Assembly: GCA_021837545.1 (NCBI GenBank)
Contig: JAKBFR010000002.1
Span: 1 to 61,335 of the forward strand
Length of the DNA: 61,335 nt
Origin: Bacillota bacterium
Lineage (GTDB): Bacteria; Bacillota_A; Clostridia; Clostridiales; Clostridiaceae
Reading direction: 5' to 3'
This document shows, piece by piece, positions 1-61,335 of the stretch. Positions within the stretch are counted from its first letter, which is position 1, and the number at the start of each line of letters is the position of its first letter. The notes below the pieces were generated by a model that was not told the origin of the DNA, searched no databases, and saw nothing but the letters and a program-made list of their open reading frames with translations. The position numbers and the translations under genes are program-made.

Positions 1-546
1 TCTATCGATTCTTATTTTTTTTGCATATTTCATAATAGTTATTCCCATATGTTTTTTAAAACAATCAGATATATAACCCTCAGATAAATTTACTTCATTA
101 GCTAATTTCTTTAAAGATATTTGGCTTTCTATATTAAGATGCAAGTGTTTTAAAATTCTGTTTAGAACAAAATTATCTTTTACTTCAACATCATTAATAA
201 GTAAGTTAATATAAGTATCTATCATTTTTATTTCAAGTGCTTGAAGTTCGTTTAGAGTATTAAGCGATGGAATTAATGTATAAAATTTATTGTATATAGG
301 GTGAAGGTATTTTGTTAGAATACCATTTTCAACTATTTCTCGTGTATACATGGCATTCCAGATAATTAAATTGTTTTTTTTATCTTGTATTGATATGTTT
401 TCTGATATTTCTTCTAAGTGTTTTTCTTTAATTATTTCTATAATTTGTGGCTTTGCTCTAAGTTTAATAAGAAAAGAGATATCATTACTAAAAAGATTAG
501 AATCTGATTTAAAAGGATGATAATTTTCTGTGAATGAATTATCCAA
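1..546 (-). CDS. AraC-family transcriptional regulator, C-terminal part cut by window start
   Basis: The reverse strand is open for 182 codons from a TTG start at 546 (AAAGGAG 7 nt upstream) to the window edge, so the 3' end is missing. The last ~55 visible residues carry an AraC/XylS helix-turn-helix: LKKLANEVNLSEGYISDCF followed by KKHMGITIMKYAKKIRID, which matches the first HTH and the linker helix of that family. The N-terminal ~125 residues are helical, without a cupin pattern I recognise. It is read away from rubrerythrin, so the ~300 bp between them holds divergent promoters. The family assignment is firm; the effector and targets are unknown. Confidence 0.85.
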   Translation of the reverse strand, partial: MDNSFTENYHPFKSDSNLFSNDISFLIKLRAKPQIIEIIKEKHLEEISENISIQDKKNNLIIWNAMYTREIVENGILTKYLHPIYNKFYTLIPSLNTLNELQALEIKMIDTYINLLINDVEVKDNFVLNRILKHLHLNIESQISLKKLANEVNLSEGYISDCFKKHMGITIMKYAKKIRIDR

Positions 547-841
547 ATAGTCACTCCTTTAATTAAAGTAAATTAATTTGCTGAAATTGCAGTATATATA
601 CATATTATATTAAATATGTACAAGTAAAATCAAATATATTTGTTGTAATTACTATAGAAATTAATAAAAAGTAAAAGTTCTGGTTGAAGAAATAGTGATA
701 GGAATTATTTTGGTGATATCATAGTAAATTAAATATAAACTAATTAGTAAATAATAGATAATAATATAGATAAATTCCAGTTATAGTATTATAATTTAAC
801 TGTATAGATAAATAAAAATAATGAGTTTGGGAGGAAGAAAG

Positions 842-1429
842 ATGAAAAGTTTAAAGGGAAGTGAAACAGCAGAAAATTTAATGAAATCATTTGCAGGTGA
901 GTGCCAAGCTAGAACTAGGTATACATATTATTCTAGTATTGCTAAAAAAGAAGGATTTGTACAAATTGCAAATATATTTTTAGAAACAGCAGAGCAAGAA
1001 AAAGAACATGCTAAAAGATTTTACAAGTTCCTTAAAGAAGATTTTGTTGATGAAGCAATCGAAATACAAGCATCTTTTCCAGTTTCATTTCATCAAGAAA
1101 CATTAAAGAATTTACTAGCAGCAGCTGCAGGTGAAAATGAAGAATGGACAGAACTCTATCCAAACTTTGCTGAAATTGCAGAAAAAGAAGGATATCCAGA
1201 AATTGCAACAGCTTATAGAAGAATAACTGAAGTAGAAGAACGTCATGAAATAAGATACAAAAAACTTGCTAAAAATATTGAAGAAGGAACAGTATTTAAA
1301 AAAGATGAAGTAACGCTTTGGAAGTGTGATAATTGTGGATACATATTTGAAGGTAAAGAAGCACCGGTTGTTTGTCCAGCTTGCATACATCCACAAGCAT
1401 ATTTTGAAGTATTTATAGAAAATTATTAA
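842..1429 (+). CDS. rbr: Rubrerythrin
   Basis: Cytoplasmic non-haem iron peroxidase that reduces H2O2 with electrons passed through rubredoxin-type iron; a standard oxidative-stress enzyme of anaerobes. The 195-residue product has the diiron four-helix domain (ExxARxRY near residue 20, EQEKEHAK near residue 53, EVEERHEIRY near residue 130). A C-terminal rubredoxin-like knuckle follows (CDNCGYIFEG, then CPAC). The start is ATG 842 rather than the in-frame ATG at 821, because GGGAGGAAGA lies directly before 842. It looks monocistronic, with a hairpin terminator at 1540-1580. Length and domain order are normal for the family. Confidence 0.95.
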   Translation: MKSLKGSETAENLMKSFAGECQARTRYTYYSSIAKKEGFVQIANIFLETAEQEKEHAKRFYKFLKEDFVDEAIEIQASFPVSFHQETLKNLLAAAAGENEEWTELYPNFAEIAEKEGYPEIATAYRRITEVEERHEIRYKKLAKNIEEGTVFKKDEVTLWKCDNCGYIFEGKEAPVVCPACIHPQAYFEVFIENY

Positions 1430-1472
1430 TAGAATTTAAAATATATTTGGAACAAGAAAGTAACAGTCTAAA

Positions 1473-1494
1473 CATACAACATATATGTTGTATG
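1473..1494. repeat. Perfect 22-bp palindrome after rubrerythrin
   Basis: Arms CATACAACATA and TATGTTGTATG are perfect complements with no loop. It lies 44 bp after the rbr stop and before the real terminator. A symmetrical protein-binding site is as likely as an RNA hairpin. No function is assigned. Confidence 0.5.
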
Positions 1495-1539
1495 GCTTAA
1501 ACCTAAACCAAAAACTTAATCTATGTTAATGATAAAGTG

Positions 1540-1582
1540 CCATGAATAACTGCTGTAAGTAGATTTATTCATGGTATTTTAT
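1540..1582 (+). terminator. Rho-independent terminator of rubrerythrin
   Basis: CCATGAATAA at 1540-1549 pairs with TTATTCATGG at 1565-1574, followed by a T-rich tail. Confidence 0.75.
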
Positions 1583-1695
1583 TTTATAAATATAACACAA
1601 AATAGAATAGTATAACGACTTATTATTTTTTTGAATGTGTATTATTTCACTTCACTAATTTTAGACAGTTAGTATTTAAAATGATAGAATGTAAA

Positions 1696-1820
1696 GTGAA
1701 ACTTTTCAGGTGGAGTTTTTATACTCCAGCTGAATTTAGTTGAACTTATCCAGGAGCGTGCAGCCGTTATCTCACACTTGAAGAAGAGGGAGTATTACGG
1801 ATGCTAGCTATCGGATAAAA
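1696..1820 (+). ncRNA. Structured interspersed element, copy A
   Basis: First of three related elements in the window (others at 13624-13817 minus and 48116-48260 plus). It begins GTGAAACTTTTCAGG and folds a hairpin (TTCAGGTGGAGT 1705-1716 with ACTCCAGCTGAA 1723-1734, one G-G mismatch). The conserved GAACTTATCCAGGA follows (1742-1755). An imperfect long stem then pairs AGCGTGCAGCCGTTATCTC with GGGAGTATTACGGATGCTAG, and TATCGGATAAA closes against TTATCC. No coding potential is evident. It could be a structured RNA or a non-autonomous mobile element of palindromic type; I do not recognise the family. Confidence 0.6.
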
Positions 1821-1893
1821 AGGCAAATAAAGTACAAATATAAAAAATTGCTAAGTTAATATATACATAAAAATTTAGACAGATGGTGAGCAA

Positions 1894-2316
1894 ATGATTA
1901 AAATAAAATTAGAAAAAAACAAAAGTGGAAAAATAATATTCAAACTAAAAATTGATGATAGCTATAAGGGAAATGTTTTATTTAAGAGAGCACTTATGGA
2001 ATCGAAAATACTTAAAGGAAAATCTATGTATAATTATGAGGTTCCTTTAAGATTTTTTATTCCCATATGCAATAATATAGATAAGAAAAATCTAATGTTA
2101 GATAAGAAAAGTATATTATCTTATTTGGAATTTTCAGATTGCTATGATCAAAATTACTATATGGAAATAGATGCTACGGCGAAATATATGAAAAAGTGGA
2201 GAGAAGAAGGTTGCCCGGATATTTATAGAATTACTATAGATCAAGATAATTATGATATAAAAAAAGAGGTGGCTTTTAAGAAACATAAGATAAAAATTGA
2301 AGAGTTTACTTTGTAA
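1894..2316 (+). CDS. Hypothetical protein, 140 aa
   Basis: Open frame with a GGTGAG ribosome binding site 7 nt before ATG 1894. The product is lysine-rich, has no signal peptide or membrane segment, and has predicted alternating strands at the N-terminus (IKIKLEKNKSGKIIFKLKI). The C-terminal part contains KYMKKWREEGCPDIYRI. I recognise no family. It stands alone between structured element copy A and a convergent HutD-like gene. A strong hairpin (2343-2372) lies between the two convergent genes. Codon use is like its neighbours, so it is probably a real gene. Confidence 0.65.
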   Translation: MIKIKLEKNKSGKIIFKLKIDDSYKGNVLFKRALMESKILKGKSMYNYEVPLRFFIPICNNIDKKNLMLDKKSILSYLEFSDCYDQNYYMEIDATAKYMKKWREEGCPDIYRITIDQDNYDIKKEVAFKKHKIKIEEFTL

Positions 2317-2342
2317 TTTACAAATATAAAATGCAAAGGGAT

Positions 2343-2372
2343 TATCTCAAATTAAAAAAATAATTTGAGATA
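2343..2372. terminator. Bidirectional hairpin between convergent genes
   Basis: TATCTCAAATTA (2343-2354) and TAATTTGAGATA (2361-2372) are perfectly complementary around a 6-A loop. The T-run is weak on both strands. Confidence 0.5.
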
Positions 2373-2437
2373 GGGCATATTTGAAATATACATCGCATCA
2401 TTTACTTCATGTGCCTATAACTTTGGGTAAATATAAA

Positions 2438-3055
2438 TTATGAACGATAAATTATACTTTCTACTATATTAGTACTTTCTAATGAATTACTAGAAAACAT
2501 AAATTCATATACAAAATTTGGATTTATACAATTGATTAATAATAAATCATTAGGATTAACTTCAAAGAATTTGTTATTTATAGTAGTTTTAAAACTACCA
2601 TGTACAACATAAAAGCAAATTGCTACTAAATCTTTATTTAATGAAGTTTCATATTTAAAATTAAATTGCTTTTTAGGACTAATATTTAAATAAATTAATT
2701 CACCGTGGTAGTTTTCTTTTGTCATTAAGTTGAAAACAGAGGCACTCCCATAAGTTTTAGTTTTCCAATCACCTTCAAAACTATCTTGTTCAAAGGGATT
2801 AAGCAATTTTGTATACTTATCTTCATGGTCAAGAGTGATTTGTCCGTCAATAACCATAAATTTTCTTGATACATTTGGAAGACTACTAAAAGTCGATTGT
2901 AATATATCAATTTTAGCAACTCCTAGTCTCCATAAAAAATTTCTACTTACGTAATCAGAATTTAATGGGTATGTTATTAATTCTGTAGCCATACCTCCAG
3001 ACCAAAATGTTGGTTTGTAATCTTCTTGCTTTATTAATTTAATACTATAGTTCAT
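2438..3055 (-). CDS. HutD/Ves-family cupin-like protein
   Basis: The 205-residue product matches HutD/Ves architecture. It opens with the W-x-GG-x-x-T/A-E-L signature (FWSGGMATELITYP, residues 17-30), then FLWRLGVAKI, the FSSLPNVSRKFMVIDG turn and a second double-stranded beta-helix half. HutD proteins often sit in histidine-utilisation clusters, but no hut genes are nearby, so a ligand cannot be inferred. Start ATG 3055 has AAGGGGTGC upstream. It is monocistronic and convergent with the unknown gene before it. The family call is good; the biochemical role is open. Confidence 0.8.
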   Translation of the reverse strand: MNYSIKLIKQEDYKPTFWSGGMATELITYPLNSDYVSRNFLWRLGVAKIDILQSTFSSLPNVSRKFMVIDGQITLDHEDKYTKLLNPFEQDSFEGDWKTKTYGSASVFNLMTKENYHGELIYLNISPKKQFNFKYETSLNKDLVAICFYVVHGSFKTTINNKFFEVNPNDLLLINCINPNFVYEFMFSSNSLESTNIVESIIYRS

Positions 3056-3332
3056 AAATTAGCACCCCTTTTATTTAATATATATTTTAGTCTATATGCA
3101 ACATATTCATTATATTAAACAGAATGTGTATAATCAAGGGAGCTTAAGGTATGTAAAAGAAAACTTGTTACCTAGATAAAAGAATATATATAATAAGGTT
3201 AAATAAGTAAAATTATGAGTACTAGCTAGATTAGAGAATATGCCAAGCATAAAGTTTTAATATTATCATTGCACATTAAAAAGTTGTTGAAACTCAAATT
3301 AAATACGAAATATAATTATATGAGGTGATATT

Positions 3333-3920
3333 ATGGAAATTTTTAATAAAAAAAAGAAATTAAGAAAAGAAATTTTGATAAAACGTAAAAATATAGATAT
3401 AGTTGAAAAAGAAAAAATGGACACAAAGATATTAGATGAATTTTATGAAAAAAAATATTATAGAGAAGCAAAAAATATATTCATTTATATATCCTATGAT
3501 TCAGAAATAAATACTAAAGGAATAATAAATAAGGCTTTAAAGGATAATAAAAAAATTTATGTGCCAAGAACAGAATTTAAAACCAGACTTATGGATGCAG
3601 TAGAAATCACATCATTAGATAATTTAATTAAAAGTGAATATGGAATATTAGAGCCAGCAATAGAAGAGCCACATATTGATCCTAATGAACTTGATTTAAT
3701 TGTAGTTCCAGGAGTAGCTTTTGATAGAAATGGTGGGAGAATGGGGTATGGAGCAGGTTATTACGATAGATATTTTAAGAGAATTAGTAAAGATAGAATT
3801 AAAAAAATTGCAAAACTAGCATTAGCTTATGATTTTCAAATATTAGAGAAGATACCAATGAATGAGCAAGATGTACCAGTTAATTATATTATAACTGAAA
3901 AAGAATTTATACACCGATAA
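3333..3920 (+). CDS. ygfA: 5-formyltetrahydrofolate cyclo-ligase
   Basis: Converts 5-formyl-THF plus ATP to 5,10-methenyl-THF, returning inhibitory 5-formyl-THF to the one-carbon pool. The 195-residue product has the family hallmarks: an N-terminal KKKLRKEILIKRKNI nucleotide-contact segment, FIYISYDSEINTKGII, the LDLIVVPGVAFDRNGGRMGYG core and the GAGYYDRY phosphate/folate loop near residues 137-146. A GAGGTGA ribosome binding site precedes ATG 3333. Length is normal. The next gene starts 146 bp downstream; no folate genes are adjacent. Confidence 0.95.
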   Translation: MEIFNKKKKLRKEILIKRKNIDIVEKEKMDTKILDEFYEKKYYREAKNIFIYISYDSEINTKGIINKALKDNKKIYVPRTEFKTRLMDAVEITSLDNLIKSEYGILEPAIEEPHIDPNELDLIVVPGVAFDRNGGRMGYGAGYYDRYFKRISKDRIKKIAKLALAYDFQILEKIPMNEQDVPVNYIITEKEFIHR

Positions 3921-4066
3921 AAAAAGGCGAGAAGCACAACCACTACTATTTAGATTATAAATAAAGAAATAAACAAGCTAACAGTTAAGGATAAAATTTT
4001 AAGAAAAATGGAAGTTTATCAATAATTCTAAATTTTAAATTATAGAAAGAGGGGAGGCGATAATTT

Positions 4067-6712
4067 ATGGGCTATGATGAGAGTAACTTTATATATTTAA
4101 AAACAACTAGTATGGAAGAATATTATGATGAGTTAGTAAAAGCAGAACATATATGCGAATATTTTCCGATGATTACAAAAATAATCGTTAGAAAAGTAGT
4201 AGAAGGAATTCTGAAAAATATAGCAGAAGAACATGATATGGAGAGTAACTTACCTGCATTGAATTTACTTAATAATATTCAATTAAATCCTATTCTTTAT
4301 TTACCAAAAGAAATTTATAATTATATGAAGATTATATTGGATAATGGCTATGATCATGCTTTTCGTGATAATAAGAATAAAAAGACTTCTAAGCAGACTA
4401 TAGAAGTTTTAGAAATTATACATAATATTTTGTGCTGGTATCTTAAAAAAATAGAACCACAAAAAATGATATTAATTAAAGACTTAAGTTTTAAGGCTCC
4501 AAGTACTATTGAATACCAAGAAAAAGAAATTGATAGAATTAAAGAGGATATTCGATTAAAGGACCATCAGATTAATAATTTAAGGCAGAAGATAATTGAA
4601 TTAGGTAGTAAATCAAAGAGCGTAAGTGAGTTAAATAAAATTATAATAGCAATAAAGGAAGAAAAATCTTATTTAGAAACAGTAAAGGCTTTATTAGCTA
4701 AAAAGATGCAAATACAAAAAAATCAGGTATTGGATATAGAAAAGAATTATAAAATATATTTAAGAAAATTTGATGAGTTAAAAGAAATATGTAAAGAAAA
4801 TCAAGATTTTCTTTTTAATAAAGAAAGTCAAATTATTAAGGCTGAGATAGAAAAGCAAGAATTGAAGAATTTAGATGAAGAATTAGATGAATATGATGAA
4901 TCTATAAGAAGAAGAGAGGAATTTCTTGAGGATGAATTAAAAACAGTAAGGAAAGCGTATGAACACATAGTCACCTTAACTAACCAGTATCAAGACATTG
5001 TAGAAACTATAGAATTTTCATACGATAAGGAATTAGAAAAAATACTGGAGATACAAAAGAATAATGTCAAAATGGAAATTAACTTTGAAGATAGAATATT
5101 TAATGAGAATATAGTAAGTTATACTAAAAACATATCTGAAGCTAAAAAGAAAATAATAATTTTAAAAGAGATATTAAATGATAATATTAAGAGAGAAATT
5201 AAGTATGAGCCATTTTATAGAGGATTTCTAAGATTAGAAGATAAACAACTTAGAATTATTTATACAATGATTACCAATAGTAATACTACATCTAATTTTA
5301 TAAATAAATCTAAGGAATTACTATCAAATTTTAATGAAGACAAATTTTTAGAAGCAATAAATAAGAATCTAGAAGAATTAAAAAACATAGGTGATAATCA
5401 AATCCAATTGATTATATATTATAAATTAATGAAATTATCTCGGATTTATTTTGGTAATATATATAATAGAGCACAATTTATACATGTACTAGATAGCATG
5501 GTAGATAGAGCATATGAAATTCTAATGGTTAAAAAAGATTTTAATGGTAAGAAAAGAAAGTTAGATGCAATAATTACATATTACTTGGAAAAAATAATTG
5601 CAGATTTAAAAAATAAAAATAGCAAGATCAAAATAAGTGAAGAGTTAACAGATAAAATTTATAAAAACATTATAACATTAAAACAAAATGCAGAAAATAT
5701 AGAAAATGAAAAGATATATTATGATAAATTCAATTTATATAATATGTCAGAGACCACACTTAGAACATTTATAAAATCACAGCCATTTACTTTTTTATCA
5801 ATAATGGTAGATTTAGGAGGAGTTGCTTCATATAAAGAAATTTCTAGCATTATATTTGAAGTTGAAAATTTGATGGCAAAAAGAACTTCAATTAAAGGGC
5901 ATAATGAAGAGACGTTGCCAATAAGTTTTTCAAATGGATATTTTATTATTACTTTATTTTTATCTAGTGGAGCTATCTCTTTAAATCAAAAAGAACAAGA
6001 AGAATTATTGCCACTATTAATAATGACAATAACGAGTATAGATTTAACAGCAAATGATGGAGATGTTAATTTAAAGAATTACAACAATATTATTAAATTG
6101 TGGAAGATTAAGCGACGAAAATATAATGATATGTCTATAGAAAAGGAAGATAAAGAAAGTGAATTAGAGGAATTGATAAAAGAAAATCAGGCATTAAAAA
6201 TTAATTGTGAAGAGTTATTAAGGACTCGTGATATATTATCTGATAAATATAATAATTACAAAGAAGACTTTAAGAAAATTATAATGAATTCAGACAAAAG
6301 AATTCTTTTGCCATCATTTCTGAATTATGATGATTTACGTAATAAAAAAGAAGTAGCTGAAGAACATATTAATGAGTCTAAAAATAAATTTGGGACACTA
6401 AAAAGTATACTTTCTCCAGAAGTATGGAAAGATCAAGCTAGTAAGTTCATTAATGAATCTAATATGATAGAATTAGAAAAATCATTAATTGAAGAAGCAA
6501 AACGAAAACCATACTTTAAAAAAGAATATTCAGTTTTTTTAGATTTAGAGGAAAAGATTAAGGAAGTTAATCGAGTAATAAATAAAGATAAAGATGATAT
6601 TAAAAATAAGGATTTGTTAATTGATAACATGAAAATTAAAATTAATGAGTTACAGAAGCAACTTAATATTATGAAAGATACCTATTTAGATATGGAAAAA
6701 GGATATAACTAA
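4067..6712 (+). CDS. Large coiled-coil protein of unknown function, DUF4145-like N-terminus
   Basis: The 881-residue product starts at ATG 4067 after GAGGGGAGG. Residues ~15-130 look like the helical DUF4145/HsdR-N type fold: AEHICEYFPMITKIIVRKVVEGIL, then LPKEIYNYMKIILDNGYDHAF and an ending helix with ILCWYLKK. The usual GNxAxH is replaced by GYDHAF. Residues ~155-320 and ~690-880 are long charged coiled coils (many Glu/Lys heptads). Between them is a mostly helical region with a conserved-looking patch (QPFTFLSIMVDLGGVASYKE) near residue 570. There are no Walker motifs, so it is not an SMC ATPase. No signal or membrane segment is seen. The domain assignment is inference; a role in DNA- or RNA-linked stress or defence is possible but unproven. 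Confidence 0.7.
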   Translation: MGYDESNFIYLKTTSMEEYYDELVKAEHICEYFPMITKIIVRKVVEGILKNIAEEHDMESNLPALNLLNNIQLNPILYLPKEIYNYMKIILDNGYDHAFRDNKNKKTSKQTIEVLEIIHNILCWYLKKIEPQKMILIKDLSFKAPSTIEYQEKEIDRIKEDIRLKDHQINNLRQKIIELGSKSKSVSELNKIIIAIKEEKSYLETVKALLAKKMQIQKNQVLDIEKNYKIYLRKFDELKEICKENQDFLFNKESQIIKAEIEKQELKNLDEELDEYDESIRRREEFLEDELKTVRKAYEHIVTLTNQYQDIVETIEFSYDKELEKILEIQKNNVKMEINFEDRIFNENIVSYTKNISEAKKKIIILKEILNDNIKREIKYEPFYRGFLRLEDKQLRIIYTMITNSNTTSNFINKSKELLSNFNEDKFLEAINKNLEELKNIGDNQIQLIIYYKLMKLSRIYFGNIYNRAQFIHVLDSMVDRAYEILMVKKDFNGKKRKLDAIITYYLEKIIADLKNKNSKIKISEELTDKIYKNIITLKQNAENIENEKIYYDKFNLYNMSETTLRTFIKSQPFTFLSIMVDLGGVASYKEISSIIFEVENLMAKRTSIKGHNEETLPISFSNGYFIITLFLSSGAISLNQKEQEELLPLLIMTITSIDLTANDGDVNLKNYNNIIKLWKIKRRKYNDMSIEKEDKESELEELIKENQALKINCEELLRTRDILSDKYNNYKEDFKKIIMNSDKRILLPSFLNYDDLRNKKEVAEEHINESKNKFGTLKSILSPEVWKDQASKFINESNMIELEKSLIEEAKRKPYFKKEYSVFLDLEEKIKEVNRVINKDKDDIKNKDLLIDNMKIKINELQKQLNIMKDTYLDMEKGYN

Positions 6713-6768
6713 AGAAAATTTTAAGGTATAATTAAATTGATTTTTTTATTTAGGAGGGCTATTATATT

Positions 6769-8040
6769 ATGAGAATTGAAACAAAATGTTTACATGAAGG
6801 ATATAAACCAAAGAATGGAGAGCCGGTAGCATTACCAATTTATCAAAGTACAACTTATAGATATGATTCTACAGAAGAAATAGGAAAATTATTTGACTTA
6901 ACTTCTGCTGGACATATGTATTCACGTATTTCAAATCCAACTGTTGGATTTGTAGAAGAAAAAATAGCAACTTTAGAAGGGGGAATAGGTGCACTTTGTA
7001 CAACTTCTGGTCAAGCAGCTTCATTTATAAGTATATTGAATATTGTTAGTGCAGGAGATCATATTGTGAGTGCGGCTACTATATATGGAGGGACAATAAA
7101 TCTTTTTGCAGTAACACTTAAAAAATTTGGTATAGAATGTACATTTGTTGATGCTGAGGCATCAGAAGAAGAAATACAAAAAGCATTTAAATCAAATACT
7201 AAGGTAGTATTTGGAGAAACTATTGCTAACCCTGCAATTACAATATTGGATATAGAGAAATTTGCCAATATAGCACATAAAAATAATGTTCCACTTATTA
7301 TTGATAATACATTTGCAACACCTATTCTTTGTAGACCTATAGAATTTGGTGCAGATATAGTAATTCATTCTACTAGTAAATATATGGATGGGCATGCAGT
7401 ACAATTAGGTGGAGTAATTGTGGATAGTGGAAACTTCGATTGGACAAATGGTAAGTTTGAGGAATTTACTGAACCAGATGAATCATATCATGGTATAGTA
7501 TATACTAAACAATTTGGTAAAGCGGCATACATAGCTAAGGCTAGAGTTCAATTAATGAGAGACCTAGGAGCATATCCAACTGCAAATGCAGCATTCCTTT
7601 TAAATCTAGGACTTGAAAGTCTTCCAGTTAGGTTAGAAAAGCATTGCAGAAATGCAGAAAAAGTAGCACAGTTTTTAAATGAAAGCGATAAAGTAGAATT
7701 TGTAAACTATCCAACACTTGAAGGAAATAAATATAACGAGCTTGCAAAAAAATATTTACCAGATGGATGTAGTGGAGTAATTTCATTCTCTATTAAAGGA
7801 AATCGTGAAAATGCAATTAAATTTATGGATAGTTTGAAATTGGCAGAAAATGTAGTGCATGTAGCAGATATTCGTACATGTGTACTTCACCCAGCAAGTT
7901 CAACACATCGTCAGCTTTCAAATGAACAACTAGTAGCGGCGGGTATAACACCAGGCCTTATAAGATTATCAGTAGGAATTGAAAATGTTGAAGATATTAT
8001 AGAAGATGTTAAACAAGCACTTGAATCAATTAAGAATTAA
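6769..8040 (+). CDS. metY: O-acetylhomoserine sulfhydrylase (PLP enzyme)
   Basis: Makes homocysteine from O-acetylhomoserine and sulfide in methionine synthesis. The 423-residue product is a Cys/Met-metabolism PLP enzyme of the MetY size class. It has SRISNPTVGFVEEKIATLEGG near residue 52, the TTSGQAASFISI phosphate site, PLIIDNTFATPILCRP with the ring-pairing Asp, and STSKYMDGH with the Schiff-base Lys near residue 206. The C-terminal VADIRTCVLHPASSTHRQLS binds the substrate carboxylate. The length (about 420, not 380) and the SGHMYSRISNPT start favour MetY over MetB/MetC. An AGGAGGG site precedes ATG 6769. The 57-bp gap from the upstream gene leaves no room for an S-box riboswitch. Confidence 0.92.
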   Translation: MRIETKCLHEGYKPKNGEPVALPIYQSTTYRYDSTEEIGKLFDLTSAGHMYSRISNPTVGFVEEKIATLEGGIGALCTTSGQAASFISILNIVSAGDHIVSAATIYGGTINLFAVTLKKFGIECTFVDAEASEEEIQKAFKSNTKVVFGETIANPAITILDIEKFANIAHKNNVPLIIDNTFATPILCRPIEFGADIVIHSTSKYMDGHAVQLGGVIVDSGNFDWTNGKFEEFTEPDESYHGIVYTKQFGKAAYIAKARVQLMRDLGAYPTANAAFLLNLGLESLPVRLEKHCRNAEKVAQFLNESDKVEFVNYPTLEGNKYNELAKKYLPDGCSGVISFSIKGNRENAIKFMDSLKLAENVVHVADIRTCVLHPASSTHRQLSNEQLVAAGITPGLIRLSVGIENVEDIIEDVKQALESIKN

Positions 8041-8042
8041 TA

Positions 8043-8297
8043 GTTAACAATTAACAATTGAGGATGAAAAGCCTGCTGGCTTTTCTGACATAATATATAA
8101 AAGCATAAGCTGCGGAAAATCAACTTAATTGGTTTCCGCAGCTTAATATTTTGCTAATAGTTATATTTTACAACAAAGGACTCAATCTTTAAGAATCATA
8201 AAATTATATACTTAAGATATTCCGAAGGAAAAGTGAGAATTAAAATTTTACATTTTGTTATTCGAACTTTCTCCTTGGAGTTATCATCCTTTAACTC
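8043..8297. repeat. Imperfect inverted repeats bordering the metY-thrS gap
   Basis: The left end (about 8043-8067) reads as AGTTAACAATTAAC and GGATGA with a short hairpin directly after. The right end (about 8271-8297), read on the minus strand, gives AGTTATGAGTTAAG and GGATGA with another small hairpin (CTCC/GGAG). Converging arms plus matching internal hairpins suggest an old MITE-like insertion or a paired terminator repeat. Arm identity is only about 75 percent by eye. Confidence 0.35.
8066..8152 (+). terminator. Two consecutive hairpins ending metY
   Basis: GAAAAGCC/GGCTTTTC (8066-8085, loop TGCT) is followed by AAGCTGCGGAAA (8107-8118) with TTTCCGCAGCTT (8133-8144), then AATATTTT. The second is the likely terminator. 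Confidence 0.7.
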
Positions 8298-8313
8298 TTA
8301 ACTCATAACTGAA

Positions 8314-10245
8314 TTAAAGTTCTCTGTTAGCTATTTCTGTTACAATTCTTTCGATGAATGCATCTAAATTAACAGCACCTTCATCATCATTTTTTCTGCT
8401 TCTTACAGAAACTTCATTATTTGCAGCTTCCTTTTCTCCAACAACTAGGATATAAGGAATTCTTTCAAGTCTTGCTTCTCTTATCTTATAACCAATTTTT
8501 TCAGCTCTGTAGTCTGCTTCAACGCTAACCCCTTTGTTTCTTAATGATTTTACTACTGATTCAGCATAATCACTATACTTGTCAGAGATTGGTAATACTT
8601 TTACTTGAACTGGAGCGAGCCATGTAGGGAATGCACCAGCATATTTTTCTATAAGCATTGCTATAGTTCTTTCGTAGCAACCGATTGATGATCTATGAAT
8701 AACAAATGGTATTTTCTTGTCGCCATTTTTATCAATATAAGACATTCCTAATCTTTCAGCTAAAGCAAAGTCGATTTGAACTGTGATTATTGTATCTTCT
8801 TTACCATGTACATTTTTAAATTGAATATCAAGCTTTGGACCATAGAATGCTGCTTCACCTTCAACTTCAGTATAGTTTATATTTAAGTGATCTAAGATAA
8901 TTCTCATTTGATTTTGAGTAGATTCCCATGCTTCAGGGTTATTTATATATTTTTCAGTATTGTTTGGGTCCCATTTAGAGAATCTATATGTGATGTCTTT
9001 ATCTATTCCTAAAGTGGACATAACGTAATTTATTAAATCAATTACTCCTCTAAATTCTTCTTCTACTTGATCTGGAGTACAAACTAGATGACCTTCTGCT
9101 AAAGTAAATTGTCTTACTCTAATTAACCCATGCATTTCACCAGAAGCTTCTTTTCTAAATAGAGTAGAAGTTTCATTGTATCTTATTGGAAGATCTCTAT
9201 AACTATGTTGTTCTGCATTATATACAGTAAATTGGAATGGACAAGTCATTGGTCTTAGACATAAAATTTCCTCTTCTTTTGTTTCATCGCCAAGTATAAA
9301 CATTCCATCTTTATAGTGATCCCAGTGTCCTGAAGCTTTAAATAAATCATTTTTTGACATGAAAGGTGTTTTTGTTAATACATAACCTCTTTTAGCTTCT
9401 TCATCTTCTATCCATCTTTGAAGAGTTTGGAATATTTTAGCACCCTTAGGCATTAATAATGGAAGGCCTTGACCTACTTTTTCATCAGTTGTAAATATTC
9501 CAAGTTCACGACCTAGCTTATTATGATCTCTTTTTTTAGCTTCTTCTAGAGCTTCTAAGAATTCATCTAGATCTACTTTCTTTAAGAATGCAGTGCCGTA
9601 AATTCTAGTAAGCATTTTATTCTTTTCATCACCCTTCCAGTAAGCACCAGCACTTCTAGTAAGTTTGATTGCTTTTACCGGCTTTAATGACATAAGGTGA
9701 GGACCAGCGCATAAATCTGTGAAATCTCCAATCTTGTAGAATGATATTATTTCACCTTCTGGAAGATCATTTATTAATTCTACCTTAAATGGTTCATCTT
9801 TCATTAATTCTAAGGCTTCATTTCTTGGAAGTTCAAATTTTTCTATAGAAGGATTTTCTTTAATTATTTTTTGCATTTCAGCTTCAAGTTTTTCTAAGTC
9901 TGAAGCTGTGAAAGCGACTTCCTTATCGAAGTCATAATAAAATCCAGTAGCAATAGAAGGTCCGATAGCTAATTTTGTTTCAGGGAATAATCTCTTTACA
10001 GCATAAGCTAAAACATGAGATATACTATGTCTTACTGCATTTTTACCTTCTTGAGAATCAAATGTGCATATGCTTAAAGACACATCTTCATTAATTTCGC
10101 GTCGCAGGTCACAGACTTTACCATTAACAATTCCACAACAAGCATTTCTAGCTAAGCCCTCACTAATTGATTTAGCAATTTCATAAACTGATAATCCAGC
10201 TTCGAATTCTTTAACTGAACCATCATTTAAAGTTATTTTTATCAT
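8314..10245 (-). CDS. thrS: Threonyl-tRNA synthetase
   Basis: Charges tRNA-Thr. The 643-residue product has the full bacterial layout. An N-terminal TGS domain is followed by the zinc editing domain (HSISHVLAYAVKRLFP, then DLCAGPHLMS). The class II core has motif 2 at FRKEASGEMHGLIRVRQFTLAEGH, the zinc Cys of RPMTCPFQF, and motif 3 at HRSSIGCYERTIAMLIE. A C-terminal anticodon-binding domain ends the protein. I place the start at ATG 10245 (MIKITLNDGS), which has GAAAGGAG 7 nt upstream, not the in-frame ATG 10 codons earlier. Expression is controlled by the T-box leader at 10311-10591. Confidence 0.96.
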   Translation of the reverse strand: MIKITLNDGSVKEFEAGLSVYEIAKSISEGLARNACCGIVNGKVCDLRREINEDVSLSICTFDSQEGKNAVRHSISHVLAYAVKRLFPETKLAIGPSIATGFYYDFDKEVAFTASDLEKLEAEMQKIIKENPSIEKFELPRNEALELMKDEPFKVELINDLPEGEIISFYKIGDFTDLCAGPHLMSLKPVKAIKLTRSAGAYWKGDEKNKMLTRIYGTAFLKKVDLDEFLEALEEAKKRDHNKLGRELGIFTTDEKVGQGLPLLMPKGAKIFQTLQRWIEDEEAKRGYVLTKTPFMSKNDLFKASGHWDHYKDGMFILGDETKEEEILCLRPMTCPFQFTVYNAEQHSYRDLPIRYNETSTLFRKEASGEMHGLIRVRQFTLAEGHLVCTPDQVEEEFRGVIDLINYVMSTLGIDKDITYRFSKWDPNNTEKYINNPEAWESTQNQMRIILDHLNINYTEVEGEAAFYGPKLDIQFKNVHGKEDTIITVQIDFALAERLGMSYIDKNGDKKIPFVIHRSSIGCYERTIAMLIEKYAGAFPTWLAPVQVKVLPISDKYSDYAESVVKSLRNKGVSVEADYRAEKIGYKIREARLERIPYILVVGEKEAANNEVSVRSRKNDDEGAVNLDAFIERIVTEIANREL

Positions 10246-10310
10246 TTTTAAAACTCCTTTCAATATATATAACATAATTATTTCTTGATTATTATATAAT
10301 TTTAAAAAAT

Positions 10311-10591
10311 AAAAAAACTCCGTCTCTAAAAAAGAGACGGAGTAATATCCGTGGTTCCACTCTAATTACCTAAAATAGGTTAATTAAAAAAGTCTAAATA
10401 CTAAAATATAGCAATATAGAAGACTAGCTTAAATAACTTAAAAAATAGGTCACTTAAATTTATCGTAACGTGATAATGACGGACTTTATTAAAGTCACTC
10501 AGAGGTGGTTTTCAGTCTAAATTTATTTAAGAATAATCACACCAGCATATTCTATCTCTGAAAAATAAGATTTTAGCTTACTGTCCTCATC
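10311..10591 (-). promoter_or_regulatory. T-box leader of thrS with terminator
   Basis: Read on the minus strand it begins GATGAGGACAGTAAGC, and the antiterminator carries the T-box core GTGGAACCACGG near 10350-10360. A perfect 11-bp terminator stem (10317-10327 with 10333-10343) is followed by seven T. A candidate threonine specifier ACC, followed by A, is at 10507-10509 just before CTCTGAG. Uncharged tRNA-Thr should favour antitermination. The class is certain; the specifier position is my reading. Confidence 0.93.
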
Positions 10592-10704
10592 AACGTATTA
10601 TTATATTAATATTACTTATTATAATCATTGAAATTTTCTATGTCAATAAATTAACAGAAAAAAATTTTAAATACATAATTTAAAAAAGGAATATCTTGAT
10701 AATT

Positions 10705-10731
10705 TTAACATGAGTTTAATGTTATGTTAAC
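10705..10731. promoter_or_regulatory. Shared 27-bp element upstream of chemoreceptor gene 1
   Basis: On the minus strand this reads GTTAACATAACATTA, six variable bases, then TGTTAA. The same pattern lies at 24118-24144 before the second chemoreceptor gene, in the opposite orientation. The outer TTAACA/TGTTAA parts form an inverted repeat, so orientation may not matter to a dimeric regulator. Confidence 0.5.
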
Positions 10732-10828
10732 AAGACATTAATTCAATCTTAATAAGAATTTTATTAAAATGCACTACAATAAAGTTGAATAGAAATATTT
10801 GCCAAGTTATTTACTTCAGGAGGTAGAG

Positions 10829-13309
10829 ATGAATAAAAAAGTAAAAAGTATCAAAGTAAAAATTATCATGTTTTTAATCCCAATGTTATTAATAGCATTT
10901 ATAGTATTATCAGGATTAGGATATAAATTTGCAAGTGAATCTTTAAAGCAAAGTAATTTAAATATAATGGCAGAAATGACTAAAACAGCAGCTGGTAGAG
11001 CAGAAGATCAGATAAAGAGTGAGATTAAAAATCTTGAAATGATAGCAAGTAATCCTATGATTAGTGATGAAAGTATACCATTAAAAGATAAAATAGAAAT
11101 TTTAAAACCAGCATTAAAAACAATTGGACAAGTACAAATAAGTATAAGTGATAAAGATGGAAATTCAATAGACACAGCAGGAAATGTAAAGAAAATAAAG
11201 ACAACTCAAAGCTTTATGAAATCAATAAAGGGAGAAAATGCTATAACTAACCCTTATATAGATCCAAGTACAAATAGTAAAGTAATAGCATATTCAGTTC
11301 CTATTAAGGATTCCCAAGATAATATAATTGGAATTATTACATCAGTAAAAGATTGCATGGATTTTTCAGTTTTAAATAAAGATATCAATTTTTTAAAGAC
11401 AGGAAGTGCTTTAATTGTAGATAGTAATGGAAATTTTATAGTAGCAGCAGATGAATCATTTGTAAGTGAAAATAAGAATATTACAAACATGACATCAGAT
11501 AAAGAATCATTAGATGATTTTAATAATATAGGAAAGAGTATGATTATTGGTGATCAATCTGGAATTGGCAAATATACTTATCAAGGTAAAGTTAGGTATA
11601 TTACATATAGTCCAATAGGGAAAACAGGACTTTCTATGGGTATTTCAGTTGAAGAAAAAGACTTATTAAGTGCATTGAGTAGTTTAGCACTGGTTGATAC
11701 AATAGTAACAATAATAATGATATTATTAATAGCGATTATAATAATTTGGTTTACTATTAAGGTTATCAATAGATTACTTGGCGCTAAAAATTATGTAGAC
11801 AGTATTGCGATGGGAGATTTCTATACGCAAATTGATAATAAATACATTAAAGGAAATGATGAAATAAGTGAGATTTGCACTAGCGTAGCTACAGCTAAAA
11901 TATCTATTGGCGGTATGGTAAAAGCTGTAAGAAACAATGCTACTATAGTGAAAGATAGTTCATTATCACTAAATAAAATTGTAACAGATTTATCAGTGCT
12001 TACAGAAGAAATATCATCATCTATAGAAGAAGTTTCAGAGAACACTAACAGGCAAAGTCTAGATTTTAAAGAAATAAGTAATAGACTTACAAGTTTTAGT
12101 GATGAAGTAAATGTAGCTAAAGATAATGTTCATTCAATTAGCCAAGATGTTTCAGTAATAAATGATAAATCGTTAATAGGAAATAAAGACATAGAAGAAT
12201 TAAATGATGGAATCGTAAGTGTTAATAGTAGTTTTGAAAAATTTGCAATGAGCATAGAGTATATGCAAGGAGATATGAAAAATGTAGATGAAATCACCCA
12301 CATTATAAGTGGAATTTCAGAACAAATAAATCTTTTAGCATTTAATGCGGCAATTGAAGCAGCCAGTGCAGGAGATGCCGGTAGAGGATTTAATGTTATA
12401 GCATCGGAAATTAGAAAGCTTTCAGATAAAAGCAAAGAATCAGTTCAAAATATTTATAGAATAATAAATAGGCTTATGAAGATAATAAATACACTTGTGG
12501 ATGAATCTCAAAATATGGATTCTGAGCTCGAAAAACAAAAGAATATAATTTATAAAGCATCAAGTTCATTTTCAGAAATAGCAGTATTAGTTACAGAAAT
12601 AGCACCTAAGGTTTCCAATATAGATGATGCATTTGAAAATATTAGTCAAGATAAGGATTTAATTTTCGAAAATATATATGAATTATCAGAAGATGTGAAA
12701 AATACATCAGAGTCTGTAGAGCAAATAGGATTTTCATCATTAGAGCTTGCAAAACTTGGAGAAGAGTTAAATAGTAGTTCGGATATATTACTATATAAAG
12801 CAGATGAACTTATAGAAAAAGTAAAGCAATTTAGAATAGAAAAAGAAGACTTTGAAAATCAAGTAGAAACAGATGTACAAACTCTAGAATTGAAATTATT
12901 ACAGGGAGAAGATTTACAAGAAATAGAAGGTTTAGATATAAAGAATGAACCTTTAGAAGAATTAAATTTAGTACAGAAAATTGTGGATATAAAAAAAGAA
13001 GAAAATCAGTATATAAGAAATTTTGATTTAACATTAGAGGAAGAGTTGAGACGGTTAGCGATGCCATCTGAAGATGAAGCATTGGATTTAGACTATGCGA
13101 CTCATGAGATAATTAATTTAGATTTATCACGAGTAGATAGCTTTGTTGACTTAAGTGCATCATCATTAGAAAAATTAGATGCAGATTTACCAACAAAAGA
13201 TTTTGGATGGGGATGTTCTAAAGTAACAGAATTGAAAGAGTACATTAAACAAAAAGACGTGAAAGAATACGACGAAAAAAATGAAGAGTCAAGAAGTTTT
13301 AATGTATAG
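10829..13309 (+). CDS. Methyl-accepting chemotaxis-like protein with atypical tip and acidic tail
   Basis: Membrane receptor of 826 residues. It has TM1 (~12-32), an extracellular dCache-type sensor (~40-275, with [14 protein letters not shown] and [18 protein letters not shown]), and TM2 (~285-308). A short HAMP-like linker leads to a cytoplasmic coiled-coil signalling domain to ~650. The hairpin tip reads [19 protein letters not shown] where typical receptors have EAARAGE, so the tip Arg is Ser513 and Glu is Asp516. A ~175-residue acidic, Leu/Glu-rich tail follows, ending [13 protein letters not shown]. Start ATG 10829 has AGGAGGT upstream. No che or fli genes are near. It is clearly an MCP homologue, but coupling to CheA/CheW is uncertain. 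Confidence 0.9.
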
Positions 13310-13325
13310 AATATTATGTAAAATA

Positions 13326-13370
13326 AAGAGGATATTTCAAAATATTTTTTATTTTGGAAGAAATCCTCTT
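13326..13370 (+). terminator. Hairpin after chemoreceptor gene 1
   Basis: AAGAGGAT (13326-13333) pairs with ATCCTCTT (13363-13370), extended by an inner TTCAAAAT/ATTTTGGAA helix. The T-run after it is poor. Confidence 0.55.
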
Positions 13371-13406
13371 GATTTAATTAATTCAAAAGATATATAATAT
13401 TAATAT

Positions 13407-13491
13407 GCAGATGTGGCGGAATTGGCAGACGCACTAGACTTAGGATCTAGCGCCTTTCGGTGTAAGGGTTCGACTCCCTTCATCTGCACCA
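13407..13491 (+). tRNA. tRNA-Leu (anticodon TAG)
   Basis: An 85-nt cloverleaf with GCAGATG/CATCTGC acceptor, CTAGA-CTTAGGA-TCTAG anticodon arm giving TAG, a class II variable arm (CGCCTTTCGGTG), GGTTCGA T-loop and encoded CCA. It decodes CUA and related Leu codons. Confidence 0.97.
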
Positions 13492-13495
13492 ATAT

Positions 13496-13570
13496 GCGAA
13501 AGTGACTCAATGGTAGAGTGCCACCTTCCCAAGGTGGACGCTGCGGGTTCGAATCCCGTCTTCCGCTCCA
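13496..13570 (+). tRNA. tRNA-Gly (anticodon CCC) with an acceptor mismatch
   Basis: Four bases after tRNA-Leu, so co-transcribed. The anticodon arm CCACC-TTCCCAA-GGTGG gives CCC, for GGG codons. GGTTCGAATCC T-arm and encoded CCA are present. The acceptor 5' strand GCGAAAG faces CTTCCGC, leaving an A-C mismatch at pair 4-69 where GCGGAAG would be fully paired. It is probably still functional, as a minor isoacceptor. Confidence 0.93.
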
Positions 13571-13580
13571 TAATATATTT

Positions 13581-13617
13581 AATTAATGCATAATGTACAT
13601 TGTGCATTAATTTTTTT
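13581..13617 (+). terminator. Terminator of the tRNA pair
   Basis: AATTAATGCATAATGT pairs with ACATTGTGCATTAATT, almost perfectly and with no spare loop, followed by a run of seven T. Confidence 0.8.
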
Positions 13618-13623
13618 ACTTAA

Positions 13624-13817
13624 TTTTATCTGATAGCTAGCATCCGTAACATTCCCATTTATATGAAACTCCTCTTCCTAACGTCAGAGGAGTAAGCGAT
13701 TCACACTAAATCATAGATTTAGGTTCCCTGCTTAACTGGGAGATAACGGCTGCACGCTCCTGGATAAGTTCAACTAAGATTCAGATGGGTATCAACCCCA
13801 CCTGAATCAAGTTTCAC
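13624..13817 (-). ncRNA. Structured interspersed element, copy B (expanded apical part)
   Basis: Minus-strand homologue of copy A. A 34-nt core starting TTGAACTTATCCAGGAGCG is identical to copy A, and the 3' arm ends ACGGATGCTAGCTATCAGAT. The 5' hairpin is longer (GATTCAGGTGGG with CCCATCTGAATC). The apical region carries two additional hairpins absent from copy A: CTAAATC/GATTTAG, and ACTCCTCT with AGAGGAGT. It lies on the same strand as, and ~100 nt downstream of, the HNH gene, with the HNH terminator between. Variable apical helices on a fixed core are typical of structured RNAs and palindrome-based mobile elements. Confidence 0.6.
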
Positions 13818-13850
13818 TTGATAACTTGGAATTTGCTTTGTTAATTAAAG

Positions 13851-13886
13851 AAAAAAGAACTTTCTAAAAAATAGAAGTTCTTTTTT
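13851..13886. terminator. Terminator of the HNH gene
   Basis: AAAAAAGAACTT (13851-13862) and AAGTTCTTTTTT (13875-13886) form a perfect stem with T-runs on both strands. Confidence 0.8.
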
Positions 13887-13915
13887 ATAATAAATAGTAA
13901 ATTTAATAATAGGAA

Positions 13916-14320
13916 TTACTCAATGCTTTTAATGAATTTATCTAAAGTTAAATTAACAATCATTTCTTCTGAGTAGAATTGCTCACCCATTATTTTAAAA
14001 ATCATATCTGATTTTTTATAACCTTCTTTATAAAGTTTTAAATTTTTAGTTATTCTTTTAAGTGTGTTTTTAGAAATATTCAATTCTAATGTTAATTCTT
14101 TAAAAGAGTAATAATCTTTTTTTAATATATCAAATAATTTATTTTGAAGATCTAACTTATATCGAAGATCGACTTCTTTGGATTGATGGGGTCCGTATTT
14201 TCCTCTATGATGTGATGAACATAAATATTTATAATTTAATTCTATATCAAAGCCACCTTCACTTCTGTGAACAATATGATGTATATCAGCTTCGGCATTA
14301 CATATTTCACATAAAGACAA
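13916..14320 (-). CDS. HNH-type nuclease-like protein with HTH tail
   Basis: The 134-residue product has a compact zinc-bound HNH fold at residues 3-45: CEIC, then IHHIVHRSEGG, then LCSSHHRGKYGPH (HH, Asn and final His ligands all present). Residues ~65-95 form a helix-turn-helix (SFKELTLELNISKNTLKRI). The start is TTG 14320, 9 nt after AAGGAGG. Small HNH proteins like this can be homing-type nickases, restriction components or regulators. This one stands alone beside tRNAs and structured copy B. The catalytic motif looks intact; the target is unknown. Confidence 0.75.
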   Translation of the reverse strand: MSLCEICNAEADIHHIVHRSEGGFDIELNYKYLCSSHHRGKYGPHQSKEVDLRYKLDLQNKLFDILKKDYYSFKELTLELNISKNTLKRITKNLKLYKEGYKKSDMIFKIMGEQFYSEEMIVNLTLDKFIKSIE

Positions 14321-14607
14321 TATTTTAATCCTCCTTAGAATTTATCTCATATTACATATGAAATTACTTGACACGTAATATTATAAAGTAATCAATAAGA
14401 AATATCAATTTTAATATATAAAATATAGTACAATTTAACAAATTTTAAACTAAATGGAGTATAATATAAATAAAGACAAATAATTTTCAAATGATAAATA
14501 TAGGAAGCTAAAAAATAGAATGTAGTATTCTTTATATTATTATAAAAGATAAAGAATAACATTAATATATTATATTTTATAAAATATTAACTGGGAAGGT
14601 GAGTGAA

Positions 14608-15282
14608 TTGAGGGAAAATTATAATTCGATTAATTATTGGGAAATCTTTATCAACGAAAATAAGACAATAAGAGGACATATGTTTACGCAAAAACCACCT
14701 GATGAAAAGAGTGTTTATTTTCATACACTTATGTTTTCAAATAGAAATGGAATAAATAATTTATGGGGATACTTTCCTAATATAAGGAGTCTACTGGGAT
14801 ATATCCAGTATTCATTTCTACAAGAAGCCTTTTATAAATGGATATATGGACAGGAAAAACTAGTCACTAAGATTCCACATTTAACAGTTGATAAAATAGC
14901 TGATGAAGGAGAAAAACTGAAGAAAATAAGTAAAGAAACCTGCACTAATATGAAAAGAGAGTATGAATTTTTAAGCAGGTTATGGGAAATGCCTGCTGAT
15001 AAAATTGAAAGGGAATTAAGAAAATTTGTTATAAATTTTAATAGAAAATGGATGGGCGATAATAAAGAATTTATATATATAAAATTTTTTAAGACTCCAG
15101 AAGAATTGGGAGAGTTTGTAATTTCGTCTACTCTATTGACGGGTACAGAAGAAGAACTAGAAAATAGAATAGGTATGTCAATAGATGAATGGAGAGAGAT
15201 TTGTAAGGTTGCAGTAAAAGATTCTAGAAAGGGTCAAATATTTAGAAAAGTTTTGCTGAAAAAATTAAGTGAAGTATATTAA
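14608..15282 (+). CDS. Hypothetical protein, 224 aa
   Basis: The chosen start is TTG 14608, with GGAAGGTGAG 4 nt upstream; GTG 14599 is in frame but sits too close to the ribosome binding site. The product is soluble and mostly helical, with aromatic-rich segments (NYWEIFINENK, FHTLMFSNRNGINNLWGYFPN, LQEAFYKWIYGQEK). The C-terminal half has regular amphipathic helices (TGTEEELENRIGMSIDEWREICK). There is no signal peptide or known motif. It is monocistronic and converges on ispF, with a shared terminator at 15375-15421. I do not recognise the family. Confidence 0.65.
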   Translation: MRENYNSINYWEIFINENKTIRGHMFTQKPPDEKSVYFHTLMFSNRNGINNLWGYFPNIRSLLGYIQYSFLQEAFYKWIYGQEKLVTKIPHLTVDKIADEGEKLKKISKETCTNMKREYEFLSRLWEMPADKIERELRKFVINFNRKWMGDNKEFIYIKFFKTPEELGEFVISSTLLTGTEEELENRIGMSIDEWREICKVAVKDSRKGQIFRKVLLKKLSEVY

Positions 15283-15374
15283 AAAAAGTTAAGCTGGAAA
15301 CATTTTGTTTATAAAACGTTAAATATCCGAAAGCGACAAGTTTTAAAATGAAAACCTTTAAATAAAAATAATAG

Positions 15375-15421
15375 AAGAGGTATTTGTCTAGTTACTTAGT
15401 GAACTATAATAAATATCTCTT
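15375..15421. terminator. Bidirectional terminator between the unknown gene and ispF
   Basis: AAGAGGTATTT (15375-15385) pairs with AAATATCTCTT (15411-15421). An inner AGTT/AACT helix extends it. Confidence 0.65.
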
Positions 15422-15458
15422 CAATTTTCATTTATAATAAGTTTTATGCTACGCAAAA

Positions 15459-15932
15459 TTAAATATTTTCAACAGAAGCTATACTTTGGGATGAAATTCC
15501 AAGCATTTCACCAGTAAAACCAAGTCCCTCTTCAGTAGTAGCCTTAATATTTATCTTATTAATATCTATAGCAAGAGCTGCTGATATATTTTCTCTCATA
15601 TTCTCGATATGTGGTAACATTTTAGGCTTTTGAGCTATTATTGTAGCATCTATATTATTTATTAAATATCCAGCTTTAAAAACTAGATTGCCAGTCTCTT
15701 GAAGTAATGCAATACTAGATATTCCCTTAAAAGTATTATCTGTATCTGGAAAGTGCTTGCCAATATCTCCTAGTGCACATGCGCCAAGTAGGGAATCTAT
15801 TATAGCATGAAGAAGTACATCTGCATCAGAATGACCGAGTAATCCTTTATCATATGGAATTTCAACTCCACCCAAAATTAATTTTCTGTTTTCAACTAAT
15901 CTATGTACATCATATCCTAATCCAATTCTCAT
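15459..15932 (-). CDS. ispF: 2-C-methyl-D-erythritol 2,4-cyclodiphosphate synthase
   Basis: Cyclises CDP-methylerythritol 2-phosphate in the MEP isoprenoid pathway. The 157-residue product is standard: [12 protein letters not shown] holds the Asp-x-His metal ligands (D8, H10), [26 protein letters not shown] carries the third His and the metal site, and [11 protein letters not shown] near residue 131 closes the active site. A GAGGTGA site lies 6 nt before ATG 15932. It stands alone here, not fused to ispD. Confidence 0.97.
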
Positions 15933-15977
15933 ATAGTCACCTCGTTTAAATGTTTTAATATAATATATATTTTAACA

Positions 15978-16016
15978 TATATATTGCAATTCACAATGCA
16001 AACTGTACATTGTGAA
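15978..16016. repeat. Inverted repeat upstream of ispF
   Basis: A TTGCAATTCACAATG arm faces CATTGTGAATTACAA (one mismatch) around a 9-nt loop, flanked by ACATATATAT on both sides. It may be the terminator of the small gene at 16069-16233 or an operator of ispF. Confidence 0.4.
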
Positions 16017-16068
16017 TTACAACATATATATTATAATAGTTAGTTATATAAAAAAACAAATCAGTATG

Positions 16069-16233
16069 CTAATTAGAAACACGTCTTTTTTTACTAATAT
16101 CTATGTTTTTAGATGGCATTGTCTTAATGTTAAATTTAATAAACAATAAAGAAATAAATTTGTTTATAATGAAATGTATAAATGTTATTCTACGTTTTTT
16201 TATGAAGTCTACATAAATAATTTTACTTTTCAT
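16069..16233 (-). CDS. Small basic hydrophobic protein, 54 aa
   Basis: ATG 16233 has TTTGGAGA 6 nt upstream, and the frame is open for 54 codons. It begins MKSKIIYVDFIKKRRI, has a hydrophobic middle (FIHFIINKFISLLFI) and a basic tail (SKKRRVSN). It is probably membrane-associated. The good ribosome binding site, and amphipathic composition rather than random AT-rich coding, support it. It lies divergent from the SigI-C/RsgI-like gene. There is no known family. It could be chance in this AT-rich DNA. Confidence 0.5.
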   Translation of the reverse strand: MKSKIIYVDFIKKRRITFIHFIINKFISLLFIKFNIKTMPSKNIDISKKRRVSN

Positions 16234-16363
16234 AAATAATCTCCAAAATATTGATTTCGAATCAGGTGTATAAAGGTTTATGGATAAGTAGATTTATATG
16301 CTATAATAACATAGTATGAATAAGTCATATAAAGGGTTAATCTTTTAAAGAGGTGTTAATTAT

Positions 16364-17398
16364 ATGGAAAATTTGAGCTTTAATAAAGATAAATATGTAT
16401 TTGCTTCACTCCCATCAATGTTATTAATAGGAGATTCAGCAGAATATAATAGAAATAAACAGATAGCTTTATTTTTGAATGAATTAAACGTGTATAGTGT
16501 TTTACTTAAAGACTTAGTAAACTTTTCACTTAAAGAAAATGATAGAAATATAGCTTTAAATATAGCTTATTACATAACTGATAACGATGATCTACTTAAA
16601 ACAATAATTCGAAAAAAAGATTTACCCACATCAAAGCTAAGTAAGTTAACTAAGATTAAACCTGAACAGATAGAAAAATGTAGAGATTATATTATAGCTT
16701 ATTATATAATATTAACTAATCCTAATTATAGACTTATACAAGAATATTTTAGAATAAAATTAAGAGAAGATAATAATGTAATCGGCATTTCAAATAAGAA
16801 GCAAGATTTGTATAAGGGGTTAGTAATAAGATCATTAAAGAAATCTGCTTACATAGTAACTTCTAATGGTGAATTTATAAAAATAAAAACTGATAGTAAA
16901 GCAAGTATTGGGGAGCTTGCAGAGGGTGGAAAAAAGAAGACTCTAAGAAACTATAGAATACATATTTCTATTTTATTATTTATACTAATATTAATTGGAA
17001 GCGGAATTATTATTGAATACAGAAGAACTCAAAGTATAATTGTTATTGAAACAACTTCAAATATAAAAATTAATATTAATAAATTTAATAAAGTTATATA
17101 TGCGTATTCACCTACTGATAAAGGACAGGCACTTATTACTAATATTGATATTTTAAATAAAGATATTGATGAAGCTATGGCTGAAACATTTGAATACGCA
17201 TTAAATAATGAAATGTTGGATTTAAGCAAGAAAACTTTGGTGACAATAAATGGACAAGCAATAAAATATGGTTTACTTACTAAAACCAATAAAATTATAT
17301 CTGAAAATAATATACCTATAGTTATAAATAATGTAGGTAATCAACAAAAGTTACCACAATATTTAACACAAGATGGGGAAAAGAAAACAGAAAAATAA
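16364..17398 (+). CDS. SigI C-terminal domain fused to an RsgI-like anti-sigma membrane protein
   Basis: The 344-residue product seems to join two usually separate partners. Residues ~33-132 resemble the C-terminal domain of SigI: a FLNELNVYSVLLKDLV helix, then KDLPTSKLSKLTKIKPEQI, CRDYIIAYYIILTNPNYRLI and a final EYFR. Residues ~149-188 match the RsgI N-terminal beta domain (KGLVIRSLKKSAYIVTSNGE, then FIKIK). One TM follows (~199-218). Residues 223-325 outside resemble the RsgI middle domain (SNIKININKFNKVIYAYSP). There is no sigma-2 region and no carbohydrate-binding domain. AGAGGTG lies 8 nt before ATG 16364. The RsgI call is good; the SigI-C call rests on pattern recognition. Confidence 0.75.
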   Translation: MENLSFNKDKYVFASLPSMLLIGDSAEYNRNKQIALFLNELNVYSVLLKDLVNFSLKENDRNIALNIAYYITDNDDLLKTIIRKKDLPTSKLSKLTKIKPEQIEKCRDYIIAYYIILTNPNYRLIQEYFRIKLREDNNVIGISNKKQDLYKGLVIRSLKKSAYIVTSNGEFIKIKTDSKASIGELAEGGKKKTLRNYRIHISILLFILILIGSGIIIEYRRTQSIIVIETTSNIKININKFNKVIYAYSPTDKGQALITNIDILNKDIDEAMAETFEYALNNEMLDLSKKTLVTINGQAIKYGLLTKTNKIISENNIPIVINNVGNQQKLPQYLTQDGEKKTEK

Positions 17399-17420
17399 CT
17401 CTCAATAGAGAGTTATTTTT
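17391..17420. terminator. Bidirectional terminator overlapping the rsgI-like stop codon
   Basis: AAAAATAACTCTC (17391-17403) and GAGAGTTATTTTT (17408-17420) form a perfect 13-bp stem with a 4-nt loop. The stop codon of the upstream gene lies inside the stem, and it serves both convergent genes. Confidence 0.9.
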
Positions 17421-18354
17421 CTGTTTTATTTAAAATTTCTTTAAATGTATTCATATCATATTTTGAGCTAATATAAATTCTATCAAGTTTAAGCGGATTA
17501 TCGTTTCTATCGGAAAGACCTCTTTGAGTTGTAAATCCTAAAATATAACCAGCATCTTTAGCTGCTCGTATACTATCATCATTAAAATCTCCAAAAGGAT
17601 AGGCAATTGAATCAATTTTTTTACCTGTTATTGATTCTAAGGTTTTCTTAGATTCTTTTAATTCAGTAAGTTGTTCATCATAAGTCATTTTATCAAGATT
17701 AGGGTGATTAACAGTATGACTTTGAATATCTATGCCATAATTACTCATTTCATTTATAGCTTCTTTTGATAAATAATAATTACCATCTAACGCAGATGTT
17801 ATGCAAAATATAGTCGCTACCATATTGAAATCCTTTAATATGGGAAAAGCACTATAATAATTATCCATATATCCATCATCAAAAGTAATAACTATACTTT
17901 TATTTGGAATAGGAGAGTTGTTCAATAAATACCCTTTAAGTTCATTTAAAGTTAATGTTACATAACCTTCATCTTTTATGTACTTAAGTTGTGTTTTAAG
18001 ATTTTCAGGAGTTATTGTTACTTCATTATCAGCAGATTCTCTAACAGAATGATAATATAATACTGGTACACCTCTATTATCATTGACTAAAGTAACTTCA
18101 CCGAAAGTTCGAATATTTTGAAGTATATTTTTATCATTATTGCTATATTCTTGTGCTTTGGAATCGTTTTCTAAATTGAGCTGTTTTATGGTATCATCAT
18201 TAGCTGTTGCAGTATTTTTTAGATGAATATTATTATACATAATGTAGCTACTTAATATAAGAATGAAGATAACAATCGAAAAAGTATAAATATTTTTATT
18301 TATAAAGAAATTTTTTATTAAAGAATTTCTTTTTGAAGTATTCTTTCTAGACAT
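17413..18354 (-). CDS. Membrane-anchored polysaccharide deacetylase (NodB family)
   Basis: The 313-residue product has an N-terminal membrane anchor (~residues 20-41, TFSIVIFILILSSYIMYNN). An extracellular NodB domain follows: VPVLYYHSVR, the catalytic and metal motif ITFDDGYMDNYY (two Asp), IQSHTVNHPNL with the two His ligands, and a YPFGDFNDD motif. It belongs to the IcaB/PgaB-like branch starting with LYYHSV, which N-deacetylates cell-surface glycans. AAGGAGG is 12 nt before ATG 18354, a long spacing. It converges with the RsgI-like gene and shares its terminator. Confidence 0.92.
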   Translation of the reverse strand: MSRKNTSKRNSLIKNFFINKNIYTFSIVIFILILSSYIMYNNIHLKNTATANDDTIKQLNLENDSKAQEYSNNDKNILQNIRTFGEVTLVNDNRGVPVLYYHSVRESADNEVTITPENLKTQLKYIKDEGYVTLTLNELKGYLLNNSPIPNKSIVITFDDGYMDNYYSAFPILKDFNMVATIFCITSALDGNYYLSKEAINEMSNYGIDIQSHTVNHPNLDKMTYDEQLTELKESKKTLESITGKKIDSIAYPFGDFNDDSIRAAKDAGYILGFTTQRGLSDRNDNPLKLDRIYISSKYDMNTFKEILNKTEK

Positions 18355-18430
18355 AAATCTACTAATTGACCTCCTTACATTGAAATTTAAGATACTATTC
18401 TATTATTATTATTATTATATCCCAAATTAT

Positions 18431-18474
18431 AATAAAATCGATCAAACTTTAAATAAAATTTGATCGATTTTATT
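18431..18474. repeat. Perfect 16-bp inverted repeat between divergent cell-envelope genes
   Basis: AATAAAATCGATCAAA (18431-18446) and TTTGATCGATTTTATT (18459-18474) are perfectly complementary with a 12-nt loop. It sits 77 bp upstream of the deacetylase start and ~200 bp before the DUF3298-type gene. An operator is plausible; termination makes little sense between divergent genes. Confidence 0.55.
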
Positions 18475-18541
18475 CAATTATTGCAATATGAAATTAGAAT
18501 AATATTCTTAAAAGTATAGCATAATATAAAGATAGTACAAC

Positions 18542-18754
18542 TTATCAACATTATACACAGGCACTTGTGGATAACCTGTTACAAATATGTTGATATACAT
18601 AATATTACATATTAGTTTTGTGGATATATAATGAATAAAGTCATAAAAAGTATAAATTAAAGAGGTGTTAAAATGACTCTTATAGCAAATATAACAGGAG
18701 TAATAATCATAGGTTCTATGTTATATACAACTTATCCACAACAATTGTGTATAA
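18542..18754. promoter_or_regulatory. Cluster of DnaA-box sequences
   Basis: Four matches to TTATNCACA occur in ~210 bp: TTATACACA (18551-18559), TGTGGATAA (18566-18574, reverse), TTATCCACA (18732-18740) and TGTGTATAA (18746-18754, reverse). One-mismatch sites are TTATCAACA (18542-18550), TGTTGATAT (18588-18596) and TGTGGATAT (18619-18627). The last perfect pair is inverted with a 5-bp gap and lies inside the coding start of the next gene. Confidence 0.6.
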
Positions 18755-19416
18755 GTTGTGAGATACAAAGTGAAAATAAATTTAAGGTTGGGGAAAAGTC
18801 AATAATTAAAAACTTAGATTATTTAAAAGAAGACATAAAAATACCCCAACTAGTGGATGGACATGATGAAAAAGCGATAAATTTGATAAATAGTGTAATT
18901 AATAAAGATATTTTGCCAAAAATAGAAGATACGGAAAAAATCTCAAAAGAATATTTTGCAGGAGTAGGACAAGAAAAACCAACATTCCCCTATGAAATTT
19001 ATTCAAGATATACAATAGATGAAGATAATAGCGTACTTTTAAGTTTATATAATGATTATTACGAGTATTTAGGAGGAGCCCATGGAATAACAACAAGGAC
19101 TTCTTATACAATAGATAAAGAAAAAGAAAGCATAATAACTCTAAAGGAGTTATTTGTTAAAGGATATAAGTATAGTGATATAATTAATAAAAAAATAAAA
19201 GAAGACATTAGCAAAAATCCTGGGAATTATTTTGATTCAGGAAATGAATTTAAAGGGATTAGCGAAACTCAAGGTTTTTATATAGAAGGTGATAATCTTG
19301 TGATTTATTATCAATTATATGATATAGCACCTTATGTATTTGGAATTCCTGAATTTAAAATTCCCCTAAAATCATTTGATGGAAATTATGTTTACTATAA
19401 AAGCTTAAAAGAATAA
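18673..19416 (+). CDS. Secreted or anchored DUF4163/DUF3298 protein (PdaC/RsiV-like)
   Basis: The 247-residue product has an N-terminal hydrophobic segment (LIANITGVIIIGSMLYTTY) as signal or anchor. A DUF4163-type region follows (IPQLVDGHDEKAINLINSVINKDI). The DUF3298 part has LLSLYNDYYEYLGGAHGITTRTSYTID and ends GDNLVIYYQLYDIAPYVFGIPEFKIPL. In RsiV this fold binds lysozyme; in PdaC it precedes a deacetylase. Here it stands alone next to a divergent deacetylase. RBS AGAGGTG before ATG 18673. The first 30 codons overlap two DnaA boxes. The ligand is unknown. Confidence 0.85.
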   Translation: MTLIANITGVIIIGSMLYTTYPQQLCISCEIQSENKFKVGEKSIIKNLDYLKEDIKIPQLVDGHDEKAINLINSVINKDILPKIEDTEKISKEYFAGVGQEKPTFPYEIYSRYTIDEDNSVLLSLYNDYYEYLGGAHGITTRTSYTIDKEKESIITLKELFVKGYKYSDIINKKIKEDISKNPGNYFDSGNEFKGISETQGFYIEGDNLVIYYQLYDIAPYVFGIPEFKIPLKSFDGNYVYYKSLKE

Positions 19417-19438
19417 TAAAGAATATGGAGCAAAAGAA

Positions 19439-19484
19439 AAAGATGTCTCTAGAATTAGTTTTGATATGTTGAGACATCTTTCTA
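19439..19484. terminator. Terminator between the DUF3298-type gene and hydE
   Basis: AAAGATGTCTC (19439-19449) pairs with GAGACATCTTT (19471-19481). It serves both convergent genes. Confidence 0.75.
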
Positions 19485-19511
19485 ATATATATAATATTTC
19501 ATATTAAGTTC

Positions 19512-20561
19512 TTAGCTTTTGTCATGAGCATTGGTATTTTCGTTTCCTCTAAATCCATAACTATCTGAAATAATTCTTCCAATTCCAGTTACCTTGCCTG
19601 TTATACAACCTCTACAATGAGCTGGTGTATCACCTGTGCATATTTTGCCTGGATATAGAGCATAAAGCTTTCTATATTCACCTTCAGTAACATTAGGCAT
19701 TACAACATTAGCACCACTTTGAAGTGCAACTATTCTACCATTTGGAGTTAAAGATTCCATTGCAGTTGTTGCAGGGATATTTATATCAGGAAGTATTAAA
19801 CGTGTTAACGCCATAACTTTTAGGGATAAAGTAAGATTTCCACCTTGTGCATCTTTTAAAGGAGTATCCTCATTAGGTATAAATGGACCTATTCCTATCA
19901 TATCTGCATTTATATCTTTGAAGAATAATATATCATTAGCAATAGATTCTAAAGTTTGATTTGGAAGGCCAACAAGAATACCACTTCCAATTTCATATCC
20001 TAAATCACTTAAGTTTTTTAAACAATTCAATCTTTCTTCGAAACTCATATTAGGATCCATATCTTCATAAAGTTTTTTATCTGTAGTTTCAATACGTATT
20101 AAATATCTATCAGCGCCAGCTTCTTTAAATGATTTATATTCATCATAAGTCTTTTCACCTAAGCTTAAGGTTAAGGCAACACCTAATTTTTTTATTTCTT
20201 TTACTATATTAGTCATTATTTCTTTAGTAAAGTAGTCATCTTCGCCACCTTGAAGAACAATAGTTTTATAACCATAACTAACTGCTTTTTTTGCAAAATC
20301 TAAGATTTCTTCTTGTGTTAGTCTGTATCTTTCAATATTTTTATTATCCCTTCTTAAGCCACAATACATGCAATTTCTTTTACATATGTTTGTAAATTCA
20401 ATTAACCCTCTTAAATGAACATAGTCACCTAGATATGTTTGACGAATTTCATCTGCTGCCTTAAAAAGTTCTTCATTTATATCATCATTTTGTAATAATT
20501 CTAATATTTCTTCTTTATCTAAATTATGAGTAATTTTAGCTTTTTCAATAAGTTTATTCAT
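19512..20561 (-). CDS. hydE: [FeFe]-hydrogenase H-cluster radical SAM maturase HydE
   Basis: Radical SAM enzyme that helps build the H-cluster di-iron subunit together with HydG and HydF. The 349-residue product has CKRNCMYCGLRRDN (the CxxxCxxC iron-sulfur site, ~residues 59-66), TIVLQGGEDDYFTKEIM, the GIGPFIPNEDTPL stretch typical of HydE, and the C-terminal GEYRKLYALYPGKICTGDTPAHCRGCI. BioB-type enzymes differ at these places. AGGAGGC lies 5 nt before ATG 20561. HydF and HydG are not in this window; its substrate hydrogenase may be the one at 46.6 kb. A degraded Rex-type site lies upstream at 20617-20634. Confidence 0.9.
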   Translation of the reverse strand: MNKLIEKAKITHNLDKEEILELLQNDDINEELFKAADEIRQTYLGDYVHLRGLIEFTNICKRNCMYCGLRRDNKNIERYRLTQEEILDFAKKAVSYGYKTIVLQGGEDDYFTKEIMTNIVKEIKKLGVALTLSLGEKTYDEYKSFKEAGADRYLIRIETTDKKLYEDMDPNMSFEERLNCLKNLSDLGYEIGSGILVGLPNQTLESIANDILFFKDINADMIGIGPFIPNEDTPLKDAQGGNLTLSLKVMALTRLILPDINIPATTAMESLTPNGRIVALQSGANVVMPNVTEGEYRKLYALYPGKICTGDTPAHCRGCITGKVTGIGRIISDSYGFRGNENTNAHDKS

Positions 20562-20616
20562 AGCGCCTCCTAAGTCAAAATAAAATTAATAATTAACTGT
20601 TATTAGTATACTATAG

Positions 20617-20634
20617 AATTTAAAAACATAACAA
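20617..20634 (-). promoter_or_regulatory. Degenerate Rex-like site at the hydE promoter
   Basis: The minus strand reads TTGTTATGTTTTTAAATT, 15 of 18 identical to the Rex-like site before the hydrogenase. The second half is damaged. Its TTGTTA could be the -35, with TATACT 18 nt on as -10. Confidence 0.35.
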
Positions 20635-20720
20635 TATAATACTTCTAATTAATAAGTAAAATCAATTAAATGTATATAAAATTGTATAATGGAGATAAAC
20701 AGGTATAAAAAGTAAGCAAA

Positions 20721-20768
20721 GTAAAAGGGCTATATCAAAATAATTATTAGTTACCTGGATATAGCCCC
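20721..20768 (-). terminator. Terminator of the P-type ATPase gene
   Basis: GGGCTATATC and GATATAGCCC (20727-20736 and 20758-20767) pair, followed on the minus strand by TTTTAC. Confidence 0.7.
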
Positions 20769-20805
20769 AATTTAGTTATCTGGTTATGTGAATTTATAAA
20801 TTGTT

Positions 20806-23469
20806 TTAAGCTGCCTTATTTTTTTCTCTGTGATCATTTTTTTCTTGAGATTTTTCATTTTTGTCTTCAATAGCATCTCTAATTACTTTAAATATTTGTA
20901 TTATTAAAGTTGGAATGAAGGCAAATAAGTGAATTAATAATAGTTGATTAGTACTAAGTGGCGTTATTTCAAATAATCTTTGAAGAGCTGGTATAAGTAA
21001 AACTGCATTTACTAAGACAACACCTGCTATAAAAGCCATCCAGCTGAATTTATTACTGAAAACTCCAAGTGAAAAAATAGATCTTTTTCCACGGCAGTTA
21101 AATCCATGGAATAATCTAGCTAAACATAACGTACTGAATGCCATTGTCATAGCAATTCCATGGCTACCAGTAGCTAAACCAATATGATAAGAAATCATAG
21201 TAAATATTCCTATAATTAAACCTTGAATGCTGACATCTTTAATAAAATCTTTAGTTAATATAGATTCACTAGCATCTCTAGGTTTATCTTTTAAAACATC
21301 TTTTTTAGATGTTTCCATACCAATTGCAATAGCAGGTAAACTATCTGTTAATAAGTTGATGAATAATAAATGTACTGCAGCAAATGGTACTGGAAGTGCT
21401 AATAGTGATGAATAAAGTACTGCAAGTATTCCGGACATATTACCTGAAAGAAGGAATTTAATTGAGTTCTTTATATTAGCATAAATATTTCTTCCATTAG
21501 TAACTGATTTAACAATAGTTGCAAAGTTATCATCTGTTAAAATCATTGAAGCAGCATCCTTTGAAACTTCAGTACCGGTTATACCCATTGCAATGCCAAT
21601 ATCAGCTTGCTTTAAGGCAGGCGCATCATTAACACCATCTCCAGTCATAGCAACAATTTTACCTTTATCTTGCCATGCTTTAACTATTCTTATTTTATGT
21701 TCAGGAGATACTCTTGCATAAACCGAAATATGTTGTAACTTAGAGTTAAGTTCATCATCAGACATCTTATCAAGTTCTAATCCTTCTAAAGCTAAATCAC
21801 CTTCTCGTAAAATTCCAATTTCCTTAGCAATAGCAGAAGCTGTAATCTTATGATCACCAGTAATCATAATTGGTTTAATAGAAGCTTTTATACAATCGGC
21901 AACTGCTGCTTTAGATTCTTCTCTAGGCGGATCAATCATTGAAATTAATCCTAAGAAAGTATAGTTATCTTCATCTTCTAAAGTAAGCTCTTTAGCTTCA
22001 TCAAGTTCTTTATAAGCAAAAGCTAAAACTCTTAAGCCTTGTGATGAAAGATCTATATTAGTCTTATTTATATTAGTCTTATCTTTTTCAGTAAAGTCGG
22101 CTATTCCATTTGAAGTTTTAATTGAAGTTACTCTATTCATTAAGACATCAAGAGCACCTTTAGTAACTATTACATGCTTTCCATCTATTACATGAAGTGT
22201 ACTCATAAGCTTTCTATCAGAGTCAAAAGGAATTTCTTTGAGCCTTGGATAAGTATTTCTACACTCAATTTCATTTATAGAATATTTATGAGCTAAATTT
22301 ACGAAGGCAACTTCAGTTGGATCGCCGATTTCAGCACCATCTATAGATGTAGAGTCATTACAAAGTACAGAACTAGTTAAAAGAAAGTTTGAATCAGAAT
22401 TTTTAAAATCTATATTGTCACTATCAATTAATTTGTTATCAACAAAAATCTTTTGAACAGTCATTTTGTTTTGCGTTAATGTACCAGTTTTATCAGAACA
22501 AATAATTGATACACAACCAAGGCCTTCAACAGCTTTTAGTTTTTTTATAATTGCATGTTCTTTAGCCATTGATTGAGTTCCTATAGCAAGTACAATTGTA
22601 ACTATTGAACTAAGAGCCTCAGGAATAGCAGCAACAGCAAGGGCAACCGCAAACATTAATGAATCTAAAAGAGGAGTACCTCTATACATACTTAATCCAA
22701 ATACAATAACACATATACCAAGTATTGCGATGGCTAATTTTTTAGAAAAGTCATCTATAGAAACTTGAAGGGGAGTGGTTTTTTCTTCTGTTTCTTCCAG
22801 AAGAGTAGCTATTTTACCAAGCTCTGTGTTCATACCAGTGTTAGTTACAAGCACAGTAGCCCTACCATAAGTGACTAATGAACTAGAAAAAACCATGTTA
22901 ATTTGGTCGCCTAGGGCAACTTCATTGGCTTTAATAACATCAGGGAATTTATCAACACTTTCAGATTCACCAGTTAATGAACTTTCATTAACTTTAAGAG
23001 AAAAGTTTTCTAAGATTCTACCATCAGCAACAACTAAGTCTCCAGCTTCTAATACTAAAATATCTCCTGGAACAACATCCTTTGATGCTATTTCAATTTT
23101 AACTCTATTTCTAATAACTTTGGCATTAGGAGCAGATAAAGCTTTTAAACTAGCTAGAGATTGTTCAGCTTTAACATATTGGACAGTACCTAATATAGCA
23201 TTCATAGTTATAACAGCTATAATTACAATAGTACTTTCAATATTACCAGTCATAGCTGAAATAATAGCAGCAACAATTAAAATAACAACTAATAAATCTT
23301 TAAACTGTTCTACGAATACGGAAAAAATACTCTTTTTCTTCTTTTCATTTAAAATGTTTTCTCCAACAGAATTAATTATTTCAGTAGCTTTTGCACTAGT
23401 CAGTCCGTTTAACGTCACATCAAAGTCTTTTAGAGACTCTTCCGTGGTTTTACAAAAATATTTTTTCAT
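20806..23469 (-). CDS. P-type cation ATPase (Ca2+-type family), probable Mn2+ exporter
   Basis: The 887-residue P2-type pump has an N-terminal cation-ATPase domain (TTEESLKDFDV) and M1-M2. The actuator is followed by LTGES, the M4 site VAAIPEALSSIV, the phosphorylation motif CSDKTGTLTQNKMTV, TGDGVNDAPALKQADIG in the P domain, and M6 LFINLLTDSLPAIAIG. By sequence it belongs with bacterial Ca2+-ATPases. Its leader carries a yybP-ykoY riboswitch, which senses Mn2+, so Mn2+ export is the better physiological guess. I use ATG 23469 (MKKYFCKTTEES), preceded by GAAAGGAAG; the frame extends 67 codons upstream into leader sequence that is unlikely to be translated. Confidence 0.92.
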   Translation of the reverse strand: MKKYFCKTTEESLKDFDVTLNGLTSAKATEIINSVGENILNEKKKKSIFSVFVEQFKDLLVVILIVAAIISAMTGNIESTIVIIAVITMNAILGTVQYVKAEQSLASLKALSAPNAKVIRNRVKIEIASKDVVPGDILVLEAGDLVVADGRILENFSLKVNESSLTGESESVDKFPDVIKANEVALGDQINMVFSSSLVTYGRATVLVTNTGMNTELGKIATLLEETEEKTTPLQVSIDDFSKKLAIAILGICVIVFGLSMYRGTPLLDSLMFAVALAVAAIPEALSSIVTIVLAIGTQSMAKEHAIIKKLKAVEGLGCVSIICSDKTGTLTQNKMTVQKIFVDNKLIDSDNIDFKNSDSNFLLTSSVLCNDSTSIDGAEIGDPTEVAFVNLAHKYSINEIECRNTYPRLKEIPFDSDRKLMSTLHVIDGKHVIVTKGALDVLMNRVTSIKTSNGIADFTEKDKTNINKTNIDLSSQGLRVLAFAYKELDEAKELTLEDEDNYTFLGLISMIDPPREESKAAVADCIKASIKPIMITGDHKITASAIAKEIGILREGDLALEGLELDKMSDDELNSKLQHISVYARVSPEHKIRIVKAWQDKGKIVAMTGDGVNDAPALKQADIGIAMGITGTEVSKDAASMILTDDNFATIVKSVTNGRNIYANIKNSIKFLLSGNMSGILAVLYSSLLALPVPFAAVHLLFINLLTDSLPAIAIGMETSKKDVLKDKPRDASESILTKDFIKDVSIQGLIIGIFTMISYHIGLATGSHGIAMTMAFSTLCLARLFHGFNCRGKRSIFSLGVFSNKFSWMAFIAGVVLVNAVLLIPALQRLFEITPLSTNQLLLIHLFAFIPTLIIQIFKVIRDAIEDKNEKSQEKNDHREKNKAA

Positions 23470-23720
23470 GTAACATCTTCCTTTCAAATTTAATAAGATA
23501 CGTTTTGATAGATTTGAATAAATTCTTATTAGACATATTATAAAATTTATCCGATAGCGAACTTCCACTAACATATTAGTGATAAGTGGAACTAAGCTCA
23601 TGAATATTGTGTCCCTTGTAAGTATAATTTTAATAAAAATATAGTGTGAAAAGTAAAATACACATAGCATCTAAAGTAACTGTTCAAAGATGCTGAAAGT
23701 CTTCTTATAATAATTATTAA

Positions 23721-23853
23721 CAAAAAAGACTTTTAATATAACTTCAAAAATTTGAAGTTATATTAAAAGTCTCGTTGCCACATGGGCACATAACACCAGA
23801 CTATAAACATAGTCGCGATTGTTGATGTTATATTTATAACTACTCCCTTTTAA
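23721..23853 (-). promoter_or_regulatory. yybP-ykoY (Mn2+) riboswitch and terminator
   Basis: On the minus strand the aptamer begins AAAAGGGAGTAG, contains a central CGCGACT segment and ends TGTGGCAACGAGAC, the family hallmark. The GAGACTTTTAATATAACTTC end of the aptamer leads into a perfect 22-bp stem (23751-23772 with 23727-23748), followed by a T-run. This is a transcriptional switch: Mn2+ binding should prevent termination and switch the ATPase on. About 250 nt of leader follow before the gene. Confidence 0.88.
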
Positions 23854-24097
23854 CATAAAATAAGTATTAATATTAATATATTGTAAAAAGGACAAACTGT
23901 CAATGATTTAATTTTTATTTTACATAAATTTAACTGAAGGAAAGAATAAGTACATTTTAGATATTAGATATTAGATAAACTAGGTTAAAAATTATTAATT
24001 AATTTTATGAAAACATTTTCAATAAAATCGCCAATAACCAAAATAGAACAGTTATCTCAAAAAAAGAAAGTATAGACTAAACAAGTGGGAATATTAT

Positions 24098-24119
24098 ACG
24101 AATATAATATTATATTCGT
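24098..24119. repeat. Perfect 22-bp palindrome upstream of chemoreceptor gene 2
   Basis: ACGAATATAAT and ATTATATTCGT are complementary with no loop. It abuts the shared 27-bp element (24118-24144), so both may form one operator region. Confidence 0.5.
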
Positions 24120-24166
24120 TAACATAACATTATATTTTTGTTAACGTGTGCAAAAATATATATAAT
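24118..24166 (+). promoter_or_regulatory. Shared 27-bp element overlapping the promoter of chemoreceptor gene 2
   Basis: GTTAACATAACATTA, six bases, then TGTTAA (24118-24144): 21 of 27 positions match the element before chemoreceptor gene 1. A candidate promoter has -35 TTGTTA (24138-24143), 17 bp, and -10 TATAAT (24161-24166), so the -35 lies inside the element, as a repressor site would. Confidence 0.55.
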
Positions 24167-24185
24167 TTATTTAGGGGGAAAGAAA

Positions 24186-25901
24186 ATGAAAACAAACTTC
24201 AAAAGATTAAAAAATATAAAAATTGTGCAAAGCATAATAATAATAGTAATTATATCTTTATTATCTACAATCACTATAGGTGTTTTAGGATATATAAATA
24301 CATCTAAAATGTATAATGCAAATCTAGCAATGTATGATAATGTAATTCCTAATTTGAGTGATTGGGGAGAAGTTAATGGAAATATGGGAGTTTTGAGAAA
24401 TACGTTAACTAAGATAATTGATAGACCATTTGATGAAGCTAATGAGAAAACAATGTTAGAATTAAATAAAAATATATCTGATATAATAGCTAGAAATGTT
24501 ATTTCATCTGAAAATAATGATGAAGAACATCAATTGGTTATGGCATTGAAGGAAGGATATGAACATTATTATTCTTTCATACCTGATATTATTGAACAAC
24601 GAAAAAATAATATAGTTCCAGATCCTCAAATAACAAATGTTGACATGGGCGTATATGGAACAGAGATTGCTAAACAGAACACAGCACTTATACAATATCA
24701 AAAGGATAAAGCTACAACTGAAGTTAGCAATTCTGAAGGTCTATATCAAAAAAACATAGCTATGTTTATAATCATAATAGGGGCATCTATTTTAATATTA
24801 GCGTTAATATCAATAGGGATAATACTTATGATTAGAAATTCAATTAAAGAATTTATACATAAAGTATCTGTTTTATCAGAAGGTGATTTTACAGTAGACT
24901 TTGATACTGAATTAACTAATGAATTTGGGGTAATGGAGAGTGCATTAGCTAAAACGATAAGTTCTATTGCAACTACTATTTCTAAAATAAAAGATGATTC
25001 AATACGTGTTAATAATCATTCTATTTCACTTATTGATGTGTCAGAAGAAATGAAGGATTCTATAGGAGAAGTATCAAATGCAATTCAAGATGTAGCTAAA
25101 GGATCAGGTGAGCAAGCTACTCAACTTATGACAATAAATAATGACGTAAGCTCTTTTGGAGATAAAATAGAAATAATAACTGAATCTATAAGTAAAGTAG
25201 ATGAAAATACTAAAAATATTAGTAATAGAGCAAATGAAAGTGATACTAAGTTAAAAAAATTAGGAGTTTCTATGAATGAAATTGCAACATCTTATAATGA
25301 AGCAAGAAAAAGAGTTACTGATTTAAGTCTTAGTGTGGATAAAATAACAGAGATAACTAATATGATTAATGGAATAGCAGAGCAAACTAATTTACTTGCA
25401 TTAAATGCAGCCATTGAAGCAGCAAGAGCCGGAGAAGCCGGAAGAGGATTTTCTATAGTTGCAGATGAAATTAGAAAATTAGCAGAACAATCTAAAAGTT
25501 CATCACAGGACATAAATGATTTGTTGAGTGTTATAAATACAGAGACGAACCTAGTTGAAGAAACAACAACTGCTGCTAATGAAGAATTAAAAGAACAAAT
25601 TAATATAATAAGTGAAACTATAGCTTCATTTAGAGAAATAGTAAAATCTATAGATGATATAGTGCCACAAGTCCATGAAATGAATAGTTCAATAATTGAC
25701 ATTAATAAAAGAAAAGATAATATTATAGAAAGTGTAGAAACTTCATCAGCGGTATCAGAAGAAAATTCAGCATCATCTGAAGAAATTACTGCATCATCAC
25801 AGGAAATGGAAAGTGCTGCATCTGAAGTTTCAAAATCAGCAGAAGAATTAAAATCTATAATGCAAGAAATTTTAAATCAAATTGAAAAATTTACTGTCTA
25901 A
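24186..25901 (+). CDS. Methyl-accepting chemotaxis protein (4HB sensor)
   Basis: The 571-residue receptor has TM1 (~12-35, [23 protein letters not shown]). A four-helix-bundle sensor (~36-185) includes [19 protein letters not shown]2 (~190-212), HAMP (~213-265) and a canonical signalling hairpin with [19 protein letters not shown] follow. The C-terminal helix is rich in [12 protein letters not shown] methylation-type sites. Start ATG 24186 has TAGGGGGAAAG upstream; the longer in-frame ATG at 24138 falls inside the promoter. It is followed directly by a strong terminator. Confidence 0.95.
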
Positions 25902-25906
25902 GGCGC

Positions 25907-25954
25907 ATTCAAAAAACAACAAACCAAGTATAATGGTTTGTTGTTTTTTTGAAT
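25907..25954 (+). terminator. Terminator of chemoreceptor gene 2
   Basis: ATTCAAAAAACAACAAACCA faces TGGTTTGTTGTTTTTTTGAA; a strong, nearly perfect stem. Confidence 0.85.
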
Positions 25955-26031
25955 AGTACTAATAATTATATGATTAGGTATTCTATTTAAGGTATAATAT
26001 ACTAATAGAATATCTAGTGGAGGTTTAAAAT

Positions 26032-26874
26032 ATGACAGGACTTATACTTGAGGGTGGAGCATTTAGAGGATTATTTACAGCTGGTGTATTGGATGCACTT
26101 TTAGATATAAAAGCAGAAATAAAATATGTAGTAGGTGTTTCAGCAGGAGCTACTAATGCTTATTCATATATTTCTAAACAAAGAGGACGAAATTTAGAGA
26201 TAATGGAAAGATTTATGGATAATAAAAGATATATTAGTTATGGAAATTTAATTAGATGTAAGTCTCTTATGGATTTAGATTTTGTATTTGATGAAATACC
26301 TAATCAGCATTGCATTTTTGATTATAAAACTTTTTATGAATTTGATGGAAAGATGCTAGCAGGTGCTTTTAACATTGAAACTGGAAACGTTGAGTATTTT
26401 GACAAGGATTTATTAGATAAAAGAAATTCAATTCTTAGAGCAAGTATAGCAATCCCCCTAATGTTTCCATTTGAAAAAATTAATGGGCAATATTATGCAG
26501 ATGGAGGCCTTTCAGAACCTATACCGATTAATAAATCAATAGCTGATGGTAATGAGAAAAATATAATTGTCTTAACAAGAAATGATGGATATAGAAAGAA
26601 ACAATCTAAAGCTAATGAAATAACATATAAAATTTATAAAAATAAATATCCAAAGTTAGCTAAGGTGTTGAAAGAAAGACATATTAAATATAACGAACAG
26701 CTTGATTATTGCAAAGAGTTAGAAGACAATGGAAAAGCAATTATAATAAGACCCACTATAAGTATGGATATAGGAAGATTTGAAAGAGATAAGAATAAAT
26801 TAAAGGCAATATATCAAAATGGATATGATTTAATCGTAAATGATAAAGAGAGTATACTTAATTATATAAGATGA
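26032..26874 (+). CDS. Patatin-like phospholipase
   Basis: The 280-residue cytosolic acyl hydrolase is of the RssA/YjjU type. It has the oxyanion-hole motif GGAFRG (residues 7-12), nucleophile elbow VGVSAGA with catalytic Ser near residue 41, and YADGGLSEPIPI with the dyad Asp near residue 163. The remaining C-terminal part is helical, with no further domain. TGGAGGT precedes ATG 26032. It is monocistronic between two terminators. The catalytic dyad is complete; the lipid substrate is unknown. Confidence 0.93.
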   Translation: MTGLILEGGAFRGLFTAGVLDALLDIKAEIKYVVGVSAGATNAYSYISKQRGRNLEIMERFMDNKRYISYGNLIRCKSLMDLDFVFDEIPNQHCIFDYKTFYEFDGKMLAGAFNIETGNVEYFDKDLLDKRNSILRASIAIPLMFPFEKINGQYYADGGLSEPIPINKSIADGNEKNIIVLTRNDGYRKKQSKANEITYKIYKNKYPKLAKVLKERHIKYNEQLDYCKELEDNGKAIIIRPTISMDIGRFERDKNKLKAIYQNGYDLIVNDKESILNYIR

Positions 26875-26933
26875 TTTTATCTAATGTATAGCCGTTATAA
26901 CACTCCACATGAAAACTTCACTTTAAAGATAAT

Positions 26934-26983
26934 AAAACACTTTCTAATGTTAAAATTGAGTTTAATATGTAGGAAGTGTTTTT
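26934..26983 (+). terminator. Terminator of the patatin gene
   Basis: ACACTTTCTA pairs with TAGGAAGTGT (one wobble), with T7 following. Confidence 0.75.
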
Positions 26984-27120
26984 TTGTAGAATAAATTTAT
27001 ACAATTTAAAAAAACTATATAAAATGATAAGAAATATATTGAAAAACAATTTCAAATAATATAAAATAAAGATACAGTAATAAAAAACAATAATAAATAA
27101 GTGGAAAGGAGAAAAGAGAA

Positions 27121-29475
27121 ATGAATGAGATAACGATGTCTCCTAGAATTAAAAAATTAAAAGAAAAGATGTTGTGTGATGAAAGATATGCATCTGTTGA
27201 ACAAGCACTTATAATAACTGAAACATATAAACAGAATGAAGATAAGCCGGTTATTATAAAAAGAGCATTAGCATTAAAGAATTCTCTGTTGAAATTAGAA
27301 ATTGATGTTGAAAATGAAGAGTTAATTGTTGGTAATAGAACTAAGGGTGTTAGATATGGAGTTGTTTTCCCTGAAAGTGGTAGTTCATGGATTGATAAGG
27401 AAATTGAAGATTTGCCAATTAGAGCACAAGATAAATTCAATGTAAAGTTTGAAGATATAGAAAAATTTCGTAAAGTTATTAAATCATATTGGGAAGGGCG
27501 CTCATTAGAGGATGTAATTAGAAAGAGATTTGGAAAAGAAATTGATGAAATTGCAAAGGTAGTAAAAATCAATCAAAAGGATCATGCACAAGGGCATATA
27601 TGCCCAAATTGTAAGGAGTGGCTTCAACTAGGTCCAGAGGGAATTAAACAAAAAGCACTTAAAAAAATGAAAGATTCCAGTAAAGAAAACAAAGATTTTT
27701 ATGAGAGCATAGTAATTGTTATGGAAGGTACTCAAGAATTTATGATGAGATATCATAATTTAATGAAAGAAAGAGCTAATATTGTATCTGATGAAGAAGC
27801 AAAATCAAGCATGCTTAAAGTTGCTGAAAATTGCAAAAATCTTGCTACAAGGCCTGCTGAATATTTTCATGAGGCAGTTCAATCTATTTGGTTCTTATTT
27901 GTTATACTTCATATGGAGTCAAATGCATCATCATTTTCTCCAGGAAGAATGGATGAATTCTTATATCCATATTATAAGAAGGATATAGAAGATGGAATAC
28001 TTAATAATGAAAAAGCTTTAGAAATAATTGAATGTATTTGGCTTAAATTCAATCAAATTGTATATTTGAGAAATTCTCATAGTGCTAAATTTTTCGCAGG
28101 GTTTCCTATAGGATTTAATATTGCAATTGGTGGTCAAGATGAAGATGGAAATGATTTTTCTAATGAACTATCCTTCTTATTTTTAAAGGCACAAGAACAT
28201 TTAGGATTACCACAACCTAACTTATCTGTTAGATTGCATAAAGGAACATCGGAAGAATTATTAAAGGAAAGCATAAAAGTCGTTGCAAGAGGTAGTGGAA
28301 TGCCACAATTCTTTAATGATGAAGCTGTAATTTCTTCTATTATGGAACTAGGTATTTCTGAAAAGGATGCAAGAGATTATGCAATTGTAGGTTGTGTAGA
28401 GATTACAACACAAGGTAATAATCTTGGGTGGAGCGATGCTGCCATGTTTAATTTAAATAAAACCTTAGAAGTAACACTTAATAATGGTAATTGCTTACTT
28501 ACAGGTGATTCAATTGCTCCAAACTTAGGAAATATAACAAACTATGAAACTTATGAAGATTTAGAAAAAGCATTTGCGAGTGAAATAGATTATTTTATTG
28601 ATAAGATGATTTTAGCTTGTGAACAAGTTGAAAAAGCTCATATAGATGTGCTGCCGTCTCCATTCCTATCATCAGTTATCGATGATTGTATAGAAAAAGG
28701 AATCGATGTTACAGCCGGTGGAGCAGTTTATAATCTATCAGGAATTCAGATGATACAAGTTGCAAATTTAGCAGATAGTTTAGCTGCGATTAAACTTTTA
28801 GTATATGACGAAAAAAGAATTTCAAAAGAGGGTTTATTGAAAGCACTTCAAAATAATTTCGAAGGTTATGAAGTTATAAGAGCTATGCTATTAAATCGTT
28901 CACCTAAGTATGGTAACGATGTTGAATGGGTAGATGAAATAGGGGCTAAATGGGCTAGGTATTTCAATAAAAAATTAACTCATTATACAAATTATCGTGG
29001 AGGAAGATATCATACAGGAATGTATACTGTATCAGCTCATGTACCAATGGGAGAAAATGTAGGAGCGTCTACTGATGGAAGATATGCAAAACAGCCATTA
29101 GCCGATGGAGGAATGTCACCAGTATACGGAAGAGATACTGCAGGACCAACAGCTGTATTAAATTCTGTATCAAAATTAGATAATATTTTAACTACTAATG
29201 GTGGACTGCTAAATATGAAATTCTTACCTGAATTCTTTAAAACTGAAAATGGTATTGATAAATTCTCAAAATTCATAAGGACTTTTGTAGATTTGGAGAT
29301 ACCTCATATTCAATTTAATGTGTTACGTAGAGAAGATTTATTAGATGCTCAAAAGAACCCTGAAAATTATCGTAGTCTAACTGTACGTGTAGCAGGATAT
29401 ACAGCGTATTTTACTGAACTTGCTGGAGAATTGCAAAATGAAATTATAGCTAGAACAAGTTATGGAGATGTATAG
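27121..29475 (+). CDS. Glycyl radical enzyme, dehydratase/lyase-like, substrate unknown
   Basis: The 784-residue enzyme has the PFL-like barrel. The thiyl Cys is Cys425 in AIVGCVEITTQ, followed by Glu427, giving the C-x-E pair of dehydratases and C-N or C-O lyases rather than the Cys-Cys of pyruvate formate-lyase. The glycyl radical site is VRVAGYTAYF with Gly759. The next gene is its activase, and an FSA-type aldolase follows. This trio recalls E. coli ybiW-ybiY-fsaA. An FSA partner suggests a polyol, sugar or anhydrosugar substrate, but that is inference. GAAAGGAG precedes ATG 27121. The enzyme is oxygen-sensitive and would work only anaerobically. Confidence 0.93.
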   Translation: MNEITMSPRIKKLKEKMLCDERYASVEQALIITETYKQNEDKPVIIKRALALKNSLLKLEIDVENEELIVGNRTKGVRYGVVFPESGSSWIDKEIEDLPIRAQDKFNVKFEDIEKFRKVIKSYWEGRSLEDVIRKRFGKEIDEIAKVVKINQKDHAQGHICPNCKEWLQLGPEGIKQKALKKMKDSSKENKDFYESIVIVMEGTQEFMMRYHNLMKERANIVSDEEAKSSMLKVAENCKNLATRPAEYFHEAVQSIWFLFVILHMESNASSFSPGRMDEFLYPYYKKDIEDGILNNEKALEIIECIWLKFNQIVYLRNSHSAKFFAGFPIGFNIAIGGQDEDGNDFSNELSFLFLKAQEHLGLPQPNLSVRLHKGTSEELLKESIKVVARGSGMPQFFNDEAVISSIMELGISEKDARDYAIVGCVEITTQGNNLGWSDAAMFNLNKTLEVTLNNGNCLLTGDSIAPNLGNITNYETYEDLEKAFASEIDYFIDKMILACEQVEKAHIDVLPSPFLSSVIDDCIEKGIDVTAGGAVYNLSGIQMIQVANLADSLAAIKLLVYDEKRISKEGLLKALQNNFEGYEVIRAMLLNRSPKYGNDVEWVDEIGAKWARYFNKKLTHYTNYRGGRYHTGMYTVSAHVPMGENVGASTDGRYAKQPLADGGMSPVYGRDTAGPTAVLNSVSKLDNILTTNGGLLNMKFLPEFFKTENGIDKFSKFIRTFVDLEIPHIQFNVLRREDLLDAQKNPENYRSLTVRVAGYTAYFTELAGELQNEIIARTSYGDV

Positions 29476-29478
29476 TTT

Positions 29479-30411
29479 ATGAAAAAAAATGATACATTAA
29501 TAGGAAGAATTTTCGACATTCGGAGATTTTCAACTCATGATGGCGATGGAATAAGAACAACAATCTTTTTTAAAGGTTGTCCATTAAAGTGTGTGTGGTG
29601 TCAAAATCCTGAGGGGATTTCTCCGGAAGAAAACTTGATATGTTTTGAAAACAAATGTATTAATTGTGGACTATGCACAAAAAAATGCTCTAATGAATCC
29701 ATAATAGAAAAAGATAATAAAATATGCATTATTAAAGAAAAATGTACTGATGAGCAAAATAAAGTTGCTATTGATATTTGCCCTACAGGTGCATTGACCA
29801 TGGATTGTAAGAATTATTCTTTAGATGAAGTAGTTGAAATAGCAATAAAAGATAAAGCATTTTTTAAATATGGTGGAGGAGTTACTTTATCTGGTGGAGA
29901 ACCATTTTTCCAAAAAGATTTTATTATTGCTTTGCTCAAACGTCTAAAAGAGATTGGAATAAATACAGCTATAGAAACTTCACTATTTGTATCTAGCGAA
30001 TATTTATTAGAAGCATTACCTTACCTTGATATAATTTTTGCAGATTTCAAAGTATTCAATAATGAAAAACATAAAGCTTTCACGGGAGTTTCTAATGAGC
30101 TTATTAAAAAGAATATTAAGCTTATTTTAGAAAGTGATAAGAAAGATTGCGTTATTATTAGAACACCATTAATACCAAACTTTACAGCAAACAATTATAA
30201 TATCAAGGATATAAGTAAATATATTTCAGATATTTATCCAAGTGTAAAATATGAATTCCTGAATTATAATCCACTCGCAAAATCAAAATATAATTTGATA
30301 GATAAATTAGATTATTGTTTTGAAGAAAATCCTAAAATGTATACAGATGATCAAATGAAAGAATTTCAGGATATTGCTTATTTAGCAGGAGTACAAAACT
30401 TAATAAAGTAG
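29479..30411 (+). CDS. Glycyl radical enzyme activating enzyme
   Basis: Radical SAM activase that abstracts a hydrogen from Gly759 of the enzyme encoded upstream. The 310-residue product has RRFSTHDGDGIRTTIFFKGC and the CPLKCVWCQNPEG radical SAM cluster (CxxxCxxC, ~residues 34-41). A two-cluster ferredoxin insert follows (CINCGLCTKKC, then CTDEQNKVAIDICPTGA), as usual for activases other than PflA. GGVTLSGGEPFFQKDF is the SAM-binding GGE motif. ATG 29479 begins 3 nt after the upstream stop, so the pair is translationally coupled. Confidence 0.95.
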   Translation: MKKNDTLIGRIFDIRRFSTHDGDGIRTTIFFKGCPLKCVWCQNPEGISPEENLICFENKCINCGLCTKKCSNESIIEKDNKICIIKEKCTDEQNKVAIDICPTGALTMDCKNYSLDEVVEIAIKDKAFFKYGGGVTLSGGEPFFQKDFIIALLKRLKEIGINTAIETSLFVSSEYLLEALPYLDIIFADFKVFNNEKHKAFTGVSNELIKKNIKLILESDKKDCVIIRTPLIPNFTANNYNIKDISKYISDIYPSVKYEFLNYNPLAKSKYNLIDKLDYCFEENPKMYTDDQMKEFQDIAYLAGVQNLIK

Positions 30412-30490
30412 TCATGTATTAGATATTCATTGGTTGTTAAGTAAGTATAAAAGTTACAAATAAAAATGTTTTTATTGTGATATTCTTAAG

Positions 30491-30535
30491 TTCTAAAATT
30501 CTAAACAATTTTAGAATTTTGGAATTTTAGAATTT
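30491..30535 (+). repeat. Competing hairpins between the activase and FSA genes
   Basis: TTCTAAAATTCTAAA (30491-30505) pairs with TTTAGAATTTTGGAA (30510-30524, one wobble). A second copy of the 3' arm, AATTTTAGAATTT (30523-30535), can pair with the same 5' arm. The two hairpins are mutually exclusive. There is no T-run, so this could be an mRNA processing or stability element. Confidence 0.45.
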
Positions 30536-30624
30536 GCTTGTAAAATGCGGGTTAAGAACTTATTTGATTAAAAAATTACTTATTTAATAACCTAAATAAT
30601 AAAAATAAGAAACAGAGAGGAAGA

Positions 30625-31308
30625 ATGAAAATGTTAATATTAGTCGATGATGCAAATTTAGAGGCGATCAAAAAAATCTATGAAGAATTTCCATGTGATG
30701 GGGTAACAACAAATCCTTCTATCTTAAAAAAACAAGGTGGAAATCCAATGGAAGTATTAAAAGCAATTAGAGAATTCTTACCAGAAGGAGCACAACTTCA
30801 TGCACAAGTAGTATCATTAACTGCTGAAAAAATGGTTGATGAAGCCCATCATATGTTAGAAGTACTTGGTAAAGATACTTTTATAAAGGTTCCTGTAACA
30901 AGTGAAGGAATTAAGGCTATGAAGTTATTGAAGAAGGAAAATGTGAATATCACAGCTACAGCTATATATACATCAATGCAAGCATTCATTGCAGCAAAAG
31001 CAGGAGCAAGATATACAGCTCCATATGTAAATAGAATAGATAATATGGGAGCAGATGGGGTACAAGTTGCAAAAGATATCCATGATATGTTTAGAATGCA
31101 TAACTTAAATGCTGATGTACTTGCAGCAAGTTTTAAAAACTCACAACAAGTTTTGAATTTATGTAAACATGGAATTGGATCTGTTACAGCAGCACCTGAT
31201 GTAATAGAAGGATTAATTAAACATGATGCAACTACAAATGCAGTAGATGTTTTTACAAAAGATTTTTATAGTTTAGTTGGTGAAGGAAATACAATGGAGA
31301 AGCTATAG
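30625..31308 (+). CDS. fsa: Fructose-6-phosphate aldolase / small transaldolase
   Basis: Class I aldolase of the FSA/TalC group, splitting or forming dihydroxyacetone-type products. The 227-residue product has LVDDANLEAIKKIYEEFPCDGVTTNPSIL at the N-terminus. The Schiff-base Lys is in DTFIKVPVTSEG near residue 93. ITATAIYTSMQAFIAAKAGARYTAPYVNRIDNMG marks the TalC/FSA subfamily rather than full-length transaldolase. GAGGAAG lies before ATG 30625; the next ATG two codons later is also possible. The third gene of the glycyl radical operon, it may process the carbonyl product. Confidence 0.92.
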   Translation: MKMLILVDDANLEAIKKIYEEFPCDGVTTNPSILKKQGGNPMEVLKAIREFLPEGAQLHAQVVSLTAEKMVDEAHHMLEVLGKDTFIKVPVTSEGIKAMKLLKKENVNITATAIYTSMQAFIAAKAGARYTAPYVNRIDNMGADGVQVAKDIHDMFRMHNLNADVLAASFKNSQQVLNLCKHGIGSVTAAPDVIEGLIKHDATTNAVDVFTKDFYSLVGEGNTMEKL

Positions 31309-31335
31309 TTTAAAGAAATAAGGAATTTTCAAAGA

Positions 31336-31390
31336 ATAACTGGCTGGGATGCATATATATTTTGCATACTAGTCAGCTATTTTTTATTTA
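31336..31390 (+). terminator. Terminator of the glycyl radical operon
   Basis: AATAACTGGCT faces AGTCAGCTATT, with an inner ATGCA/TGCAT helix, followed by T6. Confidence 0.7.
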
Positions 31391-31654
31391 CAGGATAATA
31401 TTTGCTTGAACAATGAAGCCATGATGAACTAATAAAGATAAAAGGTGAATACTACAAGCTTTATATATCACAATATGAGATGATAAAAGCGGTATAGATA
31501 TCAAAAGAAACTTTAGGGAAAATATTTAATAAATTTAATCTTTGGTAGAGAAAGTATTAGTGATTTCTTGACTTAAATTTAATTTATATATAAAATCAAA
31601 TTTATACGTAGTAAATTAATTTAAATTATATAGATATAGAGGAGATAAGATTAC

Positions 31655-32980
31655 TTGAAGGAAAAGAACGATTATAATAAACAATTAAATGATGAAAAAA
31701 TAAAAGAAAATACAGCTAAGTGTATTGATATAAGAAAAAACAATGAAGAAAAAATAGAGAATAATAAATGTAAAAACTGCGGAGAAGAAGCAAGTTATTT
31801 CATTGATAAAAATAATGGCTGGTTATGCGAGAGTTGTAGAAGTATAGAAGAAAAGTTAGATAAACTTGCAAATAAAATAGAGAAAAAATTAAGTAAAAGA
31901 GTATATTCTTTTAATCTAAATGAATTAATAAATTGTTTATCTAAAGATGAGATATATAATATAGCAAGAAACCTTGGTGTAAATAATATATCAGGTTTAA
32001 ATAAAGAAAAGTTAATTGAAAGATTAATTGAAGAATATAAGGGCTTAGTTGAAAAAAGACTTCTATTGTTCGAAGAAGAAAGGTATAAAATTTTAAAAAG
32101 TTATGTGGATAGTAATGGTGTGAAACTTTTTGATGATATTGATGAAGAAGAAGCAGATAAGAGTGTATACTTTATACAACAAGGAATGCTTTTCCCAACT
32201 GTAAAAGATGATATATCAGTATTTTTAATGCCTGAAATAGTACAAGAATTAATTAGAGAAAGAAATGATATTGAATATAGGCGTGTAATAAAAGCCAATA
32301 GTGATATTTTAAATATCATTAGAGGAATGAATAAAGTATATGGTATTTTAAGATTAAAAGATGCTAAAGAAATAATAGAGAGATATTCCAATATAGAAAA
32401 TTGTGAAGTAGAAGAGTTGATTAGAGAAGCTGGATATTACTATAATGAATATAGAGAAGAAGGAATATTTATTGTAAATAATGAAATAGAAAGTTTCGAA
32501 GATTTATTAAAGGATATAGATAAAGGAAAAGATTTAAGTTATGCTATGATTCCAAAAGAAGAATTATTAAATATGTTAGAAGAAGACTGGGTTTATAATA
32601 GCAAAGCTGGAAAAGCTTTTTATAAAGAATTTACTAATATGTTTAGCGTAGATAAAGATATGTTAATAGCAATGATGGAAGATTTGATTTTTGATGTTCA
32701 AGAAAATGAACCAAAAGATTCAGTAGATAAAATGGTAGAATTAATTAATATAGAGCATGAAGATGCTAGATATGTTGCATGTAGTATGATGAACAAGTTT
32801 GTTAAGAAAATTAGGTTATGGAGATATAAGGGTTTAACAATTAATGATATTAAATCAAATTCAGTTAGTTTAAAAGAAAATAAGCCTGTTGGAAGAAATG
32901 ATCCTTGTCCATGTGATAGCGGAAAGAAATATAAAAAATGTTGTGGCAAAGGTGAGAAGGTTATTAATATATTTAAATAA
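31655..32980 (+). CDS. Zinc-ribbon, Rho-N-like and SEC-C protein (paralogue 1)
   Basis: The 441-residue product starts at TTG 31655, 9 nt after GAGGAGA. Order: a charged N-terminus; a zinc ribbon (CKNC 39-42, CESC 58-61); a short helical Rho-N/SAP-like segment at ~88-128 (LINCLSKDEIYNIARNLGVN, then LNKEKLIERLIEEY); a helical middle of ~270 residues; and a C-terminal SEC-C motif (RNDPCPCDSGKKYKKCCGKG, ~413-432), as at the end of SecA. It is paralogous along its whole length to the C-terminal ~450 residues of the protein at 34.7 kb. The function is unknown; nucleic-acid or ribosome contact is a guess. Confidence 0.82.
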   Translation: MKEKNDYNKQLNDEKIKENTAKCIDIRKNNEEKIENNKCKNCGEEASYFIDKNNGWLCESCRSIEEKLDKLANKIEKKLSKRVYSFNLNELINCLSKDEIYNIARNLGVNNISGLNKEKLIERLIEEYKGLVEKRLLLFEEERYKILKSYVDSNGVKLFDDIDEEEADKSVYFIQQGMLFPTVKDDISVFLMPEIVQELIRERNDIEYRRVIKANSDILNIIRGMNKVYGILRLKDAKEIIERYSNIENCEVEELIREAGYYYNEYREEGIFIVNNEIESFEDLLKDIDKGKDLSYAMIPKEELLNMLEEDWVYNSKAGKAFYKEFTNMFSVDKDMLIAMMEDLIFDVQENEPKDSVDKMVELINIEHEDARYVACSMMNKFVKKIRLWRYKGLTINDIKSNSVSLKENKPVGRNDPCPCDSGKKYKKCCGKGEKVINIFK

Positions 32981-33001
32981 TTGATAGGTTAATTAATAAG
33001 A

Positions 33002-33056
33002 AAGACATTGGATAAGTAGTTTGTTAAAAGTGATTTTTTCGATGTCTTATTTATTT
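33002..33056 (+). terminator. Likely terminator of SEC-C paralogue 1
   Basis: AAGACAT (33002-33008) pairs with ATGTCTT (33042-33048), followed by TATTTATTTTTAT. Confidence 0.5.
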
Positions 33057-33253
33057 TTATAACATCTCAATGGTAGTTGTGAATATTAAAAAAGGATTTT
33101 TCAAATCTTAAGAGAATAAGGTTTAAGTACATATAACTTAGCAAATACAGACAGGTTACTACCAACTAGACGCACATATTAAATAAGTAAAATGAAATAT
33201 TAGCAATTGTTAGTTATTAATTGTTAACGTTTAATTATTGGAGGGATTATAAA

Positions 33254-34210
33254 GTGATATACAATAAATGTGGAAACAGTGGACTTAAATTACCAGCTAT
33301 ATCTTTAGGGTTATGGCATAACTTTAGCGAAAACGATATTTTTTCAAATAGTGAAGCAATTTTAAAAAGAGCTTTTGAACTTGGAATAACACATTTTGAT
33401 TTAGCTAATAACTACGGCAGGCCAGCTGATGGTTCTGCGGAAGAAACTTTTGGGCGAATATTAAAGAAAAATTATACTTCTTATGATAGAGATAAAATGG
33501 TGATATCAACAAAAGCAGGCTATGATATGTGGGAAGGACCTTATGGTGACGGTGGATCTAAGAAGTATTTAGTTGCAAGTTTAGACCAAAGTTTAAGACG
33601 TATGGGACTTGATTATGTTGATATATTTTATCATCACAGATATGATCCAGAAACACCTCTAGAAGAAACAATGGCTACTTTAGATTTAATGGTTAGACAA
33701 GGAAAAGCATTATATGTAGGAATATCAAATTATGGTCCAGAACAAACTAAGAGAGCATCGGAGATTCTAAAGAAGCTTGGAACACCATGTTTAATAAATC
33801 AACTTAGATATTCAATGTTCGAAAGAGGTATTGAAGGTAAACAATTTGAAGTTCATAAAGAAGAAGGTATTGGAACTATAGTTTTTAGACCTCTTGCACA
33901 AGGATTACTTACTGATAAATATATTAATGGAATTCCAAAGGATTCAAGGATAGCGAAAAATAGTTTATATTTACATGAGAGTGATGTAACAGAAGAAAAA
34001 ATTAATAAGGTTATTAAACTAAATGAAATGGCAAAAGAAAGAGGTCAAAGTCTTGCAGAAATGGCACTTGCTTGGAATTTAAGAGGAGATGTAACTTCGG
34101 TATTAATTGGAGCAAGCAGACCATCACAAATTGACGATAATGTTAAAACTTTAAATAATTTAGAATTTTCTAAAGAGGAATTAGATAGAATAGATGAAAT
34201 TTTAAAATAA
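33254..34210 (+). CDS. Aldo/keto reductase, YghZ/Gpr-like
   Basis: NADPH-dependent reductase of aldehydes. The best match I recognise is the L-glyceraldehyde-3-phosphate reductase (YghZ) group, which shares the LKLPAISLGLWHNF start and the long GPYGDGGSKKYLVASLDQSL segment. The catalytic tetrad is visible: Asp and Tyr in FDLANNYG, Lys in ISTKAGYDMW and His in IFYHHRYDPETPLEETM. The start is GTG 33254 (MIYNKCGNSG), 8 nt after GGAGGG; the longer frame upstream lacks a ribosome binding site. 318 residues. It separates the two SEC-C paralogues and shows no obvious tie to them. Confidence 0.92.
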   Translation: MIYNKCGNSGLKLPAISLGLWHNFSENDIFSNSEAILKRAFELGITHFDLANNYGRPADGSAEETFGRILKKNYTSYDRDKMVISTKAGYDMWEGPYGDGGSKKYLVASLDQSLRRMGLDYVDIFYHHRYDPETPLEETMATLDLMVRQGKALYVGISNYGPEQTKRASEILKKLGTPCLINQLRYSMFERGIEGKQFEVHKEEGIGTIVFRPLAQGLLTDKYINGIPKDSRIAKNSLYLHESDVTEEKINKVIKLNEMAKERGQSLAEMALAWNLRGDVTSVLIGASRPSQIDDNVKTLNNLEFSKEELDRIDEILK

Positions 34211-34310
34211 TAGAAAGTTTTCAGTCTAGAGTAAGGGGAACTCGACCTACATGGGGTTGTTGAGTAAATTTGAGAACTAAGATGTAAAATTAAAAATCTA
34301 ACTTAAAGTG

Positions 34311-34372
34311 AAATAGAAATGATGATTGAGTATAGGGTATTAATATTTTCAATTATTGTTTCTATTTTTTTA
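34311..34372 (+). terminator. Probable terminator of the aldo/keto reductase gene
   Basis: AAATAGAAATGATGATTGA faces TCAATTATTGTTTCTATTT with four mismatches; T7 follows. The remaining ~310 bp before the next gene show nothing clear, apart from a dubious 22-codon frame at 34444-34512. Confidence 0.6.
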
Positions 34373-34688
34373 TTGTACAAATAATATTGAATTATAGGCT
34401 AAAGTATGAAATTTCTAGAATGTAAAATGAGGGGCTTGGAGATTTGGAAAATGATTTATTGATAAATAATAGAGAAGAACGATATGTTGACTTAAACGTA
34501 ATGTATATGTAAAATGTAACAAGGTATAGCATTGTAACGGAATTGAGCTAATTGACTTAATGCAATATATTTATAAAATCAGTGTTAGGCAACTGGCATG
34601 TTATTTTTTTTTGAATATGAATTGTGTCACATAGAAAAAAATATATCTAATTTTAGAAATTATATAGGCAAAGAGGAGGAACTGTTAC

Positions 34689-36593
34689 TTGAAAGCAAAA
34701 TGTTACTATTGCAATAAAGAATTAACTGAAAGAACTATTAAAAGACATATGAAAAATTGCAGTGAAATGAAAAAGAGCATAGACGAAAAAAGAATTGATG
34801 ATAAAGAACAAAGAAATCAATTTATTATAGCTATTAAATCTAAATATGCTAGAAATGAATACTGCATATATTTATCGATAGATGGAACATTAGGATTAGT
34901 ACATATAGATCAATTTATAAGAGACATTTGGGTAGAATGTTGTGGGCATTTAAGTGGTTTTAAAATTAGAGGTAAGTATTATCAAGATAATCAAATGAAT
35001 ACTCAGTTAAATGATATTTTAAATATTGATGAAAAGTTTGAATACGAATATGACTTTGGAAGCACAACATGTTTAGTTTTAGATGTAGTGAATATAATAG
35101 AGGTACCTAGTAGTTTTTCGCAAATAGAAATAATATCAAGAAATCATGAGATTAAACATGTGTGTAAAATTTGTGGAGCAGAAGCTAAGTATTTTAACTA
35201 TGAAAAAGATGAGTGGGAATGTGAGAACTGCATTGATGGAGATAATGACATTATAATGGAATTTGATTATTGTAATTCACCTAGAGATGGTGTTTGTGGA
35301 TATGAAGGAGATAAAGAATCAGAAAATATATATTTACCAGGGAATTATAACAAATATAAGATTTCGGAAAAGAAAATAAAAAAAGGTGATTATGAAAACA
35401 TGCTTACTTATAGTGATGGTTTCTTTAATGATTTACCAAATATAGAAGATGGACTTGATGATTTAATTAGCAAAAGTAGAAAGATAATAAATAATATATT
35501 TATTAAGGGGGTCTACTCTTTTGATATAAAGGAATTAATAAGTGATTTATCTAAAGATAATATATATGATATAGCTAAATATCTTGGTATGAATAAAATA
35601 TCAAGTTTAAATAAAAGTAAATTAATAGAAAAGTTTATTGATGAATATGAATCATTAATTGAAGAAAGAATGTCTTTATTTGATGAAGAAAGATATAAGT
35701 TTTTAAAAAGTTATTCTGATAATGATGGAGTAAAAGTATTTGAAGAAATAAAAGAATGCGATTTGGAGAAAACAGGATATTTTTTACAAAATGGTATGCT
35801 TTTTTCAGCAAGTAAGGATGGCCAATTATTAATGTTAATGCCAGAGGTTGTTCAAAAGTTAGTTAAGGAAAAAAATAATATACAATATAGAAATATGATA
35901 AAGCTCAATAGTGAGATAGTAAATATGTATAGGGGTATGAATAAGGCTTATGGAATTCTTGAATTGAAGGATGTAAAAGAAATATTTAAAAGATATTCAC
36001 CTTATGAATCTCAGAAATACAGAATAGAAGATATAATAATAAATGCAGAAGATTATTATAGAGAATATGAGATTCAAGGCTCATTTTTCATAAACTCTTA
36101 TATAGATAATTGGGTAGATTTATTAAAAGAAATAGAGCAACAAATAAATGTTGATTATACTATGATATCAAAAGAAGACTTATTGACTATGTCAGATGAA
36201 AATTATATGTATGAATCTAATTTTGGAAGTACATTTATAAAAGAATTTCTTAGTATGTTTAATATGGATGAAGAAATTTTAGAAGGATTGATGGAATCTT
36301 TATATGTAGAAATTCAAGAAAATGAGTTAGAAGATGTTGTAACTGAAATATTAGAACAATTAGAAGATGATAATGAAGGAATTAAAGATTTTATGTGTAA
36401 TAGCGTTGGAAAATTTCTGAGAAATATTAGATTGTGGAAATTTAAAGGTGCTAAAATTAATGAAAAAGAACCTAATATTATAAAGAATGGAAAACAAAAT
36501 CCTGTAAAACGAAATGAGCCTTGTTTATGCGGAAGCGGGAAAAAATATAAAAATTGTTGTGCTAAGGATGGCAATGTAATAAAGTTGTTTTAG
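34689..36593 (+). CDS. Zinc-finger, pRiA4b-ORF3-like and SEC-C protein (paralogue 2)
   Basis: The 634-residue product starts at TTG 34689, 8 nt after GAGGAGG. Order: a C2HC finger (C5, C8, H20, C24); a domain at ~40-150 resembling pRiA4b ORF-3 proteins (FEYEYDFGSTTCLVLDVV is the telling YDFGS motif); a zinc ribbon (HVCKICGAEAKYF, then CENC); a Rho-N-like helical segment (~275-320); a helical middle; and a terminal SEC-C motif (RNEPCLCGSGKKYKNCCAKD). From the ribbon on it parallels the 441-residue paralogue. The extra N-terminal module is the main difference. The function is unknown. The terminator is at 36609-36650. Confidence 0.82.
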   Translation: MKAKCYYCNKELTERTIKRHMKNCSEMKKSIDEKRIDDKEQRNQFIIAIKSKYARNEYCIYLSIDGTLGLVHIDQFIRDIWVECCGHLSGFKIRGKYYQDNQMNTQLNDILNIDEKFEYEYDFGSTTCLVLDVVNIIEVPSSFSQIEIISRNHEIKHVCKICGAEAKYFNYEKDEWECENCIDGDNDIIMEFDYCNSPRDGVCGYEGDKESENIYLPGNYNKYKISEKKIKKGDYENMLTYSDGFFNDLPNIEDGLDDLISKSRKIINNIFIKGVYSFDIKELISDLSKDNIYDIAKYLGMNKISSLNKSKLIEKFIDEYESLIEERMSLFDEERYKFLKSYSDNDGVKVFEEIKECDLEKTGYFLQNGMLFSASKDGQLLMLMPEVVQKLVKEKNNIQYRNMIKLNSEIVNMYRGMNKAYGILELKDVKEIFKRYSPYESQKYRIEDIIINAEDYYREYEIQGSFFINSYIDNWVDLLKEIEQQINVDYTMISKEDLLTMSDENYMYESNFGSTFIKEFLSMFNMDEEILEGLMESLYVEIQENELEDVVTEILEQLEDDNEGIKDFMCNSVGKFLRNIRLWKFKGAKINEKEPNIIKNGKQNPVKRNEPCLCGSGKKYKNCCAKDGNVIKLF

Positions 36594-36608
36594 CCAGGTG
36601 AAAGAAAG

Positions 36609-36650
36609 TAACAGACTCGATATACAAAAATATTAGTCTGTTATTTTTAT
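36609..36650 (+). terminator. Terminator of SEC-C paralogue 2
   Basis: GTAACAGACT pairs with AGTCTGTTAT, followed by T5AT. Confidence 0.75.
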
Positions 36651-36775
36651 ATCATCATATATGAATAATGTCTAAAATAATTAATTATATATGATGTTCT
36701 TTCCAGCAACGCACTCACAAATGCACAGATTTCAACATATAATGAACTAATATCATTACATGGAGTTGAAAATGC

Positions 36776-37843
36776 GTGATATACGGGCTAATTTTAGCTG
36801 GAGGTAAGGGAAGTAGGCTATATCCGCTATCAAGAGCTGGAGAGCCAAAACAATTTTTAAAGCTTATTAACGATAAAAGCTTTTTAGTTAACACTGTTGA
36901 TCGGATAATCCCAATAATAGATAGAGATAATATTTATGTTGTAACTAATATGGACTACAAAGAAAAAGTTAAAAATGAACTTATAGGAATAAACGATGAG
37001 AATATTTTCGTAGAACCTGCAAATAAGGAAACTGCTACTTGTATAGGTTTATCGGCAGTAAGGCTATTGAAACAAGATGCTAATGCAGTTATGGTTGTAT
37101 TACCATCAGATCACTATATCCAAGGTGAGAAGAATTATATAGATACGTTATCACAAGCAATTGAGATGGCAAATAAGAGAAGATGTATTGTTACACTAGG
37201 AATCGAACCCAATAGACCAGAAACAGGATATGGTTATATAGAAATGGGTGAAAGGACTACAGGGAATATATCAACTTATAAGATAGCTAGATTCACTGAA
37301 AAACCTAATTTAGAGGTCGCTAAAGATTTTATATTAAAGGGAACTTATTTATGGAATTCTGGAATGTTTATATTTAGAGCAGATGTTATTTTAAGAGAAA
37401 TAGAAAAATATCTACCTAAGTTGCATAAACCATTAATGGAAATATATAAGAGCTTGGGTGAAGAGAATGAGGACGAGGTTATAAAAGAACAATATGATTT
37501 TATAGATGGAATATCCATAGATTTTGGAGTTATGCAAAAAACAAGAAAGGCATATGTTATAAAATGCGATTTTAGCTGGGATGATATGGGAAGCTTTGGA
37601 GCTTTAAGCAGGTTACTTAGCACTTATAGAAATAATAATATATCCCCCAATGTTTATGTTGATGAATGTGAAAATTGCTCCATATTTGGAGGCAAAAATT
37701 TAATAATTGGATTTGGAATAAAGGATTTAGTCGTAGTAGACGCTGGGGATGTCATACTTGTAATGGATAAAAATAAGGATCAAGAAATAAAACATTTATT
37801 AAATAAACTTAATGAACAGAGTAAGTTTAATAAATTTTTATAA
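36776..37843 (+). CDS. manC: Mannose-1-phosphate guanylyltransferase
   Basis: Makes GDP-mannose from mannose-1-phosphate and GTP. The 355-residue single-domain product has the signature LAGGKGSRLYPLSR (residues 6-19) with PKQFLKL. VVLPSDHYI carries the metal Asp, and TLGIEPNRPETGYGYIEMG and FTEKPNLEVA are typical of the family, as is FSWDDMGSFGAL. There is no fused PMI domain, as in short ManC forms. GTG 36776 is the start; TGGAGTTGA lies 6 nt upstream, and an ATG 4 bp earlier is out of frame. It stands alone; no GDP-sugar or capsule genes follow here. Confidence 0.92.
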   Translation: MIYGLILAGGKGSRLYPLSRAGEPKQFLKLINDKSFLVNTVDRIIPIIDRDNIYVVTNMDYKEKVKNELIGINDENIFVEPANKETATCIGLSAVRLLKQDANAVMVVLPSDHYIQGEKNYIDTLSQAIEMANKRRCIVTLGIEPNRPETGYGYIEMGERTTGNISTYKIARFTEKPNLEVAKDFILKGTYLWNSGMFIFRADVILREIEKYLPKLHKPLMEIYKSLGEENEDEVIKEQYDFIDGISIDFGVMQKTRKAYVIKCDFSWDDMGSFGALSRLLSTYRNNNISPNVYVDECENCSIFGGKNLIIGFGIKDLVVVDAGDVILVMDKNKDQEIKHLLNKLNEQSKFNKFL

Positions 37844-38130
37844 AAAACATTAAAGAATATATGCTTATTTTGATTAACAGGTTGGCTAAATTGTACTCAA
37901 ATTTCTGTTTTTGCTAATTCAGTTTTATTAATTATGAAGTTTGATATTATTGGATATTTATGCATATAATATTTGTCCAAATTATTTAATAATGTATTGT
38001 AAATTTGTACTGTGAGTATTATCATAAGAGTATAAAAATAAATTTTAATTATATTAAAAAATTACTATATATTAAACTTGAAAAGTTTTTAAAAGTAAAA
38101 TAATTAAAATATAGAGGATGTGACTAGACT

Positions 38131-38715
38131 TTGATGATTAATACTCACAAAGCTATGGGTGAAAATATTATAAAATATGCTAATACAAAGAGTATTTATT
38201 TAATTAATGATAAAAGATTTATATGGGGGAACGTGAAACCTGATTGTGTACCTAAATATAAATTTATGAAGCATTATTTTGATGAAAGCATAGATATGGT
38301 AGTTGAAAAAATTATATATTTATCTTCGTTAAAATTAGAAGATATTTACTATAATATGACTATTGGAAAATTTAGTGAAGAACTTGGAGTAGTATGTCAC
38401 TTTTTGTGTGATTTTTTTTGTGCTCCGCATTACTATAGATGGGAATTTAAAAGTACTAGTGCAGTAAAACAGCATATGATGTATGAAAGCAAATTAGCTA
38501 AACTAGCTAAGGAATTTAAGTTAACAGGCATTATAAATACAGATTTAGAACCAAGTAATATAAAATCTTTTATAATACAATTACAAAAACAATATGATGG
38601 AATATTAGATTATAATAACGATTTAACATTTTCATATTATGTTTGTGATAGCGTGCTAAATATGATTTTAAATAATGTATTTTCAAATGATTACAAAGTA
38701 AGCAAAGCAATTTAA
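38131..38715 (+). CDS. Zinc-dependent phospholipase C-like protein
   Basis: The 194-residue product matches the Zn-dependent PLC fold: INTHKAMGENI with an early His, FIWGNVKPDCVPKY, KHYFDE, and ELGVVCHFLCDFFCAPHYY with the HxxxD/H zinc ligands. It has no signal peptide, unlike the alpha-toxin class, and lacks a C2 domain. It belongs to the short intracellular-type family common in clostridia. The start is TTG 38131 or ATG 38134; GAGGATG lies 13 nt upstream, so the exact start is unsure. No toxin role should be assumed. Confidence 0.85.
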   Translation: MMINTHKAMGENIIKYANTKSIYLINDKRFIWGNVKPDCVPKYKFMKHYFDESIDMVVEKIIYLSSLKLEDIYYNMTIGKFSEELGVVCHFLCDFFCAPHYYRWEFKSTSAVKQHMMYESKLAKLAKEFKLTGIINTDLEPSNIKSFIIQLQKQYDGILDYNNDLTFSYYVCDSVLNMILNNVFSNDYKVSKAI

Positions 38716-38735
38716 TTACTTATCCTATATAGAAT

Positions 38736-38776
38736 AAATATCTCAAAATAATTTTTCATTATTTTGAGATATTTTT
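38736..38776 (+). terminator. Terminator of the PLC-like gene
   Basis: AAATATCTCAAAATAA faces TTATTTTGAGATATTT with T5 after it. Confidence 0.8.
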
Positions 38777-38863
38777 CATTATTTTTAATGAGATAGCGAA
38801 AAATTATTGCACAAATATAACAAAAAGAATATAATACAACGAAATATATGAACACGTGTGCAT

Positions 38864-38986
38864 ATGCTGGTCAAGGCTTGCAAAATTAGAAGAGACAAAA
38901 AATTTATATATTATTTATTAGATGATGAAGATATAAAAAACATATTTAATAACGGCTTTGAACGTATTACTGAAATATTATTTTAA
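38864..38986 (+). pseudogene. Remnant of an ArsR-family regulator (C-terminal 40 codons)
   Basis: A 40-codon frame reads MLVKACKIRRDKKFIYYLLD and then DEDIKNIFNNGFERITEI. This matches the wing and last helix of ArsR/CzrA-type repressors (R-x-x-K-x-x-Y-Y-x-L-x-D, then E/D-x-I-x-x-I/L-F-x-x-G). An in-frame stop lies 5 codons upstream, no ribosome binding site is seen, and the DNA-binding half is missing. It is a decayed gene rather than a small protein. Confidence 0.55.
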
Positions 38987-39245
38987 CAGAAGGTTAAATT
39001 TGAATTTTATAAGTATTTTAATGAAATACTTTCATTAACATTAACATAATAATATATAAATGTGGTAGAATTATAAAGCATAGTAATTATTGAATGGTTA
39101 GAAGTTTTAAAATTATTTATAATTAGATATAGATTGTTAAAAAATAGACTAATTATTATTAAATTGGCTAATCATATAATTGTATAAGTCACTTTAAAAT
39201 AAATAGTTAAAAAATATTAGATTATTAAGGTAGGGGAAAATAGAT

Positions 39246-39881
39246 ATGGAAAAGAATAAGAATATATCCATGGCAGTTATCAAAAGATTGCCTAAATATT
39301 ATAGATATCTTGAGGAACTTATGAAAAATGATGTGGATAGAATTTCATCAAAAGAATTAGGTGAAAAAATAGGTTTTACGGCATCTCAAATCCGCCAAGA
39401 TTTAAATTGTTTTGGAGATTTCGGACAACAAGGATATGGATATAACGTAAAAGAACTATATAACCAAATCAGCTCTATATTAGGACTGGATAGAGGCTAT
39501 GAAGCAACCCTAGTTGGCGCAGGTAACATAGGCCAAGCAGTTTCAAATTATTCAAGGTTTGAAAATTTAGGGTTTAAAATAACAGCTATATTTGATGCAA
39601 ATCCCAAACTAATAGGAATGAGGATTAGGGATGTAGAAATTATGGATATAGATGAAATGACAACTGTTTTAAATGAACATAAAATTGATATAGGAATAAT
39701 ATGCGTTCCAAGAAAAAATGCACAAACTGTTGCTGATGAGTTAATAAAAGGTGGCGTGAGAGCAATTTGGAATTTTGCACCTGTGGATTTGGTAGTACCA
39801 GATTGTGTAAAAGTAGAAAATGTACATTTAAGTGAGAGTTTGCTAACTTTAATTTATTTATTAAATGAAAGTGATAGTTAA
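39246..39881 (+). CDS. rex: Redox-sensing transcriptional repressor Rex
   Basis: A dimeric repressor that senses the NADH/NAD+ ratio; NADH releases it from DNA. The 211-residue product has the N-terminal winged helix (SSKELGEKIGFTASQIRQDL, then FGDFGQQGYGYNV). The Rossmann motif is VGAGNIGQAV near residue 90, with the dinucleotide-specificity Asp in AIFDANPKLIG. The C-terminal swap helix holds LSESLLTLIYLLNE. An AGGGG site precedes ATG 39246. It lies directly upstream of, and in the same direction as, the butyryl-CoA operon that carries a perfect Rex site, but its own terminator separates them. Confidence 0.97.
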   Translation: MEKNKNISMAVIKRLPKYYRYLEELMKNDVDRISSKELGEKIGFTASQIRQDLNCFGDFGQQGYGYNVKELYNQISSILGLDRGYEATLVGAGNIGQAVSNYSRFENLGFKITAIFDANPKLIGMRIRDVEIMDIDEMTTVLNEHKIDIGIICVPRKNAQTVADELIKGGVRAIWNFAPVDLVVPDCVKVENVHLSESLLTLIYLLNESDS

Positions 39882-39914
39882 AAATTTAATTATTATATTT
39901 TAATCAGATAAAAC

Positions 39915-39980
39915 AAAATAACGAGTTGGTCTGCTAGATATCAGCCATAATGGACTAGCAGGCCTATTCGTTATTTTTTA
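39915..39980 (+). terminator. Terminator of rex
   Basis: AAAATAACGA pairs with TCGTTATTTT around an inner CTGCTAG/CTAGCAG stem; T6 follows. Confidence 0.9.
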
Positions 39981-40101
39981 TATGCTTTAATATAATGTTG
40001 ATTTTTTTAGAATAATTAAAAATAGGATGAAATAAGTAAAAAAAATATACTAAAACAGAATATTTTATTGCAAATAAATTAAGTACGTATTATAATTTTA
40101 A

Positions 40102-40132
40102 TTAGGGTTTTAGACCCTTAATGTTTTTTTTG
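40102..40132 (+). terminator. Second hairpin with T-run between rex and crt
   Basis: TTAGGGT and ACCCTTAA pair around TTTAG, followed by eight T. It lies just before the Rex operator, so it blocks read-through into the regulated promoter. Confidence 0.65.
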
Positions 40133-40162
40133 ATTCATTTGTTATAATATTAACAAATGAAT
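40133..40162. promoter_or_regulatory. Rex operator of the butyryl-CoA operon
   Basis: The core TTGTTATAATATTAACAA (40139-40156) matches the Rex consensus TTGTTA-n6-TAACAA. The symmetry extends to 12-bp arms, ATTCATTTGTTA and TAACAAATGAAT. The TATAAT inside the site is a plausible -10, so Rex would block RNA polymerase directly. Confidence 0.9.
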
Positions 40163-40229
40163 TAAAAAATATTGAAAATAGTGAGAAAATTAAAAAAATA
40201 AATAAGCAAGTTTGAAGGAGGACCTTAAC

Positions 40230-41015
40230 ATGGAATTAAAAAATGTGATTCTTGAAAAAGAAGGGCATTTAGCTATTGTTACAATCAATAGACCAAAAGC
40301 ACTAAATGCATTAAATTCAGAAACATTAAAAGATTTAGATACTGTTTTAGATGATTTAGAAAAAGACAGCAATGTGTATGCAGTTATATTAACTGGTGCA
40401 GGAGAAAAATCTTTTGTTGCTGGAGCAGATATTGCAGAAATGAAAGATCTTAACGAAGAACAAGGTAAAGAATTTGGAATCTTAGGAAATAATGTTTTCA
40501 GAAGATTAGAAAAATTGGATAAGCCGGTTATCGCAGCTATCTCAGGATTTGCTCTTGGTGGTGGATGTGAACTTGCTATGTCATGTGACATAAGAATAGC
40601 TTCAGAAAAGGCTAAATTTGGCCAACCAGAAGCAGGTCTTGGAATAACTCCAGGATTTGGTGGAACTCAAAGATTAGCTAGAATTGTAGGACCTGGAAAA
40701 GCTAAAGAATTAATATATACTTGTGATATTATTAAGGCTGATGAAGCTTACAGAATAGGCTTAGTAAATAAAATAGTTGCTTTAGAAAGTTTAATGGATG
40801 AAGCAAAAGTAATGGCTAATAAAATTGCAGCTAATGCTCCAAAGGCAGTTAAGTATTGTAAAGATGCTATTGATAGAGGAATGCAAGTAGATATAGATGC
40901 AGCAATATTAATAGAAGCAGAGGACTTTGGTAAATGCTTTGCAACAGAAGATCAAACAGAAGGAATGACTGCATTCTTAGAAAGAAGAGCAGAAAAGAAT
41001 TTTCAAAATAAATAA
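40230..41015 (+). CDS. crt: 3-hydroxybutyryl-CoA dehydratase (crotonase)
   Basis: Dehydrates 3-hydroxybutyryl-CoA to crotonyl-CoA in butyrate and butanol formation. The 261-residue product has the crotonase oxyanion motifs AGEKSFVAGADIAEM and ALGGGCELAMSCDIRIA with the first catalytic Glu, then GQPEAGLGITPGFGGTQRLAR with the second. AAGGAGG is 7 nt before ATG 40230; the in-frame TTG 18 nt earlier is not needed. It is the first gene of the crt-bcd-etfB-etfA-hbd operon, under the Rex operator. Confidence 0.97.
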   Translation: MELKNVILEKEGHLAIVTINRPKALNALNSETLKDLDTVLDDLEKDSNVYAVILTGAGEKSFVAGADIAEMKDLNEEQGKEFGILGNNVFRRLEKLDKPVIAAISGFALGGGCELAMSCDIRIASEKAKFGQPEAGLGITPGFGGTQRLARIVGPGKAKELIYTCDIIKADEAYRIGLVNKIVALESLMDEAKVMANKIAANAPKAVKYCKDAIDRGMQVDIDAAILIEAEDFGKCFATEDQTEGMTAFLERRAEKNFQNK

Positions 41016-41106
41016 ATAAAATTTATAAATTAAGTTAAAAATCTATTAGAGGTTTATATATATAGTTTGTTATCAAATAGGTTTAATTAACAAGGAGGGT
41101 AATTTA

Positions 41107-42246
41107 ATGAATTTCCAATTAACTAGAGAACAACAATTAGTACAACAAATGATCAGAGAATTCGCAATAAATGAAGTTAAGCCAATAGCTGCTGAAATTG
41201 ATGAAACAGAAAGATTCCCTATGGAAAACGTTGAAAAAATGGCTAAATTAGGAGTAATGGGTATACCTTTTGCTAAAGAATTTGGTGGAGCAGGCGGAGA
41301 TGTTCTTTCATACATAATAGCTGTAGAAGAATTATCAAAAGTTTGTGGAACTACAGGAGTTATACTTTCAGCTCATACATCATTATGCGCATCAGTAATT
41401 AATGAAAATGGTACTCCAGCTCAAAGAGCACAATATTTACCTGATCTTTGTACTGGTAAAAAACTTGGTGCTTTCGGTTTAACTGAACCAGGTGCTGGTA
41501 CAGATGCAGCAGGACAACAAACAACAGCTGTATTAGATGGAGATAACTATATCTTAAATGGTTCAAAAATCTTTATAACAAATGGTGGAGTTGCTGAAAC
41601 TTTCATAATATTTGCTATGACAGATAAGAGCATAGGAACTAAAGGTATTTCTGCATTTATCGTAGAAAAATCATTCAAAGGATTCTCAGTAGGGAAACAT
41701 GAAAACAAGATGGGTATTAGAGCATCTTCAACTACTGAATTAGTTATGGAAAATTGTATAGTACCAAAAGAAAACCTACTTAGTAAAGAAGGTAAGGGAT
41801 TTGGTATAGCAATGAAGACTCTTGATGGAGGAAGAATTGGTATAGCTGCTCAAGCTTTAGGTATTGCAGAAGGTGCTTTTGAAGAAGCAGTTGCATACAT
41901 GAAAGAAAGAAAACAATTCAATAAGCCATTATCAGCATTCCAAGGATTACAATGGTATATTGCTGAAATGGATGTTAAAATTCAAGCAGCTAAATACTTA
42001 GTATATCTAGCTGCATGCAAGAAGCAAGCTGGTGAATCATACTCACTTGAAGCAGCTCGTGCTAAATTATTTGCTGCAGATGTTGCAATGGAAGTTACAA
42101 CTAAGGCAGTACAAATCTTTGGTGGATATGGTTACACTAAGGAATACCCAGTTGAAAGAATGATGAGAGATGCTAAGATAACAGAAATCTATGAAGGAAC
42201 TTCAGAAGTTCAAAAGATGGTTATCGCAGGAAGCATTTTAAGATAG
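41107..42246 (+). CDS. bcd: Butyryl-CoA dehydrogenase
   Basis: Reduces crotonyl-CoA to butyryl-CoA in complex with EtfAB, which bifurcates electrons from NADH to crotonyl-CoA and ferredoxin. The 379-residue acyl-CoA dehydrogenase has the FAD loop FGLTEPGAGTDAAG, ILNGSKIFITNG, GRIGIAAQALGIAEGA and AVQIFGGYGYTKEYPVERMMRDAK. The catalytic Glu is in ITEIYEGTSEVQKMV near the C-terminus. AAGGAGG precedes ATG 41107. It is followed by etfB after 13 nt. Confidence 0.97.
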   Translation: MNFQLTREQQLVQQMIREFAINEVKPIAAEIDETERFPMENVEKMAKLGVMGIPFAKEFGGAGGDVLSYIIAVEELSKVCGTTGVILSAHTSLCASVINENGTPAQRAQYLPDLCTGKKLGAFGLTEPGAGTDAAGQQTTAVLDGDNYILNGSKIFITNGGVAETFIIFAMTDKSIGTKGISAFIVEKSFKGFSVGKHENKMGIRASSTTELVMENCIVPKENLLSKEGKGFGIAMKTLDGGRIGIAAQALGIAEGAFEEAVAYMKERKQFNKPLSAFQGLQWYIAEMDVKIQAAKYLVYLAACKKQAGESYSLEAARAKLFAADVAMEVTTKAVQIFGGYGYTKEYPVERMMRDAKITEIYEGTSEVQKMVIAGSILR

Positions 42247-42259
42247 GAGGAATTTTATA

Positions 42260-43039
42260 ATGAATATAGTAGTTTGTGTAAAACAAGTTCCAGATACTGC
42301 AGCAGTAAAGATTGATCCTAAAACTGGTACGTTAATAAGAGATGGAGTTCCATCAATTATGAATCCAGAGGACAAACATGCATTAGAAGGTGCGTTACAA
42401 TTAAAAGAAACTAATGGTGCTAAGGTTACTGTTATAAGCATGGGACTTCCAATGGCTAAGGCTGTACTTAGAGAAGCATTATGTATGGGAGCTGACGAAG
42501 CTATCCTATTAACAGATAGATGTCTTGGAGGAGCTGATACTTTAGCTACTTCAAAATCATTAGCTGGAGTTATTAAAAAGTTAGATTATGATATAGTACT
42601 TGCTGGAAGACAAGCAATTGATGGTGATACTGCACAAGTTGGACCAGAAATAGCTGAACATTTAAACCTTCCTCAAGTAACTTACGTTCAAGATATTAAA
42701 GTTGAAGGCGATAAATTAATCGTAAAGAGAGCATTAGAAGATGGATACCAAGTGGTAGAAGTTAAAACTCCATGTCTATTAACTGCAATTGAAGAATTAA
42801 ATGAAGCTAGATATATGAATATAGCTGATATATTTGCAACAAATGATGATCAAATCAAAGTTATGAGCGCAGATGATATAGATGTAGATAAAGAAGAATT
42901 AGGACTTAAAGGTTCACCTACAAAGGTTAAGAAGTCAATGACTAAGGAAGTTAAGGGTGCCGGAGAAATAGTTAGAGAATCACCTAAAAATGCAGCATAT
43001 TATGTTGTAGGAAAATTAAAAGAAAAACACTACATCTAA
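42260..43039 (+). CDS. etfB: Electron transfer flavoprotein subunit beta
   Basis: The 259-residue subunit carries the bifurcating FAD in butyryl-CoA dehydrogenase complexes. It has MNIVVCVKQVPDTAAVKIDP at the start, MNPEDKHALEGALQLKE and the nucleotide segment LAGRQAIDGDTAQVGPEIAEHL near residue 115. ARYMNIADIFA marks the family. AGGAGGA lies 7 nt before ATG 42260. It is translated with etfA, 22 nt downstream. Confidence 0.96.
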   Translation: MNIVVCVKQVPDTAAVKIDPKTGTLIRDGVPSIMNPEDKHALEGALQLKETNGAKVTVISMGLPMAKAVLREALCMGADEAILLTDRCLGGADTLATSKSLAGVIKKLDYDIVLAGRQAIDGDTAQVGPEIAEHLNLPQVTYVQDIKVEGDKLIVKRALEDGYQVVEVKTPCLLTAIEELNEARYMNIADIFATNDDQIKVMSADDIDVDKEELGLKGSPTKVKKSMTKEVKGAGEIVRESPKNAAYYVVGKLKEKHYI

Positions 43040-43061
43040 GATAATAGGAGGGTAATTTAAT

Positions 43062-44069
43062 ATGAATATAGCAGATTACAAAGGCGTTTGGGTCTTTGCT
43101 GAACAAAGAGAAGGCGAATTACAAAAAGTATCTTTAGAACTACTTGGAGAAGGTAGAAGAATTGCTGATGAATTAGGAGTAAAGTTAACTGCTTTATTAC
43201 TAGGAAATAACATAGAGACACTTGCAAAAACATTGGCAGAACACGGAGCTGATGAAGTTTTAGTTGCTGATGACAAAAACTTAGAACATTATACAACTGG
43301 AGCTTATACTAAGGTTATCTGTGATTTAGCTAATGAAAGAAAACCAGGAATATTATTCGTAGGAGCTACTTTTATTGGAAGAGATTTAGGACCAAGAGTA
43401 GCAGCTAGATTATCAACTGGATTAACTGCTGACTGTACTTCAATTGAAGTTGAAGTTGAAAATGGAGCTCTTTTAGCTACAAGACCAGCATTTGGTGGAA
43501 ACTTAATGGCTACAATTGCGTGTCCAGATCATAGACCACAAATGGCTACAGTAAGACCAGGAGTATTTGCAAAAATCACTACTGACGCAGCAAACTGTAA
43601 AATTGAAAAGGTTGAAGTTAAATTAGCTGAAAGCGATATAATGACTAAAGTTTTAGAAATTGTTAAAGCTAAGAAAGATATTGTAGATATTGCTGAAGCA
43701 GATTTTATAGTATCAGGTGGTAGAGGAGTTGGAAGCAAAGAAAACTTTAAACTTCTTGAAGAATTAGCTGAAGTTTTAGAAGGATCTGTAGCTGGATCGA
43801 GAGCTGCTGTTGAAAATGGATGGATTGATGGAGCATACCAAGTTGGTCAAACTGGTAAAACTGTTAGACCTCAAATTTATATAGCTTGTGGTATTTCAGG
43901 AGCTATCCAACACGTTGCTGGTATGCAAGATTCAGATTTAATCATTGCTGTTAATAAAGATGACACAGCTCCAATAATGAAAGTTGCAGATTATGCAATA
44001 GTTGGAGATGTTGCTAAAGTAGTACCTGAATTAATAGCTCAATTTAAAGAAGTAAAGAGCGCTGAATAA
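43062..44069 (+). CDS. etfA: Electron transfer flavoprotein subunit alpha
   Basis: The 335-residue partner of EtfB. The C-terminal FAD domain shows IVSGGRGVGSKENFKLLEEL, GSRAAVENGW, QVGQTGKTVRPQIYIACGISGAIQH and INKD-type AVNKDDTAPIMKVADY, the Etf-alpha signature. The N-terminal domain has VWVFAEQREGELQKVSLELLG. AGGAGGG precedes ATG 43062. There is no N-terminal ferredoxin extension, so it is the short form found with clostridial Bcd. Confidence 0.96.
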   Translation: MNIADYKGVWVFAEQREGELQKVSLELLGEGRRIADELGVKLTALLLGNNIETLAKTLAEHGADEVLVADDKNLEHYTTGAYTKVICDLANERKPGILFVGATFIGRDLGPRVAARLSTGLTADCTSIEVEVENGALLATRPAFGGNLMATIACPDHRPQMATVRPGVFAKITTDAANCKIEKVEVKLAESDIMTKVLEIVKAKKDIVDIAEADFIVSGGRGVGSKENFKLLEELAEVLEGSVAGSRAAVENGWIDGAYQVGQTGKTVRPQIYIACGISGAIQHVAGMQDSDLIIAVNKDDTAPIMKVADYAIVGDVAKVVPELIAQFKEVKSAE

Positions 44070-44163
44070 TTTAATAAATTTATTGTTATAATGTTGATTT
44101 TAAAAGTTAATAATATAACAACAAAGATAATTATTTTGTAAGTTGAATAATTAATAAAAATGA

Positions 44164-44198
44164 ATCCTTAGTTAAAGTAATTTATTTTAACTAAGGAT
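44164..44198 (+). repeat. Hairpin in the etfA-hbd gap
   Basis: ATCCTTAGTTAAA (44164-44176) and TTTAACTAAGGAT (44186-44198) are fully complementary. No T-run follows, so it probably protects or marks a processing site in the operon mRNA; partial attenuation of hbd cannot be excluded. Confidence 0.5.
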
Positions 44199-44232
44199 AT
44201 CTATAATGAAGAATTTTGAGGAGGAATAATCC

Positions 44233-45081
44233 ATGGAAAAGATTTTTGTACTTGGAGCAGGAACTATGGGTGCTGGTATCGTTCAAGCATTCGCTCAAAA
44301 AGGTTGCGAAGTAATCGTAAGAGATATAAAAGATGAATTTGTTGACAGAGGAATAGCTGGAATAACAAAAGGATTAGAAAAGCAAGTTGCTAAAGGAAAA
44401 ATGACTGAAGAAGTTAAAGTAGAAATACTTTCAAGAATTTCAGGAACAACTGATATGAATTTAGCTGCTGATTGCGATTTAGTAGTTGAAGCTGCTATTG
44501 AAAACATGAAAATCAAAAAAGAAATATTTGCTGAATTAGATGGAATTTGTAAGCCAGAAACAATTTTAGCTTCAAATACTTCATCTTTATCAATTACTGA
44601 AGTTGCATCAGCTACAAAGAGACCTGATAAGGTTATAGGAATGCATTTCTTTAATCCAGCTCCAGTAATGAAATTAGTTGAAGTTATTAGAGGAATAGCC
44701 ACTTCTCAAGAAACTTTTGATGCTGTTAAGAACTTATCAGTTGCAATAGGAAAAGAACCAGTAGAAGTTGCAGAAGCTCCAGGATTCGTTGTAAACAGAA
44801 TCTTAATCCCAATGATTAACGAAGCTTCATTCATATTACAAGAATCAATAGCTTCAGCTGAAGATATAGATAATGCTATGAAATATGGTGCTGGTCATCC
44901 AATGGGACCTTTAGCATTAGGAGATCTTATAGGATTAGACGTTTGTTTAGCTATTATGGATGTTTTATTCACTGAAACAGGAGATAGCAAGTACAGAGCT
45001 AGTAGCATATTAAGAAAATATGTTAGAGCTGGATGGCTTGGAAGAAAATCAGGAAAAGGATTCTACGACTATTCTAAATAA
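44233..45081 (+). CDS. hbd: 3-hydroxybutyryl-CoA dehydrogenase
   Basis: Reduces acetoacetyl-CoA to 3-hydroxybutyryl-CoA with NAD(P)H. The 282-residue product has [19 protein letters not shown] (the Rossmann loop at residues 5-23), the [13 protein letters not shown] motif, catalytic His in [17 protein letters not shown], and [15 protein letters not shown]. The [21 protein letters not shown]-terminal domain is typical. GAGGAGG precedes ATG 44233. It is the last gene of the operon, ended by the terminator at 45105-45151. The 163-bp gap before it is the widest in the operon. Confidence 0.97.
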
Positions 45082-45104
45082 TAAAGTAGAGTCAATAGCA
45101 TAGA

Positions 45105-45151
45105 AAAATAGAATGTATATCTGATGTAGAGGATATACATTCTATTTTTTT
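45105..45151 (+). terminator. Terminator of the butyryl-CoA operon
   Basis: AAAATAGAATGTATAT faces ATATACATTCTATTTT, a 16-bp perfect stem, with a T-run. Confidence 0.92.
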
Positions 45152-45520
45152 ATCTTTTTTTATAATAGTCCATTCTTATATATCAATGAGAAGCATGAAA
45201 TCAGTATCAACTGTAAATGGCCAATTGAAAAAGATAATGAAACTGCTTTGGATTCTAATAATTTAGCATAACGCGTTAAGATAATATTTATAAATAAATT
45301 TTAAAATATTTAATGATTATAAACTAAATGATATAATATATTAAGAGATAATTGTTTTTGATAGGTAGGTATACAAATATTAAGAGAATATATAAATGAA
45401 AAAAAGAGTACACTATGAGGGAAATAAGTGCAGAAAATCTAAAGGATATTATTTTTAAAGAAAAACATAAGAAAATATATATATTAATAATTCACGTAAA
45501 ATATAAAGGAGGCTCAAATA

Positions 45521-46453
45521 ATGGATTATAAAACTATAAAGTCTTGTGATAACTATGTATTAATAGAAAAAGTTAAGAATTTTAAATTGAAACATATATT
45601 TGAATGCGGACAAATTTTTAGATTTGAGGAAATTTCAGAAGGCAATTTTATCGTTATTGCTTTTGGGAAATTAATAGAACTTAAGGAAGAGAGCAATAAT
45701 ATATTAATATATAATTCAACTGAAGAAGAAGTTAGAAATATATGGCTCAAATATTTTGATTTAGATAGAGATTATTCAAAGATAAAAGAAGAGCTGTCGA
45801 AAGATAATCTTCTTAGAGAAAGCATTGAGTTTGGACATGGAGTACGGGTTTTAAATCAAGATCCATTTGAAATGTTATTGAGTTTTATTATTTCAGCAAG
45901 AAATAATATTCCGTCAATAAAAAAGACTGTAAATAAAATATCAACTATGTGGGGTCAAAAGATTGATTATAAGGGTAATGTTTATTATGCTTTTCCAAGT
46001 ATTTATGAAATAAAGGATGCTACATTAGAAGAGATACAAGAAACAGGAGCTTCTTTTAGAAGTAAATACATAATAGATACAATTCAGAATGTATATAACG
46101 CTACCAAGGAAAGAGAAAATTTAAAGGGGATTGAAGATAATCCATTTTTGAAATACAATTTAGATTATATTAAAAATTTGGACGATGATGAATGTCATGA
46201 CGCTTTACAGGAATTTAAAGGAGTTGGAGCTAAAGTTGCTGATTGCATAATGTTATTTTCTATGGAAAAAACATCAGCCTTTCCAGTAGATGTATGGGTT
46301 AAACGTGCTATGATTCATTTTTATGGAGCAGAAGATTCCTCTTTAAATAAAATTAGAATTTTTGCAAGAAACAAATTCGGTAAGTTAGCTGGATTTGCAC
46401 AACAATATTTTTTCTATTATGCAAGAGAAAACAAGATAAAAATTGAAGAATAA
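45521..46453 (+). CDS. ogg: 8-oxoguanine DNA glycosylase / AP lyase (OGG1-like)
   Basis: The 310-residue HhH-GPD base-excision enzyme removes 8-oxoG. Its N-terminal domain has HIFECGQIFRF, as in OGG1 and AlkA. The helix-hairpin-helix and active site read LQEFKGVGAKVADCIMLFSM with the catalytic Lys, then AFPVDVWVKRAM with the catalytic Asp. LLSFIISARNNIPSIKKTV is the typical helix with N and R. AAGGAGG lies 8 nt before ATG 45521. The ~370 bp upstream contain no clear gene. Placement beside fermentative genes seems incidental. Confidence 0.93.
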   Translation: MDYKTIKSCDNYVLIEKVKNFKLKHIFECGQIFRFEEISEGNFIVIAFGKLIELKEESNNILIYNSTEEEVRNIWLKYFDLDRDYSKIKEELSKDNLLRESIEFGHGVRVLNQDPFEMLLSFIISARNNIPSIKKTVNKISTMWGQKIDYKGNVYYAFPSIYEIKDATLEEIQETGASFRSKYIIDTIQNVYNATKERENLKGIEDNPFLKYNLDYIKNLDDDECHDALQEFKGVGAKVADCIMLFSMEKTSAFPVDVWVKRAMIHFYGAEDSSLNKIRIFARNKFGKLAGFAQQYFFYYARENKIKIEE

Positions 46454-46512
46454 AGAAGATACAAATTAAGGTCAAAATTGGGAAAATTCAGAAAATTGGA
46501 ACTATACAATAC

Positions 46513-46544
46513 TTGTTATATTTTTAACAATAGTATGTTATAAT
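46513..46544 (+). promoter_or_regulatory. Rex operator and promoter of the hydrogenase gene
   Basis: TTGTTATATTTTTAACAA (46513-46530) has perfect TTGTTA/TAACAA half-sites with a 6-bp spacer. TATAAT at 46539-46544 is a good -10, so the operator covers the -35 region. Confidence 0.82.
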
Positions 46545-46594
46545 TATATCATGTTAAAAATAAGATAAAAATTATTCATGGGAGAGTGTGTATA

Positions 46595-48082
46595 ATGTTT
46601 CAATTTGATAATCAGCTTTTAAAGCTAAAACATGAGGTTCTTACTAGAGTCGCAGTATTAGCAAAGGAAAGTAATATCAGTAAAGAAGAAATAGAGAAAA
46701 TTCCTTATGCTATGATTACAGGAGAAATTGCAACGTATAGAGATACTGTTGAACACGAAAGAGATGTAGTCTTAGAAAGAGCAAAACTAGCGGCAGGATG
46801 TATGCCAAATGGTAAAAATGCACAAGAACTAGTTGACATAGATGAAGAAAAGCAAATATTATATGTTATAAAAACGGCATGCGATAGATGCTCAACAAAG
46901 AAATTTCAAGTTACTGATGCTTGTAGAAATTGTATAGCTCATAAGTGTGAAAGTTCATGTAATTTTGGAGCAATTACATATGTTGATGGAAGAGCGTATA
47001 TTGACCCAGACAAATGTAAAGAATGTGGAATGTGTAATAAAGCATGTCCTTATAATGCAATAGCAGAAGATATGAGACCTTGTAAAAAATCATGTCCAAC
47101 AGGAGCATTAAGCTATAATGCAGAAGATCTTAGTGCTGAAATTACAGAAAGTAAGTGTGTAAATTGTGGTGCTTGCATGTCAGCATGTCCATTTGGAGCT
47201 ATAGAAGACAAGAGTTCACTAGTTAAGGTTGTTAATAGATTAACAGAGAAAGAGAATATTTATGCTGTAGTTGCACCAGCAATAACTGGAGAATTTGGAC
47301 CAAAAACAACTTATGGACAAGTTAAGAATGCAATTAAAGCATTAGGATTTACAGATATGGTAGAAGCGGCTTGTGGAGCAGATGCAGTAACTGTACATGA
47401 AAGTAATGAATTTGTGGAAAGAATGGAAAAGGGCGATAGCTATATGACGAATTCATGTTGTCCAGGATTCTTAAGTTACATTGAAAAGATTATGCCAGAT
47501 CAAGTTGAAAGAATTTCAGGAACTGTTTCACCAATGGTAGCTACAGGTAGGTATATAAAAGCTAAAGATAAGGATGCAAAAGTAGTATTCATAGGACCTT
47601 GTACTGCTAAGAAAAATGAAGTATTAATAGATTCTATAAAAGATTCTGTTGATTATGTATTAACTTTTGAGGAATTAGTAGCTTTATTTGATGCATTCGA
47701 GGTTAATCCTGCAACTTGTAAAGATATAGTAGTTGATGATGCTTCAATCTTTGGTAGAAATTTTGCCCTAGGTGGAGGATTAACCGCTGCTATAGAAAAT
47801 TATGTGCAAGAAAAGGGTGTTAATATAGACTTTAAGCCAGTGAAAGTTTCAGGTGGAGCAGAAATTAAGAAAACTATGACTATGGCTAAAGTCGGTAAGT
47901 TAGGTGGAAACTTTATTGAAGGTATGATGTGTGAAGGTGGTTGTATTAATGGAGCTGCTAAGATTATGCCGGTAATGAAGGCTAAAGCACCATTTACTAA
48001 AACAAATCAACAATCAACAATTAAGAGTGTATTATCTAATAAAACAATAGAAGAATACCATAATATAAACTTAGAAAGATAA
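46595..48082 (+). CDS. hydA: Monomeric [FeFe] hydrogenase, group B-like
   Basis: H2-forming enzyme of 495 residues. An N-terminal region (~1-100) is followed by several iron-sulfur sites: CDRCSTKKFQ and CRNCIAHKCESSC, then two ferredoxin-type clusters, CKECGMCNKACPY and CVNCGACMSACPF. The H-cluster domain has L1 SCCPGF (C288, C289), L2 GPCTAKKNE and L3 EGMMCEGGCING, so all four H-cluster Cys are present. The L1 form with GF instead of xW and the N-terminal pattern fit group B. The start is ATG 46595 after GGGAGAG, not the in-frame GTG inside that site. A Rex operator lies upstream. Confidence 0.92.
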   Translation: MFQFDNQLLKLKHEVLTRVAVLAKESNISKEEIEKIPYAMITGEIATYRDTVEHERDVVLERAKLAAGCMPNGKNAQELVDIDEEKQILYVIKTACDRCSTKKFQVTDACRNCIAHKCESSCNFGAITYVDGRAYIDPDKCKECGMCNKACPYNAIAEDMRPCKKSCPTGALSYNAEDLSAEITESKCVNCGACMSACPFGAIEDKSSLVKVVNRLTEKENIYAVVAPAITGEFGPKTTYGQVKNAIKALGFTDMVEAACGADAVTVHESNEFVERMEKGDSYMTNSCCPGFLSYIEKIMPDQVERISGTVSPMVATGRYIKAKDKDAKVVFIGPCTAKKNEVLIDSIKDSVDYVLTFEELVALFDAFEVNPATCKDIVVDDASIFGRNFALGGGLTAAIENYVQEKGVNIDFKPVKVSGGAEIKKTMTMAKVGKLGGNFIEGMMCEGGCINGAAKIMPVMKAKAPFTKTNQQSTIKSVLSNKTIEEYHNINLER

Positions 48083-48115
48083 TATTTAAAGGATTAAGAC
48101 TTCAATCAGTATAAA

Positions 48116-48260
48116 GTGATTCTTAACTTCAAATGGGGTTTTCTTAATAGGAATACAATTTTCTCAACCTGAAGATTAGAAGAACTTATCCAGGAACTAG
48201 AATCAGTAGTACTCTCACTTTAAAAAGTTGAAGTATTACTGATTCTAGTTATCGGATAAA
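48116..48260 (+). ncRNA. Structured interspersed element, copy C (perfect stem)
   Basis: This diverged homologue of copies A and B keeps GAACTTATCCAGGA (48182-48195) and TATCGGATAAA (48250-48260). The main stem is different in sequence but perfectly paired: ACTAGAATCAGTA with TACTGATTCTAGT, then GTACT/AGTAT-type extension. The 5' hairpin is weak (TTCA and GGTT with AACCTGAA). It lies directly downstream of the hydrogenase gene on the same strand. Full base-pair replacement against copies A and B argues that the fold itself is selected. Confidence 0.6.
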
Positions 48261-48264
48261 TTTA

Positions 48265-48299
48265 CTTGATTGGAGTTTTTTTAATTAGGCACAATCAAG
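48265..48299. terminator. Hairpin between the two structured elements
   Basis: CTTGATTG (48265-48272) pairs with CAATCAAG (48292-48299); the loop contains seven T. It may be part of either neighbouring element. Confidence 0.4.
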
Positions 48300-48300
48300 A

Positions 48301-48436
48301 AAATAACTAATCCATCTGCTAGCCTATTTTCCATCATCCTGTGTCGGTAGATTGCACTAATAGGCTCGCTATGAGCACAATCTGTCTCCTTGCCTGATGA
48401 AAATATGCATGGCATTTGGGATTTGTTATTTTTTTT
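48301..48436. ncRNA. Second complex folded element before groES, ending in a T-run
   Basis: Nested helices, all read by eye: AAATAAC/GTTATTT (48301-48307, 48425-48431); AATCC/GGATT (48309-48313, 48419-48423); TGCTA/TGGCA (48317-48321, 48410-48414); TTTTCCATCA with TGATGAAAA (48327-48336, 48395-48403); AGATTG/CAATCT (48349-48354, 48378-48383); and GCTC/GAGC. An 8-bp competing pair, AGCCTATT (48321-48328) with AATAGGCT (48359-48366), allows an alternative fold. Eight T follow the outer stem on the plus strand. It is GC-richer than its surroundings. Terminator, regulatory RNA or MITE are all possible. Confidence 0.55.
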
Positions 48437-48559
48437 CATGTGCCTTAAAAAAATAATTATAAAGTTGAATAAAACGAAGAAAAGTTAAGTAAATGGGATA
48501 TATTTTAAGATAATAAGTAATATTCGCTGAAAAAAGGGATATAATATTAGAAGTAATGT

Positions 48560-48622
48560 TTGAATTATATGGTTATAAAGGATATTATAATTATATTAGC
48601 ACTCGGTGTTGGTGAGTGCTAA
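48560..48622 (+). promoter_or_regulatory. groESL promoter and CIRCE operator
   Basis: CIRCE TTAGCACTC-n9-GAGTGCTAA at 48596-48622 is a perfect match, the target of HrcA, which represses chaperone genes until heat stress. A likely promoter just upstream has -35 TTGAAT and -10 TATTAT with 17 bp between. Confidence 0.95.
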
Positions 48623-48674
48623 CAGAAAATTAAAACATAAAAAGAATGTATATATATTTTAAGGAGGGTTTTTT

Positions 48675-48959
48675 ATGAATATTAAGCCACTTGGTGAAAG
48701 AGTAGTAATTAAAAAATTAGAGGCAGAGGAAAAGACTAAAAGCGGGATAGTTTTAACTGGCACTGCAAAGGAAAGACCACAAGAAGCAGAAGTAGTTGCA
48801 GTAGGTCCTGGAGCTGTTGTAGATGGTAAAAGAATAGATATGGAAGTAAAGGTTGGAGATAAGGTTTTATACTCTAAATATGCTGGTACAGAAGTAAAAG
48901 TAGATGGAGAGGAATATACTATATTAAAACAAGAAGATATCCTAGCAATAGTTGAATAA
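48675..48959 (+). CDS. groES: Co-chaperonin GroES
   Basis: The 94-residue heptameric lid of GroEL. It has [20 protein letters not shown], the mobile loop [20 protein letters not shown] and the [19 protein letters not shown] end. AAGGAGGG precedes ATG 48675. It is first in the groES-groEL operon under CIRCE. Confidence 0.98.
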
Positions 48960-49036
48960 ATAATTTGAAATTCAAGTTAAAAATTTAAAAATAATCAGAA
49001 ATTAAAATAAGTTATTATAAGGAGAGTGTTATATAA

Positions 49037-50662
<1,626 letters not shown>

Positions 50663-50688
50663 GATAATATATTAATAACGAAAAGTAT

Positions 50689-50728
50689 TAAAAAGGTAAG
50701 CATTTAAAAAATGCTTACTCTTTTTTTA
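50689..50728 (+). terminator. Terminator of groESL
   Basis: AAAAAGGTAAGCATTT pairs with AAATGCTTACTCTTTTT (one mismatch), with a T7 run. Confidence 0.9.
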
Positions 50729-50866
50729 TTTACAAATTTATCAAAATAAGTTGAAGGCTGTGGATAGTATATAAAAAATTATAATAAAATATACAATTTT
50801 GGGTGTATAAGAATTTATAAAGTAGGAATAATTAAAATATCAAAAAATATGAAAGGTAGATGGTAG

Positions 50867-51337
50867 ATGATAAAATATTATAATAGTAAGATTAAAAATA
50901 AGATGTATAAGAAAGAAAAAAGCAAGGTAGTTAGAAAGAAAAAAGTTTTTAATAAAAGTAGGAAAAGAAAAGGATTTACTTTGATTGAAGTAATTGCAGT
51001 GATTGCAATTATAGGAATTTTAGCAGCTGCAATTTTACCTAATGTAAGTGGATATATAAAAGAAGCTAAAAAAGTAAAGGTTGTGGATCAATGCCGGAAA
51101 GTTGTAATGGCTGCAGAGTCATATAAACTAAGATATAATGAATTAGAAAAAGATACAACAGTAGAAACGATGCAAGATATGGATGGAGTTAATAAGTATT
51201 TAGATCAAGTCGATTTAAGTAATTTGCCTGAGGATACAACATTAGAACGATGTTACGATATTGTTAATGGTGCAGAATTTGATATAGAGGGAGATAATGA
51301 CATACTGACAGCTTTAACACCTATTGATGGAGTGTAA
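50867..51337 (+). CDS. Orphan type IV pilin-like protein with a long basic leader
   Basis: The 156-residue product has a class-defining prepilin site: KRKG, then FTLIEVIAVIAIIGILAAAI (processing before Phe37, Glu5 of the mature form present), so it is a substrate for PilD/ComC-type peptidase. The leader is about 36 residues and very basic (KKEKSKVVRKKKVFNKSRKR), longer than the usual 6-15. The mature part is ~120 residues with two Cys that could form a disulfide. No pil or com genes are adjacent, so it is a lone pseudopilin or minor pilin. The start is ATG 50867 with a weak GGTAG site; a later start (M13) would shorten the leader. Confidence 0.85.
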   Translation: MIKYYNSKIKNKMYKKEKSKVVRKKKVFNKSRKRKGFTLIEVIAVIAIIGILAAAILPNVSGYIKEAKKVKVVDQCRKVVMAAESYKLRYNELEKDTTVETMQDMDGVNKYLDQVDLSNLPEDTTLERCYDIVNGAEFDIEGDNDILTALTPIDGV

Positions 51338-51396
51338 TAAATAAAAGTTTTTTATACAATATTTCATTACAGTAACACTCAACATAATTTGAATGT

Positions 51397-51444
51397 AAAA
51401 TTGAGTCATATAAAATTAAATATTTTGTGTGGCTCAATTTTTAT
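51397..51444 (+). terminator. Terminator of the pilin gene
   Basis: AAAATTGAGTCA faces TGGCTCAATTTT, followed by TTATT. The ~150 bp to the riboswitch show nothing clear. Confidence 0.7.
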
Positions 51445-51596
51445 TAAGGTGAGAAATTAAAAGTGAGCAATCTTAAATCAAGTTATCCACTTAGTTTAAT
51501 TGCATTTTCTAAAATGCAATTTTAATTTCAAATTTATTGACTTTAGATTATACATACATTATAATAGTTTTAATTCAAAACATAGCACATTTGAAA

Positions 51597-51733
51597 ACTC
51601 GTATATACCTTGAATATGGCAAGGAGTATCTAGCGGAAGCCGTAAATTTCCGACTATGAGTGATATTGGTATAGGCTAAATCTAGATTTTTATTAGCATA
51701 TTAACATCACTTAGAAGTTAATGTGCTTTTTTT
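51597..51733 (+). promoter_or_regulatory. Guanine-type purine riboswitch and terminator of guaB
   Basis: The aptamer 51597-51661 has P1 ACTC/GAGT, P2 with loop AATATGG, J2/3 GTATCTAG, L3 CCGTAAA and GACTATG. The C in the GACTATG context, at the position pairing with the ligand, predicts guanine rather than adenine. The terminator stem GCATATTAAC with GTTAATGTGC and seven T (51696-51733) makes it an OFF switch: guanine should reduce IMP dehydrogenase synthesis. Confidence 0.93.
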
Positions 51734-51809
51734 ATACACCAAAATAGCCTGAAAAATGAAATATAAAAATCATAAACTATACAAAATGAAATAAATAATT
51801 CAAATATAA

Positions 51810-53279
<1,470 letters not shown>

Positions 53280-53287
53280 TAAAAATT

Positions 53288-53329
53288 CACAGTTCAAAGT
53301 CATAGAGGATGCTACTTATGTGAACTGTG
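53288..53329 (+). repeat. Hairpin between guaB and guaA
   Basis: CACAGTTCA (53288-53296) pairs with TGAACTGTG (53321-53329) without a T-run. It could attenuate or process the guaB-guaA transcript. Confidence 0.45.
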
Positions 53330-53443
53330 CATTATTTAATTTAATTAAGTAATAAATTTTTGATTGAAAATTGTCTGAATTTATTGATAAAAATTTTGAT
53401 TTAGTTGATAATAGAAAATATAAGAACAATTTAGGAGGAGAAT

Positions 53444-54976
53444 ATGAAAAAAGATTTAGTTTTAGTTGTTGATTTTGGTGGACAGTATAATCAATTGATA
53501 GCAAGAAGAGTAAGAGAATGTGGTGTTTATTGTGAAATTATTCCATATGACTATACTATAGAAAAAATAAAAGCTAAAAATCCAAAGGGTATAATATTTA
53601 CTGGTGGACAAAATAGTGTTTATGGAGAAGATTCTCCAACTATAGATAAAAGAGTATTTGATTTAGGAGTACCTATACTTGGAATATGCTATGGAGATCA
53701 ATTAATTGCTCATATGCTAGGTGGAAAAGTTACAACGGCACCAGTAAGAGAATATGGTAAGACAAATATAACTTTAGATAAATCATCTAAATTATTTGAA
53801 GGAATTGAAACTAATGGAATTGCTTTAATGAGTCATACTGATTCTATACAAGAAGTACCAAAGGGCTTCAAAGTAACAGCACATACAGAAGTTTGTCCTA
53901 TTGCAGCTATGGAAAATGAAGAACAAAAAATTTATGGAGTTCAATTCCATCCAGAAGTTGAACATACTGAATTTGGACAAAAGATGTTAGAAAATTTTGT
54001 ACATAATATTTGCGGATTAGAAAATAGTTGGACTATGGCCTCTTTTGCAGAGGAAAAAATAAAAGAAATTAAAGAATTAGTTGGAGATAAAAAAGTATTA
54101 TGTGCTTTATCTGGTGGAGTTGACTCATCAGTTGCAGCAATGATCGTACATAAAGCTATTGGACATAACTTAACTTGCATATTTGTTGATCACGGTTTAC
54201 TTAGAAAAGATGAAGGAGATACAGTTGAAAGAGTATTCAAGAAAGAATTTGATATGAACATTAAGAGAGTTAATGTTGCTGATAGATTCCTTGGAAAACT
54301 TGCTGGAGTATCAGATCCTGAAACTAAGAGAAAAATCATTGGTGAAGAATTTATAAGAGTTTTTGAAGAAGAAGCTAAAAAGGTTGGAGATATTGATTAC
54401 CTTGTTCAAGGAACAATTTATCCAGATATCGTTGAAAGCGGAACTAAAACTTCAGCTACAATAAAATCACATCACAATGTTGGTGGACTTCCTGAAGATA
54501 TGCAATTCTCATTGATAGAACCATTAAGAGAATTGTTTAAAGATGAAGTTAGAGCAGTAGGAGAAGAACTTGGAATTCCTCATAAATTAGTATGGAGACA
54601 ACCATTCCCAGGTCCAGGTTTAGCTATAAGAGTATTAGGTGATATAACAGAAGAAAAGCTTGAAATAGTAAGAGAAGCTGATGCAATCTTTAGAGATGAA
54701 GTTGCAAATGCAAATCTTGATGAAACTATATGGCAATATTTTGCGTGTTTACCTAACATTAAATCAGTTGGAGTAATGGGAGATGAAAGAACATACTGCC
54801 ATACTATTGCTTTAAGGGCAGTAACTTCAAATGATGCAATGACTTCAGAATGGGCAAGAATTCCATATGAATTATTAGATTTAGTAAGTAGAAGAATTGT
54901 AAATGAAGTTAAGGGAGTAAACAGAATTGTTTATGACATAACAAGTAAGCCACCTGCTACTATAGAATGGGAATAG
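53444..54976 (+). CDS. guaA: GMP synthase (glutamine-hydrolysing)
   Basis: Converts XMP to GMP using glutamine and ATP. The 510-residue product has a class I amidotransferase domain with nucleophile Cys in LGICYGDQ (GICYG, near residue 82) and His-x-Glu in FHPEVEHT. The ATP-pyrophosphatase P-loop is [12 protein letters not shown] near residue 222. The C-terminal dimer domain ends in [12 protein letters not shown], as usual. AGGAGGA precedes ATG 53444. It is probably partly co-transcribed with guaB, and it ends at a strong terminator. Confidence 0.98.
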
Positions 54977-55035
54977 GCTTGAAGTAAGTTAAATAAGGCA
55001 TTTAGAAACTTAGAGAAAATTTAATGAAAGATTTA

Positions 55036-55084
55036 GTAGCTTAGATATTATCTGAAAAAGGTAACATCTAAGCTACTTTTTTAT
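55036..55084 (+). terminator. Terminator of guaA
   Basis: GTAGCTTAGAT and ATCTAAGCTAC pair perfectly, followed by T6. The ~230 bp to the next gene show nothing further. Confidence 0.9.
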
Positions 55085-55318
55085 TAAATAAAATAGGAAA
55101 TGACATAAAAGTAAGGTAAAATTTACAATATATCACTATAGAGACTTCCATTCCAAATTGTTCTTTATTTCGTTAATCTCATATTTTGCCAACGATTAAT
55201 AACAAATATAGTAGATCAGCATAATATAATATTAGATAATTGTTAAAATTTCTGAAGTTTTGTTTAGGAGATATTTTTAATTCAACAAATTATGATCAAG
55301 TACGAAGGAGAGAAGAAT

Positions 55319-55639
55319 ATGGAAAACAGAAATGATGGAAGAGAATGCAGAAATAATGATGCAGATGAACTTGAAAGCAGGGATACAAGAAATTGTTCAC
55401 GTGGTGAAAGAAATAATTGTCATAATAGAAACCATGATCGTCTTGCTGATGTTTTAGCAGAGGCTTACAATGATGGGTATAAACAAGGATATTGTGATGG
55501 ATTTAAAGACGGTCGTGAGAAAGGACGAGTTGAAGGATATCAAGCAGGTTTAAAAGATGGATATGTGAAAGCAAAACAAGAAGTTTTGAACTTTATAAAA
55601 AGAAATAGATGCTGTTGTTGTAGATGCGGTTGCCGTTAA
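55319..55639 (+). CDS. Small protein with eight GX3 repeats and a Cys-rich tail
   Basis: The 106-residue product starts at ATG 55319 after GAAGGAGAG. Residues ~12-40 are polar and rich in Asn/Arg/Asp. Residues ~52-84 hold eight consecutive G-x-x-x units (GYKQGYCDGFKDGREK, then GRVEGYQAGLKDGYVK), the pattern of Yae1/Lto1-type deca-GX3 proteins. The tail is KRNRCCCCRCGCR, with six Cys in nine residues. A zinc or iron-sulfur ligand cluster is likely for the tail. In eukaryotes the GX3 motif binds partners in Fe-S delivery, but no such function is shown here. It is monocistronic with its own terminator. Confidence 0.8.
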   Translation: MENRNDGRECRNNDADELESRDTRNCSRGERNNCHNRNHDRLADVLAEAYNDGYKQGYCDGFKDGREKGRVEGYQAGLKDGYVKAKQEVLNFIKRNRCCCCRCGCR

Positions 55640-55675
55640 AACAAGAAGCGTTTTGTAAAAATAAATAGCGTCATA

Positions 55676-55709
55676 AAAAGAGGAATTATAAAAATAGTCC
55701 TCTTTTTTA
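55676..55709 (+). terminator. Terminator of the GX3-repeat gene
   Basis: AAAAGAGGA and TCCTCTTTT pair, extended inside by TAT/ATA, with T6. Confidence 0.8.
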
Positions 55710-55921
55710 TGTGCTTAAAATTATAATTAGTGAAAATTCTAATAAAAATAGATTCAGAAGGCAGAACTTATCTTCAAGGGTAATTTTAAATGAATGAACT
55801 TAATTGTAACATATAGATTATTTACAAAAAAAACTAAAAGCTAAGATATGATTTAAAGAATTTATGATATAATTAAGCGATAAAATAAAAAAAATAATTA
55901 TATATGGAGGTAGAATAGAAG

Positions 55922-57271
55922 ATGAGTAAAGGAATATCATTAGATTTATCAAAGGTTGCACCTTATTTGACTATGAATGAACTTGATTATATGGAGGACA
56001 TGGTTAAAAGTGCTCATGACAAATTACATAATGGAACAGGAGCAGGAAATGATTTTTTAGGTTGGGTTGATCTACCAGTGAACTATGATAAAGATGAATT
56101 TGCAAGAATTAAAAAAGCTGGAGAAAAGATTAAATCAGATTCAGATGTTTTAATAGTTATTGGAATAGGTGGATCATATCTTGGTGCTAGAGCTGCAATT
56201 GAAATGTTAACAAATAATTTTCATATTGCACTAGATAATGATAAAAGAAAAGTTCCTAAAATATTTTATGTAGGTAATAACATTAGTTCTACATATATGA
56301 CTGAACTTTTACAAGCAATTGAAGGAAAAGATATAAGTTTAAATATAATTTCAAAATCAGGTACTACTACAGAACCTGCATTAGCATTTAGAATTTTAAG
56401 AACATATTTAGAAAAGAAATATGGTATTGATGAAGCTAGAAAGAGAATTTATGCAACAACTGATAGAGCTAGGGGTGCATTAAAGACATTAGCTGATGCT
56501 GAAGGATATGAAAGCTTTGTAGTTCCTGATAATGTTGGAGGAAGATTTACAGTATTAACAGCAGTTGGGTTATTACCAATAGCAGCCGCTGGAATCGATA
56601 TAGATGATATGATGAAAGGTGCTGCTGATGCAAGAGAAGCTTATTCTAATCCATCACTTAAGGATAATGATGCTTATAAATATGCAGCAACTAGAAATGC
56701 GTTATATAATAAAGGAAAATCAATAGAAGTATTAGTTAATTATGAACCATCACTTCACTACTTCAATGAATGGTGGAAGCAATTATTTGGAGAATCAGAA
56801 GGAAAAGATAATAAAGGATTATTCCCAGCAGCAGTTGATTTTACTACAGATCTTCATTCAATGGGACAATATATTCAAGATGGAAGAAGAATAATGTTTG
56901 AAACAGTTATAAATGTAGAAAAGGCAAAATATGAAATTAATATAGAAGAAGCTGAAAATGACATGGATGGCTTAAACTTCTTAGCTGGAAAGACTATGGA
57001 TTTTGTTAATAAAAAGGCATTCCAAGGAACATTACTAGCTCATAATGATGGCGGAGTTCCAAATATGGTATTAAATGTACCAGAAATTTCACCATATTAC
57101 TTTGGATATATGGCTTATTTCTTTGAGAAAGCTTGTGGAATAAGTGGATACCTTTTAGGAATAAATCCATTTGACCAACCAGGTGTTGAAGCATATAAGA
57201 AAAATATGTTTGCTCTTTTAGGAAAGCCAGGATATGAAGATCTTAAGGCAGAACTAGAAAAGAAACTTTAA
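55922..57271 (+). CDS. pgi: Glucose-6-phosphate isomerase
   Basis: Interconverts glucose-6-P and fructose-6-P. The 449-residue, short Firmicute-type enzyme has [16 protein letters not shown] near residue 78, the sugar-phosphate loop [14 protein letters not shown] near residue 145, [16 protein letters not shown], the active-site Glu in [14 protein letters not shown], and HNDGGVPN with His. The C-terminal motif is [14 protein letters not shown] with the catalytic Lys. TGGAGGT precedes ATG 55922. The YaiI/YqxD gene follows after 5 nt and is probably co-transcribed. Confidence 0.98.
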
Positions 57272-57276
57272 TTTAG

Positions 57277-57708
57277 ATGAAAATTATAATTGATGGAGAT
57301 GCCTGTCCAGGTATCTCTATTATTGAAAAAATAGCAAAGAACCATGAAATTCCAGTAATAATTTATTGTGATATTCATCATTTTATTCAAAGTGATTATG
57401 CGCAAGTTAAAATTGTTGATAGTGGATTCCAAAGCGTAGACATGTATGTGATGAATGAAACTAAAGAGGGAGATATAATTGTATCTCAAGATTATGGTGT
57501 AGCTGCAATATGTTTATCTAAAAAAGCGAAGGTAATAAATCCTAAAGGATTTATATATGATGAAAAGAATATTGACAGGTTATTAGAAGAAAGACATATA
57601 TCACAAAAAATAAGAAGAGGTGGAGGGAAAACCTTCAATGCTAAAAAAAGAACAGAAGAAGATGATTTAAGATTAGAAAAAAATTTGATGAAACTTGTAA
57701 AGAGTTAA
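57277..57708 (+). CDS. yqxD: YaiI/YqxD family (DUF188) protein
   Basis: The 143-residue conserved protein with a PIN-like fold starts MKIIIDGDACPG (Asp6 and Asp8) and has IVSQDYGVAAICLSKKAKVINPKGF and RRGGGKTFNAKKRTEEDD, all diagnostic of the family. The acidic residues suggest a nuclease-like active site, but the family's activity is not settled. The start ATG 57277 is 5 nt after the pgi stop, with no clear ribosome binding site, so translation is probably coupled to pgi. Confidence 0.93.
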   Translation: MKIIIDGDACPGISIIEKIAKNHEIPVIIYCDIHHFIQSDYAQVKIVDSGFQSVDMYVMNETKEGDIIVSQDYGVAAICLSKKAKVINPKGFIYDEKNIDRLLEERHISQKIRRGGGKTFNAKKRTEEDDLRLEKNLMKLVKS

Positions 57709-57767
57709 TATTAGGCGTATAAAAATATAATATTATATTGACTTATTATTTTTAATATGCATTATTT

Positions 57768-57796
57768 AGAAGCTTAATTGTAGGCTTCTTTTTTTG
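57768..57796 (+). terminator. Terminator of pgi-yqxD
   Basis: AGAAGC and GCTTCT pair around a 10-nt loop, followed by T6. Confidence 0.75.
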
Positions 57797-57991
57797 AGGG
57801 AAAATTTAACCTAAAGGATAAAAAATGAAATATTACTTTTAACAACAACTTCATGTATTAGTTTACATAAAGAAATATGATATAATTAAAACAAAAAAAA
57901 TTAACTGAAGTTATTTACAAATAATGGTATAAATGTATAATATAATAATAGGGGTTTATTTGAGAGCAATTATGAAAGGGGCATGGATTTT

Positions 57992-60445
57992 ATGGAAGAA
58001 CTTCAGTTAAAATATATTGAGATAATTTTTGATAAGCAAATGCCACAAAATGTTGGCACAGAAATAAATATATTAAGCAAAATAGATAGTCAAATTGGAA
58101 ATTTAGAATATAAATTTATTGTTGGTAAGGGTGGTATTTGGAATACCATACAAGAATTTTCAGAAAAGAATGAGTGCGTGTGGAAACCTAAAAGAGAAGG
58201 GGAGTATATGGTTATGGTACAAGGTAGAGAAAAGGATGGAAGAAAGTCTTTGGATTATCTAGCTAAGGAAGATTACTCTATAGTTAGAGGTGAGGTAATA
58301 AATACTATGTACGAAGAAGAATCCATTGAAAAAGTTGTAAATCAAGGAGAAGTAAAAATAGATTTTAAAGATATATTAGATACTGAATATGAAAATTTAT
58401 TAGTAATTAAAGAAAATTCTATACAAAGTAATACAGTAGATAAAGTAGTATTCTTTGACGGAATTGAACTTTTAGAGGATGAAAAGGAGATTTTAATAGG
58501 CATCAATGATGTTCAGGGAGAAATAGCTTTTTCTGAAGAGGGAGAAATAATTGATAATGATAAAATAGGAATTATAGAAATTAAAGATAAAGAAATAACG
58601 GTTAAAGATAGCAAAGTTGAATTTCTTCATGAAGTAATATTAGAGAAAAATCGTGCATTATCAGGAGAATCAAAAGATAATATCGAGAGAGGATTAAGTG
58701 TTATAAAGGAAATTATAATTGATAAAGAAGAAATTTTGGTTGGAGGAAAGTGCTCCATAGAAGTAAAAACATTTGATGAGAATATGTATTTATATAGATT
58801 TTATATTAAAAGATATAAGGAATGGGATATTGTTAGAGATTATGATGCAAGCAATATTTTAAAATATACAGCTACTGAAGTAGGTGAAAAAGAATTTTTA
58901 ATTCAATGCAAAAAAATGGAGTCTGTTGAAATTTTTGAAGATTATAGAATTGTAAAAGTAAAGGTTAAGGATATAAGTAAAATAGAAATAACAAATTTTA
59001 AATGTTTAAGTAAGTCGTTAATAGTTGGAGAAAAGTTGGAATTTATAGTAGATACAAATATTGAATCAGAGGAAAATGGAAAAGATGAACTTATAGTGTT
59101 ATATAAATTTTATAAAATTTATAAGGATGGAAAATCAGTTTGCATACAGGATTACTCTTCAAAAAATGATGTATATTATAAAGAGATGGAGGAAGGAAGC
59201 TATAGGATTTTATGCCTTGTAAAAAGTCTACTTTCTAACAAAGAATATGATGATAGGGCTATTTTAGTATATGAAGTAAAGCCTTATAAAAAAATTACAA
59301 TAAATAGCTTTGTAGCTAATTTTAATTCGCCTCAAGTAACTGAAAATGATATAAAATTCACTTCAGAGGTGCAAGGTGGAAATAAGCTATTATATAAATA
59401 TAAGGTTAAGGGACCTATTGAAGAAGATACTGGTTTTATAGATAAAGATGAATTTACTTGGAGGCCTATGGAAGCAGGAGAATATGAAGTTATATTGTAT
59501 GTTAAAGATGTTAACTACAAGAAAGAATATGAGGATACTAAAAAAATTGCATTTACTATTGAAAAAAAGGGAAAGAAGCCAGTGAGAATTCTGGAGGTAG
59601 TAATTGATAAGGAAAAGAAAATCATAACTGGAGAGCCTGTTAACATAATGGTTAATGGAGAAGGGGGAACAAAACTTCTATATGCATTTACAGTTAGGAA
59701 GGATAATAGAAGGTTAGAGGGAGTCGAGTATAACAAATCTAACTGGATCAATTTTATTCCAAAACAAGTTGGTGAATACGAAATAGAAATAATGATTAAA
59801 GACAAATACTCAGACAAACCTTACGATACTCATACAGTTATATACTTAAAAGCCATGGAATACTTACCAGGAGAGATAGATTATATAATTTTACCTTGTA
59901 AAGAAACTCATTTAGTTGGAGAGACCATTGAGTTTGAATGTATTATTCAAAATACACAAAATGTTGTGGTTAAATATGAAACTAAAATTAATGGAAATTC
60001 TGTTGAACAAACTGGATTCTCAAAGAATAAAAAGTTAAGATTTGTGCCTAAGATTGCAGGCAAATATACAATAGAAGTTTATGCTAAAAATTTAAAATGC
60101 AAGGGAGAGTATGACTCTAAGAAGCAGGTAAGTATATATGTAAGTGAATCATCCCCTGTAATAGAAACTAAAATAATAACAAATAAAGTAGAAGGTAACA
60201 TAAATGAAGAATTTACTTTTGAGGTTATAAGCAGAGGTGGAAAGGATGTTTGTTTCGAATTTTATTTAATGGAAAATAATGAATGGAAAAAAGTACAAGC
60301 TTATAGTAGAAAACACCACTATAGTTTTATACCATTTATTCCAGGAAAGTATAAAATCTTAGCATTAGCAAAGAGTTATTATAAAAAAGTTAGTTATGAA
60401 GATTATGACGAAATAATATTTCATGTTAAAGGTCTAAGGAAATAG
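57992..60445 (+). CDS. Seven-repeat triple-tyrosine (Y_Y_Y) protein
   Basis: The 817-residue product consists of about seven beta-sandwich repeats of ~90 residues with the same pattern: Y-x-F/Y early, W or aromatic in the middle (GGIWNTIQEF, then FTWRPMEAGEYEV), then G-x-Y-x-I and a closing S-x-x-x-Y-D/E. Examples: residues ~10-95, and five or six consecutive units from ~230 to the end, separated by a diverged acidic stretch. There is no signal peptide or TM, so it is cytosolic or exported by a non-Sec route. ATG 57992 fits AAAGGGG at 10 nt better than ATG 57983, which is only 1 nt away. It precedes a lytic transglycosylase gene; a cell-envelope link is inference. Confidence 0.8.
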   Translation: MEELQLKYIEIIFDKQMPQNVGTEINILSKIDSQIGNLEYKFIVGKGGIWNTIQEFSEKNECVWKPKREGEYMVMVQGREKDGRKSLDYLAKEDYSIVRGEVINTMYEEESIEKVVNQGEVKIDFKDILDTEYENLLVIKENSIQSNTVDKVVFFDGIELLEDEKEILIGINDVQGEIAFSEEGEIIDNDKIGIIEIKDKEITVKDSKVEFLHEVILEKNRALSGESKDNIERGLSVIKEIIIDKEEILVGGKCSIEVKTFDENMYLYRFYIKRYKEWDIVRDYDASNILKYTATEVGEKEFLIQCKKMESVEIFEDYRIVKVKVKDISKIEITNFKCLSKSLIVGEKLEFIVDTNIESEENGKDELIVLYKFYKIYKDGKSVCIQDYSSKNDVYYKEMEEGSYRILCLVKSLLSNKEYDDRAILVYEVKPYKKITINSFVANFNSPQVTENDIKFTSEVQGGNKLLYKYKVKGPIEEDTGFIDKDEFTWRPMEAGEYEVILYVKDVNYKKEYEDTKKIAFTIEKKGKKPVRILEVVIDKEKKIITGEPVNIMVNGEGGTKLLYAFTVRKDNRRLEGVEYNKSNWINFIPKQVGEYEIEIMIKDKYSDKPYDTHTVIYLKAMEYLPGEIDYIILPCKETHLVGETIEFECIIQNTQNVVVKYETKINGNSVEQTGFSKNKKLRFVPKIAGKYTIEVYAKNLKCKGEYDSKKQVSIYVSESSPVIETKIITNKVEGNINEEFTFEVISRGGKDVCFEFYLMENNEWKKVQAYSRKHHYSFIPFIPGKYKILALAKSYYKKVSYEDYDEIIFHVKGLRK

Positions 60446-60459
60446 TTCGAAAATAACTA

Positions 60460-60494
60460 GAGGCATCTTTGGATAGGTGTTTTTTAGATGCCTA
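60460..60494 (+). terminator. Weak hairpin between the Y_Y_Y gene and the transglycosylase gene
   Basis: AGGCATCT (60461-60468) pairs with AGATGCCT (60486-60493); the T-run is in the loop, not after the stem. Partial termination at best. Confidence 0.4.
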
Positions 60495-60525
60495 AGATGA
60501 ATTTTGGGAGGAAGGTTATTTTAAG

Positions 60526-61335
60526 ATGGCAATAGATAGTTTAAATCAAATCTCAAATGAGCAACTATTAGCAATGAATATGATTGGGAATGGACAAGTG
60601 ACAAATGAGTCCGATTCAACAAGTAGTACTAACGATGAATCAAATTTAGCATTTCAATTAGTAATGAAAAATTTAATGGAATCATCAAAAAATTCTAAAG
60701 AAAACAATGTTGCTACATTAAGGGATGGTGTAAATTCAGTAAAAAGTCAAGCAACTAATGCTGGAAAGTTGGATAATACCAATAGTGTAAAAGGTGATAA
60801 TAGTAAAGTAACAACAAATAATGTTGCGAGAGTAGCACAACAATATGCAACGGGACAAAACTTACAAGATATACCTATGATTTTAAATAATAAGTATGTG
60901 AATCTTGCAGGAAAGTCTGGATCAGTATTATCTAATAGAAGTGATGTTGATATGCAGAAGATATATAATGCAGTAAATGCTGCATCTGGAAAATATGGAG
61001 TAGATGCCAATTTAATTTTGTCTATAATTAAACAAGAATCTGATTTTGATCCATATTCAACATCTAGTTCTGGAGCATCTGGATTAATGCAAATTATGCC
61101 TCAAAATTTTGCCAATGTAGGTGTTACAGATCAATATGATGTAAACCAAAATATTAATGGCGGAACTAAATTATTTAAAGAATATTTGGATAAATTTGAT
61201 GGAAATCCCGAGATGGCACTTATGGCGTACAACGGTGGGCCAGGTACTATGCAAAAAAGAGGAGTTTCATCAGCATCTGATTTATATAAAATGCCACAAG
61301 AAACTCAAAATTATGTTCCAAGAGTAATGGGATAT
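60526..61335 (+). CDS. Lytic transglycosylase (SLT domain), truncated by window end
   Basis: The frame is open from ATG 60526 (AGGAAGG 10 nt upstream) to the end of the window: 270 codons, with the 3' end missing. The first ~130 residues are Ser/Asn-rich and disordered (NESDSTSSTNDESN), without a signal peptide. The catalytic SLT domain starts at ~145: ASGKYGVDANLILSIIKQES with the catalytic Glu, SSSGASGLMQIMP, and EMALMAYNGGPGTMQKRG, then ETQNYVPRVMGY. It cleaves peptidoglycan. The lack of a signal and the linker are reminiscent of flagellar or spore-associated transglycosylases. Likely in one operon with the Y_Y_Y gene. Confidence 0.93.
   Translation, partial: MAIDSLNQISNEQLLAMNMIGNGQVTNESDSTSSTNDESNLAFQLVMKNLMESSKNSKENNVATLRDGVNSVKSQATNAGKLDNTNSVKGDNSKVTTNNVARVAQQYATGQNLQDIPMILNNKYVNLAGKSGSVLSNRSDVDMQKIYNAVNAASGKYGVDANLILSIIKQESDFDPYSTSSSGASGLMQIMPQNFANVGVTDQYDVNQNINGGTKLFKEYLDKFDGNPEMALMAYNGGPGTMQKRGVSSASDLYKMPQETQNYVPRVMGY

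Follow-up and report, generated by a model that had tools for sequence, protein, structure and literature searches.

Three copies of a structured element, here called A, B and C, lie in the window, by which we mean the whole 61,335-nucleotide stretch of DNA that was analysed. A first-pass annotation had proposed them from shared boxes on either side of a long stem, and both a covariance model, R1, and exact-string matches recover them at those places: GAACTTATCCAGGA has exactly three exact matches within the window, and TATC[GA]GATAAA then follows each. The locations stand, but the true elements reach further than had been drawn (1691-1814, 13630-13822 and 48111-48255), and ATAA directly follows every copy. 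The ends of copy A were placed by analogy with the empty sites of other copies. The features are as follows.

1691-1814, + strand: copy A, whole element, GTAA-AGTG ... TATCGG (R1 match 1692-1820, E 3.8e-29)
1694-1704, + strand: helix P1 of copy A, AAGT/ACTT, loop GAA (sequence; pair counts of helix 1)
1705-1734, + strand: hairpin P2 of copy A, TTCAGGTGGAGT/ACTCCAGCTGAA (sequence; pair counts of helices 2-3)
1746-1818, + strand: helix P3 of copy A overall (sequence; pair counts of helices 4-8)
1746-1751 with 1813-1818, + strand: outer P3 of copy A, TTATCC/GGATAA
1755-1767 with 1797-1809, + strand: inner P3 of copy A; apical P4 at 1771-1792
1815-1818, + strand: target ATAA, 3' of copy A (sequence; right-flank counts of 80 copies)
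13630-13822, - strand: copy B, whole element, ATCA-AGTG ... TATCAG (R1 match 13624-13821, E 5.0e-24)
23545-23637, - strand: probable decayed fourth copy (R1 E 0.0025, 22.3 bits; GCTATCGGATAAA)
48100-48282, + strand: terminator-like hairpin interrupted by copy C (arms 48100-48108 and 48267-48275, then a T run)
48111-48255, + strand: copy C, whole element, ATAA-AGTG ... TATCGG (R1 match 48112-48261, E 1.5e-16)

The outer P3 helix of copy A takes in the target ATAA. Of the long-stem arms given in the first-pass annotation, those of copy C pair throughout (13 of 13 positions) and those of A and B at 10 of 13, the remainder being internal loops. Copy B carries an extra apical module of two hairpins and folds far better than its shuffles (z -6.0). 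The fourth place, where only the 3' part is recognisable, is probably a decayed copy, judging from its sequence. R1 has four other weak matches in the window: three fall on the places of A, B and C but in the reverse strand, and the fourth is at 20378-20447 (E 2.5).

The neighbour genes differ among the three copies. Copy B lies between convergent genes, and copy C in the loop of the terminator-like hairpin downstream of an iron-hydrogenase gene. In G037, the nearest to the window among the genomes searched, the sites of A and C are filled and that of B is empty, the target there being GTAA. The site of C is empty in G039 and G032, where the terminator-like hairpin is intact (L217, L218). With three clear copies in these 61 kb, one of them in a terminator-like loop, such elements may reshape transcript ends. 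The window also holds a purine riboswitch aptamer (51579-51676, 63.4 bits), with genes for IMP dehydrogenase (51822-53279) and a GMP synthase-like protein (53444-54976) downstream of it, and an 881-aa open reading frame (4067-6712) without a Pfam match at E 0.001.

Spread, structure and modules of the family

A pattern scan of genome contigs returned 48 loci, of which 28 were judged real by eye and 20 were dropped as chance matches. Real loci occur in Clostridium chromiireducens, C. puniceum, C. beijerinckii, C. uliginosum, Sporomusa acidovorans, Tissierella creatinophila and others. The 25-row alignment behind R1 holds copy A and, from other genomes, 24 more copies. An earlier alignment of 31 rows also had C, L004, L010, L020, L042 and L046, left out of the second for poor alignment at their 5' parts, and neither included L016. 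R1 matches all nine test genomes, which were chosen because each holds a copy, with up to 59 copies in one. Wider surveys, all giving lower bounds, matched at least 27 of 68 Clostridium genomes, at least 15 of them with ten or more matches (at most 50 candidates scored per genome), at least 28 of 391 genomes at class level (8 candidates scored) and at least 52 of 299 in the order of Fictibacillus (11 candidates scored); the Fictibacillus enclensis genome itself gave no R1 match. Searching clostridial genomes with a covariance model, as the first-pass annotation had proposed, uncovered a large dispersed family. Copies from the order of F. enclensis, which, like their genomes, we call Bacillales-type, have the same P1, middle (TTAGTTGAAC) and ends, and occur in tandem arrays. 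Taken together, A, B and C appear from sequence to be members of a large, gene-less, hairpin-built mobile family in many clostridia and bacilli.

No named RNA family covers the copies: Rfam 15 at the gathering threshold gave no match on A, B or C and no element match in 12 loci from Clostridium, Sporomusa, Tissierella and Bacillales-type genomes, a BsrC match in L331 lying outside the element. Lax thresholds added sub-threshold matches only (E up to 5 in the window and 2 in the 12 loci). BLAST of copy A returned five phage matches at E 0.4 and none in plasmids. A viral-contig match (L001), considered as a copy, was rejected as it is without P2 and looks coding-like by eye. Judged by title and opening of the abstract, no paper listed in our searches, which covered few subscription journals, describes the family.

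Two plasmids carry partial matches. On the Klebsiella grimontii plasmid pNY3A, L333 4001-4072 matches the P1-P2 half of the Bacillales-type element over 72 bases (79%), in a record labelled Klebsiella; this reflects either horizontal transfer or a mixed assembly. On a Peribacillus asahii plasmid, L334 4001-4062 matches only the P1-P2 half of that element, directly behind a VOC-family gene.

Elements range from 63 (L272) to 331 bp (L268), with about 130 bp typical, and consist of P1, P2 and a long P3/P4 that can take up additional hairpin modules. The two extra apical hairpins noted in copy B are indeed present, and recur in L101, L115, L119, L268 and, altered, in L271; since the domain recurs in other species, it is a module of the family. 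By pattern, at least 11 of 88 copies have a 20-nt hairpin module after GAACTTA; L270 has three of these in tandem. Orthologous copies differ in this module: copy A is without it and its counterpart in G037 has one more, while the G001 copy (L098) has it and those of G066 and G017 do not. The element therefore changes by gain and loss of hairpins in place. Modules lie inside modules in L268 and L270, and both copies repeat pieces such as TTTGCATAAGTTCGA.TAACCAAAT.

The covariation that had been noticed in three copies did not vanish as homologues were added. In the R1 alignment of 84 copies, which favours the model and contains many copies from which R1 was built, 40 of 46 pairs have changes on both sides. 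Adding two reverse-strand rows of palindromic copies (L003, L024) brings this to 42 of 46 in 86 rows, with covariation of 0.302 against at most 0.061 for slid structures. An unfitted MAFFT alignment of 25 copies has both-side changes at 18 of 46 pairs, and RNAalifold alone on the MAFFT alignment proposes 18 pairs, 5 with double changes and a covariation term of only -0.56. Cells with G.T outnumber those with A.C (153 against 95 in 84 copies); without the mostly-G.T pairs the counts are 123 and 93 (p 0.048), for cells that are not independent in an alignment fitted to the upper strand.

Among 104 copies examined, the P3/P4 arms are perfect over 21 to 26 bp in five and over no more than 10 bp in any other; 16 of the 104 were added by hand, including four of the five perfect palindromes, and one occurs among the other 88, so that five is not a frequency. 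Template switching converts a quasi-palindrome to a palindrome in one step. The gap in arm lengths is consistent with such conversion, which may explain some of the compensatory changes. Because conversion takes one step, compensatory changes need not be independent events. The earlier statement that pairing kept through sequence change implies selection on structure was too strong, as palindrome correction also yields compensatory changes. This is a warning for those who hunt RNAs: processes at the DNA level can give covariation in dispersed repeats.

Insertion sites, flanking tetranucleotides and orientation

To find empty sites, we took the two flanks of each of 15 sites, joined them and looked for the result in 59 genomes. 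Seven of the 15 gave clear ones (B, C, L007, L049, L100, L113 and L114) and three gave less exact ones (L003, L115 and L117); L028, L134 and L104 were left unaligned, none of the relatives of L032 gave a clear empty site, nor did L222 for L113, and none was seen for copy A. All seven clear cases show the insert bounded by the left flank on one side and on the other by ATAA or a close variant, such as GTAA for B in G037 and ATGA for C in G039. The element thus sits 5' of the host ATAA(A), which is 3' of TTTAT on the other strand. No clear target duplication emerged from the comparisons of empty and filled sites, and by eye there are no terminal inverted repeats. Anchoring succeeded for 80 of 88 copies; in these, CGG or CAG is followed on the right by ATAAA (A74 T74 A72 A77 A74), with random sequence farther out. 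The commonest bases of the left flank are A, T, A and A at positions -4 to -1 (52, 52, 34 and 58 of 64).

At the clear-empty sites the left tetranucleotide is ATCA, ATTA or ATAA. Where it is ATCA or ATTA, it is unlike most of the empty sites and matches the P1 partner 5' of the P2 foot. At position -2, L049 has T where eight of eight empty sites have A, and the filled copy has C where the empty site has A for L113 (2 of 2 clear), L007 (1 of 1) and B (1 of 1); for L100, three of five empty sites have A, one C and one G. The joined flanks of L049 are 98% identical to those of the relative with the empty site, and the left base already differs. The empty sites of L114, a copy outside the parsed set with partner TGAT and ATAA on both sides, are compatible with either reading.

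The left flank follows the P1 partner across the 68 of 111 copies that could be parsed (43 could not). With partner TGAT (26 copies) it is xTCA in 16, xTAA in 6 and xTTA in 4, whereas with partner TT it is xTCA in none of 25 and xTAA in 24 (xTCA with TGAT, Fisher p 1e-6); the six TGAT copies with xTAA indicate that P1 pairing is not obligatory. In 20 high-scoring copies, ATCA occurs in 15 of the 16 with partner TGAT, three of which repeat copies of the first set, and L381 and L382 are the same insertion in two genomes. The left tetranucleotide therefore seems to be carried by the element. In ATCA and ATTA copies the left and right tetranucleotides are unlike, which argues against target duplication; in many other copies both are ATAA-like. 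On the right, ATAA pairs with the TTAT 5' of the P3 foot in the outer P3 helix. Bacillales-type P1 pairs the left ATAA poorly, and nearly all the copies of that type examined have TAA on both sides. Tandem copies have one ATAA in common (L005; L313, L314, L328, L329).

With respect to replication, 99 of 143 right-end matches over three genomes run with the fork (p 5e-6). For G037 the dnaA lies at 987405, and the terminus was taken as opposite. These counts use right-end pattern matches only. By genome they are 70 of 96 in G037, 21 of 33 on the main contig of G066 (4 on a second contig were dropped) and 8 of 14 exact matches in G017 (14 of its 36 matches were counted), and the bias is significant in G037 only (G066 p 0.14 and 0.80; G017 p 0.79). 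In a separate set of 88 copies, orientation shows no preference with respect to the upstream gene (45 of 87), and 54 of 86 are co-oriented with the downstream gene (p 0.02).

Candidate movers and competing readings

PF01797, the Y1 transposase family, is absent from the copy-rich genomes G001, G002, G003 and G017, and also from G007, G008 and G009. Within Clostridium it is not associated with the element, as 18 of the 27 genomes that hold the element have it and so do 25 of the 41 that do not; it is also present in 19 of 20 genomes chosen among the 52 matching Bacillales-type ones. We searched 67 Y1 loci as returned by searches, two of which share the same gene. Across the 66 distinct loci (gene or fragment, mostly with 1.5 kb each side), R1 found none flanked on both sides. 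L253 (G037 C1:2166000-2170500) is the sole Y1 locus with real copies near, two downstream of the gene and none at the other side. There, a 232-aa Y1-type transposase open reading frame runs into pieces of a broken gene, presumably comM, and two similar element copies lie inside those pieces. We rejected this Y1 gene as a mover using these ends, as the copies sit in the broken-gene pieces and not at both Y1 ends. L020, considered as a gene-carrying element with its right half behind an open reading frame, was also set aside, the frame being 50 aa and by eye no transposase. In G037 and G066, 14 left-end matches have no right end nearby; by eye they are remnants or chance matches, and none is a gene-carrying element. 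Either the mover has been lost, or it is a protein of another kind; an autonomous copy may also lie outside the Y1 loci that the searches returned.

We consider it moderately probable that the family is a non-autonomous mobile DNA element, moved as single-stranded DNA with paired ends by an enzyme acting in trans, its structure kept partly by template switching. Mobility is favoured by the empty sites, the tandem arrays, the insertion into a terminator-like loop and the finding that 15 of 68 Clostridium genomes have at least ten copies each. In the sequence of steps that we envisage, the replication fork would expose single-stranded DNA in which the ends would be recognised by their P1 and outer P3 pairings. 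A putative enzyme would cut at both paired tetranucleotides, join the ends and insert the piece at another ATAA, a use of guides akin to the tetranucleotide guides of IS200/IS605 transposases. Structure would persist partly since unpaired ends could not move and partly since template switching restores palindromes, and effects on neighbouring transcripts would be by-products. The cut rule (3' of TTTAT) suits HUH chemistry on the lower strand, whereas guide position and fork bias point to the upper, a misfit with any one known scheme.

Several other readings must be set against this. The first-pass annotation offered two, a novel non-coding RNA and a palindromic element moved by a Y1-type transposase; there is good support for a mobile palindromic element but not for a dedicated novel RNA. 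A transcribed regulatory or catalytic RNA family, dispersed because it regulates many genes, would account for the strong covariation, the weak G.T excess and the somewhat greater co-orientation with downstream genes. We nevertheless think it improbable given the different neighbours of the window copies, the random orientation to upstream genes, the positions of B between convergent genes and of C in a terminator-like loop, the two G037 copies within pieces of a broken gene, and the sites empty in relatives and tandem arrays. Slightly less improbable, and still unlikely, is a MITE of a DDE transposase with a 4-bp ATAA duplication whose left copy was later corrected towards the P1 partner. The mostly ATAA right flank, the commonest left bases, the TAA on both sides of nearly all Bacillales-type copies and the palindrome correction that seems to occur in the family suit it; the lack of terminal inverted repeats by eye, the high-scoring TGAT copies that already have ATCA left and ATAA right (15 of 16), and the left base of L049 that already differs from its close relative do not. 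Copying of an RNA into lagging-strand DNA by a reverse transcriptase in trans is compatible with a structured upper strand and the fork bias, but nothing specific favours it and we regard it as very improbable.

Two further readings concern the mover. A classical PATE of IS200/IS605, or a REP moved by TnpA_REP, whose Y1 transposase is lost or outside the assemblies, draws on the guide-like tetranucleotides 5' of hairpins, the absence of a clear duplication, the TTTAT target, the fork bias and the frequency of PF01797 in the chosen Bacillales-type genomes. Against it, only L253 of the 66 Y1 loci has copies near, and on one side only, copy-rich Clostridium genomes are without PF01797, and the element as written has its host tetranucleotide on the side opposite to that required by the IS608 scheme. 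The Y1 part of the first-pass proposal accordingly fits the ends and the strand bias but not the genome content, and we hold it to be a tentative minority reading. To a similar, doubtful degree we entertain Bacillota-wide single-stranded DNA elements with polarity mirrored relative to IS608, in which the 3' host tetranucleotide would be read by a guide 5' of P3, the element's own 5' tetranucleotide would have a second guide, and the enzyme would be no known Y1. This mirrored geometry makes a non-Y1 mover worth a test.

Comparison with known systems

In IS200/IS605 elements, PATEs and REP/TnpA_REP systems, a guide tetranucleotide just 5' of the foot of subterminal hairpins contacts the cleaved tetranucleotide, and IS200/IS605 leaves no target duplication and uses the lagging-strand template (PMC6006769, PMC7290912). 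The family resembles these in its guide-like tetranucleotides 5' of hairpins, which pair with the putatively cleaved ones (P1 TGAT-ATCA; outer P3 TTAT-ATAA). It is unlike them in having no Y1 gene flanked by element ends among the 66 loci, a host tetranucleotide that is 3', a 5' one seemingly carried, and ends that are longer and modular. The IS200/IS605 arrangement, with the target on the left and an element-borne right tetranucleotide, does not describe the element as written; read on the other strand the target agrees, but the guides are then 3' of the hairpins. REP/TnpA_REP systems have GTAG or GTGG at the hairpin foot (PMC6006769), whereas in none of the 68 parsed copies does either precede the P2 foot, where TT, TGAT, TAAT, TAGCT and others occur instead.

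BOX of Streptococcus pneumoniae is modular and dispersed, with a variable number of an internal structured unit; copies are inserted into one another, some are expressed, and mobilisation has been proposed via terminal inverted repeats like those of ISSpn2 (PMC3049150). The likeness to our family, by description only, is in modularity, dispersal and nested insertions; unlike it, BOX is described, in that account, for streptococci. REP and stem-loop surveys (PMC3733652, PMC2267715) include Clop-1, Clot-1 and Clot-3 (PMC2267715), which are 74 to 93 bp long and come from C. perfringens and C. tetani; our family may be identical with one of these.

Another close description is that of bcr1 of the Bacillus cereus group, reported to be short, structured and intergenic, with 11 to 130 copies and a mobility tied to TTTAT, possibly resembling site-specific recombination (PMC6542083, PMC3446304, PMC2267715). 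The family shares these traits as described (short, structured, intergenic, multi-copy and TTTAT-linked), a likeness of descriptions and not of compared sequences. No B. cereus group plasmid is among the matches listed when two Bacillales-type copies are searched by blastn against plasmids. Structured repeats such as bcr1 have been described as confined to a small group, bcr1 to the B. cereus group, whereas the family here spans Clostridium, Sporomusa, Tissierella and the order of Fictibacillus. Because it is recognisable over so wide a range, its ends, target and structure can be compared across great evolutionary distance, and what moves TTTAT-linked elements becomes a testable question.
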